A DNA stretch of 64,000 bases from Nothopassalora personata (lineage: Eukaryota > Ascomycota > Dothideomycetes > Mycosphaerellales > Mycosphaerellaceae), in NCBI GenBank assembly GCA_033816765.1, contig CM066289.1, positions 124,001 through 188,000 on the forward strand, given 5' to 3'. The notes below the pieces were generated by a model. It saw nothing but the letters and a program-made list of their open reading frames with translations, was not told the DNA's origin and did not search any database. Positions 1-64,000 of the stretch are shown piece after piece. Every line of letters begins with the position of its first letter. Position 1 is the stretch's first letter. Both the position numbers and the translations under genes were made by a program.

Positions 1-84
1 TTACTACCTAACGTAAAAATCTACCTAGTCTTCTATATCTCTAAGTTAGAACTCGTAGACGCTAAAACACCTTACTAAGAGAGC

Positions 85-230
85 TTCTATCTTAAGCTAG
101 AAGTAGAAAGCAAATTTAAAGTTAAAGGAATCCTAGATAGGAAAGGTTAGCGATACCTTATTAAATATAAAGGGTATGACAACTTAGAAAATACCTAGGA
201 ACTAAAAGAAACCTACGTAACTATTAGTAG
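85..230 (+). pseudogene. Chromodomain at the C-terminus of D1 integrase (RIPed)
   Basis: The plus-strand frame reads ILDRKG-stop-RYLIKYKGYDN...ENT-stop-E, the fold signature of a chromodomain (V/I-L-x-x-R..G..YLVKW.GY....TWE). The two stops are TAG at positions where the family has Trp, as expected if TGG was turned into TAG by RIP. In chromoviruses this domain sits at the integrase C-terminus and steers integration to heterochromatin. Only the end of pol is inside the window. Confidence 0.75.
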
Positions 231-253
231 AAGATCTAGGAAAATAAAAAGAA

Positions 254-379
254 TAACTAGAGTAGAAATTAAACCTACGACCTCGAGAGACTGTCTATAA
301 ACTATTGCCTAAAGAGTAAGGCAAATTTATAGATACGTAGGCCTATAAGCTAACGCTCTACTATTAAGCTACCTAACTA
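254..379 (-). other. tRNA-like sequence inside D1, with an insert in the anticodon region
   Basis: On the minus strand, 7-nt acceptor-like arms (373-379 and 254-260) can pair with two wobbles. A D-arm/A-box-like block (TAGCTTAATAGTAGAGC) and a T-arm/B-box-like block (GGTTTAATTTC, degraded) follow. The middle is about 50 nt longer than in the matching block of D2 (62,023-62,097). No convincing anticodon stem is seen, so this is a tRNA relic or tRNA-derived module, not a working tRNA. Confidence 0.45.
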
Positions 380-640
380 GAGTTAATATAGAGGTTAAAG
401 GCTTATAAATTATATCCCTTAAGAGGAAGAAGGCTACACTACTAATGCTACGACACCGCTAGTACTATTAGAGATAGGTAGCGAGAGGTCGTAACTAGTA
501 ATCTCGGCCTAAGAATCTAAAGGTCTCTTAAGGATATTATAAAAGAAAGAAAGGTCCGGAAGTACGATATATATAGTAATGGAGGATTAACCGCCTCTAA
601 AGCGTTAAGAGCCTTGCTAGTTATATCCTTAGCGCGATGT

Positions 641-1024
641 TTAGTAAGGTAAAGCTACTTTCTGAAGTAAATTTCTTTCTTTACTTATCCTAGAGCGCTA
701 TGTAATTTTAACCTCCTCCTCCTCTAAGGACTCGATGTTATAACGTAGCTTATTACGACTATCTCTTAAGCGCTCCTAGTAAGTAAAGAATAAGCTTATA
801 TTATAAGACTTATAATCTTTCCTTATATATTTAGAATACTTCTTTTAACGTAGACCTACTATATAATGAGGTATTTTCTCTCTAAGCTTAACGCGGGCAT
901 TGCAATAGTTTAAATAAGGCGCTATCTTATGTCCTTTAGCGGTAATATTAGCCGCTAAGAATTTACGACTAAGGGTCGAGGATTAAGGGGTACTAGGTTT
1001 ATAGGAAGAAGAAGAAAAAGACAT
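641..1024 (-). pseudogene. Antisense zinc-cluster-like ORF of D1 (RIPed)
   Basis: ORF on the strand opposite to pol, starting at an ATG at 1024 just behind the conserved inverted repeat. Aligned with the ORFs at 3540, 34875 and 62675 it shows the same cysteine-type spacing, with most Cys replaced by Tyr (YIVGLR..KYSKYIRKDYKSYN). A charged stretch ERLRDSRNKL and an EEEEVK block suggestive of a coiled coil follow. The stop before ERLRD is TAG at a position where all four copies have TAG, implying an original Trp. The end is uncertain because later stops may be mutated Gln codons. See the intact start of the copy at 3540 for the functional reading. Confidence 0.55.
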
Positions 1025-1063
1025 CGTTATAAGAATAAATTAACGAGGACATATCTACTATTA

Positions 1064-1080
1064 AGCTTCGAGACGAAGCT
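1064..1080. promoter_or_regulatory. Conserved inverted repeat AGCTTCG-N3-CGAAGCT (D1)
   Basis: Perfect 7-bp arms around a 3-bp spacer, lying between the polypurine tract and the start of the antisense ORF. The same repeat occurs at the same place in F (34,817-34,833) and D2 (62,714-62,730) and in decayed form in A (3,467-3,484). Candidate operator, promoter element or RNA hairpin; function inferred only from position and conservation. Confidence 0.6.
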
Positions 1081-1098
1081 AGGCTAGAAGGGAGATAG

Positions 1099-1499
1099 TA
1101 TTACGGTTTAGTTCTACTCTAAATTAGATAACTAACCTTATACGTAACGTGCTCTATTTTAGTATTTAGATTCTAAATAGAGACAATAAAGTTATAACTA
1201 GAGTAATAACTAAGTATGACATCTTACTCTAAAAGAGCTTAAATAGAGTAAATAGAGTTATAATAGAGTACTACTCTATTAGGAAAAAATCTCCTTTATA
1301 TTTAGGAACGCTAAGAATCCCTTATAGTTTTAATACGTTTAACTTACTATTTAATATTACTATTTAGAATACACTAGAACCTAATCTCTACTATACTATT
1401 TCTTAAGTCTCTACGAGGCTAAAATACTACTGCTTTATTACTCTCGATTAAGCTTATCTTATTAACTTATAATATTATTAGGTTATACTAAACCTAATA
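1099..1499 (+). repeat. 3' LTR of D1
   Basis: Starts TATTACGG (RIPed TGTTACGG) right after the polypurine tract and ends in CCTAATA (RIPed CCTAACA). It aligns along its length with the D2 LTR at 62,749-63,152; shared blocks include TTTATATTTAGGAACGC and TATTATTAGGTTATAC. Confidence 0.75.
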
Positions 1500-1710
1500 A
1501 GAGGCTTTAAACCGTCTACTTCTATTAACTTCATATAATATTATAGTTACTAACGTTATTAATAGCTAGATAGTAGGCATTTACTAAGGACTAGTATTAA
1601 GACCTAATACTAGTTCTTTTTATAAAGTCTTTACTACTACCTCTAAGTACTATAACGACCTTCTCTCTAAATCTATAAACCTTAGAGCCGTACTTAAGTA
1701 TCTATATACT

Positions 1711-2186
1711 TAATAATAGTAAGATACTATAGCTAAGAAATTTACTAAAGGGCTCTCTACTAGTACCTTTTAATAGGTAACTAAGGAAGAGATAGAAGAT
1801 AATACTAAAAATTAGGACCTTTAGCTAGTAGTACCTCTAAACTAGGTCTATAAATATAATCTAGATAAGTATAGTATACTAAAGAGCTATAAAGCTTAAT
1901 TATACGTAAAAGGTAACCTATAAAGTATCTATTTAGACATATATATTACTCTATAACTAGTAAGTATATTTTATCTCTACTATACTATAACTATATACTT
2001 TAATCTAGAAGCTAAGTAGTTTACTATAGTAAATGCCTTTTTAAGTTTAGACTTACTATATACTATATATCTTTAGCCCCCTCCTAGTATTAACTACACT
2101 AGTAATAGATACGTACTTAAACTAGTAGTTGAAGGAGTGCCCTTTACTATAGTATAACTCCCTTACTAATACACTAGCCTCCCTAG
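1711..2186 (+). pseudogene. Ty1/copia reverse transcriptase, first part (RIPed)
   Basis: One frame reads VYKYNLDKYSILKSYKA, then YFNLEAK-stop-FTIVNAFLSLDL, then YLQPPP-like text, the N-terminal half of a copia RT (W.FK.K.D..G...KYKARLV.KG; D..AF L). Near the end a one-base shift gives PLL-stop-YNSLTNTLASL, the usual ..SPLLWY.....L..LG stretch. The frame is cut by the LTR of B1 and resumes at 22,503. Stops are TAG/TAA type. This is the oldest layer of the nest. Confidence 0.7.
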
Positions 2187-2348
2187 TGTTACGGGTAAAT
2201 AACGTGTATACTAAAGTTCTATAAGGTATATAATAAGTTCAATACGGAAGAAAGGGAAAGTTAAACGCTATCTAAAGTAAAGGTACCAGACATTAATCCG
2301 GACGTATAGGCGTAGCCTATACTAAGAAATAGGAGCCCGCCCCTTACA
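2187..2348 (-). repeat. LTR of B1 (element 3' LTR)
   Basis: 162 bp, TGTTACGGG...CCCCTTACA, same length and termini as five other copies in the window. The C-rich run that follows is the polypurine tract on the element strand, showing that the element points left. Confidence 0.85.
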
Positions 2349-3061
2349 TTGCCCCCCTCCCCCCTTCGCCGCCTTTAGTCCTAGTTCCGCTTAATTGGTA
2401 CCGTCCGGATGTATATTTACGCTAGTGTTCTCTATTATCCCCCCGGAGTCTATTATCCTAGCTATTTTTATAGCTTAGCGCTACTTTCTAATATTACCCT
2501 ATATTGTATAAACTTATTAATAGCGATGCCTATTATTAGGCTCATAATAGGAAGCGCTTAAGGTGCTCTTCCTAATTATCTAGATCCGCCGTCGTTAAGG
2601 CGGAGTATTATTACCTAGGTAAGTATAAGGTTTCCTATTATCTACTAAGTAATAATAGCTATTATTATATATAAATAATAGGAACCTAGAATATATCTTC
2701 CGGCTCTAGTTCTCTTTTTCCTTCTTTCTTTTCCTTATTACCCGCCGTAAGCGTAAGTAGCCTCCTCCCTAGCTTAGCGTCCTTAGCCTTAGGAGACCTA
2801 CGCTTCCGTATCTCTTACCTACTACTTAGGGATCCGACGTTTCTTCCACGGATTCCGATAGATACTAATAGTATACCGTAAGTAGAAATAACTACTACTA
2901 CTATATCTTCTATTAATACTATTAAGTAAGTCTAAATAAATTCTAACGGGGTCTAATATATTCTAACCGAGACGTAGTATAAAATAGCCTAACGCCGTAT
3001 CTACTACGTTCTCTACGCTAGTACTAGCGTAGACTATAGCTCCTAGTATATAAGTACCGGC

Positions 3062-3448
3062 TGTTATTGTCTCGTTCCAGGGCTAGTCTCAAAAGAGAGA
3101 TAAGTTAAGTCACGTAGCGGTATTATTCTTTAGAGAGGCTAAAGCAAGCTAAGCGAAGATAAATGATAGGAATAAGAGTTGTATTCCAATCAGTGAGATA
3201 GTAACATGAGTTGAACGCATTAGAACCATAAGGGTTTCTAGCGTTCCTAAATACAAAGGAGATTCGCGGCGTAGAGCCTATAGCTTAGTATGATCACCTT
3301 GATTAGTCCTACTAAGCATACTGATCACACTAATCAGTCCGTAAAGTGATTAGTGTTACGTGCGTCTAGATGATCAGTATCACGTGTTTCTAAGTAATTA
3401 GTGTTTCGTGTGTCTAGTCGGGGCTGCCGTTTAGACCGAACCGTAACA
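3062..3448 (-). repeat. LTR of A (element 3' LTR)
   Basis: 387 bp; differs from the right LTR mainly by transitions (C/T, G/A), as expected of RIP after insertion. Confidence 0.9.
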
Positions 3449-3466
3449 CTATCCCCCTTCTAGCCT

Positions 3467-3484
3467 AGCTTAGTCCCTTAAGCT
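3467..3484. promoter_or_regulatory. Decayed copy of the conserved inverted repeat (A)
   Basis: AGCTTAGTCCCTTAAGCT, at the same place between polypurine tract and antisense ORF as the perfect repeats in D1, F and D2. The preceding TAGCCTAGCTT block is also shared. The arms have drifted. Confidence 0.5.
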
Positions 3485-3539
3485 TACTTATGACGAACGG
3501 TATCCTCTATGTTTCCGCGTATGGCTTCTTCCCTTTGCG

Positions 3540-4097
3540 ATGCCTATCCACCAACGCCCTTCTAGCACCATCCGTCGCCGCCGTCTCTACGAGTTCGTTA
3601 AATCCGCGGGAGAAGTTATAGTTAAGAAATGCTTAACGTGTAAAAAGCATAGTCGCGTATGCAAGGTGCATATTCGTTCCGGGAAGTGTAGTAAGTGTCT
3701 TCGTCGCGGCCAAAGGTACGATGTAAGAGTAACTTAGTCGGAGTTTAAGAGGTTAGTAGAGGAGAAGGCTCGTCTTCGTTAGAAAATCCAGGAGTCTCGG
3801 TCCGCTTAGGAGGAGGCGATACGGGTTCATAAGAAGGCTCTCGAGGATCTAAAGATTGCTCGCGCGCGCGAGGAGCGCTTGCGTTAGTAGATGGATCTAG
3901 TGGATCGTCGTACCGAGGAGGCGATTTCCGTTAAGGAAAGGGAGATCGAGGAGCAGGAGATAGAAGAGGCTTCTTTGCTTCCTTCGGATATCCCTTGTAA
4001 GGGTCTAGTTCTTAACTTGTTACTAGGCACATAGGGTGCTATTAAGGGTCTCGGTAACGAGTTCTAGGAGGTACCCAAACTACTCCCTACTGGTTGA
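3540..4097 (+). pseudogene. Antisense zinc-cluster plus coiled-coil ORF of element A
   Basis: Frame of 186 codons from ATG 3540 to TGA 4095-4097, on the strand opposite to gag-pol and convergent with it. The first 65 codons are open. Residues about 30-60 read KKCLTCKKHSRVC, then KCSKCLRRGQRYD: C-x2-C-x6-C-x8-C-x2-C-x6-(Y for C). This fits the fungal Zn(II)2Cys6 binuclear cluster (C-x2-C-x6-C-x5-12-C-x2-C-x6-8-C), including the basic residues after the first pair. A Glu/Arg/Lys-rich, coiled-coil-like stretch follows, as in dimerising Gal4-type proteins. The few stops are TAG, at positions expected to be Trp or Gln, so the gene was probably whole before RIP. Role inferred: DNA-binding regulator carried by the element. 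A zinc-binding protein of another class is possible. Start supported by three homologues. Confidence 0.6.
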
Positions 4098-4099
4098 CT

Positions 4100-7000
4100 T
4101 ATAGGTCTTTGTTTTTCTTATAATATTCTCGGATCTTTTATTAACAGTTTTATAGGTTCATTTCTAGTTCCTAGGTATTTTCTAATTCGTCGTATCCTTT
4201 CTATTTAACAAGGTATCGCTAACCTTTCTTGTCTAGGATTCTTTCGACTTCGAATTCGTTTTCTACTTCCGGTTCGAAATAGAAGCTCTCCTAGCAGGGT
4301 GTTTCGGCGTCTACGGGTTCCAACTTAGAGATATGGAAGACTAGGTAGATTCTTGCGTCTAGTAGTAGTCGTAGGCGGTAGTTAACTAGTCCTATAACTT
4401 TGTCGATAAAAAATGGTCCGACCTTAACGTAATCTAGTTTCTTAGTCTGTCTTCTTATTCTTAAGTTTTTTGTAAGGAGATAGACCTTATCCCCCTCTTT
4501 TAGCAGAGGTGCTATTTTTCTCGTGTCCTGCCGTTGTTAAGACAGTTTATGTTATGCATCTTCGATCGCCTTACGTGTTTCTTTATGCACTTCCTTAAGA
4601 GTATCCGTCGTTACGATTACTCTTTCGGCTTGTGGGTAGGATCCAGGTGTTCCAAATAGGTTAGGATCTTTGCTAAAGTTCGTATAAAATGGTGTCGTTA
4701 AAGTTGTCTCTAATTTGTAGTTGTTTAGTACAATCTACGCTATTGGCAGTAATGAGACCTAGTTGTCTTGTACATAATTGATGTAGTGTCGTAGGTATTG
4801 TTCTAGCGTTTAATTCATCCTTTCGGTTTGTCCGTCTGTTTCCGGATGATATGCTGTTAACAGCTTATGTTTGATTCCGATCGTTCCTATAAGCGTCTTC
4901 TAGTAGTTTGATGTAAATAGCTTATCTCTGTCCGTTATAAACGCTTAAGGGAATCCGTGGTATCGGATAAGTCTATCTAGTACGAGGTATCCGAGCTACT
5001 CTACATTGTACGTTTCTAATGTAGGAATGGAGTGTGCGTATTTCGTAAGTCTATTAACTATAACTAGTATTATGTCGTATAGTTGTTTCGTAACTTAATC
5101 TCTTAACGGTGGGAGTTTCGTAATAAAGTCTATTGTGACTTCGTCCTATGGTTTCGTCGGTAGTGTCCTGAACTGTAGGTAACAGTATTTTACATGTCTC
5201 GTAGCCTTGTTTCGTTAGCAGTGTACGCATTGTTTAATGTAGCGTAATACCTTAAGTCTCATTTATGGGAATGAGAAGCTGCGCTGTATTAGGTCTATTG
5301 TTTTTGAAGTTCTAGGGTGTCTATAAGTTGATCCGTCGTAATGTTGTCGTATGTATTCTTCTTCTCCATCCTTAGGTACTTGGTATTTTCCTTGCGATAT
5401 AGGGAATTGTTCGTCCCTATCGCCTAATATCCGTACGATGTTGTTAAATTCACTTATGTTAGCACTAAGACTTCCGTCGGGGTTCGTCTTTAATGTCTTA
5501 TGTTACACTAGTTCTTTTTCTTCTATATAGTCGCTTCTTCGGCTTAGCGCGTCGGCGCGGCTATTCTCTTGTCCTAGAGTATATTTAATTTCGAACTTAT
5601 ACTGTCCTAGTAGCTCCGACTAGCGGGCTTACTTCGGGTAAGTTCTTTCGTCGTCGTAAAGTACGTAAGATTCTTATAGTTAGAAAGAATCGTTAACTTC
5701 GGTAGGCCCTCGACATATACTCTCTAATGTTGCATAGCAGTAATAATGGCTAGAAGCTCTTTGTTATAGATGTCGTAGTTCTGTTCCGCTATAGTCATTT
5801 TCCGGGAGTAATAGGCTACTAGGTGTCTCTACCTATCGTGTGTCTATGTTAGACATGCGCCTATTGCTATATTAGACGTATCGGTCTCGATGTAGACTTC
5901 CTTACTACTATCGAATAGTCGAAGCGTAGGGGCTAAAGCGCATTGTTCCTTAAGTTTCTTAAACGCTTTAATCTGTTCCTTTCCCTATTTCTAGGTAACG
6001 TCTTTTCTCGTAAGCATCGTTATTAGTGCTGCTATTTTCGCGTAGTCCTTAATGAATTTCCGGTTGTAGTTCGCTAGTCTAAGGAATGATTGTACGTCCT
6101 TAACTGTTTTTGGTTCTAGCTACTCTCTAATTGACTGTGTCTTCGCAGGGTCGATCGTTATCCCTATGGTGCTAATAATAAAGCCTAAGAATTTAACTTC
6201 TTTCTTGTGGAATTCGCATTTCTCGGGTGCCGTCTTAAATCCTAATTGCGTGAGTCGTTCGAAGACGTCCTAGACTTGTTTTATGTGTTCCTGTAGGGAT
6301 CCTTTTATGTAGACTAGTATGTCGTCTATGTAGGCGATAACGTATACGTCGAGTAGGTCTCTAAGTGTTTCGTTTACAAGGTCCTAGTAGGATGCGGGTG
6401 CGTTAGTTAATCCTATTAGCATAACTAAGAATTCGTAGAGTCCGTATCTTGTTCTAAAAGCGGTTTTCCATTCTTCTCCTTCTACTATTCGTATAGCATA
6501 GAAGGCATCTCGTAGGTTAATCTTCGTGTACTAGTCCGATCCGGTTAATCTATCCTATGCTTCTTCGATGTTAGGTAGCGGGTATCGGTTCTTAATCGTG
6601 ATCTCGTTTAACTTCCTATAGTCTTGTACGAGTCGAAACTTCCCGTTTGCTTTTAGAACGAACATATATAGAGTTCCTGCACTTAAGGTGGATCTTCTTA
6701 TCTATCCTTTAGCTAGCTTCTCCTTTAGCTATTCTCGTAGGGTCTATAGCTCTTTCTTAGACATTTGATATAGGGGTCCCTATAGAGGCTCTTTCCCTAG
6801 CTAAATGTTAATCTTGTAATCCTATAGGCGGTACTTAGGTAAGGCGGTTTTGCCTCTCTCCTCTTTAAAGAGTCGCGACCACTTGCGATACTCCTTAGGA
6901 ATACTCAACTCTAAGATGTTAGTATTCTTCGATAGTGCGTTACTTCTATTACTTCTAGTGACTTCGTAACCCGGCGGCCCTACGCTAGTGTCTATCCCGG

Positions 7001-9280
7001 TCGAAGGTGGTTCTTTTATCCTTCTAGTCGGCGCAAGCTATATCTCGTTTAGCTGTTTCCTTACCTTATCTACTAGTGAACGCTGCTACTACGTAGGCTG
7101 AATGTCGACAACGCAATCGCATTCCCTAAATGTAAGTACTCCTCTTCTCTAGTCGATTACTGGATTGTGCTTTCTTAACTAAGGCATACCTAATACTATG
7201 TTATAACTAGCTATATTAGTGACATCTAAGGTAATATTCTCGTAGTGCTGTTAGATAGCTAGTGGCAATAGTATCGTCTCCTATTCCACGCTAGGTAACG
7301 ATAATCCGTTTACCGCGATTAACTCGTAACCCTATTTCTTCTTTAGGGTAGCTAACCCGTTTCTTCTTGTAAAAGACTCGGAGATAAAATTTCCCGCTAC
7401 TCCTAAGTTGATTATAACACTAGTCTTGTGTCCGTTAACGATTGCTTATGTCTAGAAAACTGTGTTTAATGTCGATGTATAAGCCTAAGTATTGCATAAC
7501 TCCCTCCGGTCGCTTATTCCTAGGGAGCTAATCCTTTTCCCGAATAGTATGTAGTTCGCTATACTTCGTGCCTAGAGGCTTCGGCTAGAACCTGTAGCCC
7601 GTTGCCCTATGTCTACACTTATAGTCTATTGCGTTCCTAGATCTTCTACGTTTCTAAGTAGAGTGCGCGTACGTGTTGCACTATGTTACGTAATTTATTC
7701 GATATAAATGTTCCTAACGGTGTAAGATATCCGGTTCCTATTATTCGACTTCCTATCGGTAGTCGTTCTATAACGGTGGTTGCTAGATTCTCGGTTGTTT
7801 CCATAAGTGGGTATCCCTAGGCCATGCCTCGTAGGGTGTCGAGTGTCTTGTTAAACTCAATGGAATGTAGCTTCCTTCGTCTACCTATCTTAGGTAGGAA
7901 TTCCTCGTGCCTTCTTTATAGGTAGATAATTATGTCGTATAGTTTCTTAGGTGCATCTACCGTAAAGGTAAGTTGTTCGTTGTCGTCGTTAGTGTCGCTC
8001 TCTTCTCCTTCGGAGGAATCTTCTTCGCTTGATTCTTCCGGATCCTATTCTTCCTCGATGGTATCTAGCCCGGTGGTTTCTTAACTTTCTTCCTATAGTT
8101 CTAGTAACTATAATCCGTTCTATCCTGGGTCCTAATTTTCTTTATCGCTTCTATCTTCGTTAAAGTAGGATTCATCGATGTCTACTTCTCTAAGCGTGGC
8201 GTTTTACCTATGCGTCACTCCTAGGGTTCCTCGTGGTTGCTAAGGCTAATACCCTGCGCCCGATTTCGCGGCGTAGTGGATTTGACACGAGTCTTAGTAA
8301 CAGAATCGCTAATGAAGGATTCTATAACTATTTCGAGACTCGGATTCGGTCTCGTAGTCGACTCTTCGTGTTATTATATTAAACTGTCGTAGTTAGTTCT
8401 TCGCATTAAATGGAATAACTACCATTTACTACCTATAGTATCCTCCTCGTCCTTCTAAGGGGTCTAGGAGAGGCGTCGTGCTTCTATTGTTAGCTCTCTC
8501 CTCTACTCTCCGAGTATAGTTGGTATCTCCTCGAGATCTAACGCTACTCTTAGATTTACTAGTTCGGGGTTGCATTATATTGAATTGTTCTACTTTAGAG
8601 TCGTATCTCTTCTCCTAGTGTCGTTCCTAGAGCTAGTTATCGATGTTAATCGACGCCTTTATTAGCTCTTCGAGGTTGGTGATCCGTCCCCCGTGTCTTA
8701 TTAACTCGTCCTTAACGGAGTCTTTAAGTCTACGTCGGAACATAGTCATTAACGCCGTCTAGTCCCATCCGGTAATTTGTCCGTATTCTTCGAATTTGGC
8801 TGTATACTCTGAAGTAGACGTCTTCTGCTTCAGGTGTTAAATGATTCGTATAGCCTATTAGACTTCGTTCGAGGTTCTAAAGATTGATTTTATCTTATCT
8901 TTAAAGAGAGTGTAGCTCCTAAACATTCTAGTAGGGTCTAATCGTCCTATACCTTTAAGGTATTCCTTAAGGTAAGGTTTGATCTAGTTCTGCGCACTTC
9001 CGCGAAGGTACGTAATAGCGAAGATAGTTCTTTTATCGGCATCGACTAGGTTGAACATAAGATATATATCCATCTAATTGATCCAGTCGTCGAACTTAGC
9101 CCTGTCTCTATAGAAGAGGTCTAGCTTAGCAGCCTTAACGTCGTTCTTCCTTAGAGTAGGCTCGTCATCGTCATTAGACTTATCGTCCTTCGTGGTGGTC
9201 TATTGTAGTAGCGCACGGCGGATGCTTCCTGCTTCGCTAGGGGCGGGTGTTCCCCTACTAGCTGCTTGAGTAGCGCTCAT
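4100..9280 (-). pseudogene. gag-pol of element A (gag, protease, RT, RNase H, integrase, chromodomain)
   Basis: Gag begins with ATG at 9280, 17 bp inside the LTR edge (MSATQAASRGTPAPSE...), and contains the retrotransposon capsid pattern (FDDWINQMDIYL, YLRGSAQN). Approximate order on the minus strand: gag 9,280-7,500; retropepsin near 7,440-7,370 (NLGVAGNFIS, with Asn where Asp is expected); RT 6,900-6,000 with AYIDDILVY; RNase H 5,950-5,500, partly frameshifted; integrase 5,400-4,400 with HCKRNK zinc finger, ITDRD and HPETDGQTERMN; chromodomain 4,290-4,155 (ILDKKG..RYLVK). Stops are TAG/TAA of RIP type. Polyprotein of replication and integration, now dead. It ends tail-to-tail with the antisense ORF. 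Confidence 0.8.
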
Positions 9281-9297
9281 CCTAAGGGCGTTCAAAG

Positions 9298-9684
9298 TGT
9301 TATTGTCTCGTTCTAGGGCTAGTCTTAAAAGAGAGATAAGTCAAGTCACGTAGCGGTATTATTCTTTAGAGAGGCTGAAGCAAGCTAAGCGAAGATAAAT
9401 AATAGGAATAAGAGTTGTATTCCAATTAGTAAGATAGTAACATGAGTTGAACGCATTAGAACTATAAGGGTTTCTAGCGTTCCTAAATACAAAGGAGATT
9501 CGCGGCGTAGAGCCTATAGCTTAGTATGATTACCTTAATTAGTCCTACTGAGCATACTAATTACACTAATTAGTCCGTGAAGTGATTAGTGTCACGTGCG
9601 TCTAGATGATCAGTATCACGTGTTTCTAAGTGATTAGTGTTTCGTGTGTCTAGTCGGGGCTGCCGTTTGGACCGAACCGTAACA
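9298..9684 (-). repeat. LTR of A (element 5' LTR)
   Basis: 387 bp, TGTTATTGTC...CCGTAACA, followed by target duplication CCGGC at 9,685-9,689. Confidence 0.9.
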
Positions 9685-9689
9685 CCGGC

Positions 9690-12600
9690 CTCCGCTATAT
9701 TCTTATTAGGGTCTACTAATTATCCGTAGGGTACTATAGCCCGCGCCTACTAAGCCTACTACGACATTCGTAAGTATTACGAGGATGTATGTATATATCC
9801 TACGGACCCCGAAGGAAATATATTACTAACCGCGCGTTTTAGGCCGGAGCTTACCTACGCTACCTACGCTAAGTAGGCCCGCGCTACTAACTAGAACCGC
9901 GCGTAAAGACCTTTCGTAGCGGCCTCCGCGCTTTTTCTATCGGCTTACGGTCTTTTAGCGACGACGCCCATACTAAGCTCTACGCCGTCCTTAAAGCCTC
10001 TCTAGCGTACTAGCGTCCTCTCCCGGTAAGTTTCCCGTAGTCTCTGCCCCTTTATACGCGCTAACCGATTCTTTTAGTATAGTCGCCGCCGAGGTTATAG
10101 GTACTATAGCTAATACCTAGCTTACCTTTAGGTAGACGTATATACTACGGACCCTATAGAGAAACTATCGCTAACCGTTTCTTTAGTCCCGGAGGCGCTC
10201 TACGTAACCTCTAGCTAGGCTAGCGCCGCGTACGTTAGGCTACGGCCTCTACTAACTCGCCTTTAGGCTCCTCTATCTTTTACGCGGGCCGTAACCGGGC
10301 TATTATAGTATATAGTTATCTTAAAAGGAATCGGGCTCCGCTACTTTCGCGGCGGACGCCGCTAAAATAAAACGTCCTTAAACTTACCTATACCTTCTTA
10401 CTTTCCTCTATCTACTAAAAAGACTCCCTAACCTAAAATAAACGCCTACCCTTTCCTAAACGCCTATATTAACGCCTAATACCTAGTATCCCCTTACCTT
10501 TTTACCGTTCTCCCCTTCTTTTTAGTCTCCTATACCTCCCTAGGTCTATTATATATTATTAGGTTCCTATATACCTTCTTAAAGTCGTCCGCGGCTACTA
10601 TATCTACGAGGTACTCTAATAGTTCCTATATAGGCTTATAGTATCTAGTCTATTTTACTAGGACTTTACGTACCTAGCCTCTCCCTCTAGCCTTAGTTCT
10701 TACGTAAAGGATCTCTTCTACCTACTACTCCTCGTAAGACTTAATTAAGATAGGGTCCGGCTATTTATTATCGACCTCCTATCTAGGTAAGGGGTCTTAG
10801 CTCGTAGGTTATAGTAAGTTAGGGTAAAAGACCGGGTAGATTTTATCAGGGATCCTAGATAAACGGATAGATAACGGCGAGATTACTTTAGCTATCGTAT
10901 ACTTAGCGTATTTATAGTCGATACTCTTCTTCGGTCGTATAGTACTATAGTTACGTAGATCTAGCTATCCTTTATTGCCTATGTAATAGATTAGCGCGGG
11001 CTTTCTATGCCGGTTAGCGTAGTCCTCCTATCTTTAGGTAGCTTCTACAATACTTACCTAATATAGGTCTATAATCTTTTATATCCTTTCTATAAATAGT
11101 ATCGCCCGTTACGCGGAGTCTAGTTATAACGTCTCTAGATCCGGTTATAACTAAACGGGCGATAGTACCTCGTATCCGTATACCGCGAAGAAGAGGCTTA
11201 TTCCTAGCCTAGCGTAATACTACCCGTTTAGCGCTAGTTATACCGTAGGGAGCTAGCGTTTCTAGTCGGACTACTTATAGTTAATATAGTTCTAAAGATA
11301 AGCTTAGACTTCTTAGTTTAATCTTTCTAGGCCTCCGTCGGTTTATAGGTAGTAAGCGGAGCTAAGTCTCTACTTTATACCAATTAAGCGATAGAAGGTC
11401 TTCTAGAAGGTGCTCGTTTAGTTAGTATCCCGGTCGCTCGTAATAGCTTAGGGTAGGCTATAGTATCTTACCTAGTAGTCTAAAAATCTTTCGGTCTAGT
11501 CCTTAGCCTTTATAGTAGGTATCGCTTCTAAAATAACGGTCTTACTTAGTCGATCCTTAATGACCTAGAGGTAAGTATTCCCTTATAACTCGGGTATATC
11601 CGTTATAAAATCTATCGAGATCTCTTAGAAGAATTATTCGGGTGCCGGTAGTAGTTATAGGAGGCCGTGTTTTTATTCCCTCTATACCTTATTCCTACTG
11701 TAGTAGTTATAGTTTCTTAAAAACTACCTTACGTACTTAGACTATAGGGGCTAGTAAAAGTTACGACCTAGTATCGATACCGTAGAGTCCCGGCTAGGGT
11801 AGCTATATACCGGTAAATCGTATACGGACTAAATTAGCTTAGTCTAAAGGGTGTCGTTCTATAGGGTCTCTATATCCGTCTTCTTATAGTCGGCCTCCGT
11901 AGTACTAGGAGGTCTAGGTACCTAAATCCTACCGCGGTAGCGAAGATACCCGTTACGGTTAGTACTATAGTTATCCGCCTATACCTTAAGTTTTACCTCG
12001 CTAGGAAGTAAGTACGCTCCTATCTTAATCGCGTAGAGTACCGCCTAGAACGTACTATCTCTCTTAACTGTTCTTTTCTAAAGGTCGTTTAGCTCCTAGT
12101 CTTAGAAGGGTCCCGGTAATATACTCGGTAAATCCGCCTCTTCTACGGCGGATAGCCTTTTGTACTACGTAGCTTAGATTCGTACTAATAAAATTATTAT
12201 AGTAGAGGTAGCGTCTACTACTACCTCGCTTCCCCCCTTTAGGCCTAGCTAATTCTTTACGATATCCGGTTTAAGAAACCCACGATACCGTAATAACTTA
12301 TTATCCTACTTAAGCGTATCCTACTTCCTTTATAAAAGGGCGTCCGGTATAATAGCCTCGGTACCCGGCCTATATACTAGTAAAAACTAGAATTTTATAA
12401 CTTCCTCTACCTACTAGATTTACTGCTTAGATAGCTATCTCTTCGTTATAAAGTACTCTAGGTTTTTATAATCCGTCTAGATTATAAAGGGCCTATACGT
12501 TTTAACTTAGGAGCCTACTCTTTAAGATATAAGACTACCGCGAGTATCTCCTTATTATAAATATTATAGTTAATCTTAGCCTTATTTAGCTTCTTCGAGT

Positions 12601-14029
12601 AGAATTCTACTAGTTTTACGACTCCGTCCTTTTCCTATAGAAGGGCGCCTCTTAGCGTAAAGCCGCTATAGTCCGTCTCTAAAAAGGTAGGGAGCTCTAG
12701 GTTCTAGTAGGCTAGAACTAGTACTTTATAGTACTTATTCTTTAGGGCCTTACACGCCTTAGTCTACCGTTCCCCCTAGGAGAATACTGTATCCTTACCG
12801 GTTAGTAACGTTAAGGGCTTAGCTAGCTTCGAATAGTTTAGAATAAATATCCGGTAATAGTTTACGAATCCTAAGAAACGTCGTACCTCCTTCTAGGTAA
12901 TAGGTACTATCAAGTCCTTTACCTTTACTACCTTTTTAGGGTTAGGTCCTACTCCTTTCTAGTCGGTATATATAATAAACCTAAGGTACTTAACCTTCTT
13001 CTACGCGAACTTATACTTCCCTAGATCTAAGAATAGGCCTCCGTCCTAAAGCTTCTAAAGTACGACTCGAACCTTCTAGAAATAGTCCTCCTTAATTTCG
13101 TCGGAGTAAATAACGACGTCGTTAGTATAGGCCGAGGTAAAGTTGTCTAGGTAGTCCCGTAATAAACTATTAATATACTACTAGAATATTACTAGGGCGC
13201 CGGATAAACTAAACGGGCATACTAGCTACTCCTCTAGACCGAATCTAGTTCGAAAAGCCGTCTTACACTCTTTACCTTAAGCTATCTATAGGTAGTAAAA
13301 TACGGCTATAATATTAACCTTCGTAATCTATCTAGCGCCCGTTAGGTTCCGAATAGTTTCCGGGATTAATAGTAGTAGATAACGGTCCTACTTAGTAATC
13401 GAGTTTAATGCTCTATAATCGTAGTAGAATCTAAGTCCTCCTCCGGGCTTCTTTACGAATAAGACGGGGCCGCCGCTTCTAAGGTAGAAGGGCGAATATA
13501 ACCCTTACGCTATAGTTCTATTAGTAACTTCCGAAGGATAAGTAGCTCGTCTTTAGATATACTATAGAGCGGTCCCTAGAGTAATAGTTCCGGGCTTCCG
13601 TTAGCTTTTATCCGGATCTCGATCTTATAGTCTAGATCGCCGCGGTACGGAGCTAGTTTATCTACTTCCCTAGTAGAAAATAACGGAAGTATATCCTAAA
13701 GTTCTAGGAGTAGGCCCTTCTTAAGCTCCTCTTACGTAGGCGGCTCCTTCTTCCTAAGGGCTTTCTTAATATCTTCTATAGTTATCGCGGTAATTGTAGC
13801 GAAGCGCTTACCCGACTTATATTTTTTATAGTTCACGCCCTTCGGGTACCTATTTCTTTACTAAGCTATAGTAGTACCGGCGCTTTTAAGCGTAGTCCGG
13901 ACCTAATTATACGCTTTCTAAGGGTTCCCTAGGATTATAGAGAAATCTAGATTAGGTATAACGTAAGCGTAAATAACCTAGTAGATCTCTATAATTTCTA
14001 TATAAAAGGCGACTACTTCTTCGATTGAG
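9690..14029 (-). pseudogene. pol of B1 (RIPed), RT to chromodomain
   Basis: Collinear with the pol regions of B2 and B3. Minus-strand reading gives RT around 13,640-12,960 with YTNDVVIY in place of the YADD box, then RNase H, integrase and a chromodomain near 10,780-10,590. Trp and Gln codons are largely TAG/TAA. The frame is cut at 14,029 by B2 and continues as protease and gag at 20,825. Confidence 0.75.
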
Positions 14030-14191
14030 TGTTACGGGTAAACGACGTATATACTAAAGTTCTGTGAAGTTTATAATAAGTTCGATATGGAAGAAAGGGG
14101 AAGTTACACGCTATCCGAAGAAAAGGTGTCGGAAAGCAATCCGAACGCACAGGCGTAGCCTATGCTAAGAAACAGGGGCCCGCCCCTTACA
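14030..14191 (-). repeat. LTR of B2 (element 3' LTR)
   Basis: 162 bp, TGTTACGGG...CCCCTTACA. The C-run at 14,192-14,205 is the polypurine tract on the element strand. Confidence 0.9.
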
Positions 14192-15299
14192 CTACCCCCC
14201 CCCTTCCTCCTCCGCCGCCCCTAGTCCTAGCTCCGCCCTAGAGCCCATTGTCCCAGGTGTTCTCGTTAGGCTCGTAATAGGAAGTGCCCGAGCTTCTCTT
14301 CCTTATTGTCTAGCCCCGCCGACGCCGAGATAAAGTATTGTTACCTAGGTGAGTGTAAGGTTTGCTATTATCTATTAAGTGACAATAGCCATTGTTACAT
14401 ATAAATAATAGGAGCCTAGAACATATCTTTAGGTTCTCGTTCTCTCTTTTTTTTTCTTTCTTTTCTTTCTTCTCCTTATTACCTACCGTACGCGTAAGTC
14501 GCCCCTCCCCCTCCCCCTAGCTAAGCGTCTCTAGCCTTAGGGGTATATTCGCGCATCTTATGCCTACCGCTTAGGGAGACGACATTTTCCCCGCGGGTTC
14601 CGACAGATACTAATAGCATGCCGTAAATAGAAACTACTACTACTATACCTCCCATTAACACTATTAAGTAAGTCCAAATAAATTCCTACGGAGACCGAAA
14701 CATTCTAACCGGAGCCTAGCATAAAATGTCCTAACGCCGCATCTACTACGTCCCCTACGCCTCTACTAGCGTAGACTACGTCTCCTAGTATATAAGTACC
14801 GGTCCTCGTCCTATTCTTATCGGGGTCCGCTAATTATCGTTAGGGCGCAACCGCGCGCGCCTACTAGACTTATAACACTAATCGTACGTATTGCGAGGAC
14901 ATGTATATACCGTACGGACCGCGAAGGAAAATTATCGCTAACCGCGCGTTTTAGGCCGGAGCTCGCCTACTCCGCCTATACTAAGTAGACCCGCGCTACT
15001 AACTAGAACCGCGCGTAAGCATCCTCCCTAGCGTCCTCCGCTACTTTTCTACCGGCTAACGGTCTTTTAGCGACGACGCCCGTACTAAGCTCCGCGCCGT
15101 CCTTAAGGCCTAGAAGGCTTTAAAGCCTCTCTAGCGTACTAGCATGCTCTCCCGGTAAGTTTCCACGGCCTCCGCCTCTTTGTACGCGCTTACCGATTCT
15201 TTTAGTGCGGTCGCCGCTAAGGTTATAGGCACTATAGCTAATGCTTAGCTTACCTTTAGGTAGACGTATGTACTACGGGCCCCGTTATAAAACTATCGC

Positions 15300-18200
15300 T
15301 AACCGACCTCTTAGTCACGGGGGCGCCCTACGCGACCTCTAGCTAGGCTAGCGCCGCGTACGTTAGGCCTCGGCTTCCATTAGTAAGCCTTCGGGCACCC
15401 TCGTCTTTCGCGTAGGCCGCGACCGTGCTATTATAGCATGTAGCTATCTCGAAAGGGATCGGGCTCCGCTACTTTTACGGCGGACGCCGCTAAAATGAAA
15501 CGCTCTTAAACTTACCTATACCTTCTTACTTCTCTCTATCTCCTAAAAAGACTCCCTAACCTAAAAGAACGCCTACCTTTTCCTAAACGCCTATGTCTAC
15601 GCTAAATCCCTAGTAATCCTTACCTTTTTGCCTTCTCCCCCTTCTGTTCGTATCCTATGCCTCCTTCGGTCCGTTATGCGTTATTGGGTTACTATATCTC
15701 CTCTCGAAGTTATCCGCGGCTACGGTATCCGCGAGGTACCCTAATAGTTCCTATATAGGCTTATAGTATCCGGTCTATTTTACTAGGACTTCGCGCACTC
15801 GGCCTCTACCTCTAACCTTAGTTCTAGCGTAAAGGATCTCTTCTACCTGCTACTCTTCGTGAGACTCAATTATAATAGGGTCCGGCTATTTATTATTGAT
15901 CTCCTATCTAGGTAAGGGGTCTTAGCTTATAGGTCGTAGTAAGTTAGGATAGAAGACCGGGTAGATCCCGTCGGGGATCCTAGATAAGCGTATAGACAAC
16001 GGTAAGATTACTTCTACTACCGTATACTTCGCGTGTCTATAGTCGAGGCTCTTCTTTAGTCGTATAGTAATATAGTTACGTAGATCTAGCTAAACTTTGT
16101 CGCCTACACGATAGATTAGTACGGGCTTCCTATCCCGGTTAGCGTAGTCCTCCTATTTTTAGGCGGCTTCCGCTATACTCGCCTAACATAGGTCCGTAAT
16201 CTTTTATATCCTTTCTACGAATAGCGTTACCCGTTACGCGGCGTCTAACTAAGAGGTCTCTAGATCCGGTTATAACTAAACGGGTAATAGTACCTCGTAT
16301 CCGTATACCGCGAAGAAGGGGCTTATTCCTAGCCTAGCGTAATACCGCGCGTTTAGAGTAAGTTGCGCCGTAGGGAGCTAGCGTTTCTAGTCGGACTACT
16401 TATAGTTAATGTAGTTACGAAGGTAAGCCTAGACTTCCTAGTTTAATCGTTCCGGGCCTCCGTCGGTTTATAGGTAGTAGGCGGAGCTAAGCCTCTATTT
16501 TACACCGGTTAAACGATAGAAGGTCCTCTAGAAGGTAATCGTCTAGTTAGTACCCCGGTTACTCGTAATAGCTTAAGGGAGGCCGTAGTATCTTACCTAG
16601 TAGTCTAAGAACCTTTTAGCGTAGTCCTCGGCTTTCATAGTAGGCATCGCTTCTAAAACGACGGTCTTGCTTAGTCGATCCTTAATTACCTAGAGGCAAG
16701 TATTCCCTTACGACTCGGGCATGTCCGTTATGAAATCTATCGAGATCTCCTAGAAGAATCGGTCGGGAACCGGTAAGGGTTATAGGAGGCCGTGTTTTTA
16801 TTCCCTCTACACCTTATTCCTACCGTAGTAGTTATAGTTCCTTAAGAACTGCCTTACGTGCTTAGACTATAGGGGCTAGTAGAAGTTGCGACTTAGTATC
16901 GATGCTATAGAGTCCCGGCTAGGGTAGCCGTATACCGGTGAATCGTGTACGGATTAGATTAGCTTAGTTCGAAGGGTGTCGTTCTATAGGATCGCTATAT
17001 CCGCCTCCTTATAGTCGGACTCCGTAGAACTAGGAGGTCTAGGCACCTAAATCCTACCGCGGTAGTAAAGATACCCGTTACGGTCGATGCTATAGTTACC
17101 TACTTACACCTTAAGTTTTACCTCGCTAGGAAGTGAACCCGCTCCTACCTTAATCGCGCGGTGTACCGCTTAGAACGTACTATCCTTCTCGATAGTTCTT
17201 TCCTAGAGGTCGTTTAGCTCTTAGTCTTATAAGGGTCCCTATAGTGCGCCCGGTAAATCCGCCTCTTCTATAGCGGATAGTCCTTCGAACTACGTAGCTA
17301 AGATTCGTACCAACGAAACCTTTATAGTCGAGCTAACGTCTACTACCTTCGAGCCCGGCCAATTCTTTACGGTATCCGGTTTAAGAAACCTGCGATACCG
17401 CAATAACTTGTCGTCCTACCTAAGCGTGTCCTGCTCCCTTCGAGAAAGGGCGTCCGGCATAATCGCCTCGGTGCCCGGCCTATACACTAGTAAAAACTGG
17501 AATTTTGCAACTTCCTTAACCTACCGGATCTGCCGTTCGGAAAGCTGTCTCTTCGTTATAAAGTATTCTAGGTTCTTATAGTCCGTCTAGATTGTAAAGG
17601 GCCTACATGTTTTTAACTCGGGAGCCTATTCTTTAAGATAGGACACTACCGCGAGCATCTCCTTATCGTAAATGTCGTAGTTAATCTTAGCCTTGTTAAG
17701 CTTCTTCGAGTAGAATCCTACTAGTTTTACGACTCCGTCCTTTTCTTATAGGAGGGCGCCTCTAAGCGTAAAGCTGCTACAGTCCGTCTCTAAAAAGGTA
17801 GGGAGCTCCGGGTTCTAGTAGGCTAAACCTAGTACTTTGTACTACTTATCCTTTAGGGACTTAAACGTATTAGCCTAACGATCTCCCTAGGAAAACACCT
17901 TATTCTTACCGGTTAGCGACGTTAAGGGCTCGGCGAGCTTCGAATAGTTTAGAATAAATAACCGGTAGTAGTTCGCGAAGCCTAAGAAACGCCGTACTTC
18001 CTTCTAGGTAACTAGTGCCTTCTAGTCCTTCACTACTGCTACCTTCTCGGGGTCGGGTCCTACTCCTATCCCGTCGGCATATATAATAAACCCGAGGTAC
18101 TTAACCTTCTTCTATACGGACTTATACTTCCCTAGATCTAGGAAAAGGCGTCCGTCCTAAAGCTTCTAGAGTACGATACGAACCTTCTAGAAATGGTCCT

Positions 18201-20600
18201 TTTTTATTCCGTCGGAGTAAATAACGACGTCGTTAGCGTAGACCGAGGTAAAGTCGTCTAGGTAGTCCCGTAATAAACTATTAATGTACCGCTAGAATGT
18301 TATAGGAACCCCGGATAAACCGAACGGACATACTAGCCACTCCTATAGACCGAATCTAGTTCGAAAAGCCGTCTTATACTCTTCGCCTCGAGCTATCCGA
18401 AGGTAGTAGAATACGGTAATAACGTTAACCTTCGTAATCTATCTAGCGCCCGTTAGGTTCTAAATAGTTTCCGGGATTAATAGTAGCGGATAACGGTCCT
18501 ACTTAGTAATCGAGTTTAATGCTCTATAATTATAGTAGAACCTAAGTCCTCCCCCGGGCTTCCTTACGAATAAGACGGGGGCCGCCGCTTCTAAGGTAGA
18601 AGGGCGAATATAACCCTTACGCTATAGTTCCGTTAGTAACTTCCGGAGGACAAGCAGCTCGTCTTTAGACATGCTATAGAGCGGTCCCTAGGGCAATAGT
18701 TCCGGGCTTCCGTCGGCTTTCGTCCGTATCTCGATCTTATAGTTAAGGTCGCCGCGGTGCGGAGCTAGCTTATTAGCTTCCCTAGTAGAAAACAGCGGTA
18801 ATATATCCTAAAGTTCTAGAGGCAAGCCCTTCTTAAGTTCCTCTCGCGTAGGCGGCTCCTTCTTACTAAGGGCTTTCTTAATATCTTCTACGGTTACCGC
18901 GGCAATCGTAGCGAAACGCTTACCCGATTCGTGTTCTTCGTAGTTACGTCCTTCGGGTACCTATTTCTTTACTAAGCTATAGTAGTACCGGCGCTTTTTA
19001 GGCGCAGTCCGGATCTAGTTATGCGCCTTCTACGGGTTCCCTAGGATTATAGGGAAGTCTAGATTAGGCACGACGTAAGCATAAACTACCTAGTAGATCC
19101 CGGCAGTTTCTATACGGAAGGCGACTACTCCTTCGATCGAGTTCCGCATCGCCTTCGTAAACCCTATAGCCTTGCGGCTCTCGTTACTAACATACGTGAG
19201 ACCGAGGCCTTTCGCTAGGTCTCCGTTAATTATAGCGTAGTATATGCATCCTTTATCGATAAGGGTAAACGTTCTATAACTTTCGTTTAGGAGTACGTCG
19301 GTATATATAAGATTTCTATTTATAGAACTCTTAACTACGTTCTACCCCTTTACTAGTGCTTCTTTATCTCCTAGTTCTAGCTTTCGACTAGGAGCTAGTC
19401 TTTTCCTATTTCTTTAGGATCCGACTTAAACCCGTCGTCCTCTAGAATTGGCGCGACCGAGGCCGTATTAATCCTAGTAGGGTTAACTACTACGGCGTAC
19501 GGGCATTCCTTTACTCGATGTCCGCTCGCTCTATAGCGGAAGTAGAGCTATTCTTAGCGCCTACGATCCCTCTCCGCGGTGTCTACCTATTTTACTCTCT
19601 ACCTCCCTTTATCCTCCTTCCGATCTCTACGACTTCTAGAGCGGCCTCCGCTTATCCGGGTTGGTACTATAATAGTGTTACTATCGGCATTAACCTAGCT
19701 ACTAGCCGTTCTCGTAAAAGAACGGGTAGTAACTATAGCGGTCGCACTAGAGTCCTTATTATTATCCTTCTACCTCTTGTAGGCTATTTTAAACTGGTCC
19801 GTGTCCTTACGGTTAGTTATAATCCGTTCGACCTCCCCCGTAAACTCGTAGTAGTCCTCCTTCTTCGGTATAGCCGCCGTATATATCCGAACGGGGTTCG
19901 AGAAGGTGTTACGTAAGTAACTAATCTTCGCGTCGTCGCTCTAGTTCTCTCCGCCGGCGCTTAGTAGGAGTCCGTCAAATTTTATCTAGTAATCGTGCTA
20001 AGGTTAACGGTTCGTATGTTTAATCTTAGTAAGCTGCTCTAGGGCCTTAGCGCGCTCGTTACTATTACCGAAGACTTTATCGAGTTACGTAAAGAAAGCA
20101 ACGGGGTCCTTCCTAAGTTCGCCGTCTCCCTTGTCCTAGAAGTGCCGTATCCTAGTACGCTCTCTCGCTAGTAAGGTGTCGTTAATCGCATCCTAGTAAT
20201 ACTCCTTAGAGAGCGTCGGTTTTAGGGCGGATCGCACCCTAAAAGAGCTCTTTAACCTTAAGAAGTAATCGCGGAATGTCTCTACCTTGCCGTCTTAGGA
20301 AGGGGGGTTCTAACCTCTAGGACCCGACGGTTCTTCTCCGGTACGCGGCGAGGGCGCGGCGGCGTTTAGCGTCTATAGTAGCTATCTTATTAGATCACTA
20401 GTAGTCGTCTTATTATAAACTAGTAGCGAGACTGTAGGTGTTAACTAACGTCGAGCGTCTTCCGATTCTTTTAAAGCGGCGCGCGTTGTAATTAACTTGG
20501 CTTGCATCTGTTCCTATCGCTAGTATAGTTACTATAGTATAAGTTAGAAGTTTTCATTCGGGGCACTAGTCCCGGGGTTCTTGCTACCCGGCGACGTCAT
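15300..20600 (-). pseudogene. gag-pol of B2 (RIPed)
   Basis: Gag starts at ATG 20600, 58 bp from the LTR (MTSPGSKNPGTSAP). A gag zinc knuckle lies at 19,503-19,544 and reads YFRYRASGHRVKEC: the first two Cys of C-x2-C-x4-H-x4-C have become Tyr. A retropepsin-like block follows (ILGNP near 19,050). RT is about 18,750-18,080, with Y-A-N-D in place of YADD at 18,217-18,240; then RNase H and integrase. A chromodomain-like end near 15,870-15,715 reads REVLVK-stop-TGYYKP. Typical chromovirus order. Left limit of the frame is uncertain. Confidence 0.8.
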
Positions 20601-20657
20601 TACGTATCCCGTCTCTTAATAGTAGATGCCTAGCTAATTCGAATTGATCGAACTTAA

Positions 20658-20819
20658 TGTCACGGGTGAACGACGTATACACTAAAGTTCTATAAAGTTT
20701 GTAATAAGTTCGATATGGAAGAAAGGGGAAGTTACACGCTATCCGAAGAAAAGGTGCCGGAAAGCAATCCGAACGTACAGGCGCAGCCTATACTAAGAAA
20801 CAGGGGCCCGCCCCTTACA
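20658..20819 (-). repeat. LTR of B2 (element 5' LTR)
   Basis: 162 bp; begins TGTCACGGG, the only B-family LTR here with C at the fourth position. Followed by target duplication TTAAG. Confidence 0.9.
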
Positions 20820-20824
20820 TTAAG

Positions 20825-22340
20825 ATTCGTATCGCCTTCGTAAACCCTATATCCTTACGGCTCTCGTTACTAATATACGTAAGACCGAGGCCTTTTACTA
20901 GGTCTCCGTTAATTATAGTATAGTATATATATCCTTTATCGATAAGGGTAAAGGTTCCGTAACTTTTGTTTAGGAGTATATTAGTATATATAAGGTTCCC
21001 GTTTATAGAACTCTTAACTACGTTCTACCCTTTTAATAGTACTTCTTTATCTCTTAGTACCGGCTTTTACCTAGGAGCTAGTCTTTTCCTATATCTTCGG
21101 GATCTAATTTAAAACCGTCGTCCTCTAGAATCGGCGCGACTAAAGCCGTATTAATCTTAGTAGGATCAACTACTATAGTATACGGGTATTCCTTTACTCG
21201 ATGTCCGCTCGCTCTATAGCGGAAGTAGAGCTATTCTTAGCGCCTTTAATCTCTCTCGGCGGTATCTACCTATTTCGCTCTTTACTTCCCCTTATCCTCC
21301 TTCCGGTCTCTACAACTCTTAGAGCGGCCTCCGCTAGTTTAGGTTAGTACTATAATAGTATTACTATTAGTCTTAACCCGGGTAACGGTAGGTCCCGTAA
21401 AAGAACGGATAGTAACCGTAGTAGTCGTACTAGAGTCCTTATTATTTTCCTTCTACTTCTTATAGGCTATTTTAAACTAGTTTATATCTTCGAGGTTAGT
21501 TATAATCCGTTTAACCTCTCCTATAAACTTATAGTAGTCCTCCCTTTTTAGTATAGCTACCGTATATATTCTAACGGGGTTCGAGAAGATATTACGTAAG
21601 TAGCTAATCTTAGCGTCGTCGCTCTAGTTTTCTTCGCTAGCGCTTAGTAGGAGTCTATTAAATTTTATCTAGTAATTATACTAAGGTTAACTATTTATAT
21701 ATTTAATCTTAGTAAGCTACTCTAGAGCTTTAGCGCGCTCCTTACTATTACCGAAGACTTTCTCGAGTTACGTAAAGAAAGTAATAGGTCCTTCCTAAGT
21801 TTGCCGTCTCCCTTATCCTAGAAGTACCGTATCCTAGTACGCTCTCTTACTAGTAAAGTATTATTAATCGTATCCTAGAAATATTTATTAGAGAGTATCG
21901 GTTTTAGGGCGGATCGTACCCTAAAGGAGCTCTTTAATCTTAAGAAGTAATCGCGGAATGTTTCTACCTTACTATCCTAGGAAGGTAGGTTCTAACCTCT
22001 AGGACCCGACGGTTCTCCGCCGGTACGCGATATAGGCGCGGCGGCGTTTAGCGTCTATAGTAACTGTCTTATTAGGTTACTAGTAGTCGTATTATTATAA
22101 ACTAGTAGTAAGACTATAGGGGTTAACTAACGTCGAGCGTCTTACGACTCTTTTAAAGCGGCGCACGTTCTAATTAACTTAGCTTATATCTCTTCCTATC
22201 GCTAGTATAGTTACTAGAGTATAAGCTAGAAGTTTCTATTTAGGGTACTAGTTCTAGGGTTCTTACTATCCGGCGACGCTATTACGTATCCCGTCTCTCT
22301 AATAGTAGGTACCTAGCTAACTTAAATAGATCGAACTTAA
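20825..22340 (-). pseudogene. gag and protease part of B1 (RIPed)
   Basis: Continuation of B1 to the right of B2, collinear with 19,145-20,657 of B2 and 30,315-31,827 of B3. It carries the remains of gag and the retropepsin region with heavy TpA conversion; many Cys, Gln and Trp codons are altered. No new feature relative to the other copies. Confidence 0.7.
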
Positions 22341-22502
22341 TATTATAGGTAAATAACGTATATACTAAAGTTCTATAAGGTATATAATTAGTATAATACG
22401 GAAGAAAGGGGAAGTCGAACGCTGTCTAAAGTAAAGGTACTAGACATTAATCCGGATGCATAGGCGTAGCCTATACTAAGAAATAGGGGCCCGCCCCTTA
22501 TA
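22341..22502 (-). repeat. LTR of B1 (element 5' LTR), strongly RIPed
   Basis: 162 bp; termini read TATTATAGG...CCCCTTATA, i.e. TGTTACGGG...CCCCTTACA after TG-to-TA and CA-to-TA changes. Confidence 0.85.
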
Positions 22503-23156
22503 CCTTAAACTAGGTCCCCTCTAAGACTATAAATATATCTAGTATAATTATAAGATTATATTCTTCTTCTATATAGATAAACTAGTTATGCTCTATTAGT
22601 ATAAGTGTGAAGCTTATACTACAAGTCTTAATTAGAGGCTACTTACTATATATAAGATATATAAGATATATAAGATATATAAGATATATAAGATATATAA
22701 GATATATAAGATATATAAGCTTAGTAATCTATCCTAGTCTCTAGGAAATAAGATAATAAGAGATAGGTAAAAGACATTATTATAGCTATCTTAAGAGTAC
22801 TCTATTAAGAATTTTACTACTAAATTTAGCATATCTACTAAAGTACGTAAAATGATAGTACTAGTAGGTTAATACATAGATTAGTAAGTACTAGAGAGTT
22901 ACGTACTAATAGTAGTATATATACTTATATACTAATAGCGTATTAGATCTCTTAACTTCGCGGCTATTTATACTCGTTCTACTATTACCTTCGTTTTATT
23001 AACACTTTTATAGCATCTAACTAAGCTAACTAAGATCTATCTTAAGCTTATAGATTGGTACCTACGTTACCTTTTAGAGCCTAAGAATCTATATCTTATA
23101 TATAGCGCTAGTAAATATAGTACTAGCCTATATAGCTTATCTAAGTACCTTAGTTA
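22503..23156 (+). pseudogene. Ty1/copia reverse transcriptase, second part (RIPed)
   Basis: Resumes the copia frame broken at 2,186. LKLGPL is followed by IIFFFYIDKLVMLY, matching the FFYVDD active-site strand of copia RT with the second Asp lost. Further on, RIRSLNFAAIYTRSTITF matches the R.GSL.Y...TRPDI.F block, and YLRYLLEPKNLYLIYSASK matches the stretch before RNase H. It also contains the 9-bp tandem repeat at 22,648-22,720. Cut at 23,156 by the 811-bp insert. Confidence 0.7.
22648..22720. repeat. 9-bp tandem repeat (ATATATAAG)n
   Basis: About eight near-perfect copies of a 9-bp AT-rich unit inside the copia RT relic. It probably expanded after RIP produced TpA-rich sequence. Confidence 0.85.
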
Positions 23157-23967
23157 TTATCTAAAGGAGAGCGTCTTCACGCGGAGAATAACCTAATTAC
23201 CTTTATTATAATAAAGAGAAACTAAGTCTCTCCCTCTTAAAAACTCCCGCTCGAAATAAATCTTAGAAAGCAACGCCTAATTTAAAGCCTAGAATATAAT
23301 AACGACCTTAAATACGATATAAAGAGGAAGAAAAGAGAAGAGAGGAGAGAAGATAGAACATACCTAGATATCTATTAACGGAGACCTTGAAACTATAAGT
23401 AAGGAGGAAGAATATAGTAGACTCTCTCCCTAGATAATACCGGCTGTTTAGAGAAACTTACTACGCTAGAGCAACTCGCTACGGTCCTATAAGAAACTAA
23501 AACCTAGTATACCGTTTAAGATAATTAAAGACTCTATAGAGAGGACGGGATATTAAAGATACTACCTCTCTTCCTCTTAATTTCTCTATTTTAGCATTTA
23601 TATAATAGGACTACCTAGCGTAGCGAAGATAAAGAAACGCGCGGTTACAATTCTAAAAACACAACTTAACCGACTAGTTAGTTAGTTAGTTATTCTTAGA
23701 AACGAGCATAAAACTTATCTCGCCCGGGGTAAGATAATAATTTATAATATAAGACTACTAGGTACTTAGCGCGCTACCGTAGTAATATATTCGACCTTAA
23801 TCTTAAAAATAGAGCTTTACTTAGGATACTTTAAAGAGATTTTACGTCTAGGCGTAACGGGGCTTTTCTTTTTCTATTCTTAAATTTAGTCGTAGACTAC
23901 GACTCGTATTATATAGTACTAGACTTATATAGTACGTAAATAGAACAATTAATTATTAATTAACAAT
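23157..23967. mobile_element. 811-bp insertion of unknown class in the copia relic
   Basis: Bounded by an 11-bp direct repeat TACCTTAGTTA (23,146-23,156 and 23,968-23,978). Deleting the segment with one repeat joins ...LSKYLS to ...YYKFFRALDASYK in the same codon phase, restoring the copia RT-RNase H junction. No terminal inverted repeat or coding frame is apparent. It contains a purine-rich stretch near 23,320-23,360. The length of the duplication points to a DNA transposon or MITE-like element rather than an LTR element, but the class is not established. Confidence 0.6.
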
Positions 23968-23978
23968 TACCTTAGTTA

Positions 23979-24440
23979 GTATTATAAATTCTTTAGAGCC
24001 TTAGATGCGTCCTATAAAGTAAATATAGATAGAACTAGCTTATCTAGATAGGTATTTATACTCTTTAGTAGACTAATAGACTATAAAGTAACTAAGTAAG
24101 TTACGGTTACTAAATTCTTAACTAAACTAGAGCTACTAGAACTCTTATAAGCGGTATCTAAGCTAATATAATAGGATTAGATATTTACTAAGGTTTACCT
24201 TTAGCTAAACTAGCGTACCTATCTATATTGTAATATTATATAGACTATCTAACTTATTAACTAGTATAGCTAGAAGCTTAATACAAAGCTCTACTATATT
24301 AATATCTACTACTACTACCTCTACTAAAGGGACTAGTAAGTAGATATTAGAATCTAGTATCTTATCTATACATAGGCTTACTAAGCTACTTATACTATAG
24401 AAGTATAAACGCTTTATATAGCTACTAAACATAGTTAAAG
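23979..24440 (+). pseudogene. Ty1/copia RNase H (RIPed)
   Basis: The frame reads LDASYKVNIDRTS, IDYKVTKQVTVTKFLTKLEL, then TKLYYINIYYYYLY and ATKHS. This is the copia RNase H signature (DASY..N.DRRS; I.WKS.KQ..V..SS.EAE; TKHIDI..H..R). His codons of the last block have turned into Tyr (CAY to TAY). It completes the copia relic. Downstream bases 24,441-25,319 hold no recognisable gene or LTR. Confidence 0.75.
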
Positions 24441-25319
24441 AGAGCGTAGATCCACGTGTCTTACTATAGCTATCTGCTAATAAGGTATATACTAGGACTA
24501 TCTATACTACCTATAGTAATAGCCTAATAGACGCCTAGGGACTAACGTAGTAATCTATACTAAGTTAGACACGTACTAAGGTACTAGTAGCTACTATCCT
24601 AAAGTACTATTTCCTTCTACTTCTTAATAATGATCTTATTATGCTCTTTACTACTAATATAAGTAGCTTATTACTAAAATATTACTAAATTAGTAACCTA
24701 TAATAAAGCTCTTAATAGAGCCTAAATAGAGATATAGTAAAAGGACCTAATGTTACTATAAAAGGTAATAGGAGGTATAGCCTAGAGAATTATACCGTTA
24801 TATATAAATTAGCTTATTTACCTAAGTAGGTATAAGAGCTAAGACGCTATATTATAATCTAGTATAATTAGGCTATTTATTAGGCTTAAATTTTAAGATC
24901 TATCTACGTAACTAGATTAGTGATTTACTTACACCTATTGTTTTAAAGTATATATAGTCTTAGATAGATAGATGTAGTATTTAGTCTACTTCTAAACCGG
25001 TCCTTCAACTAATTAATCTATAAGCCTAAGTAAGTTAATAATTTAACTAACTAATTACCTTACTACTAATACCTACAACGTATTATGTTTTAGGCAGTAG
25101 TACGTGTTATAATTGTACTTACGTAGTTATATTATAATAGTAGTCTATTAGTATACGTATAGAAGTATAGTTTATATAGTAACATATATACTCTATTTAC
25201 TACCGTATAGCCTTAATAGTATACTTAGAGAGAATCTAATATAGTTATCTTTTTTATCGCTATTAGCGACGTTATCATCGGTATTGGAGTACTCGTCTAA
25301 TTATTCTTCGGACTCTATG
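24441..25319. other. AT-rich RIPed tail, nothing recognised
   Basis: Continues the composition of the copia relic up to B3. It may include the copia 3' end, but no LTR or polypurine tract could be identified. Confidence 0.4.
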
Positions 25320-25481
25320 TGTTACGGGTAAACGACGTATACACTAAAGTTCTATAAAGTTTATAATAAGTTCGATATAGAAGAAAGGGGAAGTTACACG
25401 CTGTCTAAAGAAAAGGTGTCGGAAAGCAATCCGAACGCATAGGCGTAGCCTATGCTAAGAAACAGGGGCCCGCCCCTTACA
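25320..25481 (-). repeat. LTR of B3 (element 3' LTR)
   Basis: 162 bp, TGTTACGGG...CCCCTTACA, followed by the C-rich complement of the polypurine tract. Confidence 0.9.
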
Positions 25482-26649
25482 CTACCCCCCCCTTCTACCT
25501 TCGCCGCCTCTAGCCCTAGCTCCGCCCTATAGATACCGGCCGCGTGCGTATTTACGCCGGTGCTCCCTATTGTCCTACCTAGAGCCTATTGTCCTAGCTG
25601 TTTTTATTAGGCTCGTAATAGGAAGTGCCCGAGCTACTCTTCCTTATTGTCTAGCCCCGCCGACGTTGAGGCTAAGTATTGTTGCCTAGGTAAGTGTAAG
25701 GTTTGCTATTGTCTAATAAGTAACAATAGCTATTATTACATATAAACAATAGGAACCTAGAATATATCTTTAGGTTCTCGTTCTCTTTTTCTTTCTCTCT
25801 TTTCCTTATTACCTACCGTAAGCGTAAGTCGCCCCTCCCCCTCCCCTTAGCTAAGCTTCTTTAGCCTTAGGGGTATACGGTTACGTATCTTATGCCTATC
25901 GCTTAGGGAGTCGACGTTTTCCCTACGGGTTCCGATAGATACTAATAGTATGCCGTAAATAGAAACTACTACTACTATATCTCCTATTAATACTATTAAG
26001 TAAGTCCGAATAAATTCCTATGGAGACCGACGTATCCTAACGGGAACGCAGTACAAAATAGCCTAACGCCGCATCTACTACGTCCCCTACGCCTCTACTA
26101 GCGTAGACTACGTCTCCTAGTATATAAGTACCGGTCCTCGTCCTATTCTTATCGGGGTCCGCTAATTATCGTTAGGGCGCAACCGCGCGCGCCTACTAGA
26201 CTTATAACACTAATCGTACGTATTGCGAGGACATGTATATACCGTACGGACCGCGAAGGAAAATTATCGCTAACCGCGCGTTTTAGGCCGGAGCTCGCCT
26301 ACTCCGCCTATACTAAGTAGACCCGCGCTACTAACTAGAACCGCGCGTAAGTATCCTCCCCGGCGGCCTCCGCGGCTTTTCTATAGGCTTACGGTCTCTT
26401 AGCGACGACGCTCGTACTAAGCTCCGCGCCGTCCTTAAAGCCTAGAAGGCTTTAAAGCCTCTCTAGCGTACTAGCGTGCTCTCCCGGTAAGTTTCCCCGG
26501 CCCCCGCCTCTTTATACGCGCTTACCGATCCCTTTAGTACGGTCGCCGCTAAGGTTATAGGCACTGTAGCTAATGCCTAGCTTACCTTTAGGTAGACGTA
26601 TATACTACGGGCCCCGTTATAAAACTATCGCTAACCGACTCTTTAGTCC

Positions 26650-29600
26650 CGGGGGCGCCCTACGTAACCTATGCCTTCTTACTTCTCTCTATCTCCTAAA
26701 AAGACTCCCTAACCTAAAAGAAACGCCTACCCTTTCCTAAACGCCTATGTCTACGCTAAATCCCTAGTAATCCTTACCTTTTCGCCGTTTCCCCCTTCTT
26801 TTCGTATCCTATGCCTCCTTCGGTCCGTTATACGTTATTAGGTTACTATATTTCCTCTCGAAGTTATCCGCGGCTACTATGTCCGCGAGATACCCTAATA
26901 GTTCCTATGTAGGCTTATAGTATCCGGTCTATTTTACTAGGACTTCGCGCACTCGGCCTCTACCTCTAACCTTAGTTCTAGCGTAAAGGATCTCTTCTAC
27001 CTACTACTCTTCGTAAGACTTAATTATAATGGGGTCGGGCTATTTATTATCGATCTCCTATCTAGGCAAGGGGTCTTAGCTTATAGGTAGTAGTAAGTTA
27101 GGATAGAAGACCGGGTAGATCCCGTCGGGGATCCTATATAAGCGTATAGACAACGGCGAGATTACTTCTACTACCGTATACTTCGCGTGTCTATAGTCGA
27201 GGCTCTTCTTTAGTCGTGTAGTAACATAGTTACGTAGATCTAGCTAAACTTTATTACCTATACGATAGATTAGTACGGGCTTCCTATCCCGGTTAGCGTA
27301 GTCCTCCTGTTTTTAGGCGGCTTCCGCTATACTCGCCTAATATAGGTCCGTGATCTTTTATATCCTTTCTACGAATAGCGTTACCCGTTACGTAGCGTCT
27401 AACTAAGAAGTCTCTAGATCCGGTTATAACTAAACGGGTAATAGTACCTCGTATCGGTATACCGCGAAGAAGGGGCTTATTCCTAGCCTAGCGTAATACC
27501 GCGCGTTTAGAGCAAGTTGTGCCGTAGGGAGCTAGCGTTTCTAGTCGGACTACTTATAGTTAATGTAGTTACGAAGGTAAGCCTAGACTTCCTAGTTTAA
27601 TCGTTCCGGGCCTCCGTCGGTTTATAGGTAGTAAGCGGAGCTAAGCCTCTATTTTACACCGGTTAAACGATAGAAGGTCCTCTAGAAGATACTCGTCTAG
27701 TTAGTACCCCGGTTACTCGTAATAGCTTAAGGTAGGCTATAGTATCTTACCTAGTAGTCTAAGAACCTTTCGGCGTAGTCCTCGGCCTTTATAGTAGACA
27801 TCGCTTCTAAAACGACGGTCTTACTTAGTCGATCCTTAATTACCTAGAGGTAAGTGTTCCCTTACGACTCGGGCATGTCCGTTATGAAATCTATCGAGAT
27901 CTCCTAGAAGAATCGGTCGGGGACCGGTAAGGGTTATAGGAGGCCGTGTTTTTATTCCCTCTACACCTTATTCCTACCGTAGTAGTTATAGTTCCTTAAG
28001 AACTGCCTTACGTGCTTAGACTATAGGGGCTAGTAGAAGTTGCGACTTAGTATCGATGCTATAGAGTCCCGGCTAGGGTGGCCGTATACCGGTGAATCGT
28101 GTACGGATTAGATTAGCTTAGTTCGAAGGGTGTCGTTCTATAGGATCGCTATATCCGCCTCCTTATAGTCGGACTCCGTAGAACTAGGAGCTCTAGGCAC
28201 CTAAATCCTACCGCGGTAGTAAAGATACCCGTTACGGTCGATGCTATAGTTACCTACTTATACCTTAAGTTTTACCTTACTAGGAAGTAAACGCGCTCCT
28301 ACCTTAATCGCGCGGTGTACCGCTTAGAACGTACTATCCTTCTCGATAGTTTTTTCCTAGAGGTCGTTTAGCTCTTCGTCTTAGAAGGGTCCTAGTAGTG
28401 CGCCGTGTAAATCCGCCTCTTCTACGGCGGATAGTCCTTCGAACTACGTAGCTAAGATTCGTACTAACGAAACCTTTATAGTAGAGCTAGCGTCTACTAC
28501 TACCTCGCTTCCCCCCTTTAAGCCCGGCTAATCCCTTACGATGTCCGGTTTAAGAAACCTACGATACCGTAATAACTTGTCGTCCTACCTAAGCGTGTCC
28601 TACTCCCTTCGAGAAAGGGCGTCCGGTATAATCGCCTCGGTGCCCGGCCTATATACTAGTGAAAACTAGAATTTCGTAACTTCCTTAACCTACCGGATCT
28701 ACCGTTCGGAAAGCTGTGTCTTCGTTATAAAGTATTCTAGGTTCTTATAGTCCGTCTAGATTATAAAGGGCCTATATGTTTTTAACTCGGGAGCCTATTC
28801 CTTAAGATAAGACACTACCGCGAGTATCTCCTTATCGTAAATGTCGTAGTTAATCTTAGCCTTATTAAGCTTCTTCGAGTAGAATCCTACTAGTTTCACG
28901 ACTCCGTCCTTTTCTTATAGGAGGGCGCCTCTAAGCGTAAAGCCGCTATAGTCCGTCTCTAAACAGGTAGGGAGCTCCGGGTTCTAGTAGGCTAAAACTA
29001 GTACTTTGTAGTACTTATCCTTTAGGGCCTTAAACGCATTAGCCTAATAATCTCCCTAGGAAAATACCTTGCTCTTACCGGTTAGCGACGTTAAGGGCTC
29101 GGCGAGCTTTAAATAGTTTAGAATAAATAACCGGTAGTAGTTCGCGAAGCCTAAGAAACGCCGTACTTCCTTCTAGGTAACTAGTGCCTTCTAGTCCTTT
29201 ACTGCTACTACCTTCTCGGGGTCGGGTCCTACTCCTCTCCCGTCGGCATGTATAATAAACCTAAGGTACTTAACCTTCTTCTATACGAACTTATACTTCC
29301 CTAGATCTAGGAATAGGCCTCCGTCCTAAAGCTTCTAGAGCACGATACGAACCTTCTAGAAATGGTCCTCTTTTGTTCCGTCGGAGTAAATAACGACGTC
29401 GTTAGTGTAGGCCGAGGTAAAGTCGTCTAGGTAGTCCCGTAATAAACTATTAATGTACCGCTAGAATGTTATAGGAACCCCGGATAAACCGAACGGACAT
29501 ACTAGCCACTCCTATAGACCGAATCTAGTTCGAAAAGCCGTCTTATACTCTTCGCCTCGAGCTATCCGGAGGTAATAGAATACGGTAATAACGTTAACCT

Positions 29601-31771
29601 TCGTAATCTATCTAGCGCCCGTTAGGTTCCGAATAGTTTCTAGGATTAATAGTAGCGGATAACGGTCCTACTTAGTAATCGAGTTTAATGCTCTATAATC
29701 GTAGTAGAACCTAAGTCCTCCCCCGGGCTTCTTTACGAACAAGACGGGAGCCGCCGCTTCTAAGGTAGAAGGGCGAATATAACCCTTACGCTATAGTTCC
29801 GTTAGTAACTTCCGGAGGATAAGTAGCTCGTCTTTAGATATGCTATAGAGCGGTCCCTAGGGTAATAGTTCCGGGCTTCCGTTAGCTTTCGTCCGTATCT
29901 CGATCTTATAGTTAAGGTCGCTATAGTATAGAGCTAGTTTATTAGCTTCCCTAGTAGAAGATAGCGGCAACATATCCTAAAGTTCTAGAGGTAAGCCCTT
30001 CTTAAGTTCCTCTCGCGTAGGCGGCTCCTTCTTACTAGGGGCTTTCTTAATATCTTCTACGGTTACCGCGGCAATTGTAGCGAAACGCTTACCTAACTCG
30101 TGTTCTTCGTAGTTACGCCCTTCGGGTACCTATTTCTTTACTAAGCTATAGTAGTACCGGCGCTTTTTAGGCGTAGTCCGGATCTAATTATGCGCCTTCT
30201 ACGGGTTCCCTAGGATTATAGGAAAGTCTAGATTAGGTACGACGTAAGCATAAACTACCTAGTAGATCCCGGCAGTTTCTATACGGAAGGCGACTACTCC
30301 TTCGATCGAGTTCCGCATCGCCTTCGTAAACCCTATAGCCTTGCGGCTCTCGTTACTAATATACGTAAGACCGAGGCCTTTCGCTAGGTCTCCGTTTATT
30401 ATAACGTAGTATATATATCCTTTATCGATAAGGGTAAACGTTCCGTAACTTTCGTTTAGGAGTACGTCGGTATATACAAGATTCCTATTTATAGAACTCT
30501 TAACTACGTTCTACCCCTTAACTAGTGCTTCTTTATCTCCTAGTTCTAGCTTTCGACTAGGAGCTAGTCTTTTCCTATCTCTTCGGGATCTAACTTAAAC
30601 CCGTCGTCCTCTAGGATCGGCGCGACCGAGGCCGCGTTAATCCTAGTAGGATTAACTACTACGGCGTACGGGCAATCCTTTACTCGATGTCCGCTCGCTC
30701 TATAGTGGAAGTAGAGCTATTCTTAGCGCCTACGATCTCTCTTAGCGGTATCTACCTATTTTACTGTCTACCTCCCTTTATCCTCCTTCCGATCTCTACG
30801 ACTTCTAGAGCGGCCTCCGCTTATCCAGGTTAGTGCTATAACGGTGTTACTATCGGTATTAACCTAGCTACTAGCCGTTCTCGTAAAAGAACGGGTAGTA
30901 ACTATAGCGGGTATACTAGAGTCCTTATTATTGTCCTTCTACCTCTTATAGGCTATTTTAAACTAGTCCGTGTCCTCGAGGTTAGTTATAATCCGTTCGA
31001 CCTTACCCGTAAACTCGTAGTAGTCCTCCTTTCTCGGTATAGCCGCCGTATATATCCTAACGGGGTTCGAGAAGGTGTTACGTAAGTAATTAATCTTCGC
31101 GTCGTTACTCTAGTTCTCTCCGCCGGCGCTTAGTAGGAGTCCGTCGAATTTTATCTAGTAATCGTACTAAGGTTAACCGTTCGTATGTTTAATCTTAGTA
31201 AGCTACTCTAGAGCCTTAGCGCGCTCGTTACTATTACCGAAGACTTTCTTAAGTTACGTAAAGAAAGTAACGGGGTCCTTCCTAAGTTCGCCGTCTCCCT
31301 TATCCTAGAAGTACCGTATCCTAGTACGCTCTCTCGCTAGTAAGGTGTCGTTAATCGCATCCTAGTAATACTCCTTAGAGAGCGTCGGTTTTAGGGCGGA
31401 TCGCACCCTAAAAGAGCTCTTTAACCTTAAGAAGTAATTGCGGAACGTCTCTACCTTACCGTCCTAGGAAGGTAGGTTCTAACCTCTTAGACCCGACGGT
31501 TCTTCTCCGGTACGCGGCGAGGGCGCGGCGGCGTTTAGCGTCTATAGTAACTGTCTTATTAGGTTACTAGTAGTCGTCTTATTATAAACTAGTAGCGAGA
31601 CTACAAGTGTTAACTAACGTCGAGCGTCTTCCGATTCTTTTAAAGCGGCGCGCGTTACAATTAACTCGGCTTGCATCTCTTCCTATTGCTAGTATAGTTA
31701 CTAAAGCATAAGTTAGAAGTTTTTATTCGGGGTACTAGTCCTAGGGTTCTTGCTACCCGGCGACGTTATTA
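26650..31771 (-). pseudogene. gag-pol of B3 (RIPed)
   Basis: The gag start codon is itself mutated (ATA at 31,769-31,771 where B2 has ATG). The zinc knuckle at 30,672-30,713 reads YFHYRASGHRVKDC, with two Cys lost. Protease region near 30,450-30,210 (TLIDKG ... ILGNP). RT about 29,920-29,250 with AFRTRFGL, CPFGLSGVP and YTNDVVIYSDG in place of YADD. RNase H about 29,110-28,560. Integrase about 28,300-27,500 with SIDFITDMP and AYYPQTDGGPERLN. Chromodomain about 27,030-26,860 (VREVLVK-stop-TGYYKP). All core functions of a chromovirus are recognisable but none is intact. Confidence 0.8.
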
Positions 31772-31827
31772 CGTATCCCGTCTCTTTAATAGTAGGTACC
31801 TAGCTAATTTAAATAGATCGAACTTAA

Positions 31828-31989
31828 TGTTACGGGTAAACAACGTATATACTAAAGTTCTATAAAGTTTGTAATAAGTTTAATATAGAAGAAAGGGGAA
31901 GTTATACGCTATCCGAAGAAAAGGTGTCGGAAAGCAATCCGAACGTATAGGCGTAGCCTATGCTAAGAAACAGGGGCCCGCCCCTTACA
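31828..31989 (-). repeat. LTR of B3 (element 5' LTR)
   Basis: 162 bp, same termini as the left copy, followed by CTATA target duplication. Confidence 0.9.
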
Positions 31990-31994
31990 CTATA

Positions 31995-32769
31995 TCTTTA
32001 AAGGTATTTAATAAGGACTAGTGTCCCGCGGATAGTAATTATAGCTAATCCTAACGTAGATAAAGTTAGTCCCTATAGCGAGTCTAAGTTTCCTAAGGTA
32101 ACTAGAAAGACCTAAGCTACGTATATGTACCTTACATTATGTAACTAGGGTAGCTAAGCTATACGTTATTAGGTTCCTAGAGCCCTTAGAGTAACGTCGA
32201 CTCCTCGTTATAGCTAGTAATCTAGTAGAATTTCCTACGCTACGACATGTTTACTATATATATTGTACGAAGCCCGAGCCTAATGTCTCTCCGTAAACCT
32301 AACTATACTAAGGAACCTTACGTAAGGGAGCGGTAGCGGTATCTAAATGGATCGCTCTTAGCCGCAACCCTATAAGTAGGCTACATATAGTAGTAGCCCC
32401 TAGTATTAGTAGTAGTAAGAGTAAAGAGTAAATAGTAAGAGTAATAGTAAATAGTAATTACTATAATCTCTAAAGGTCTAGAGTAATAGTAATTACTATA
32501 GTAGTAGAGTAGTAGTAATAGTAAGAGAATAGTAAGAGTAATAGTAAATAGTAATTACTATAATCTCTAAAGGTCTAGAGTAATAGTAATTACTATAGTA
32601 GTAGAGTAATAGTAATAGTAAGAGAATAGTAAGAGTAATAGTAAATAGTAATTACTATATAGTAAGTAGTATTACTACTACTAGTATAATAGGTACTTAA
32701 GTAAGCTATTAAACTACGCTACTTAGAGTAGACTCTAGAAGATAGCTATAGTAGGATATAGAATACTAG
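31995..32769. repeat. RIPed spacer ending in TAGTAA-type simple repeats
   Basis: No gene seen in 31,995-32,390. From about 32,400 to 32,690 there are imperfect TAGTAA/GTAATAG runs arranged in direct repeats of roughly 85-95 bp, each with a CTCTAAAGGTCTAGAG block. Similar runs reappear at 33,200-33,385. Confidence 0.6.
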
Positions 32770-33146
32770 TATTGACGACTAATGGGTTGTGTTGACCTTG
32801 GGTTTGGGTTTGGGAAGGGGTCCCTTGGGTCCAACTTGCCCAAATTCATTTAGGTTTGATTGGACATTTGGGCAAGCCAGCAGGACCTGGTATGGCCATT
32901 GAGATATATACTGCGCAGTTGAGTATTGTAAGCGTAGCATCAAGGCAACAATTCAATTCATACCTCTCGAGTAGAGGGTATAGGGGTTTAGGGTCCGCCA
33001 ATCCTCTTGTTTTATCTGGCTACTGCGCTGCTCGTCACGTGACCTGATTTCCCGGTCCCAGGACCGGCAAATACCCCTGCTTACGCAAGCACCGCTCCAT
33101 ACCACCACAACTCGGACAGGCCTACATAGGGTGGTTGGTAGACATT
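32770..33146 (+). repeat. Un-RIPed solo LTR of the element E family
   Basis: 377 bp matching the two LTRs of E (49,934-50,302 and 61,373-61,740) but keeping CpA and TpG where those have TpA. Flanked by ACTAG on both sides (32,765-32,769 and 33,147-33,151), as expected for a solo LTR left by recombination. It contains the CCGGTCCC palindrome. The 63-codon open frame inside (32,856-33,047) is not regarded as a gene. Exact termini are uncertain by a few bases because they do not read TG...CA. Confidence 0.75.
33047..33072. promoter_or_regulatory. LTR palindrome of the E family (solo LTR copy)
   Basis: ATTTCCCGGTCCC then AGGACCGGCAAAT: an almost perfect 26-bp palindrome, shared with four copies in element E. 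Confidence 0.6.
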
Positions 33147-33199
33147 ACTAGTTAATAGTCTAATAGTAATATTAAATATATATATAATCCCTAGAGAAC

Positions 33200-33385
33200 C
33201 TAACTCTTATTACGTAAGCCTATATCTAAGTATTACTATTACTATAGTAAATAGTAATTACTATTATAGTAAAGTAGTAATAGTAAATAGTAATAGTAAG
33301 ACTTTCCCTAAGGCTATAGTAATAGGTATTACTATAGTAAATATTAATTACTATTAGTAAGTAGTAATTACTATAACTCTTACTA
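33200..33385. repeat. AT-rich simple repeats to the right of the solo LTR
   Basis: Runs of AGTAATAGTAAATAGTAATTACTAT type, matching those left of the solo LTR, so the LTR sits within one simple-repeat tract. Confidence 0.6.
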
Positions 33386-33389
33386 TTAC

Positions 33390-34330
33390 TCCTTTTTTAA
33401 CAACACTGGCAGCCCGTCCTCAGGACGGCATTTCCTCGGACGCTGGATCGACGCACACCATCATGCACCTCAAACCCGGCACCAGACCCACATTGCTTAC
33501 CCCTACGTCTGTCATTTTGGAACCGAAAAATGCGTAGGCTCATTAGGGAACTATGCAGTGCTGCCCGTAGGCCGTACATAAGCCGCGAGCGACGCGCTAC
33601 AGCAAACGATCCAGCAATATAATAAGGAGGACCTACAGACCGAAACCGCGTTACCGCTACGAGAGGTTCGGTGGTTTCGGAGCTGCTACTCGCAAAGCGC
33701 ATTCGGATTCTCGAGTGAATGGGCCTTTACCCTATACGGCGCGAGGTTGTCTCCAGTCGAAGGCCTGGTTGTGCGAGGGGAGTACTGTAGAAGATCCGGA
33801 TCGGTTGGCTAAGCAAGCATCTCGCGTGGCATCGCGACGGGGCGGCGTTGACGAGCATGTGATCGCTTACGAAAGAAACTAAGAGCAATATTGTTACACT
33901 GCAGGCAGGCGAAAGATACAGTGGAACTGAGATGGCATCATAGACATTCCTACGGACTTCTGTACTACAGTATGTACATCTTCTCCACCCTACCTCGGCC
34001 GCTGAAACACCACCGCTGCCTGAAACAACTCGATCTAAGGAGTACGTACTTGGCGCTACAGTGCAGTATTGGCAGCCGAGCATCTCCAAAACTTGTACTG
34101 TACTGTACTGTACTACTGTACTACCTGTATACGGACATGTCTGCATCAAACTATCGTCACAATGCACCTTGTACCTCCCGAACGCCTACCGACATTGCGC
34201 CATGCCATGTAGTAGCACAGCGCGCGGTTTAGGAACGAGATGGTGCTAGTCGGTGTGCCGCCTAGATGAGGCCACGAAGTGTAGAATTGCTGTTCCTACG
34301 TAGACACCTATCGTACTACGAATTATAAGG
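33390..34330. other. Un-RIPed segment without a confident gene
   Basis: Normal composition with CpA/TpG present, between RIPed blocks. An ATG-initiated minus-strand ORF of 101 codons runs from 33,702 to 33,397 (starting MRFASSSSETTEPL, ending RTGCQCC); longer frames on either strand at 33,727-34,232 lack ATG starts. A short (GTACT)n run lies at 34,093-34,120. No family was recognised and coding status is doubtful. It could be unique DNA preserved between repeats. Confidence 0.4.
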
Positions 34331-34457
34331 TAGCGTAGCTTATATTAGCCCCTCTTCTTTTTTGTTAAAAGTTTCTCTCTAAACCTTAATTTTTATTATA
34401 TAGACGGCTAGAGTTATATATACTAGGGCCGTCCCTAAATTTTAGTAATCGTAGGGC
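34330..34457. repeat. First unit of a roughly 130-bp tandem repeat, split by element F
   Basis: Shares ATATAGACGGCTAGA and TAGTAATCGTAGGGC-type blocks with units at 36,898-37,230. F inserted within the first unit (AGGGC duplication). Confidence 0.55.
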
Positions 34458-34798
34458 TGTTAGGAACCGCTGTACGTTATCCCAACCGGGCTTAGATCTT
34501 TATAGAGATGTCTCGAACGTTGAGAAGGTAGTAGTCCTAAACAGTATATAGTGTATACTTAAAATAAGTTAAGCACGAGGCTCCTATCTACTCGTGAAGA
34601 AGCGTCGTCTATATAGTGCTATGTCTTGGCGTAACTAATTAGTCGGATTAGTTAATCTATCCTACTCTCTCTACTCTATTATAGAGCACGCAGATTAGAG
34701 AGAGCACTCTACATATCGGATTCTTCCGCTAGTGTGTAGGCATCAATTAGTTAGGCATCGATTAGTTAGCTAGAGCTTCTCCGGATCAATCCGTAACA
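34458..34798 (-). repeat. LTR of F (element 3' LTR)
   Basis: 341 bp; followed by CTATCCCCCC, the complement of the polypurine tract. Confidence 0.9.
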
Positions 34799-34816
34799 CT
34801 ATCCCCCCTTTAGCCT

Positions 34817-34833
34817 AGCTTCGTCCCGAAGCT
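34817..34833. promoter_or_regulatory. Conserved inverted repeat AGCTTCG-TCC-CGAAGCT (F)
   Basis: Perfect arms, 18 bp from the LTR edge and 42 bp before the ATG of the antisense ORF. Confidence 0.6.
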
Positions 34834-34874
34834 CTTATATAATAAATGTGTCCCTAATTCATGTTTCGTTAACG

Positions 34875-35489
34875 ATGTCGTCCTCTCGCAAACTATCCTC
34901 TAAGATTAGCTTATCCGTCCGTCGAACCCGCCTTACTAATAAGATCGAGTTACTTAAGGTCGTTATAGTCTAAAAATGCAGTCGCTACGTCGCAAAGGAT
35001 ATCGCCTACCGCGTGCATATCTCATCTAGAAAGTGTAGTGCTTATGTTCGTTCAAACTATAAGGGTTGCAACATTATTATATTGGAAGGCGACTAGTCCC
35101 GCCTACGAAAACAGCGCGCCGCTCTAGAGGAGAAAATGTCGTTACATCTACGTAGAATGCGCGAGTTGCGGGCGACACTCTAGCGCCTCTAAGAGGAAGA
35201 AGCTACCGCGTAGGAAAAGAAGTCCCGCCTTTAGAAGGAGATAGATCTACTCGAGAGCCGTAAGGCCGAGGCGTTGTCCGTCGAGAAGTCCCTTCTCGAG
35301 GAGCAAGAGTCGGTAGAGCCTAGTTGTGCTCCCGTATTACCGGTTCCTATCCTTCCTTAGTCGTCCCTCGAGGAAGTGCCGGATACCTTCTAGTCTAATC
35401 TCTGTTTCGATCTAGAAGCCGTATCGTAAGTTGTTGTCCCGTAGCCTATTCCGTGTCGTCGTGTTAACTTCTATGTCCTAGGTTATTAA
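34875..35489 (+). pseudogene. Antisense zinc-cluster plus coiled-coil ORF of element F
   Basis: Single frame of 205 codons from ATG 34875 to TAA 35487-35489, with internal stops of TAG/TAA type only. The cluster region reads KCSRYVAKDIAYRVH then KCSAYVRSNYKGCN: the C-x2-C-x6-C-x8-C-x2-C-x7-C spacing of a Zn2Cys6-type cluster with three Cys turned into Tyr. A TAG (Trp in the ancestor) precedes SRLRKQ, as in the three homologues. A Glu/Lys/Leu-rich stretch (EEKMSLHLRRMRELRATL; ESRKAEALSVEKSLLEEQ) suggests a coiled coil. Retained although pol is gone. Likely a DNA-binding protein of the element; biochemical role unproven. Confidence 0.55.
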
Positions 35490-36524
35490 ATTAAGAAGCC
35501 GCTGTTTAATACCTTTGTCGTTAGGTTGTTTCTACTAGGTAGATTTCGAGAGAAAGCTCTCGCATTCCTAGTATGCATTCTCTTCGCGAATTATTGCGTT
35601 AAACTCGCGGCTAACTATGTTCTTTTTCTTATAGTTCCTTGTATAATAGCCTTGCTCGCTATATACGTAGTAGGTGGAACCTTTGCTCTTTAGCCCCCTT
35701 CCTGTCCTACGTTCCGTTACGTCTAATTCTATTAGGTCTCCGTAACTATTAGGGTCCTAACTTCTAGCCTTAAAGCCCCCTCTTCCGCCCGCGGCGGGTC
35801 TCTAGTATCTAGGCTATACGTGTCGGTCGTACCTTAACTCCTAGAGCCTTTCGTCAATCTCCTTTACTGCCTTAATTATCGCCCCAAGCGTAACAACGCT
35901 AGCGTTTCGGGATAGTTCGGCTTTAACGTTGTCCTTTAGCCCGAGGTAGAACTATAATCGTAAAGCTACGTCGTTCTATTCTAGGTCGGCGGCATATCCT
36001 TGGAATTCTGAGGCGTATAGCGCTATAGAAGTGGTCTATCAAAGTTATCGGATATGTCGGTCGGCGTATACCTCCTTATTCGGTATCCCGTATAGATCAT
36101 CGAGTTTCGTCTTAAACTCGTCGTAGTCGTGGAAAATTTTTCGAGTTTCCGTCTTAGGTGTTTCTCCCTCACCCTAGTTATGTAGCTAGTCCTTAAGGTA
36201 TAGTCGGAATCCTCTAGCTGCTTTTCCTCGTAGGAAGGATGCGGCGTATAAGACCTTGCTAGCCTCGCCTTAAAACTAGTATACGTTAAAGTGAAGATAC
36301 AACTAAACCTGCAGTTAAAAAGCCTCTAGTTTATCCTTAGTCCCGTCGAACGTCTCCGGCGTAGACACCTTAGGTGCACGGTAGTGGTCCAATAGGTTTA
36401 GCATGCCTATAGGAGTGTTGTTCTTACTGCTTCCTATAATCGACATTTCGCTTATTCGTTCCGTAATGCCAGTTAACTGTAGCTATTGTCGTAACGGACT
36501 CCGGGTAGCGTCTCTCCTAGACAT
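35490..36524 (-). pseudogene. gag of element F (RIPed)
   Basis: ATG at 36524 starts MSRRDATRSPLRQ. Capsid-type text follows: TPETFDGTKDKLEAF, YAASFLRGKAARGF, DDYDEFKTKLDDLYG-like and YLGLKDNVKAEL. In the same frame, 284 codons on, a zinc knuckle at 35,631-35,672 reads YYVYSEQGYYTRNY. Every ligand of C-x2-C-x4-H-x4-C is Tyr, as expected from TGY-to-TAY and CAY-to-TAY. Structural protein that packages element RNA. The frame runs on until it meets the antisense ORF near 35,490. Confidence 0.75.
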
Positions 36525-36556
36525 ATGCAAAGGGCCCTAGTAGTAGTGCTTAAAGT

Positions 36557-36897
36557 TGTTAGGAACCGCTGTACGTTATCCTAACCGGGCTTAGATCTTT
36601 GTAGAGATGTCTCGAACGTTAAGAAGGTAGTAGTCCTAAACAGTATATAGTGTATACTCAAAATGAGTTAAGCACGAGGCTCCTATCTACTCGTAAAGAA
36701 GCGTCGTCTATATAGTGCTATGTCTTAGCGTAACTGATTAGTCGGATCAGTTGATCTGTCCTACTCTCTCTACTCTATTACAGAGCACGTAGATTAGAGA
36801 GAGCACTCTGCATATCGGATCCTTCCGCTAGTGTGTAGGCATCGATTAGTTGGGCATCGATTAGTTGGCTGGAGCTTCTCCGGATCGATCTGTAACA
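36557..36897 (-). repeat. LTR of F (element 5' LTR)
   Basis: 341 bp, ends CTGTAACA, then AGGGC duplication. Confidence 0.9.
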
Positions 36898-37230
36898 AGG
36901 GCTAAGACTTAGCCCATAATAAGGGAAATAAATTTTTTAATAGAAGCTAGTAAGTAGAGTAACTTAGCTATATTTTCTTATAGACGACTAGATTAATGTA
37001 TAATAGGGCTATATATACTATTTAGTAATAGTAGGACTAAGACTTAGTTTATAAAAAGTAAAACAAAACCTAAAATTAAATCTAGTAAATATATTAGGTA
37101 ACTTAGCTATATTCTTTTATAGATAGCTAGACTAATATATAGCGAAGATATATTTAAATCTAAGTAACCGTAGAGCTAGGACTTAGCCTATAATAATAAA
37201 TTATAAATTTTTACGTTATTTTAAGTTAAT
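36898..37230. repeat. Two further units of a roughly 130-bp tandem repeat
   Basis: Repeated blocks include AACTTAGCTATATT, TTATAGA(C/T)(G/A)(A/G)CTAGA and AGGACTAAGACTTAG / TAGGACTTAGCC. Strongly AT-rich and RIPed; no coding capacity seen. Confidence 0.6.
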
Positions 37231-37569
37231 TTAGTATTAGATTTTAGCGGCGTAGGTAATTACCCAGAGGTATACTATATTTAGCTATTTTAAAAACTAT
37301 TTCTACTATTTTCTTAGCGCTAATTCTAAATCTAGTCTCTAAATCTTAATCTAAGTACTCCTTAGAAAGTTATAATATCTAGCTATCTACCTCGCTATTA
37401 CGTGCTCTAATTAGTCTTCTAAGTAGTATATTTATAGATACGCTAACTATAGGACTATCCTCCCGTTACTATATATATAGAGTAAGATTATACGAGTATA
37501 AAGATATATAGATTGTTAGTATAGGTCTATTATCTCTATTATAACATAAATATTTACGTATTATAGCTA

Positions 37570-38241
37570 GAAATTAAGGTCTAAATTTCGCCGGACCCGG
37601 GTCTAGCTTATTAATAAGGTAACGTCTAAATAGAAGCCGCGCTTACGCTAAGTAGATTTAAGCTAATTATAAGCTCTACTCCCCTACTAAACGCTTTTTT
37701 ACTACCCTAATCTAAATTAAAGGCTACTTCGTAGCCTATTAAAAAATGAAATACTCTGTTTAGAATATCTTAATAACCTATCTTACGCAAATTTACGCGA
37801 GGATTCCGAATCCGGTCTTCTTTTTACGATCCGACTACCCGTTAGCGAGATATCGCCGCCTAAAGCTAAAAAATCTAACGTTAAAATCTAACGCTAACGC
37901 TAACGCTAACGCTAACGCTAACGCTAACATATTAGCAAAAATAAAATCTTACTATTATAGATACTTTAATAACCTATCGTACGCGGATACACGCGGGGAT
38001 TCTGAATCCGGTCTTTTCTTTACGATCTAACTACACGTTAGCGAGATAACTCTATATCTACGCTCGATAGCTAGAAAGCGAGGTTCAAAGTTCCCCGGAT
38101 ATAGGTCCGGCTTATCGATAACGAAGCATCCAATTCATACCCCTGAAAATGCTCACGAGATTTAAGCCAATCACAATCCCTGTTCCCCCACTAAGTGTTT
38201 TTTCACCACCCCATCCGAATTGAAGGCCACTTCGTGGCCTA
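37570..38241. repeat. Duplicated segment: RIPed copy (37,570-37,862) and partly unmutated copy (37,955-38,241)
   Basis: Block X (37,583-37,742) matches 38,093-38,241; for example CCACTTCGTGGCCTAT in the right copy is CTACTTCGTAGCCTAT in the left. Block Y (37,765-37,862) matches 37,960-38,050. Order is X1-Y1-satellite-Y2-X2. Bases 37,231-37,569 hold no recognised feature. Confidence 0.7.
37888..37929. repeat. 6-bp tandem repeat (CTAACG)7
   Basis: Seven perfect units between the two copies of block Y. The unit resembles but is not the telomeric repeat CCCTAA/TTAGGG. Confidence 0.85.
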
Positions 38242-38680
38242 TAATTGCTCGGTAGTGGTCCTAAGGATTCCTGGGATGAGCAAGGACAGGATCGCCGTCG
38301 AGGATATCGGTGCCGACGGCGATGGCGATGGCGATAGCGATGGCGATGGCGAAGTACCCCGTCTCGAGCACAAAGTCTTAGCGTTCTAAGCTGCAGCGAT
38401 CCGCTGTTGCCGGCGGAGGCTGTAGTTCATTAATTATACCACCACCGCCACCTTACAGCTGTGCTGTACATTGACAGAGGTATTCGCGAGTGAAAGTGAT
38501 TCGTTTACTTGATTGCATACTACTTGCTAACTAACGCGAGTGAATGCTCCAACCAGCGAGATAGCTCGGGGACGAGGACTATGTTGGTATAGTTCTCGAG
38601 ATATACATGATTGTTCATGTCATCGAACACATTGAAGTAGCTACTAGTTCGCGATTGAGCGAGCAAAGTTGGGCCCAGTC
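38242..38680. other. Left edge of gene island, no confident gene
   Basis: Composition changes to normal at about 38,095. Contains a GATGGC microsatellite at 38,318-38,352. A 64-codon frame over it is low-complexity and not called. Confidence 0.5.
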
Positions 38681-39330
38681 CGATCGGTAGCTAACTACTA
38701 TCTTCTTGAGACTGGGACTTGCCCTTCTTCTGCGAAGTCGCCTCGGAGAAGTTCTTCTTCTTCACCTGCGGAGCTGTCCTTCCAAAGACCCAATGCACTG
38801 CCTCCTAACTTTGTCTTCGCACGCTTCTTCACTCCCTTTCACTTGTCCAGTATCTCATCGGTGGTAATGCTCTCTTTCGGCTCCTACGTGCGCTTCTTCC
38901 GCAGCTGGTTGGTCAAGTTTAAGCCTGCCCAGTAAATAAAGTAGGAGGCCTTCGTCTTTGTCGCGAGTCGAGTTGATCTCGTACAGCTCTAGATGGTCGG
39001 TGCGCCATTGAGTAAGGAGTTCGGTGCGTAGAGAGTAGCCTCCTCGACCTTATCGGTGCCGCTGGCGAGCCAGCGGACTCGGAAGTGATTCTACTACTCT
39101 CCGATAATATCCTCGATATCCAATTCGGCCTCGTCGTTCTGGATCTTCGTGGTCGTCCGATGCTTGGGATATATGTTGACCGCAATCGTGTCTACCTCCC
39201 TTCCCATAGCTCTACCATCCTCCTTACTGTCTGTAGCCTGCTCCTCTCCTTTAACTCTTCAACCTGTTCGACCTTATTCATGCGCTTATCGCCATCCTTG
39301 AGCTCGTCCTCCTCTGCTGCTGCGTGATCT
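38680..39330 (-). pseudogene. Decayed chromodomain-like gene
   Basis: Minus-strand reading near 39,160-38,960 gives ELDIEDIIGE then HFRVRWLASGTDKVEEATLY, and near 38,945-38,800 YFIYWAG then T-stop-EPKESITTDEILDK-stop-KG. Both resemble chromodomains (Y.V.W.G.....TWEP......I...W.); stops fall at expected Trp positions (TGG to TAG or TGA). A Lys/Glu-rich stretch upstream (DELKDGDKRMNKVEQVEELK) is in another frame, so at least one frameshift or an unseen intron exists. Proteins with such domains bind methylated histone H3. It is not flanked by LTRs here, so it may be a host-type gene or a stray transposon tail. Confidence 0.4.
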
Positions 39331-39822
39331 TTATCCTCTTTAGCTGCAACATTCCCTCCAGCGCTCTCTCTTCCGCTGCCCTGAGTGTCAATTCGAGAGA
39401 CATAGCGGGTTCGGCGGAATTGGATTGGAAGCGTGCCGACGCTCTTTGCGTAATCTTTGCCGGCTTCATTGTTGTTTCCGTTCAAAGCAAGGACGGTGTT
39501 TCTCTAGACTTGCTGCACCGCTAATCGTGGCGGCGGCAGAGATTGGGTAGAAGTAGTGCTTTAATGCTTGCGGGAGGGTGGTTGCGATGAGCCATAGGTG
39601 CGCGGGTTCGAAGGTCCTCAGACCTGCTAGGATAGCGACGGCGAGTCGCTGTCGCTGTCGCTGTCGCTGTCGTGAGTAGATGCCAGTGTACAGTGCTGTG
39701 GTGGTGAAGACTAGGTAAAGTTAGCTCGCGCACATCAAGAGCAACAGCGTTAGCATATACATACTCGTTCCATCCCCCCCTTGCGACTCCTTCAACGCCC
39801 GGCAAACCTTGTCGTCGCCTGC
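39331..39822. other. Intergenic stretch with a short CTGTCG microsatellite
   Basis: 39,645-39,674 is (GTCGCT)n; on the minus strand it would encode a DSDSDS tail ending PSLS-stop. No convincing gene model. Confidence 0.4.
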
Positions 39823-40023
39823 TCAGAGGTCCCTGTATTTGGTGCGTGTCTTGCCCTCCTTCTGCGATACAACGTCCATCAGCCCATTCTGCTCAGCAGG
39901 GCTTCTAACATCCTCGTCTCCTTCCTCGCAAGCTGAGACTTGCAGTGCCGGGTCTGGAGTGCCATCGTCGGATCCTAGATCAACTCTCGACTCGTACACT
40001 GGAGGCTTTGATGCGGAATTCAT
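39823..40023 (-). CDS. Small hypothetical protein, 66 residues
   Basis: ATG-initiated (40,021-40,023) frame of 66 codons, MNSASKPPVYESRVDLGSDD ... KEGKTRTKYRDL, acidic in the middle and basic at the end. No signal peptide, membrane segment or known motif. It lies 368 bp downstream of the spliced gene at 40,392 on the same strand. It may be a real short gene, an exon of a longer model, or chance; composition is normal and no RIP stops are present. Confidence 0.3.
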   Translation of the reverse strand: MNSASKPPVYESRVDLGSDDGTPDPALQVSACEEGDEDVRSPAEQNGLMDVVSQKEGKTRTKYRDL

Positions 40024-40391
40024 TGCTTGGAATAGTCGGAGCAGGCGCTATAGCCATGACGTAACGTCGTGCGTGGTAGGAGTAAGTAGCGGCGTCAATT
40101 TAATTACAAATGTGACAATCGCGGCGCCAGCGAGAAGGAAAGTAGTAGCGATGTCTACGTAGTCGAAGTCGCAATGTAGATGAATGTACGAGTGACTGGA
40201 GTAGAGTGAAGAAGGGGCGATACGCTATATAAGACTGGCGAATTCGCAAGTTTCGGCCGGCAGGTGCCCACAGTGGGCCTTGCCGAGCTAGACGTCTATG
40301 TCCCTGCGACTCGTCGCTGTCCATCCCCGGGCCATTACTCCCTCTTGCTGAACACACACATGCGTGCATCAACGTGCGAGGTGCCATTCCA

Positions 40392-41151
40392 TCAGGTGTA
40401 ATCCACTTCAAAGCCATAGTCATCGAAGTCGCAATCGCTCAAATGCAAGTCCACGTCTTCCTGCTGTGCTCCATCCGCATTTCCGTCGCCGTCTCCATCC
40501 TGCATGTGATCTTCGACCCCATCACCATCTGCACATCCCTGCAGCTTAGACATAGCTTCGCTTCTAGCTATGTGCTCGCCCTCTGGCCGCACAGCGGTCT
40601 CAGCACCTGCAGGAGCACTCGTAGCTGCATCACTGTTTCCCGTAACCGTCAAGCTCTCGACCAGCCTCAACTCAAGACCTTTGCACGCCTCCCTGGCAGC
40701 ATCTTCCATGGCACCGCGAGTCGTCGCCGACCACACAGCATCCTCGGCGCTATCGCTCGTGCCACTCCACGCTTCTTGCACCACTTCCTTGCTCCTGTTG
40801 ACCTTCGGTAGATCGGCGGAGGTAGGCTCGTCCTGGATGACAGCGCGGTAGCGACGCTGCTCGATGAATTTGTAGCGCGGCTGTGGTAGACCAAGGCGGG
40901 CGTGGAGGGTCGTAAGTCGGTCGTGAGCACTGGAGCTGGGCACTGTCGAGACGATGGATGTTAGCAGCGGACGAGAAGGGCTCGAGGCAGAAGGCACGAG
41001 AGAGAGAGTGTGTGTGTTACTAACGGGTCAAAAGCTTCGCGAGCGACTTGCTCTTCTTCTTCTTCTTTCTCTGCGATGGCTTGGTAACAGCTGCTGTGGT
41101 GGTGGAAGCAGATGGGACGATTGTCGCCGCGTGCTGGTGGGTGCTGTTCAT
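40392..41151 (-). CDS. Two-exon hypothetical protein, 225 residues, weak dsRNA-binding-domain resemblance
   Basis: Model: exon 1 41,151-41,025; intron 41,024-40,943 (82 bp, GTTAGT ... GCTAAC ... ACAG); exon 2 40,942-40,392 (678 coding bases with TGA). Start is ATG at 41,151; the splice keeps frame (ACC-C/TG-CCC). The N-terminus is Ser/Thr/Ala-rich followed by a basic QRKKKKKSKSLAKLL tract, a possible nuclear signal. Residues about 50-130 read LHARLGLPQPRYKFIEQRRY...AMEDAAREACKGLEL, helix-strand-helix text reminiscent of a dsRBD, but below what can be called by eye. The C-terminus is acidic (DGDGDGNADG; LSDCDFDDYGFEVDY). Best-supported intact gene in the window; function unknown. Confidence 0.65.
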
Positions 41152-42788
41152 GGCGACTGCTTTCTTAAGCCCGCATCACCGGTGTAGCTACCTGTACGTA
41201 GAGAGAGTCGTTACCAGTGTGGACGGTGACGATGAGGATGAGCGTAGGACGCTCCAGAGTGTAGACACAGCTTCATGTTTGAAGCTGTCGTTTGCCGTGT
41301 CGCGTCGTTTGCGCAAAAGACGGATGTCCGTGTCTGGCTTCGCCGTGCGGTGCAGGTGCAGTATACGCGTGCACTGAGGCTGCAGCCCATCAAAACCTAA
41401 GGCAGCAGCCGCCAAGAATTTGGTGACTTTGATTAGTCAACTACAGCCTTTTCATTTGCAGCAATTTTAGATAGACACATGCAATACGCTGTCTGATCTT
41501 GAAACCCCTATTACATGAGCCCAAATCAAGTAGTACCAATCAACTTGCCATAACGCGAAAGCTTTCATGGCCCACATATCAGGCGGGTACTTACCTCTCA
41601 CTTGGCGTAACGGCTGACAATTTCGAAAGCCTCGGATACTTGACGCCAAGCTACCGGTTGTACTCTACCAAACCTCACACCAGTCAGGGTGAACAGGACA
41701 AAGGAGAAAGAGTTCCAAAGATGTCTACAAGGGCTTGGTTCGGCGATGAGGGAGTGGACGCGAGTCCTCTGATCGAAGGCCATCGGGATACAAGACGTTG
41801 AGGCAGTGCACGAAATAGTGGACAACAATGCTGTCAGCAGCATGGAGTGAGTCGGCAGATCAGAGGGAAGGCGGTGCGGCAGTGATCACAATCGCATGGA
41901 AGGACCAGGTAGTGGCAGCGAGGTTATCATGTTTCTTGCAGTACGGAGACCTTGGCCAAGACGTGCTTCAATCCTCGTGTCATCGGTGGGGATGCGCTTC
42001 TACGGCAGCCGTCCATGGCTGTGAATTGTAGTCGTGACGCTGTTGTGTACAGGATCGTGGAGCATTTCGCGACTCGGATACCGGGCAAACAAAGAGCCTG
42101 GTCCACAACAAACAGCCGCCGCACTTCCTCAGCAGCACAGCCACAAGACCGAGAGAGCACGCCACAGGCTATCGTCTGCTCCCTCCGGCTCGCTTCGAGA
42201 CTCGCACATAGCTGGACAGATCTTCAGCGATGTCGAAGGCACAGTCATTCTTGCCGTGGTGAGTCAGTGATCTTGCACGGAATCCAGCACCAGGTCAGCA
42301 AGCGATACGAGCATTGAGACCAGCCTTGAAGGCCTTGTGGCAACCGGCATCGAGAATAAGACCATCCTTTAATCATGGTGACAGCGACATTGTCACAAGG
42401 CTTTGCTGGCGCGAGAAGGCCTCAAACCAAGTCAATACTGCGCATTCGTCGCTTACACGTGAATCGGAAGATTGAAGCAACTTCAAGAAACTTGCAAGTA
42501 CTCACATCGCTCTTACTCTTCGATAGCGCGTATTTCTGCAGCCGAAACTGTTCGGCAGTTGCCGAGCTGTTTGATGCTCCTTCCAAGCATCCGCTGTGAG
42601 CAAAGACAAACACCGCGACATCAATCCTTGTACCTGTTCTTGCTGATCGACCTTTTGCTTAGGCTGCCGCTTGAGTGCCTTAGCACATCTCACCAAACCT
42701 TGCCGCGCGATCGCAGACCTAACTCTCGCTACCTTACGATCGCTCCCTCTCAACCCGGCTCGCCTCTACGTCCACAGCACCATGCACG
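41152..42788. other. Un-RIPed stretch with no confident gene
   Basis: Several overlapping open frames of 60-120 codons on both strands, but none has an ATG start, splice sites or recognisable motifs strong enough to prefer it. A promoter for the divergent genes on either side could lie here. Confidence 0.4.
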
Positions 42789-44674
42789 ATGGCCAGGATG
42801 GATCAGGGCCCTGCGACGCCGGATATGCCTCAACCGCCCACTCTTGAGGTACAGCTCGACAGGATTGTGGACGCTGCTTCGCGCCAGCCGCTGGTCGCGC
42901 TCGAACAGTACCGTGCTCTCTGGCAAGCAGGAACTAGCGCGCAAGACAGAACAACTTAATACATCGAGCAACATCCAAGTCACGACGCGGCTGTGCTATC
43001 TCTGTCTGCCGTGCTCGAAGACAAGCTTAGGAATGTGTACCGGAACATTGTCGGCCACATCAATCACCTACAGTCGACCGCATGCTTGTGGGAGCGACAG
43101 CTGCGCGGGTTGCGGCTGTACGTCCACTTCGGTGAGTCTGGCGCACTGTCCGAGGCATTTCTCAAGGCACTTCGCAAATGCGCTGGCATGAGAGGAGTCC
43201 CTGCACAAGATGGCCAGGGAACTGAAGAACTTGGAGGAATACAACCCCAAGGGCTGACATTTGCTGAAGCTTTGTCACTGCTTCATGAGGTCCAGGACCA
43301 GCGTCAATCGGGCAAGATCAAAGCCATGGGACTCAGCCAGAACGCTGAATGGCAACCCAGCGATATTAGGCACGCTCGCCAGCTGGCGCAGGACAGATAC
43401 AACATGTCTGGTTGGGAGGAGTCGCCAAAGAAGGCCAGACCGACAAAGACCGGCACCAAGCCAAAGCGCAATCCCAAGAAGCCTCCACAATCGAAGGTGC
43501 ATGACAGTCAAAACACGGCAGAAGAGCCCGGGGCAGTTCGGGAGACAACACATGAGCAGGTCGAGGCACGCACCCAGATAACAGGACACAACCTCGAGGC
43601 AAGCGCCAAGGCGGTGGCGCACAAGAGGTATGGCTCAGGCGATCATAAGCTGCCAGTGGTAGTGGAGGATGACGCTGCAACAAGCGATGTAGAAGACGAG
43701 ACTGGAAATGAGAAGGAAGGTGGTCGTGGCTCGAGGAACGTGCTTGATGACGATCCTTCGGTAATGGGAAGTGGCTTCGAGGCACTTTACAGTGCTTTGA
43801 GGATGTACAGCGAGTTCCGGCGTGAGGCCATGGATTATGAGCCGCCAGCCGAAGGTGCACAGGGCGGTACTACAAATGCAACAACCGAAGCGGCAGACCA
43901 CACCGAAGATGACGTTGGTCGAAGCGCTGGCTCGTATAGTCAACATCGCCAAAGAGATGCTGGCAGTCTTTGGTCCTTCTTGCACCATCGCGATCGTCTC
44001 TGACGACGACAACCAGACCAGTCTGACCAAGTCGAAGTCTCCAGCCACTCTGCTGGTGCACGACCTGGACGCAACTACCGGAGACGCCAACTTCACCCTG
44101 CTCCTTATCCCTCCAGCCGCTCTGAAGCGCCCTACACTGTGAAATTTGCGCGTGGCACTGGCCCAGGACAACAACCCGCACTCGGATAGTGTCTGGCAGC
44201 GATTCGTTATCCCGAGACAGATGCTAAGGGCGAGCATGTCACATTCATCCACATCCACACCAGTCCTGTCGACATATCGCACAGTCACGTGCGCAACTTG
44301 CTAGTCACGTCCCTCCTCCCATCCTTGCCGATGAGATCAAAGACGTGGAGATTGCTTCGTACGGCTCATATCCACTGCCGGATCAAGACGATGCCCACGA
44401 TGGTGACCTTACAGGCTTTGCAAGATGTGTTGCTATCGCCGTCCACCTCATCCTTGGACAGCCTGTTCCCGAAACCATCTCCACAGCGGCTTGGCGAGGC
44501 GCAGTGACCGTCATCACCAACGCTGACAGCCTGCGAGAATTCACTGACCTGGAGAAGCTTGTCGAGCCGCCAGAGCTCCCTAGCGCCTCTTTTTCCAACA
44601 CCAAGACCAGCATGTCGGGCACGTGGGAGGAGACCATGTCCGCTGGCCTCGATGAAATAGTATTTTCCTCCTAA
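42789..44674 (+). pseudogene. Long broken gene, possibly with a Ulp1-like C-terminus
   Basis: From ATG 42789 the frame reads MARMDQGPATPDMPQPPTLE ... QAGTSAQDRTT, meets a lone TAA (42,957-42,959), and continues YIEQHPSHDAA... open to 44,003 (about 405 codons). The middle is basic (KKARPTKTGTKPKRNPKK) then acidic. Homogeneous-looking protein text then moves to other frames: TLVEALARIVNIAKEMLAVF (43,910-44,140, ended by a TGA possibly from Trp), DAKGEHVTFIHIH (44,220-44,290), and DGDLTGFARCVAIAVHLILG to a stop at 44,674. No introns of credible length explain the shifts. The last block loosely recalls the DCG...C...L end of Ulp1/C48 proteases; low certainty. The TAA is CAA-to-TAA compatible, as RIP would give. 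Confidence 0.5.
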
Positions 44675-44745
44675 ACACGGATTTCTTCTGCTTCGCGGCC
44701 CCTGCGCCCCCCCCTGTGAAAATTGGAAAATGAAACCGGTAGTAA

Positions 44746-44900
44746 GACATGGCAGCAGTAGTGGGAGTAGTAGTAGTAGTAGTAGTATAGTGAATTCTAT
44801 TTCATTCCTGAAAACAGTCCTATATAAATACACACATACACTCTCTCTCTCTCTCTCTCACTCTCTCTCTCTTACTCACTCTCTCTCTCTATTATATTTC
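44746..44900. repeat. AGT and CT/CTCA microsatellites
   Basis: (AGT)n at about 44,756-44,790 and CT-rich runs at 44,838-44,892. A similar CT run at 46,160-46,203 brackets the RIPed block between them. Confidence 0.8.
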
Positions 44901-44904
44901 TGCC

Positions 44905-46030
44905 CGGCTTCTTGCCGTAGTCTAGGTCATTCTTGTAGTCGTCGTCTGTCAATAGTCCCCCCTACTCTCCTCTATCGTAATCGCTAAAATAGTTATCGCC
45001 TAAAAGTCTAAGCTCCTTATTCGTAAAGGGCGTACTCTTAGTAATTATCTCGTAACGCTAAACAGGATTAGTTTGGACGCGAAGGCTACGCATCCTCTCC
45101 TGCTGTTCTTCGAACTGTACTTAAGCCCTTAGCTTGTCCCCTACGGAAGAGTGTTAGTATATGTATCTGTTGCCGAATTGCTAACCCTCCCCTAACAATA
45201 ACAAAAATAGAGATAGAAGCTTACTTTATTGCCGCTCTTTCTTCCTCTACTTCTTCTTCGCGTAGTACTCTCTAGAGTTATTTGCCTCGATTTCTAATTT
45301 ATAGACGTCTATTAAGTCCGTCTCTACCTTCTTTAAGCTAGGCTTAGCCGATGTCACCGTGTCGCGCATTTTGCTATCGACAATCTTAAAGTAGCTGTCG
45401 AATTTATCCTAGTCCTTTTCGGTAAGCTTTCCCGCATGTTACTGTATATAAAGCACTTGCCGGTGACATCGTCGTATTGCATCGATCGCCTCGCTACTTA
45501 GATAACCTAGGTCGTACTAAAGAGCGGGCCTTAGCGGGCTTTAATTCACCTTTTGAAGCGCGTCGCGAACCCGAGTTATTACCTCCTCCTTACTAATATT
45601 ATTAGCATCGACTATACGGCCGCGGGCGTTTGCCTTAGAAGGAGGTAGTGCATTGTTTCCTTATTGCTCTCGTATCTTTAGGGTCTTTAATCCGTTGCGC
45701 ACCGTCTAGTAAAGGCTAGAGAAATCGGCATTATTATAGTAGTAGGGATTATTAGATAGCGGCGGCGCAGCTATGTTCGTTTAGAGGGAGGGGACGCGCC
45801 GTAGAGCACTAGCAACAGTACGATAGGGCGTTAGTAGGTTCCGCTTTTCGGCCGTGTGTCTACGTAGTAGCTAGTGTTATAGTAGTGCGCACACGCTTCT
45901 ATAGCAGTTAAGCTAGGCTTAAAACTTCTTTGCGGCCTCCGGATTGGAGCGTGCTAAACTTAGCGTTTAGCGTTCTTACTGTTGCGTCAAAATAGCTAGA
46001 TTTATTTACCGCGTACGCGCTAAACCGAAA
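44905..46030 (-). pseudogene. RIP-damaged ORF of about 375 codons, family unknown
   Basis: One minus-strand frame reads through from about 46,030 to 44,905, broken only by TAG/TAA at likely Gln positions. Recognisable stretches: SNPEAAKKF, PYRTVASALRRVPSL, APPLSNNPYYYNNADFSSLY, TVRNGLKTLKIRE, SKEEVITRVRDALQKVN, YDLGYLSSEAIDAIRRCHRQ, DSKMRDTVTSAKPSLKKVE. Soluble, charged, helix-rich; no domain recognised. Pro/Asn-rich linker in the middle. No start codon could be fixed. The block is RIPed while its neighbours are not, so it was probably part of a repeated sequence with other copies elsewhere. Confidence 0.5.
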
Positions 46031-46159
46031 TAAAAAGACGCGCTTTATAATTAATCCTTACAGTTACATGCAATTATTACGTTATAGGGCCATCTACTAC
46101 AACTTATACACTCTTTGCCTCTTATTCACACCTAATAAACGACAAGCCCCGCGACTTTC

Positions 46160-46220
46160 CTCGCTCTCTTTCCCTCTCGCTCTCTCTCTGTCTCTCTCTC
46201 TTATATATATACACATATAC
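46160..46220. repeat. CT-rich microsatellite followed by (TA)n
   Basis: CTCGCTCTCTTTCCCTCTCG-type run ending in TATATATACACATATAC. Confidence 0.8.
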
Positions 46221-46362
46221 AGAACACTTATTCACTATAGGGGACAACGCATTAACACCTCCGCTAGGCGAAGATTTACCTCCGGAAGTCAACACCTAGA
46301 CTAATAAGCCAGTCATTTCGGCCAGGCCGAATAAAGTAGCTACCGCGACTAACCTTAAGCAG

Positions 46363-47173
46363 ATGACAGTAGGCGCAGAAGGAAGAATCCTTTTTAGAGT
46401 CACGTACAACTACAAGCAGAACGGAAGAAGCGTATACTATAACCCGCAGAAACACAACTACCGCTTAAAACCACTAGTTCCGCGCAGCATAGAGCTTATC
46501 TATACCGAGGGTGTTACGGAAAAGTATCTCTAGGTGGGTATTCTCTATAGCGACGAGCCAACTCGGCACAAGAACAAGGAGTCTATCAAGCAGCAGCAGC
46601 AGCAGCCCGCCAAAGCGGACGAAGTTTTGGCCCCCGATAAGTATCTCTTACCGGTGGTCATCAAGGTCTCGCCAGACATTCCCAGCGGGGCAAATTTCTA
46701 GAGAAGCTTTATCTCACCTCGAGAGACCTCCACACCTTGGAGTGCCATCGCAAGCAGTTGCAGATCATCTGCGAGTGCGCAAACCGTGTCCATGCGCAGT
46801 CACCCGTGCCCGATACCACCGAGATCGACCAGCAGATCCGTTTCTGCAAAGATGGTTCAAGACAGCGGCAGGAATGAGGTCGTGGTTGATATGCTGGCCA
46901 AGTACCGGTAGCAGAAAGAGCGAGCCTCTGCCGGTACGTTACTGATTGATCCACAGATAGATGGTGTCGAAAGCAGCTAACAATCTTCTCTTCCTAGGCA
47001 TCTCCCGCTCCAAGTTTCTGCGCGAGCTTATTGCTTGGACCAAGGCTGCCCTTGGCGAGACCGACTTACTCACGCTGATCACGAGGCAATCGAAATCGAT
47101 ACTTGTTAACGAGCTGAAGGAGTACATCGGCAGAGCCTCCCAACTAATCGGTCGCAGCGAGGAAGACGAGTGA
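46363..47173 (+). pseudogene. Spliced but broken gene, family unknown
   Basis: From ATG 46363: MTVGAEGRILFRVTYNYKQN ... YNPQKHNYRLKPLVPRSIEL, a TAG (Gln/Trp type), then DEPTRHKNKESIKQQQQQPA and LPVVIKVSPDIPSGANF. The text then shifts frame to LEKLYLTSRDLHTLECHRKQ ... DTTEIDQQIRFCKDG and again to VQDSGRNEVVVDMLAKYR. A good intron at 46,934-46,997 (GTACGT ... GCTAAC ... CCTAG) joins in phase to ISRSKFLRELIAWTKAALGE ... GRSEEDE and TGA at 47,171. The clean intron and last exon show a once-real gene; the two shifts and stops make it a pseudogene unless further small introns exist. Its 5' part lies in RIPed sequence, its 3' part does not. Confidence 0.5.
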
Positions 47174-48850
47174 AGTATGGAGTCAGAACATCGTGGAAAC
47201 AGCCTAAGAAGCATGGCATACACATGGAGCATATTGGCATGGAACAGGGACTCGCTCACGGCTGATAATGCTAGGGCAGAAGGCTGCGGAATGACGAGTG
47301 GGAAAGTCACGAAGCTGCCTATGCACAGATGAGAATCATGGCTCCCGTCTTTTGTACTTGACGACGCGTTGTGATAGGTGCATGAATGACAGACTGGAAG
47401 GCCTCCGATATTCGCGGCAAACGCTACAGTCTCGTGATGGAAGAATGTTAAGCTACGTGGAAGTAGCATCCTCGGGGAGAAGACTGTATATTATGGTCCA
47501 TACCTCTTCGTGCGAGTCTGAAGCACAAGGTATGTTGACCGACTTGTGGATGATGACGGCAAGATGATGGAAACACTAGAGCAGTCTACTAAGTCGAGAA
47601 AGATGGACTCCAAAAGCAACTATGTCACTCGAGGAAAAGTCGTACACATTACAGCAGTCCTGCAATTTCATACCGCTCATGATTCTAGTATGCGATGCAC
47701 CAAAGTTCTAAGAAAGCCGGTACAACTTCTGTTAGGGAGCCTAACGAACAGAGGACATAACCCAGTATTCAATCTATACGGCTTGGTGCTTCATCGAGGA
47801 GGGCGCTCGTCGTTGCAAACGGCGAATGTTTGCAGAGGCTATGCTAGGTAGCCAAAAGCAAGCATCGTTCGCTGTAGAGAACTCCGCTAAGAAGCTAAAA
47901 TGGCAGGAATCCAGTGCAACGCTTAACTCTATATCGAGTATGCAGAGACGATGTCAAGCTGCAGGAAACATCGTACGAATCTCTCAAAAGGCCATAGTAG
48001 CTTAAGGAGCGTCGATTAAGATTACTGTGGTGAAGCACCAATGCTAAGTTCAGCCTTGTCGATTCGCTAGGACTAGGTAGCTAGCTATACCCTCCGATTA
48101 TACCTCTTTCCAGGACCGCACCGGCTTGTGAGATCTTGCAATAGCCTAGAGTCTCTAACTAATGAATCGTAGCTCGATATCGTGGCAACCTATAACGCTA
48201 CCATAAGCTACGTCTTCGAAGCCTAGGTCTCGTACGAGCGAACGCTGCATCCGGATCCCCACTACTTTGTCGAGCGAGGTGGCCTTCCTGGGCGTCAAGA
48301 CGCAGACGTCGACACTCGCGATGTGAACCCGCTAAGCTAAGGAGTTGCCGGCCATTCTGTCTCTGTCGATCGCGGTAGCGGCGTGAGATTTCTAAGATGA
48401 AGATTCGGAACGAATGCCAACTACTGATATACGCATCCAGAACCTAAGGCTGCGGCACACCTCGAGTTCGGAATGACTCCTTTGGAACTATGCTGCTGAA
48501 TGAGATATAGGTAGACGTATACATACTGCGATCTCGTTAGTATAGCATAATCGGGCAAGGCGTCTCCGCCGTTGGCTCTTGGGTGGATGTGTACTTGAAG
48601 TGAATGGGTTGGGTTATAGGTCCGTACTGGTGTATAAGGTAGCTATTCAGCGGTTTTGCTTCTACTTTCGTAGACATACAATTAGGTAGACATACAATCA
48701 CGGAGACATACAATCAAGACACACACGTACCGAACATCAAGTTGTGTTCCTCTTAGCGACGCGCGAATGGGATTGAAAGTAACGAGAATATGCCGCCTGT
48801 AACAATGGAGGATTAAGGACATACGAATAGAATCAAATGTTTATTGCGCG
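47174..48850. other. Un-RIPed stretch, no confident gene; short tandem repeat at 48,671-48,717
   Basis: Open frames of up to about 100 codons on the plus strand (for example 47,546-47,851) lack ATG support or motifs. A fragment near 48,160-48,345 reads ATYNATISYVFEA ... YERTLHPDPHYFVERGG and may be a gene relic. Three imperfect copies of GTAGACATACAAT occur at 48,671-48,717. Confidence 0.4.
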
Positions 48851-49933
48851 TAGAGCTCTTTGATATAAGTGTAGAAAAGGTAAAGGTAGTAGTAACACGT
48901 AGCACGAGACTTTGCTTCTTTATCGACGCTATAGGCTACCTAAGTAGAGAAGCTCGAATTTATACCTAGGCGCGATACTTTACTATTAAATATAGCAGAT
49001 TGTTCCTAAATGGGAGGACTCTATAGTTCCCGTAGCGAAGACGACGCTATAGATGTAGCTCGCTGTTCATATATAATACAATATAGAAGTAGGGTAGAGT
49101 TTACATTAAGTAATTAGTTAAAATACTAAGGAGAGAGAAAAGCCCGCGAGGTTACGCTTACTTAGGAGAGGCTCTCGGTAGGCGATACTATTAGATTTAA
49201 TTAAATATTCCCGATAAGTATTGTAACGGACACTATAGTATAACTATACCTCGTAGGCCTTACTAGTACCTATAGAACTATCGAATAAGATCTCGTAGGC
49301 TACGTAAGGCGGGTATAGTAGAGGCTTAAGCTCTTTAATGCTACTATTAGAGGATGCGTTATCTTAGTCTAATCTACTACCCTTATTAGTATCTAGTAGA
49401 TAATCTCCTTCGCTATAGTGAATTTTATACCTAGCGGTACTATTTTTAATAGTGTTATCCTCGGAGTCGTTAATATTATAAAGTTCTAGCTCTTCTTAAT
49501 CTTTCTCCTCGATACTATCTCGTTAAACGTCGTGTACACGCTATAGTAGTCCGGATCTACTAGGGTAAAGGCTAATGTATTCTCTTTACTTTACCTTAAG
49601 AGCCGTTATCTCGTTAATTTTATATTCGGTATACGTTTACTACCGTACTACATACCTAGAAGGAAAGTCGCCGAGGGTGTTATCGCTATGCCTATACCGG
49701 CTAGAAACCTTACCTTTATCTTTTCGATCTTAAATAGGATGTTAAAGTTAAAGTCGTTATTAAGCTCCCGCTATATACTTATTATCTCTAGCCTTACGCT
49801 TACCTTACTACTTACTATAGTAGCCGTAGCGAGTATTGTTATTATTGTTAAGCGTACAATTCCCCTTTGTAGCGGCAGTACTAGACTTTAATAATAGGCT
49901 CCTAAGCGTATTACTAACTTTCTACTATAACAG
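48851..49933. other. RIPed sequence left of element E, unidentified
   Basis: CpA/TpG depleted. A minus-strand frame over 49,750-49,400 gives protein-like text (FLAGIGIAITPSATFLLG; DPDYYSVYTTFNEIVS) but no family was recognised. No LTR seen. Confidence 0.4.
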
Positions 49934-50302
49934 TATTAACGACTAATAGGTTGTGTTAACCTTAGGTTTAGAGGGGGTCCCTTAGGTCTAACTTGCCCTA
50001 ATTTCATTTTAATTTAATTAGACATTTAGGTAAGCTAGTAGGACCTAGTATAGCTATTAAGATATATACTGCGTAGTTAAGTATTGTAGACGTAGCATTA
50101 AGGAAACAATTCAATTTATACCTCTCGAATAGAGGGCATAGGGGTTTAAGTCCGCTAATCCTCTTATTTATCTAGCTACTACGCTACTCGTTACGTAACC
50201 TAATTTCACGGTCCCGGGACCGGTAAATACCCCTACTTACATAAGCGCCGCTCTATACTACTACAACTTGGACAGGCCTACATAGGGTAGTTAGTAGACA
50301 TT
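49934..50302 (+). repeat. 5' LTR of E (RIPed)
   Basis: About 369 bp, TATTAACGACTAATAGG...TAGACATT; the same sequence as the un-RIPed solo LTR at 32,770 apart from RIP-type transitions and a few indels. Confidence 0.75.
50203..50228. promoter_or_regulatory. Palindrome copy in the 5' LTR of E
   Basis: Core CGGTCCCGGGACCG with AAAT on the right arm; about 400 bp before the first gag codons. Confidence 0.6.
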
Positions 50303-50619
50303 ACTTTAGTAGTTAATAAGGGGGGTTATTAAGTGTACACCCGGTAGCGTATTAGCATCTAGTTTATAAGGTTAAAATTACGGTTTAAGGTCTAAGGTTT
50401 ATAGTTAAGGTTATTACTTAAGGTTAAGGTTTACGGTTAAGGTCGACTAAGGTCGAAAACACTTAAGGTCTAAGGTATTTAGCAACAATTACGGTTATAA
50501 GGTCCTATTAAGTAATAACTAGTATTAGTACATTCTAAAGTAAGTACTACGTAACAATAGATACGGCTACATTACTAGAAAAACTTAGTACCTTTACCAA
50601 TATAGGTAGAGGCTACGAG
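50303..50619. other. Leader of E with degenerate AAGGTTAAGGT-type repeats
   Basis: 50,360-50,490 holds many imperfect repeats of GGTTAAGGT / AAGGTCTAAGGT. No primer-binding site could be identified with confidence. Confidence 0.5.
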
Positions 50620-53502
50620 TAGCCTATAAACCCTACGAAAATAAAAGGGGTCTATAGGGACTCTATCCCTTATAAGGGAATAGAGGAATCGGAGGAAGGG
50701 GAAACACCTAAATCTAGTAAAGAAGGGAGAAGCGGAAGTAACGCCGCTAAATTAGGTATAGGCGTAGGCACGAATAGCATAATTAGAATAGATACTATAA
50801 CTGCCCTCTTTAGACGATTAGCAGTAGTAATAGAAAACGCTAGCCCTCGCTTTCTACCTCTACGAGGTGCTAAGAATCCGTTCTTTAATAGCACTAATGC
50901 TACTAAGTTCTAGGAGCGGTTTAGCGACCTAATAGACTAGTATCCGCCTCGGGCATCTATTAAGAAGGATAATTTCTAGGGTAGGTTCAAGCGCAATTGC
51001 GAAACTACTATCCGGCGTATAGTTATAAGACTACCTAGGTAGCTTACTAATAAGGTACGTTTTAGGAGGGCGTTCTTATTAGAGTTCTTAAGGTTTAATA
51101 CCTACTTAATGTTAGGGAGTCGGGAATATCTTAAGGAGATTGTTAGGGCGTAGTAAGGTAAGAGGCCTAAAGAATAGGATATAAAGGAATTTATCCGCCT
51201 ATTTGTAGCCTTAAGTAACCTAATTGAACCTAAGGATTTAGATAATAGCTCCCGGAGTCGCCTCCTCCTTTCGGGATTGCTAGAGTTAGTCGCAAAAGCG
51301 GTCTATAAGGCTTACGGACTTTACCTAAAGTAACCTAAGAAGTTTAGGGACTTTTAGAGGATCCTCGATAAAGCTACTAGTATCGTAGATAGTAAGGAGG
51401 GATAGAAAGCTATTTATATAGATTTCCCTCTTACTTTACCTTAGCTACACCCCTTAGTCGTAAAGTAAATGCCGCGCCTTAAGCCTAAGATTAATACGCT
51501 TAAAAAGGCTACCTCTAGGACTATTGTTAATAATAACCTAATCTAGAAGGTAGCTAAGATAACTATACGTATATACTAGCGCGGTCGCGTCGCGGACGCG
51601 GGTGCCTTCTACCCGAGCGAGAATTAACGCTCTATATAACCGGAGAGGTACGACCTAGACACTAAGCTATAGGTTTACGTAATATAGCGTCCCCTATCCT
51701 AGAATCGCGAACAGTCTAAAGCGATAGATAGTTATTACTATAACTATAGTAGTTCGAAGTACTAGGCTAGTAATTATAGGGCAATAAGGTCCTTAATATC
51801 CCGAGGCTACGTATACCTCGCCCCGAATAACTAGTAGTATCTAGGAAAAGAAGGCAATCCGCGTCCTACTAAGTTTAACTTTCGGAGGGACTATATTAAA
51901 CCGAAACTACTCTATATGCTCCCTCTACTCGAAGAGCATTATAGGCCGATCGAGTTTAATAACTAGTATAAAATTCCCGTACTACGTAAGTAATAGATAG
52001 GTAGGGACTATACTAGGGTAATAAAGGTTACGCCTCCTAATTATTCTAAGCCCCCTCCTAACTTTAGGCATTTAATGGAGTATAGCCCTTAGGACGCACG
52101 GTCTAGCTAAACGGAGAAGGCTACTAGGACATATTAGGTCTTATTCGGAGAAAGTAAAGCGGAGTAGGCGATTAACTTAGGCGAGCTTAACAAGGTATCT
52201 ACCTATCCTATGCAGTCTAACAAAGTGAAAGGGAAGGCACCCGTAGGCATTCTAAAGAATCCGCACCCGAGGACCCGGTCCTTAGCCTAGGATCTACGAG
52301 CCCGAGCTAAGGCTACCAAGAAAGTTCGCCTACAATTAGAATAGGAGATCCGGTAAGCTAAGATTAACTAGTAGGAGGTTAAAATAATTAACGAAGTTAG
52401 TGCTTAAATAAGCGAAACTCAATTATTAACTAAATCTAGGGTAACCCTAGGAAGGGGAAATAATGCCTAAGTGAATAAAATAGGGAACGATACTAATAAA
52501 GGACTGCCTAAGGATATGCCTATAGGTCCCGTAAACGCCCCTTTCGTATAAAGGAAGCGTATATAGAATACTAAGACTATAAGGATTAATAACTACGTCC
52601 GACAATATAGTTTAGCTAGTAATAGCCCGGTTATAAAGGAAGAGGGTATTATCTACTAGATTAATTAGATCCTCTAGACGACGTTTCCTAATGTAAATAC
52701 CTAGGATTAGTTTCGATATAGTCGCTAGTTCGAGGCTGCCCTCTTCGGTCGCGTTACTAACACCCCCGCTCTTTAGGAGAAGCTCGCTATAGTACGACGC
52801 CTTATAGGAAAGGACCCTAAGGTTTACACTAGATAAGTAGTTACCTATAAAGATGAACCTAAGTATAATAAGGAGGTCTTCCGCGAAGATAGCTAGGCCT
52901 AGTATGTCGGAGTGTATTTAACTATACTTTGCTCTAAAGGTACGGTCCCTACTACTAAGCTATATAAGGACGTCGAGAAAATCGGGCTCTCTAGTGTCCT
53001 TAATAACTTTACTATAGTCCCTAGTCCTTAGGTAGTAGCGGAGTTTAGGATAAATAAGAACTAGATAAGGTGCCTAATTAATAAGGGTTCCGAGGTAAAT
53101 ATTATCGGCTAGAGGAACGCTTATAGGTTTAGGTTACTAGTAATGTCGAGTACTTAGCTTACCTTTCGAGGTGCTAGAGGGCGGGCCTAGTTTAAAGGTG
53201 TTATAGGCAATTTAGATGTTTAGGTATTTAGGGTTTACTACTAGGTAGATATGTTTATCTCCTCGGATCTAAACTTACTAATGATCCTAGGACGTCCGTA
53301 GGCCCGTAAGGTGCGGCTTACTACCCGTAACTACGATAATAGTTTATAGGAGGGGACTATTACTAGCCGTAAAGGTAAAAGTATTATGTTTACTACCCTA
53401 ATTAGTTCGGATAGGTGCAAGACCCTTTAAGAACTGTTAAAAGCGTCGGGAAATAGAAGGGTAGGTCAATTTACAGCGCTTAACCTACCGGTAACTTACT
53501 AA
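50620..53502 (+). pseudogene. gag-protease ORF of E (RIPed)
   Basis: Gag text (FNSTNATKF, RFSDLID, FRRAFLLEFLRFNTYL, FIRLFVALSNLIEP), a zinc knuckle at 51,736-51,777 and a retropepsin near 53,071-53,300 all lie in the same codon phase, so this is one frame of about 950 codons. The knuckle reads Y-YN-Y-SSSK-Y-x4-Y: all four ligands of C-x2-C-x4-H-x4-C are Tyr. The protease reads LINKGSEVNII (Asn for catalytic Asp) and ends LNLLMILGRP. Closed by TAA at 53,500. Unusually large gag-PR for a Gypsy element. Confidence 0.7.
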
Positions 53503-53562
53503 AGACGGATTTAATAAAATTAGTAAAGTTCTCGCACTATCTCGGAGCAACCTCGGACTTTA

Positions 53563-53588
53563 ATTTACCGGTCCCGGGACCGGCAAAT
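53563..53588. promoter_or_regulatory. Palindrome copy between gag-PR and pol of E
   Basis: ATTTACCGGTCCC / GGGACCGGCAAAT, 61 bp after the gag-PR stop and shortly before the pol frame opens. Confidence 0.6.
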
Positions 53589-53649
53589 AGCTATAGTAAG
53601 GAAAACGGATACGACTACGACACGACGCATCTATAGGAACCCGGTAAGG

Positions 53650-56600
53650 CTCTAACGCCTAGTAACAATTTAGCTTACTTATTAGGATTGCTTAGGAGTG
53701 CTAGAATAAAGGAACGAGTTATAGAAATTGGAATAGGCGCGTTTAAGGGAGAGTCTATTACTAACGTTTATTTAGTTTAAGGGGATTAGCCCTCCGAGAT
53801 CTTAAGGCAATCTATATTAAATGCTTAGGCACGGAAGTAATAAGTAGGCTAACATATAGCTAACATTAGGATGCCGTAGGTCTTTACGATATATAAGCGT
53901 AAGGCGGATAAGAAGAAGCTAGTAGACGCGAGCGTTTACGAGCGCCTAGAACTACGAGTTAAGGGAGATATAGAGTAGAAGCGTAGGGCACTATACCTAG
54001 AGTCTAAGATGCCTAAAGGACAAGGTCCGTTTAACGGGAAGTACTTAACTAAGAAATTCTTAAGTATAGAGCGAGGTAGCCGGATTACTCTAGAACGGCT
54101 TACCTTAATTAAGGTTAGCATTAAGCTATTACTAATAGAAAGGGCCTTATTCGATAAAATGCTCTATAACCGGGAGGCAGTCCTCGCTTAGGATTTTAGT
54201 TACATAAGGCAAATTAGGTACGACGTTATGCTACCTTAGAAGATTAACACGGTCCCTTATAGGCTATAGTAGGCACGCCCTATCCGGTTACACCTAAGTC
54301 TTAGGGCAATTGTTAAGCGTATAATTAGAGCCCGGATTAAGAACAACATCCTAGAATACTTATAAGGGGCATATTCCAATAGCTAGTTCCTAGTCGTAAA
54401 GAAGGTTAATGTCTCTAGAAGAGATATACTATATCGGTTAATCAATTTAGCTATGCTCCTAAATAAGGTTACTATATGCGATGCTAACATTCCACCGGAC
54501 ACGGATAGCTTCTTAGAGGATTTTGCCGGGTGCCGAGTCGCTTTACTTATAGACCTGTTTTTAGGTTATAATTAGATTACTTTAGATAAGTCCTACCGGG
54601 ACTTAATAGCCTTCATGACCCCTCTTAGCCTAGTACGTAACACGACTCTACCTTAAGGAGCTACTAATTCAGTTACTTAGTTCGTACGTACGGTAACAAA
54701 GATTCTACTTAATTATATCTCGCATCGAGCGAAGCCGTTTCTCGATAACATCGGTATTAAGGGACTAACTAAGGACTATAGGAATGCCGAAGTAGAGCCT
54801 AGGTTAAGGAAATGGGTCGTTAAGCATATTGTTTCCCTAGATCTAGTTCTTACTAACCTAGAAAGAGCTAGTACGGTAGTTGCTAGAGGCAAATCCTAAT
54901 AGTTATACGAAAAGCTTAAGATTGTTAGGTACGTTACTAGCCCGGATAGTCGCTATCCTAACCTAAAGGTTATAGCTAAGATCCTAGATTAGCCTACGCC
55001 TACCTATATTAAGGAGGTCCGCACCTATGTAGGACTGTGTGTGTACTTCCGGATATAGATTCCCTGGTTCGTTATTATCGCTCGACTAATGTATAAGCTA
55101 CTAAAGAAGGACGCCGAGTTCACCTAGATAGAAAATAAGCAGTTCTTAAAAGAAGAGGTTACTAGATATCTTATATAGGCTCTAGCCTTAGTTACCCTCT
55201 ACTACTTACCTAGTACTAGGTCTATCTTTATCTTAGTTAATGCTAGCGGCACTAGATAGGGATGTATCGTTTCTTAAGAATTAATAGATAGCACTCGACG
55301 GCGTTACCCGGTGCGGTATAAGAGTAGAATCTAGAACGCGTTAGAATCTAGATATAATGCTAGTAAGCGGGAATGCCTTAGGGTCCTTAAGGGGCTTAAG
55401 AAGATCTAGAGATATATTACTAGCGTTGATTTTATCCTTAAGGTTAATGCTAAGACACTTATATAGTAGCTTAACCGGCCGGCTTCGGACCTGCCTAACT
55501 CGGCAATAGCCCGGTAGGTCGTATAGATTAGGCTATTTACGTTCGAAGTGAAGTACATTATGGGGACTAGGCATACTAGCCTAGATGCCCTATCTCGTAG
55601 GCCCTCTACACCTTAGGAACCTAGAGGAGCTAACGAAGACGAAGTCGACCGGATAATTAATAATAAGCTGTTTGGGTACCCGGAGCCGGTCGACACATAT
55701 CTAGTTAAAATCTAGAAAACACGACATCTCGGGGACTAATATTCTAAGGGCTCTTAATAGCTTACTTAGGTTATAGAAACTAGGACCCGACCCGATAGTG
55801 TTACCCGTACTAAGTACCGGCGGCTAGTAAAGAAGAGCGTTAACTTCTTTATCCGAGACTAATTGCTATTCTTCTAGAAGCGCCGAGGAGTACCGTTATA
55901 ACTTGTAATTAACGATGATAAGGCTTAGAAGGAAATCGTTATAGAGTGCTATAAGAGACACGGTTACCGTAGCGCTAAGGTCGTATATAACCTTATTTCC
56001 GATCGGTATTACTAGGATAGGTGCTTCGCCGATGTCTCTACGTAGGTTCGAAGTTATACTCCTTATAGGTTTCGCGAAGGCAACTAGCGCCCTAGTAAGC
56101 TTCACTTATCGAGCCCTTAGGTTATTAGTAAGAAGTGGTACTCGGATCCCGTCTAGGTGCATAAAAATAGATACCTCCTAGTTACGCGCGAAGCACTTAG
56201 CAACTAGATCGAGGCTAGAGTAATAAGGGCACCTCCTAGCTCTAAGGCGGTTACTAAGTTTCTATACGAAGATGTCTTCTATAGGCACGGCTACTATACT
56301 GAAATTGTGCTTAATAACGCTACGGTTTATGCGGCTAAGGTTAAGCGGTTACTTATAGGACTTAGTGTTCGAAGGATCCGAATATTACCGTACTATCCGT
56401 AGTCTAATGCTCTAGTCGAGGTTAGGTACCGTCCGATTCTTATAGCGTTAGTAAAGCTTATAAGAAACATATACCGCGGATAGGAGCAATAGGTACCCGC
56501 TGTGTTATAGGCTAATAGGACTACGACCTGTCGTACTACTAGAATGACGCTAGCTTAGGTCCTATATAGCTATTGCACGATTCTACCAATTGAGGTTAAG

Positions 56601-57239
56601 TACCCGACGTAGGCGAATTTCTAATAGGGATCGGTAAGAACGACTAAGGACCTACTTACTATACGTGCGCGTTAACTCTAGGCTCGAGACCTTAGTTTAG
56701 AAGAGCTATATGCTCGAAGGAAGCGACTAAGAGAACTTAGTAAGGACTACTTTAATTCTTACCGGAATGTTAACTTTGTTAGTTTCTAGAAGGGGGACCT
56801 TATTATAAGATTCGACAAGCTATATAAGGATGACTTCTTACGTAAGATCGGTTACCGATAGTAAGGTCCATATCGGGTGTCTAGTGTCTCTAGGGAATTT
56901 AGTACCTATATTCTTAAGGAACTTAATAGTACGCTAATAAAGGGAGTTTAGGCACGAGAAAACCTTAAGCTAGTTCTAGAGCTTCGCCCGGATAACATAG
57001 GAGTACTAGGCCTAGATAATGGGATCGATCTCGTAATAGGGGAGGGAGAAGTCGCTAATAGCGAAGATAGTAGTAATTTGAACGAGATCGAGCCTATCGC
57101 CGACGAAGACGTACTACCTATAGGAGTTGACGAAAGGGGATCGTATCCTAAACCGGAATCTAAGAAGCTATGGGTTAGGCCTTATAACCTTTCTATAGCC
57201 GAAATTTCATAGTTTAGTAGGATCGAGGCTAAGAACTAA
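53650..57239 (+). pseudogene. pol ORF of E: RT, RNase H, integrase (RIPed)
   Basis: Separate frame from gag-PR (different codon phase). RT shows RRDILYRLINLAMLLNKVT, then ALLIDLFLGYN-stop-ITLDKS (the LIDL..GY.Q motif of Gypsy RT) and TTLP-stop-GATNSVT-stop-FV. RNase H-like text FILVNASGTRQGCIVS and TFEVKYIMGTRHTSLDALSR follows. Integrase: ECYKRHGYRSAKVVYNLI (HH-CC zinc-finger remnant), then IVLNNATVYAAKVKRLL and PYYPQSNALVEV. Both catalytic Asp positions in the integrase core look mutated. An acidic C-terminal tail precedes TAA 57,237. No chromodomain was recognised. Confidence 0.7.
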
Positions 57240-57380
57240 TTAGTTAGTAATAGCGTACGGAGTTCACTTTCCTTAGGCATGTATTGCGCATGCCCTTTAG
57301 TTTATTAAGCCAATTTGGTTATCTAGACTTTACTTTATAGGGTGTTCTTACCTTAGTTAGACCTTAGTTAGTAGAGTTAT

Positions 57381-57406
57381 ATTTACCGGTCCCGGGACCG
57401 GTAAAT
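57381..57406. promoter_or_regulatory. Perfect 26-bp palindrome between pol and ORF3 of E
   Basis: ATTTACCGGTCCC followed by its exact reverse complement GGGACCGGTAAAT. The most symmetric of five copies; it lies 142 bp after the pol stop and about 300 bp before ORF3. Confidence 0.65.
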
Positions 57407-57699
57407 CGGATTACGTAATAGCGTAGTATGCCTCTATTAAATGCTTACCTAGGTAGTTACTAGCACTAGTTTTCGGTTACATGTAAGGTTATCGGACCTT
57501 TAGTATAACCTTAATAGCACTGCTCTTACTACTTATAAGACCGGTCTCGGCGCTACTACCTTATAACGGTCATAGGGACATACGCTAAGAGGTATACTTA
57601 AGCGTAGCTCTCTACCTACTACTTCCTCTCTTTTTCTTTAAATACTAACACTATTACTAGAACTACTAACACATCTATCTACTACTACTATATACATTA

Positions 57700-60600
57700 G
57701 ACGGTTCTTTAGCCTCTCTCTTTACGACCTTAACCTTCTTTAAAGCCCCCTACCCCGACATTAAGCTTTTAAAGCTTACTAACACTCTAGAGTAGCACTA
57801 CGAGATAGCTAACTCTTACGATCTTACTACTAGCGAATCCTAGTTATTATAGCTTTAGCTAGTCCTTCGTTACGCCCGGCTAGCTCGAGTATAGCGCTTA
57901 CTAGTACTGTTACTAGGCTTACCCGCCTACCTTAGACCTTATTTAAGTCCCTTCGTCTACCGGACAACGTTAAGCATCTCCTTACTAATACGAACACGCT
58001 AAAGTCCGCCGCTAATATTATGTTCCGAGAGCTTAGTCCTTAGAAGCGGGTTAAGGTTTTAAAGGACTTCTATAAGGGCTTCGAGAAGGTGTTCGAAGAC
58101 TACTCCGTTTAGGTTAACCTATTTTTCGAGGAAGTTAAGAACGGCATAGGTAAGAGCTACTAGGATAAATTCCTTAGTAATAAGAAGCTCGATGTCTTGT
58201 TTCCTATCGTTAGTAAGATTCGTAAGACCGGTTTAGAGATTCGTAATCGTAAGAAGACTCTTCGAGCTACGCTTACCCGCTACTAGCTACAGTAGATAGA
58301 CAATAAGATTCTTAATCGACGCGTTATCTCCGAGCTTTATAGTACTAACAGCGGGCGCCGCTAGTTCACGGCCTTTATTAATAAGTACCTAGACTATAGT
58401 AGGGCTATTAGTAGAATTTAGAGGGTATTAATCTAGCGTATAAGGATCGGCCGCAAGGGCATAGATCGTAAGCGAATTCTAGAGCCTAGTGATCTTACCC
58501 GGTGCGACAGGGAGGCTAAAGCACGTAGTATTAATCCGTAGTCGGCTAAGAGTAGGGAGATTATTAGAAGACACCGCCTAGCTGTCTATAAGGATAGCCT
58601 TCTATACTTTATAGAGGGTACTATTACTAAGAAGTCCGCGTCCCTAGAGGATAATATAGATTAACCTAGACTATCTAGCTAGCAATAGCCTTAGCTACTA
58701 CCGGGTAGTAAAGGTAAAGGACGTGTAAAGAGTACTACGCTAACTCTACTACTAGACTCTACCTAGCCTATAGTCCTATCGAGAGGCGGTCGTAAGTCGA
58801 ATCGACTTAAGTAGCTCTGTATAGGCGAGAGTATAGGTAAGGGCATAACTACGCCTACTTAATCCTCGCCTAACCGAACGCTAGACGGCGTACCTATACG
58901 CGAGGGCAGTCCGCTAGGTACACCGGTTAGTACCCTACGATCTACTCCGGCCTTAACTAAGAATAGTAGTCCGATACTTACTATGTTACCTTCGGCTATA
59001 ATTAGGGATGTATTAGTCTTTAAGGATTAGATCCTATAAGAAGACGAGGCCCTCCGGATTAAGCGCGCTAACTGTACCTACAATAAGCGGTACTATAGCG
59101 TTAAGTTTAGAAACTCGATTAACGTAGATAGTATTAACTAGCTACCTAAGTACCGGATAGCGGGCCTTAAGATGCTCGAACATGCTATCTCGTAGGTTCT
59201 TAAGAGGGATAGTAAGGTTAGCGCTATAATGTACGATTAGCATGTTCGAGATTTCTACTATAAGGCCCTCTACTTCGTTAAGAATCCCGGTATTACCACT
59301 AATACCCTATGTAAGCGTGCGCTTAAGGTCTAAGACTAGCTCTTTAAAGGTACGAGTTTTTTAGCTATTAAGGTAAAGAATAGGTCGTAGTTTTGCCCTA
59401 ATAAGCGTAGTTAGAAGACTATTAACCCGCTTAGCTACCTCCGCGTTCGAGGTAAAGTCGGTACTACGAGTAGTATCGTTACGTATACTAACTATAACTA
59501 GATCCTTAACAAATTCAGTGTTAATAAAGCTAACTAAGCCGATCTTAATAGCACCGGTACCTACATTAATAGTAATATACTATACTAGTATAATAACGCT
59601 AAACTAGCGCCGCGGGTTAAAACAGTTAGAGAGATAATAAGTCGAGAATTCAACGTGTACCGATAGTACCTACGAGAATTGAATAAGGTTAGTAACGGCG
59701 GCGTCTACTAGAACATGTAGTATTCTCTAAGCTAATAGATTATGCGATAAGACCCCGGGCTATAGCTCTTATAAGTAGCGCTACACCCTTAACACTATAC
59801 TCGGTTTATCTCCTTCCCTAGGCCTACGATTTTTAGCTTTAATAGGGCTTATTAGGGGGGTAATACGAACGCTATAGTACAGTATACTAGGGTCGACTTA
59901 AACCTCGAAATTAAAAACTACTAGACTAGTAACCGGCTTAACATACTACACTCTCTTAACTTAGAGGGCACTAGTAGGCCGGAGTTTTTACACGGTTTTT
60001 ATAAGTAAGAGAATGCTATAGAGTTTATCTAGTAGTGCCGGAATAACGACTGTATAGAAGACGGCCGATTTAAGCGTTTCTTCTCGGTTAGGGTTTAGAA
60101 TTACCTAAGTAAAAACAGCATTAGCTAGTTTAGAGAGGACCTAAGCGCTAGGTAAATGCGGGTAACTACTATAGGCGTTCTAATAAGGTAGTCCGTACAT
60201 AAGAAGACGCTACGTTAGATTAACCCTTACTTTATCGAGATCCGCGACGATAGCTATCTTAAACTCTAGAGAAGCTAGAGCATACACTAGGTAATAGACC
60301 TCTATCGTAACTTTAAGACGCTAAGTAAGAGCGCTATAGGGTTTAAGTATCGACGCCTAGTACCTAGCTATCCTTTCCCTACGGCCGTACACCTTAGTAG
60401 TATTAGCCCTCTATCCGATGCCCTAGCGGATTTAAAGTCTTAGAACGATAACGAAGTTATCCTTAATGCTAGAAGGTAGCTTAATGCTACGGTCCGCCTA
60501 GACTCGGAGCTCTTCTATAAGAAGATGTATAATTAGCGCGTCCGAGCTATGAAATTAATAGACAAGTAGCTTAGCTTAGTTACTACTCTCGAGCAGATGT

Positions 60601-60749
60601 ACTTTATAAGCGAAGGGCGTAATAAGAGCTTCTTCCGTAACTACTATAGGAACTTTACTAGCTAGCTACTTAGGGACGCGTCTAATAAGACTAGTGTTAG
60701 CTACGATAACGAGTAGGTCTAGATAAAGGAGTTGTGTAAGAATGAATAG
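57700..60749 (+). pseudogene. Third long ORF of element E, downstream of pol, unknown function
   Basis: About 1,000 codons in one phase, broken almost only by TAG/TAA of RIP type. Readable stretches: VKVLKDFYKGFEKVFEDYSV, IVSKIRKTGLEIRNRKKTL, AVYKDSLLYFIEGTITKKS; a Ser/Thr/Pro-rich middle (near 58,680-58,990); then LRIKRANCTYNKRYYSVKF, LPKYRIAGLKMLEHAI, TRFISFPRPTIFSFNRAY, FKRFFSVRVQNYL. No signal peptide or membrane segment is evident, so an env-type role is not supported. It shares codon phase with pol, but the 460 bp between is dense in stops. No family recognised. Could be captured host DNA or an element-specific accessory protein. Confidence 0.5.
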
Positions 60750-61372
60750 AACTAAGTAGTTAGTGTAGGTTTATAGGCTCCTAGTTTCTAGTTGAATATC
60801 CGGCTATAGCTATAGCCTATAGGTTTCTAGTTCTGATTCTAGTTCTAATTCTAGTTCTGATTCTAGTTCTAATTCTAGTTAATGCTTCGGGTACGGGTGC
60901 TTCTAGTCCTTAGATCTTACTTGTTTCTTATAGTTACTTATCTTCCCTTAACTCACTTTCTAGCTGCGCGATAGACTCGTCTTTAGATTTATTAGGTTAC
61001 TAGTACTAACACTTACTTGTCTTATGAATAGCGTTTACATTATTCGACCATCTAGCCCGTTCGATTAATGCTAACATAGCTGCCCAATCCCTCGCTAGTT
61101 TCATAGTATACGTTAACGTAGTGCGACGGGCGCGGGTCGCGGATTATTGACGTTACTATTACGGTTTCTATTAAAGAAATCCTTTCGACCTTTATAAACT
61201 GTCGCTAGTAGGCCCTAGGATTACCTAATATCTTATATGTTAAGCTAAGTGGTAGGGTGAGCTACTATGCTACTACTAGACTACCTTAGCTTACAGCGAC
61301 TAACTAAGCTACCTATAATGCCCGGGCTCACTGCTTTAGAACCTAAGGACAGGTTCGTAATGGGGGAGGATA

Positions 61373-61740
61373 TATTAACGACTAATAGGTTATATTAACC
61401 TTAGGTTTAGAGGGGGTCCCTTAGGTCTAACTTGCCTAAATTTCATTTAGGTTTAATTAGACATTTAGGTAAGCTAGTAGGACCTAGTATAGCTATTGAG
61501 ATATATACTACGCAGTTAAGCATTGTAAGCGTATCATTAAGGAAGAATTCAATTTATACCTCTCGAGTAGAGGGCATAGGGGTTTAGGTCCGCTAATCCT
61601 CTTGTTTTTCTAACTACTACGCTACTCGTTACGTGACCTGATTTCCCGGTCCCGGGACCGGCAAATACCCCTGCTTACATAAGCACCGCTCTATACTACT
61701 ACAACTCGGACAGGCCTACATAGGATGGTTAGTAGACATT
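61373..61740 (+). repeat. 3' LTR of E (RIPed)
   Basis: About 368 bp, preceded by the pol-side spacer (60,756-61,360, no gene seen) and polypurine tract. Carries a palindrome copy at 61,641-61,666. Confidence 0.75.
61641..61666. promoter_or_regulatory. Palindrome copy in the 3' LTR of E
   Basis: ATTTCCCGGTCCC / GGGACCGGCAAAT. Confidence 0.6.
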
Positions 61741-61754
61741 ACTAGGAAACACTC

Positions 61755-61900
61755 TACTTCTAGCTAGAAGAAGAGACCGAATTCGAAGTTAAAAAAATCC
61801 TAGATAAAAAAGGTTAGCGATACCTTATTAAGTAGAAAGGATACGACGAATTAGAAAATACCTAGGAACTAAAACAATACCTACGAAACTGTTAGTAAAA
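61755..61900 (+). pseudogene. Chromodomain of D2 (RIPed)
   Basis: Reads EEETEFEVKKILDKKG-stop-RYLIK-stop-KGYDE...ENT-stop-E; the three stops are TAG at Trp positions of the domain. Closely similar to D1 and A. Confidence 0.75.
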
Positions 61901-61916
61901 AATCCGACAATACTAA

Positions 61917-62030
61917 AATAGGTCCGCTAAGACGACTAACGACAATCGATCTCTTAGCCGACGAGTAACTAAAAATAGGTCCGCCGATACGACTAACGAC
62001 AATCGATCTTACGGCCGACGAGCGACTAGG
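61917..62030. repeat. Two copies of a 57-bp tandem repeat
   Basis: Units begin GGTCCGCTAAGACGACTAAC and GGTCCGCCGATACGACTAAC and share CGACAATCGATCT. The second runs into the tRNA-like block, so the unit end matches the tRNA 3' side. Confidence 0.7.
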
Positions 62031-62097
62031 GTAGGAATCGAACCTACGACCTTAAGAGTATAGATAGCTTACGCTCTACTACTAAGCTACCTAGCCG
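62023..62097 (-). other. tRNA-like sequence in D2 with perfect B-box
   Basis: 75 nt on the minus strand. Acceptor arms CGGCTAG / CTAGTCG pair over 7 bp with one wobble; D-arm region GCTTAGTAGTAGAGC; T-arm GTAGG-TTCGATT-CCTAC; B-box GGTTCGATTCC is canonical. The anticodon arm does not fold well (loop too long), so no anticodon is assigned. Placed identically in D1. Confidence 0.5.
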
Positions 62098-62120
62098 AAA
62101 AATAGAAATAGGGATATAAC

Positions 62121-62675
62121 TTATAAATAAATACCCTAATAAGTTTCTACCCCTAGAGACTTGCCCTAGGGCTCCGCCCTAGAAAGCGCCGCCTAGTCGT
62201 TTACGGGCATCTCTAGGATATTAGAGAAGGAAACTAGCGAAGGCAACACCTCTACCCCCGACGCCTACTTAAGAGACGCTAGTTCCTCGCGCGCCTCTTC
62301 CTCCTCGAGCTCCTCTAACTCCTTAGCAACGGCGTCGTTAGTGCGACGCTTAGCTAAGCGTAGCTGTTTCCGAAGACGGATCTTACGTATCTTTAGCCGT
62401 ACCTCCTCCTCTTTAATCCTCTTAAGCTCTAGCTTAAGCTTATCGCGCGAATCGCGAAGACGTTCCTACTCCGGACGAGAAAGATATACGTCGCAATCCT
62501 TATAGCCTTTTTAAATATAGGCCGAACACTTCCTAGACCGAGAACCTACGATATACTTTACTACCGTGCCCGAGGATTAAGACTTCTAACAATTCGTGTA
62601 TAGAGCTATTTTAATACTAGAGATTTTAGTATCTAGAGCGAGTCGTTAACGGCGTTTATAGGAGGAAGAAGACAT
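62121..62675 (-). pseudogene. Antisense zinc-cluster plus coiled-coil ORF of D2
   Basis: 185 codons in one frame from ATG 62,675 to TAA 62,121-62,123, with internal TAG/TAA of RIP type. The cluster region ends RKCSAYI-stop-KGYKDCDV (KC-x2-[C/Y]-x7-C). Then PE-stop-ERLRDSRDKL, KRIKEEEVRLKIRKIRLRK and AVAKELEELEEEEAREELAS, a long charged heptad-like stretch. Length agrees with A (186) and F (205). The same TAG before RLR occurs in all four copies. Confidence 0.6.
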
Positions 62676-62713
62676 AGTTAACTATTACTATAAGAAATAA
62701 TAACGGCTTATAA

Positions 62714-62730
62714 AGCTTCGGGACGAAGCT
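62714..62730. promoter_or_regulatory. Conserved inverted repeat AGCTTCG-GGA-CGAAGCT (D2)
   Basis: Perfect 7-bp arms, 38 bp from the antisense ATG and 18 bp from the LTR. Confidence 0.6.
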
Positions 62731-62748
62731 AGGCTAAAAAGGTAATAG

Positions 62749-63152
62749 TGTTACGGAATAATTCCTATAGACCCTAGAATTATAAGAATAAGACGAGTAC
62801 GTAACTTATCCTACCTAAGCGCTTAGACTTAGGGCAATTAGACTGCTTATACTTAGACTAATTAGACTACTTATACTTAGAGTAATTAGACTAATTACCG
62901 AGATCTACTAATCTCCTTTATATTTAGGAACGCTAAGAATCCCTTATGGTTTCGATACGTTTAACTTACTGTTTAATATTACTGTTTAGAATACACCGTA
63001 ACCTAACCTCTACCTTACTGCTACTTAGTCTTTATAAGACAAGACAGCTACTGCTTTATTACTCTCCCTCGACTTCCTATCGGCCCGAGAACAAACCCGA
63101 TTAAGCTTGTCTTCTTAACTTGTAATATTATTAGGTTATACTAAACCTAACA
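62749..63152 (+). repeat. 3' LTR of D2
   Basis: About 404 bp, TGTTACGGAATAATT...AAACCTAACA, aligned with the D1 LTR. Confidence 0.8.
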
Positions 63153-63375
63153 CTCTATACCGTCCATTTAGTTAATTTAGATGTGTTAGCTATACTAGAC
63201 TAAAGTGAACTATACTATACCGCTTATATAGTTAGGTATATAGCTCTTTATATACTATATGTCTATATGTTGGTACGGACTTTAGTACGGCTATAATGTT
63301 AAGAAGAGGGATGTAATTAATAGCTTAGTAGGATTAATCGATAGTATATAGTTTATACTATAGCTGTATTCTTTT
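63153..63375. other. AT-rich spacer, nothing recognised
   Basis: RIPed, no frame or repeat of note. Confidence 0.4.
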
Positions 63376-63506
63376 ACGTAGGTTTTACGCGGGTCTTACG
63401 CGGCTTTTACGCGGCTTTTACGCGGCTTTTACGCGGCTTTTACGCGGCTTTTACGCGGCTTTTACGCGGCTTTTACGCGGCTTTTACGCGGCTTTTACGC
63501 GGCGGC
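63376..63506. repeat. 11-bp minisatellite (TTTTACGCGGC)n
   Basis: About eleven copies, nearly perfect in the centre, GC-rich against an AT-rich background. The following 63,507-64,000 is RIPed purine-rich sequence without a recognised gene. Confidence 0.85.
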
Positions 63507-64000
63507 ATAATCTAGATATAATAGGATACGCTATAACAATTACGGAAGGACGATATTATATAGAAGGGTACCGTTTCCTCTAAGGGCACTATTTCCTCTT
63601 AGGAGTAATGTATTATCTTAGTTAAAGAGAAACTTACGAGGTATTAGAGTACGAGAATAAGAATAGAATAGCGGTTATTAACGTAGACGTTATAAAGAGA
63701 AGGGCGTAGGAGGATCGGAATGTACTAAAAAGAGAGCTTAAGAGGGCACGGGAGTAATAGGATAATATAAATATAGAGCTTATAAGGGTATAAGTAATAG
63801 GATAATACTAATATATACCATACCTTAAGAGCGTATACTAGTAGTAGAATAGAATTAATATAAATCTTACCTATATAAATACTATTAAGAACAATATATA
63901 GACGGATTTAGAAACATTAAGACGTAAAGTTACTTACCTTCGGTAGTAGTAGGGTAACTAGAGTAATAGATACGTAATTATAGATAAAGCATATACTATA

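What the first reader, a model, noticed from the sequence alone, without database searches (positions are those of the whole stretch)
3540..4097. Retrotransposon-borne antisense ORF with a Zn(II)2Cys6-like cluster, shared by four elements
Seen: A (3,540-4,097), F (34,875-35,489), D1 (641-1,024) and D2 (62,121-62,675) each carry an ORF opposite to gag/pol, between the coding end and the 3' LTR. In A the spacing is C-x2-C-x6-C-x8-C-x2-C-x6-Y, followed by a charged coiled-coil-like region; all four share a TAG (ancestral Trp) just before an RL-rich motif. Known: fungal Gal4-type regulators have C-x2-C-x6-C-x5-12-C-x2-C-x6-8-C and a dimerising coiled coil. Inference: the elements encode their own zinc-cluster regulator on the antisense strand. 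I know of no standard Gypsy gene of this kind, but cannot search the literature.
Basis: partly seen in the sequence, partly recalled or inferred. Interest (0 to 1): 0.9.

Follow-up and report, generated by a model that had tools for sequence, protein, structure and literature searches.

The report
Antisense zinc-cluster regulator in fungal retrotransposons
Jumping elements in this fungus carry, on the strand opposite their usual genes, a conserved gene for what looks like a DNA-binding switch protein, sitting beside family-specific clusters of short DNA repeats that are probably its own control sites.

Summary
The ORF is real. A (3,540-4,097) is a broken copy of an antisense gene between pol and the 3' LTR of Ty3/gypsy chromoviruses. 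Intact copies exist in the same genome; relatives occur in eight named fungal genera and many unnamed public contigs. Starting from pol, 148 of 150 hits have the ORF on the opposite strand just 3' of pol. dN/dS is 0.04-0.24 in the five measurable pairs. The protein has six conserved cysteines, a long predicted helix and an acidic Trp/Leu-rich tail; the predicted class I cluster resembles Gal4-type Zn2Cys6 domains, though Pfam Zn_clus does not match and class II is less clear. New here: each family's U3 carries its own short-repeat array, and elements with near-identical backbones differ in array and ORF. Compact gag-only elements keep the ORF. Best reading: a private, self-regulating transcription activator. 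Antisense transcription, binding and activation are not shown. Antisense ORFs at this place are known (Botrytis brtn, plant Retand), so this is a new variant of a known kind.

The parts
3057..3061 (.). target-site duplication CCGGC, left copy (right copy 9685-9689)
3062..3448 (-). 3' LTR of element A (the element reads right to left)
3262..3440 (.). U3 repeat array of A (mutated CTGATCA / CACTAATCA type repeats), between the TATA-like side and the LTR end; proposed binding sites
   Evidence: statistic on the intact relative
3449..3466 (.). polypurine-tract region between LTR edge and palindrome
3467..3484 (.). palindrome / hairpin AGCTTA..TAAGCT, conserved by position in all 13 families compared
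3540..4097 (+). antisense ORF A: six-Cys cluster, long helix, acidic C-terminal tail in intact relatives; 7 in-frame TAG, so this copy is broken
4100..9280 (-). gag-pol region of element A (approximate limits, many stops)
   Evidence: read; domain order from the relatives L039 and L041
9298..9684 (-). 5' LTR of element A
34458..34798 (-). 3' LTR of compact element F (TSD AGGGC)
34875..35489 (+). antisense ORF F (broken)
36557..36897 (-). 5' LTR of compact element F
641..1024 (-). antisense ORF D1 (broken, class II)
62121..62675 (-). antisense ORF D2 (broken, class II, same type as intact L047)

Best explanation
The ORF is a genuine gene of Ty3/gypsy chromoviruses, encoded antisense to gag-pol next to the 3' LTR. 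It encodes a DNA-binding protein of Zn2Cys6 type, probably dimeric, with an acidic activation tail. SHOWN: conservation, purifying selection, position and orientation; a six-Cys cluster, in class I with predicted Zn2Cys6-like topology; a long predicted helix; an acidic Trp/Leu tail; a family-specific array of short direct and inverted repeats in U3, the same in both LTRs of ordinary copies; elements with near-identical backbones that differ in array and ORF; presence of the ORF in compact elements without pol. INFERRED: the protein binds the repeats of its own family. In the 5' LTR the array lies upstream of a TATA-like box and would drive the genomic RNA; in the 3' LTR the same array lies roughly 70-360 bp upstream of the antisense ATG and would drive the regulator, giving a positive loop private to each family. 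Because U3 of both new LTRs is copied from the 3' end during reverse transcription (established retroviral biology), a template switch at the 3' end could replace the regulator and both of its target arrays together.
For: ORF beside pol, opposite strand, in 148 of 150 pol places (140 including 82 of 82 with 0-2 stops; 8 of the other 10). dN/dS 0.04, 0.09, 0.16, 0.22, 0.24; in the two closest pairs only the antisense frame is free of stops in both members and has the lowest pN/pS of six frames. Cys conservation. AF2 class I model: cluster blocks at pLDDT 87-92, short helices 32-37 and 51-56, helix 66-146, C-terminal helix 162-167. Foldseek against PDB returns only Pho7 Zn2Cys6-DNA complexes (2 of 2 matches at E<=10, E 0.54 and 0.82). 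VIA: 7 of 8 listed entries are Zn2Cys6 proteins; LAC9 rmsd 1.6 over 32 residues, GAL4 1.9 over 34, Pho7 1.9 over 35. Tail net charge -6 to -16 and first 70 residues +4 to +11 in 13 of 13. U3 repeats reached by 0 of 300 shuffles in 9 of 13 families, the neighbouring backbone segment unremarkable. Four T-backbone families: R-U5 97-100% identical, ORFs 31-42%, pol C-terminus of the other three 92-96% identical to d; complete copies of all four with equal 5-bp duplications and the same array at both ends. Compact elements with gag-like frame plus ORF only.
Confidence: 0.6

Rival explanations
1. VANC-like anti-silencing factor: the protein binds its family-specific repeats to strip or prevent host silencing (heterochromatin, methylation, RIP-linked marks) rather than to recruit the transcription machinery.
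For: Same logic as Arabidopsis VANDAL/VANC, where a TE-encoded protein targets motifs that often form tandem repeats varying considerably between related TEs (abstract of PMC5735166). Many copies here show RIP-like decay (stops).
Against: The acidic Trp/Leu tail and the place of the array upstream of a TATA-like box fit activation directly; VANC itself has no Zn2Cys6 or coiled coil that I know of (recalled).
Confidence: 0.16
2. Autorepressor: the protein binds the arrays to limit copy number and exclude relatives, like a phage immunity repressor with its operators.
For: Different regulator and array on near-identical backbones resembles phage immunity regions (recalled).
Against: Tails are acidic and aromatic in 13 of 13, typical of activators. 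Compact elements keep the gene; keeping one's own repressor seems a poor strategy for them.
Confidence: 0.11
3. Nuclear accessory protein that binds nucleic acid without regulating transcription (genomic RNA export, import of the integration complex, or integration targeting). The U3 arrays would be read by host factors.
For: No direct binding evidence; motif group and ORF relationship disagree in 6 of 13 families; the antisense ORF protein of plant Grande is nuclear with unknown role (PMC7264820, passages).
Against: Does not explain why related ORFs on different backbones share a motif in 239/c2 and in 199/207/223.
Confidence: 0.1
4. Only the antisense RNA matters (dsRNA or silencing control) and the frame is incidental.
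For: Proposed as a possibility for plant antisense ORFs (PMC7264820, passages).
Against: dN/dS 0.04-0.24 and invariant cysteines.
Confidence: 0.02
5. Chance ORF or artefact of RIP.
For: The four window copies are all broken.
Against: Intact copies of 13 families in the same genome and 313 public relatives at E<=1e-3.
Confidence: 0.01

Closest known systems
brtn, antisense gene of Boty-like Ty3/gypsy elements in Botrytis cinerea (Zhao et al. 2011 Virology 417:248; paper not held, seen only as citation and in passages of PMC8365987, PMC4227169, PMC7264820, PMC5987419)
   Same: Antisense gene between pol and 3' LTR of a chromodomain Ty3/gypsy element of an ascomycete; also reported for Sclerotinia, with a Monilinia transcript resembling BRTN.
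   Different: Sequence not available here, so homology is untested. In the passages seen, no zinc cluster, target array or exchange of cassettes is mentioned. The named relatives of our ORF that I looked up are Dothideomycetes.
Antisense ORFs of plant Ty3/gypsy elements (Retand TRP28, Grande gene23, RIRE2; PMC11963269 and PMC7264820, passages)
   Same: Antisense ORF between pol and 3' LTR, conserved across families, suspected DNA-binding or regulatory role; some Retand elements are non-autonomous.
   Different: Different protein (TRP28/PF04195 in Retand; not among matches here), Retand is a non-chromovirus lineage, and no matched U3 array is described in the passages seen.
HBZ of HTLV-1
   Same: Antisense, from the 3' LTR side, a nuclear regulator with a coiled-coil type dimer region.
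   Different: bZIP rather than Zn2Cys6 and a retrovirus of mammals; similarity of logic only (recalled, plus passages).
VANC proteins of Arabidopsis VANDAL transposons (PMC5735166, abstract)
   Same: TE-encoded sequence-specific protein; target motifs often form tandem repeats that vary between related TEs.
   Different: DNA transposon, plant, anti-silencing function, unrelated protein as far as I know (recalled).
Gal4-type Zn2Cys6 transcription factors
   Same: Class I cysteine spacing, predicted topology of the cluster, long helix behind it, acidic tail.
   Different: No Pfam match, 8 residues between Cys3 and Cys4 with a conserved VHxxSG motif in class I, long Cys2-Cys3 loop in class II; encoded by a retroelement on the antisense strand.

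Membership tests
Zn(II)2Cys6 (Gal4-type, PF00172), class I ORFs | C-x2-C-x6-C-x5-12-C-x2-C-x6-8-C spacing | tested here: met
   Class I, 5 of 13 families (a, b, c, d, g): C-x2-C-x6-C-x8-C-x2-C-x6/7-C.
Zn(II)2Cys6 (Gal4-type, PF00172), class II ORFs | C-x2-C-x6-C-x5-12-C-x2-C-x6-8-C spacing | tested here: not met
   Class II, 8 of 13 families and D1/D2: 11-13 residues between Cys2 and Cys3. Not filed as a member.
Zn(II)2Cys6 (Gal4-type, PF00172) | Match to the Pfam Zn_clus profile | tested here: not met
   No Zn_clus match in 4 window ORFs at E<=1, 26 members at E<=0.1, 3 intact ORFs at E<=0.01 or 13 members at E<=1 (which shows 25 of 30 families). So no formal membership is claimed.
Zn(II)2Cys6 (Gal4-type, PF00172) | Fold: two CxxC-helix halves around a binuclear zinc cluster | tested here: inconclusive
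Zn(II)2Cys6 (Gal4-type, PF00172) | Coiled-coil dimerisation region after the cluster | tested here: inconclusive
   Predicted single helix 66-146 (class I) and 82-154 (class II), pLDDT above 90 for most of its length. Monomers only were predicted; dimerisation not tested.
Zn(II)2Cys6 (Gal4-type, PF00172) | Binds DNA (usually CGG triplets) and regulates transcription | not testable with these tools
   Arrays show a GA[T/G]C core rather than CGG; no binding data.
Ty3/gypsy chromovirus (host element) | gag, then PR-RT-RNaseH-INT with C-terminal chromodomain, LTRs, 5-bp TSD | tested here: met
   Domains in L039 and L041; L039 LTRs 100% identical. TSD CCGGC for A and AGGGC for F; equal 5-bp flanks in 8 of 8 complete T-backbone copies whose two ends were both read. 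L039's flanks differ by one base (TTACT/TCACT) and L041 is a chimera without TSD.
Boty/brtn antisense gene | Sequence homology to BRTN | not testable with these tools
   Paper and sequence not held; no hit so named among the rows listed.
Plant Retand antisense TRP28 protein | TRP28 domain PF04195 | tested here: not met
   Pfam scans list no PF04195 (one search shows 25 of 30 families).
VANC-like anti-silencing system | TE protein plus hypervariable tandem target motifs within the TE | tested here: inconclusive
   Hypervariable arrays present; that the protein binds them, or removes silencing, is not shown.
HBZ-like antisense regulator | Antisense transcript from a promoter in the 3' LTR | not testable with these tools
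   ATG lies 69-91 nt inside the LTR edge in 12 of 13 families (155 nt in 203, whose start is uncertain; leader lengths), which suggests but does not show a start inside the LTR.

The most novel reading that the evidence does not exclude
A portable regulator-operator cassette in retrotransposons: U3 array, edge palindrome and antisense Zn2Cys6-like regulator are exchanged together, rewiring both LTRs in one reverse-transcription event. Families that share one backbone are thereby transcriptionally private, as phages with different immunity regions are, and compact parasites carry their own cassette. Specificity may follow a simple code: the residue four after Cys5 is Asn in the 6 families whose repeat has A before the GA[T/G]C core, Gly in the 4 with T and in the 2 with a CGACC motif, and Arg in the 1 with C.
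Probability: 0.35. Interest if true: 0.92.

Novelty: new variant of a known kind. Interest (0 to 1): 0.8.

Why it matters
Antisense ORFs near the 3' LTR of plant and fungal Ty3/gypsy elements have been known for years without an assigned function. This case gives one a plausible protein class, a plausible target (the family's own U3 array) and natural combinations of one backbone with different arrays and ORFs, so the function becomes directly testable. If right, LTR retrotransposons can carry their own transcription factor and exchange it with its binding sites, which would explain how near-identical elements coexist without cross-activation and why such genes sit antisense beside the 3' LTR. 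It would also supply natural protein-site pairs for studying Zn2Cys6 specificity.

Tried and rejected
Chance or RIP artefact: rejected by intact copies, homologues and dN/dS. An overlapping sense gene as the cause of conservation: rejected in the two closest pairs, where only the antisense frame lacks stops in both members. Filing as Pfam Zn_clus: rejected, no profile match. NCBIfam scan of the 13 members of A4 gave three weak single-member matches to bacterial families. Sequence search of PDB with the whole-ORF profile gave LAC9 only at E 0.79, below coiled-coil matches, and nothing relevant with the cluster alone. IMG/VR scan: 74 pattern matches, none a relative. Plasmid records: no match. 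Residue-motif code: kept only as a lead. Permuting family labels gives two or more separating columns over the whole ORF in 200 of 2000 cases, and two are observed; Gly/Asn at that place is also a common helix-cap alternative (recalled), and related families are not independent. Further mutated families read fit by eye where both array and cluster could be read (L061, L063 and L067 as separate lineages; L062, L064-L066 and L071 are close to families already counted); L068 and L069 gave no readable cluster and L070 no LTR end. Literature: ten searches; I saw no report of a zinc-cluster antisense ORF or of array-regulator cassettes in fungal LTR elements, but most subscription papers, including the brtn paper, are not held, and I read listings, one abstract and passages only.

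Corrected on re-check: I had taken L041 as a clean young element. It is a chimera: its ORF-side LTR has the d array, its other LTR the 199 array, and its flanks differ. Other complete d copies have the d array at both ends (full length in L082, L083, L085, L086; the 90 nt held in L084), while L087 showed no LTR in the stretch fetched.

Rows dropped before counts: of the intact loci fetched, L049, L051, L053, L054 and L055 repeat families already represented and L052 was used only for the LTR of d, so 13 families were compared; L061-L071 were left out of those counts. Family c's ORF was cut at residue 205 for the tail count, and family 203's ORF starts at the Met before the cluster. In one search I pasted 98 rows, 42 and 23, and none; the ten pol places without a partner there were then fetched: 8 carry a 199-type ORF on the opposite strand, one (L079) has only a weak 65-residue match and one (L073) none within the 1.25 kb read. 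Motif groups for one search were assigned by eye.

Full report
WHAT WAS CLAIMED. A retrotransposon-borne antisense ORF with a Zn2Cys6-like cluster at 3,540-4,097, shared by four elements in the window, interpreted as an element-encoded regulator.

THE OBSERVATION. The frame exists and is broken by seven TAGs. It lies between the 3' LTR (3,062-3,448) and the gag-pol region of a Ty3/gypsy element that reads right to left and is bounded by a perfect 5-bp duplication, CCGGC. F, D1 and D2 carry frames of the same kind. F is a compact 2.4-kb element (LTRs 34,458-34,798 and 36,557-36,897, duplication AGGGC). One detail is wrong: the TAG of A is not in the same alignment column as that of D2.

IT IS A REAL GENE FAMILY. 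Searches with three further family members also filled their caps. Public proteins: 94 at E<=1e-3 with A, 313 with a profile of both classes (120 listed), 71 with the class II-led profile. Most are on short unnamed contigs; named ones are Sporormia, Bathelium, Cryoendolithus, Cercospora kikuchii, Hortaea, Elsinoe, Aureobasidium and Cladosporium. The five looked up are Dothideomycetes. For three of them (P0058, P0119, P0139) a source name begins 'Zn(2)-C6 fungal-t...'.

ASSOCIATION TESTED FROM POL. To avoid choosing elements by the ORF, I searched with the C-terminal 199 residues of pol. Of 150 pol places, 140 have a listed ORF hit within 1.6 kb, all 140 on the opposite strand and 3' of pol; among the 82 places with 0-2 stops it is 82 of 82. 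Of the ten left, fetched and searched directly, 8 carry a 199-type ORF on the opposite strand, one has a weak fragment and one nothing in the 1.25 kb read: 148 of 150 in all.

SELECTION. dN/dS is 0.04 (237 vs L071, 97% aa identity), 0.09 (207 vs 223), 0.16, 0.22 and 0.24; in two further pairs dS is saturated. In the two closest pairs only the antisense frame has no stop in either member, and it has the lowest pN/pS of six frames.

THE HOST ELEMENTS. L039 and L041 encode gag with a zinc knuckle, then protease, RT, RNase H, integrase and chromodomain. L039's LTRs are 100% identical over 526 bp, so it moved recently. L041 turned out to be a chimera of a d-type and a 199-type end. In L039 the antisense frame overlaps the 3' end of pol by 116 nt. 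L040 (two elements) and L056-L060 are compact: between LTRs 99.1-100% identical (one of them read in part) they hold a gag-like frame with a zinc knuckle and the antisense ORF, with no room for pol. An element that can borrow pol in trans but keeps this ORF suggests that the ORF acts mainly on its own kind (inference).

THE ARRAY. Read towards the ORF, each 3' LTR has a conserved R-U5 part ending at a TATA-like box, then a hypervariable part, then the LTR end, polypurine tract, palindrome and the ATG. The hypervariable part is an array of short direct and inverted repeats: the 7-mer repeat statistic is reached by 0 of 300 shuffles in 9 of 13 families (in b partly through an 80-bp duplication at the LTR end), 2 and 12 of 300 in 239 and c2, and 50 and 65 of 300 in 224 and 203; the neighbouring backbone segment is not repetitive in any of the 13 (lowest 20 of 300, in b). 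Motifs differ by family: CTGA[T/G]C in a, 199, 207, 223; GAGA[T/G]C in d, g, 237, 224; CAGATC in b and c; CGACC in 239 and c2; GCGA[T/G]C in 203 (by eye). In gag-pol sense the order is array then TATA-like box, that is, an upstream activating region (inference from position).

THE CASSETTE. Families a, d, 199 and 239 have R-U5 segments 97-100% identical in all six pairs, yet arrays 51-67% identical (random DNA by the same measure: mean 51, maximum 59 of 30) and ORFs 31-42% identical. The pol C-termini of the other three are 92-96% identical to that of d. These are true separate insertions: eight complete copies (four d, two 199, one 239, one a) have equal 5-bp flanks and the same array at both ends, one of them seen only in part. 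In the N backbone, 21 pairs have R-U5 92-100%, arrays 53-74% and ORFs 23-63%. Conversely, 239 and c2 lie in different backbones (R-U5 59%) but have related ORFs (51%) and the same CGACC-type motif; 207 and 223 (R-U5 72%, ORF 86%) share CTGA[T/G]C repeats. So array and ORF are both exchanged on stable backbones, and in these groups they go together. It is not always one block: motif group agrees with the nearest ORF relative in 7 of 13 families and not in 6, and d and 199 share 89% of the leader between array and ORF while differing in both. Since U3 of both LTRs derives from the 3' end of the genomic RNA, exchanging the 3' end would exchange regulator and both arrays at once (established knowledge plus inference).

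A LEAD ON SPECIFICITY. Within the cluster one column separates the families by motif: Asn four residues after Cys5 in the six families with A before the core, Gly or Arg in the seven others. Label permutation gives as many separating columns over the whole ORF (two) in 200 of 2000 cases, so this is a lead only.

COMPARISON WITH WHAT IS KNOWN. [quoted passage not shown] primary paper not held, known from passages of citing papers) and in plant elements, where a DNA-binding or regulatory role has been suggested (passages). TE-encoded proteins with hypervariable tandem target motifs are known from VANDAL/VANC (abstract). In ten searches (listed under Tried and rejected) I did not see the combination found here: a zinc-cluster antisense regulator with a family-specific array, exchanged among LTR retrotransposons. 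Verdict: a new variant of a known kind, of high interest, with the functional steps still to be shown.

Noticed in passing
window 3467-3484; just inside the LTR edge of the 13 families compared: A perfect palindrome (arms 6-9 bp, loop 3-6 nt, mostly TCC) lies 17-19 nt from the LTR edge next to the polypurine tract in 13 of 13 families (0.17 expected by shuffling), with six different stems changed on both sides. RNA hairpin or operator is not resolved.
   Followed up: partly
L041:304-7324: Natural chimera: the ORF-side LTR carries the d array and the other LTR the 199 array, R-U5 99.5% identical, flanks CGAGG and CGACT not equal, as after recombination between two elements.
   Followed up: partly
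L040, L056-L060; window 34458-36897 (F): Compact LTR elements of about 2.1-2.4 kb that hold a gag-like frame and the antisense ORF, five of them with identical LTRs, so recently mobile.
   Followed up: yes
L056, L059; G000 C5:3760631/3762713, C1:1549729/1551877, C5:4494756/4496919: Compact copies in head-to-tail tandem: in L056 and L059 both LTRs are preceded by the gag-side boundary, so neighbouring copies share an LTR; further pairs about 2.1 kb apart appear.
   Followed up: partly
G000 C1:5713310-5777016: Six mutated pol copies spaced about 10.8 kb, three on one strand followed by three on the other, as in a large inverted tandem array.
   Followed up: no
L039:1243-1358: The antisense ORF overlaps the 3' end of pol by 116 nt tail to tail.
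   Followed up: no
L039:4713-7019 and L041:4919-7003: The gag frames of the autonomous-type elements carry a Pfam WCCH motif (PF03716) besides the capsid and zinc knuckle.
   Followed up: no
LTRs of families a, 199, c, c2, 239, 203: CACGTG boxes recur in U3 beside the arrays, perhaps sites of a host bHLH factor (read).
   Followed up: no
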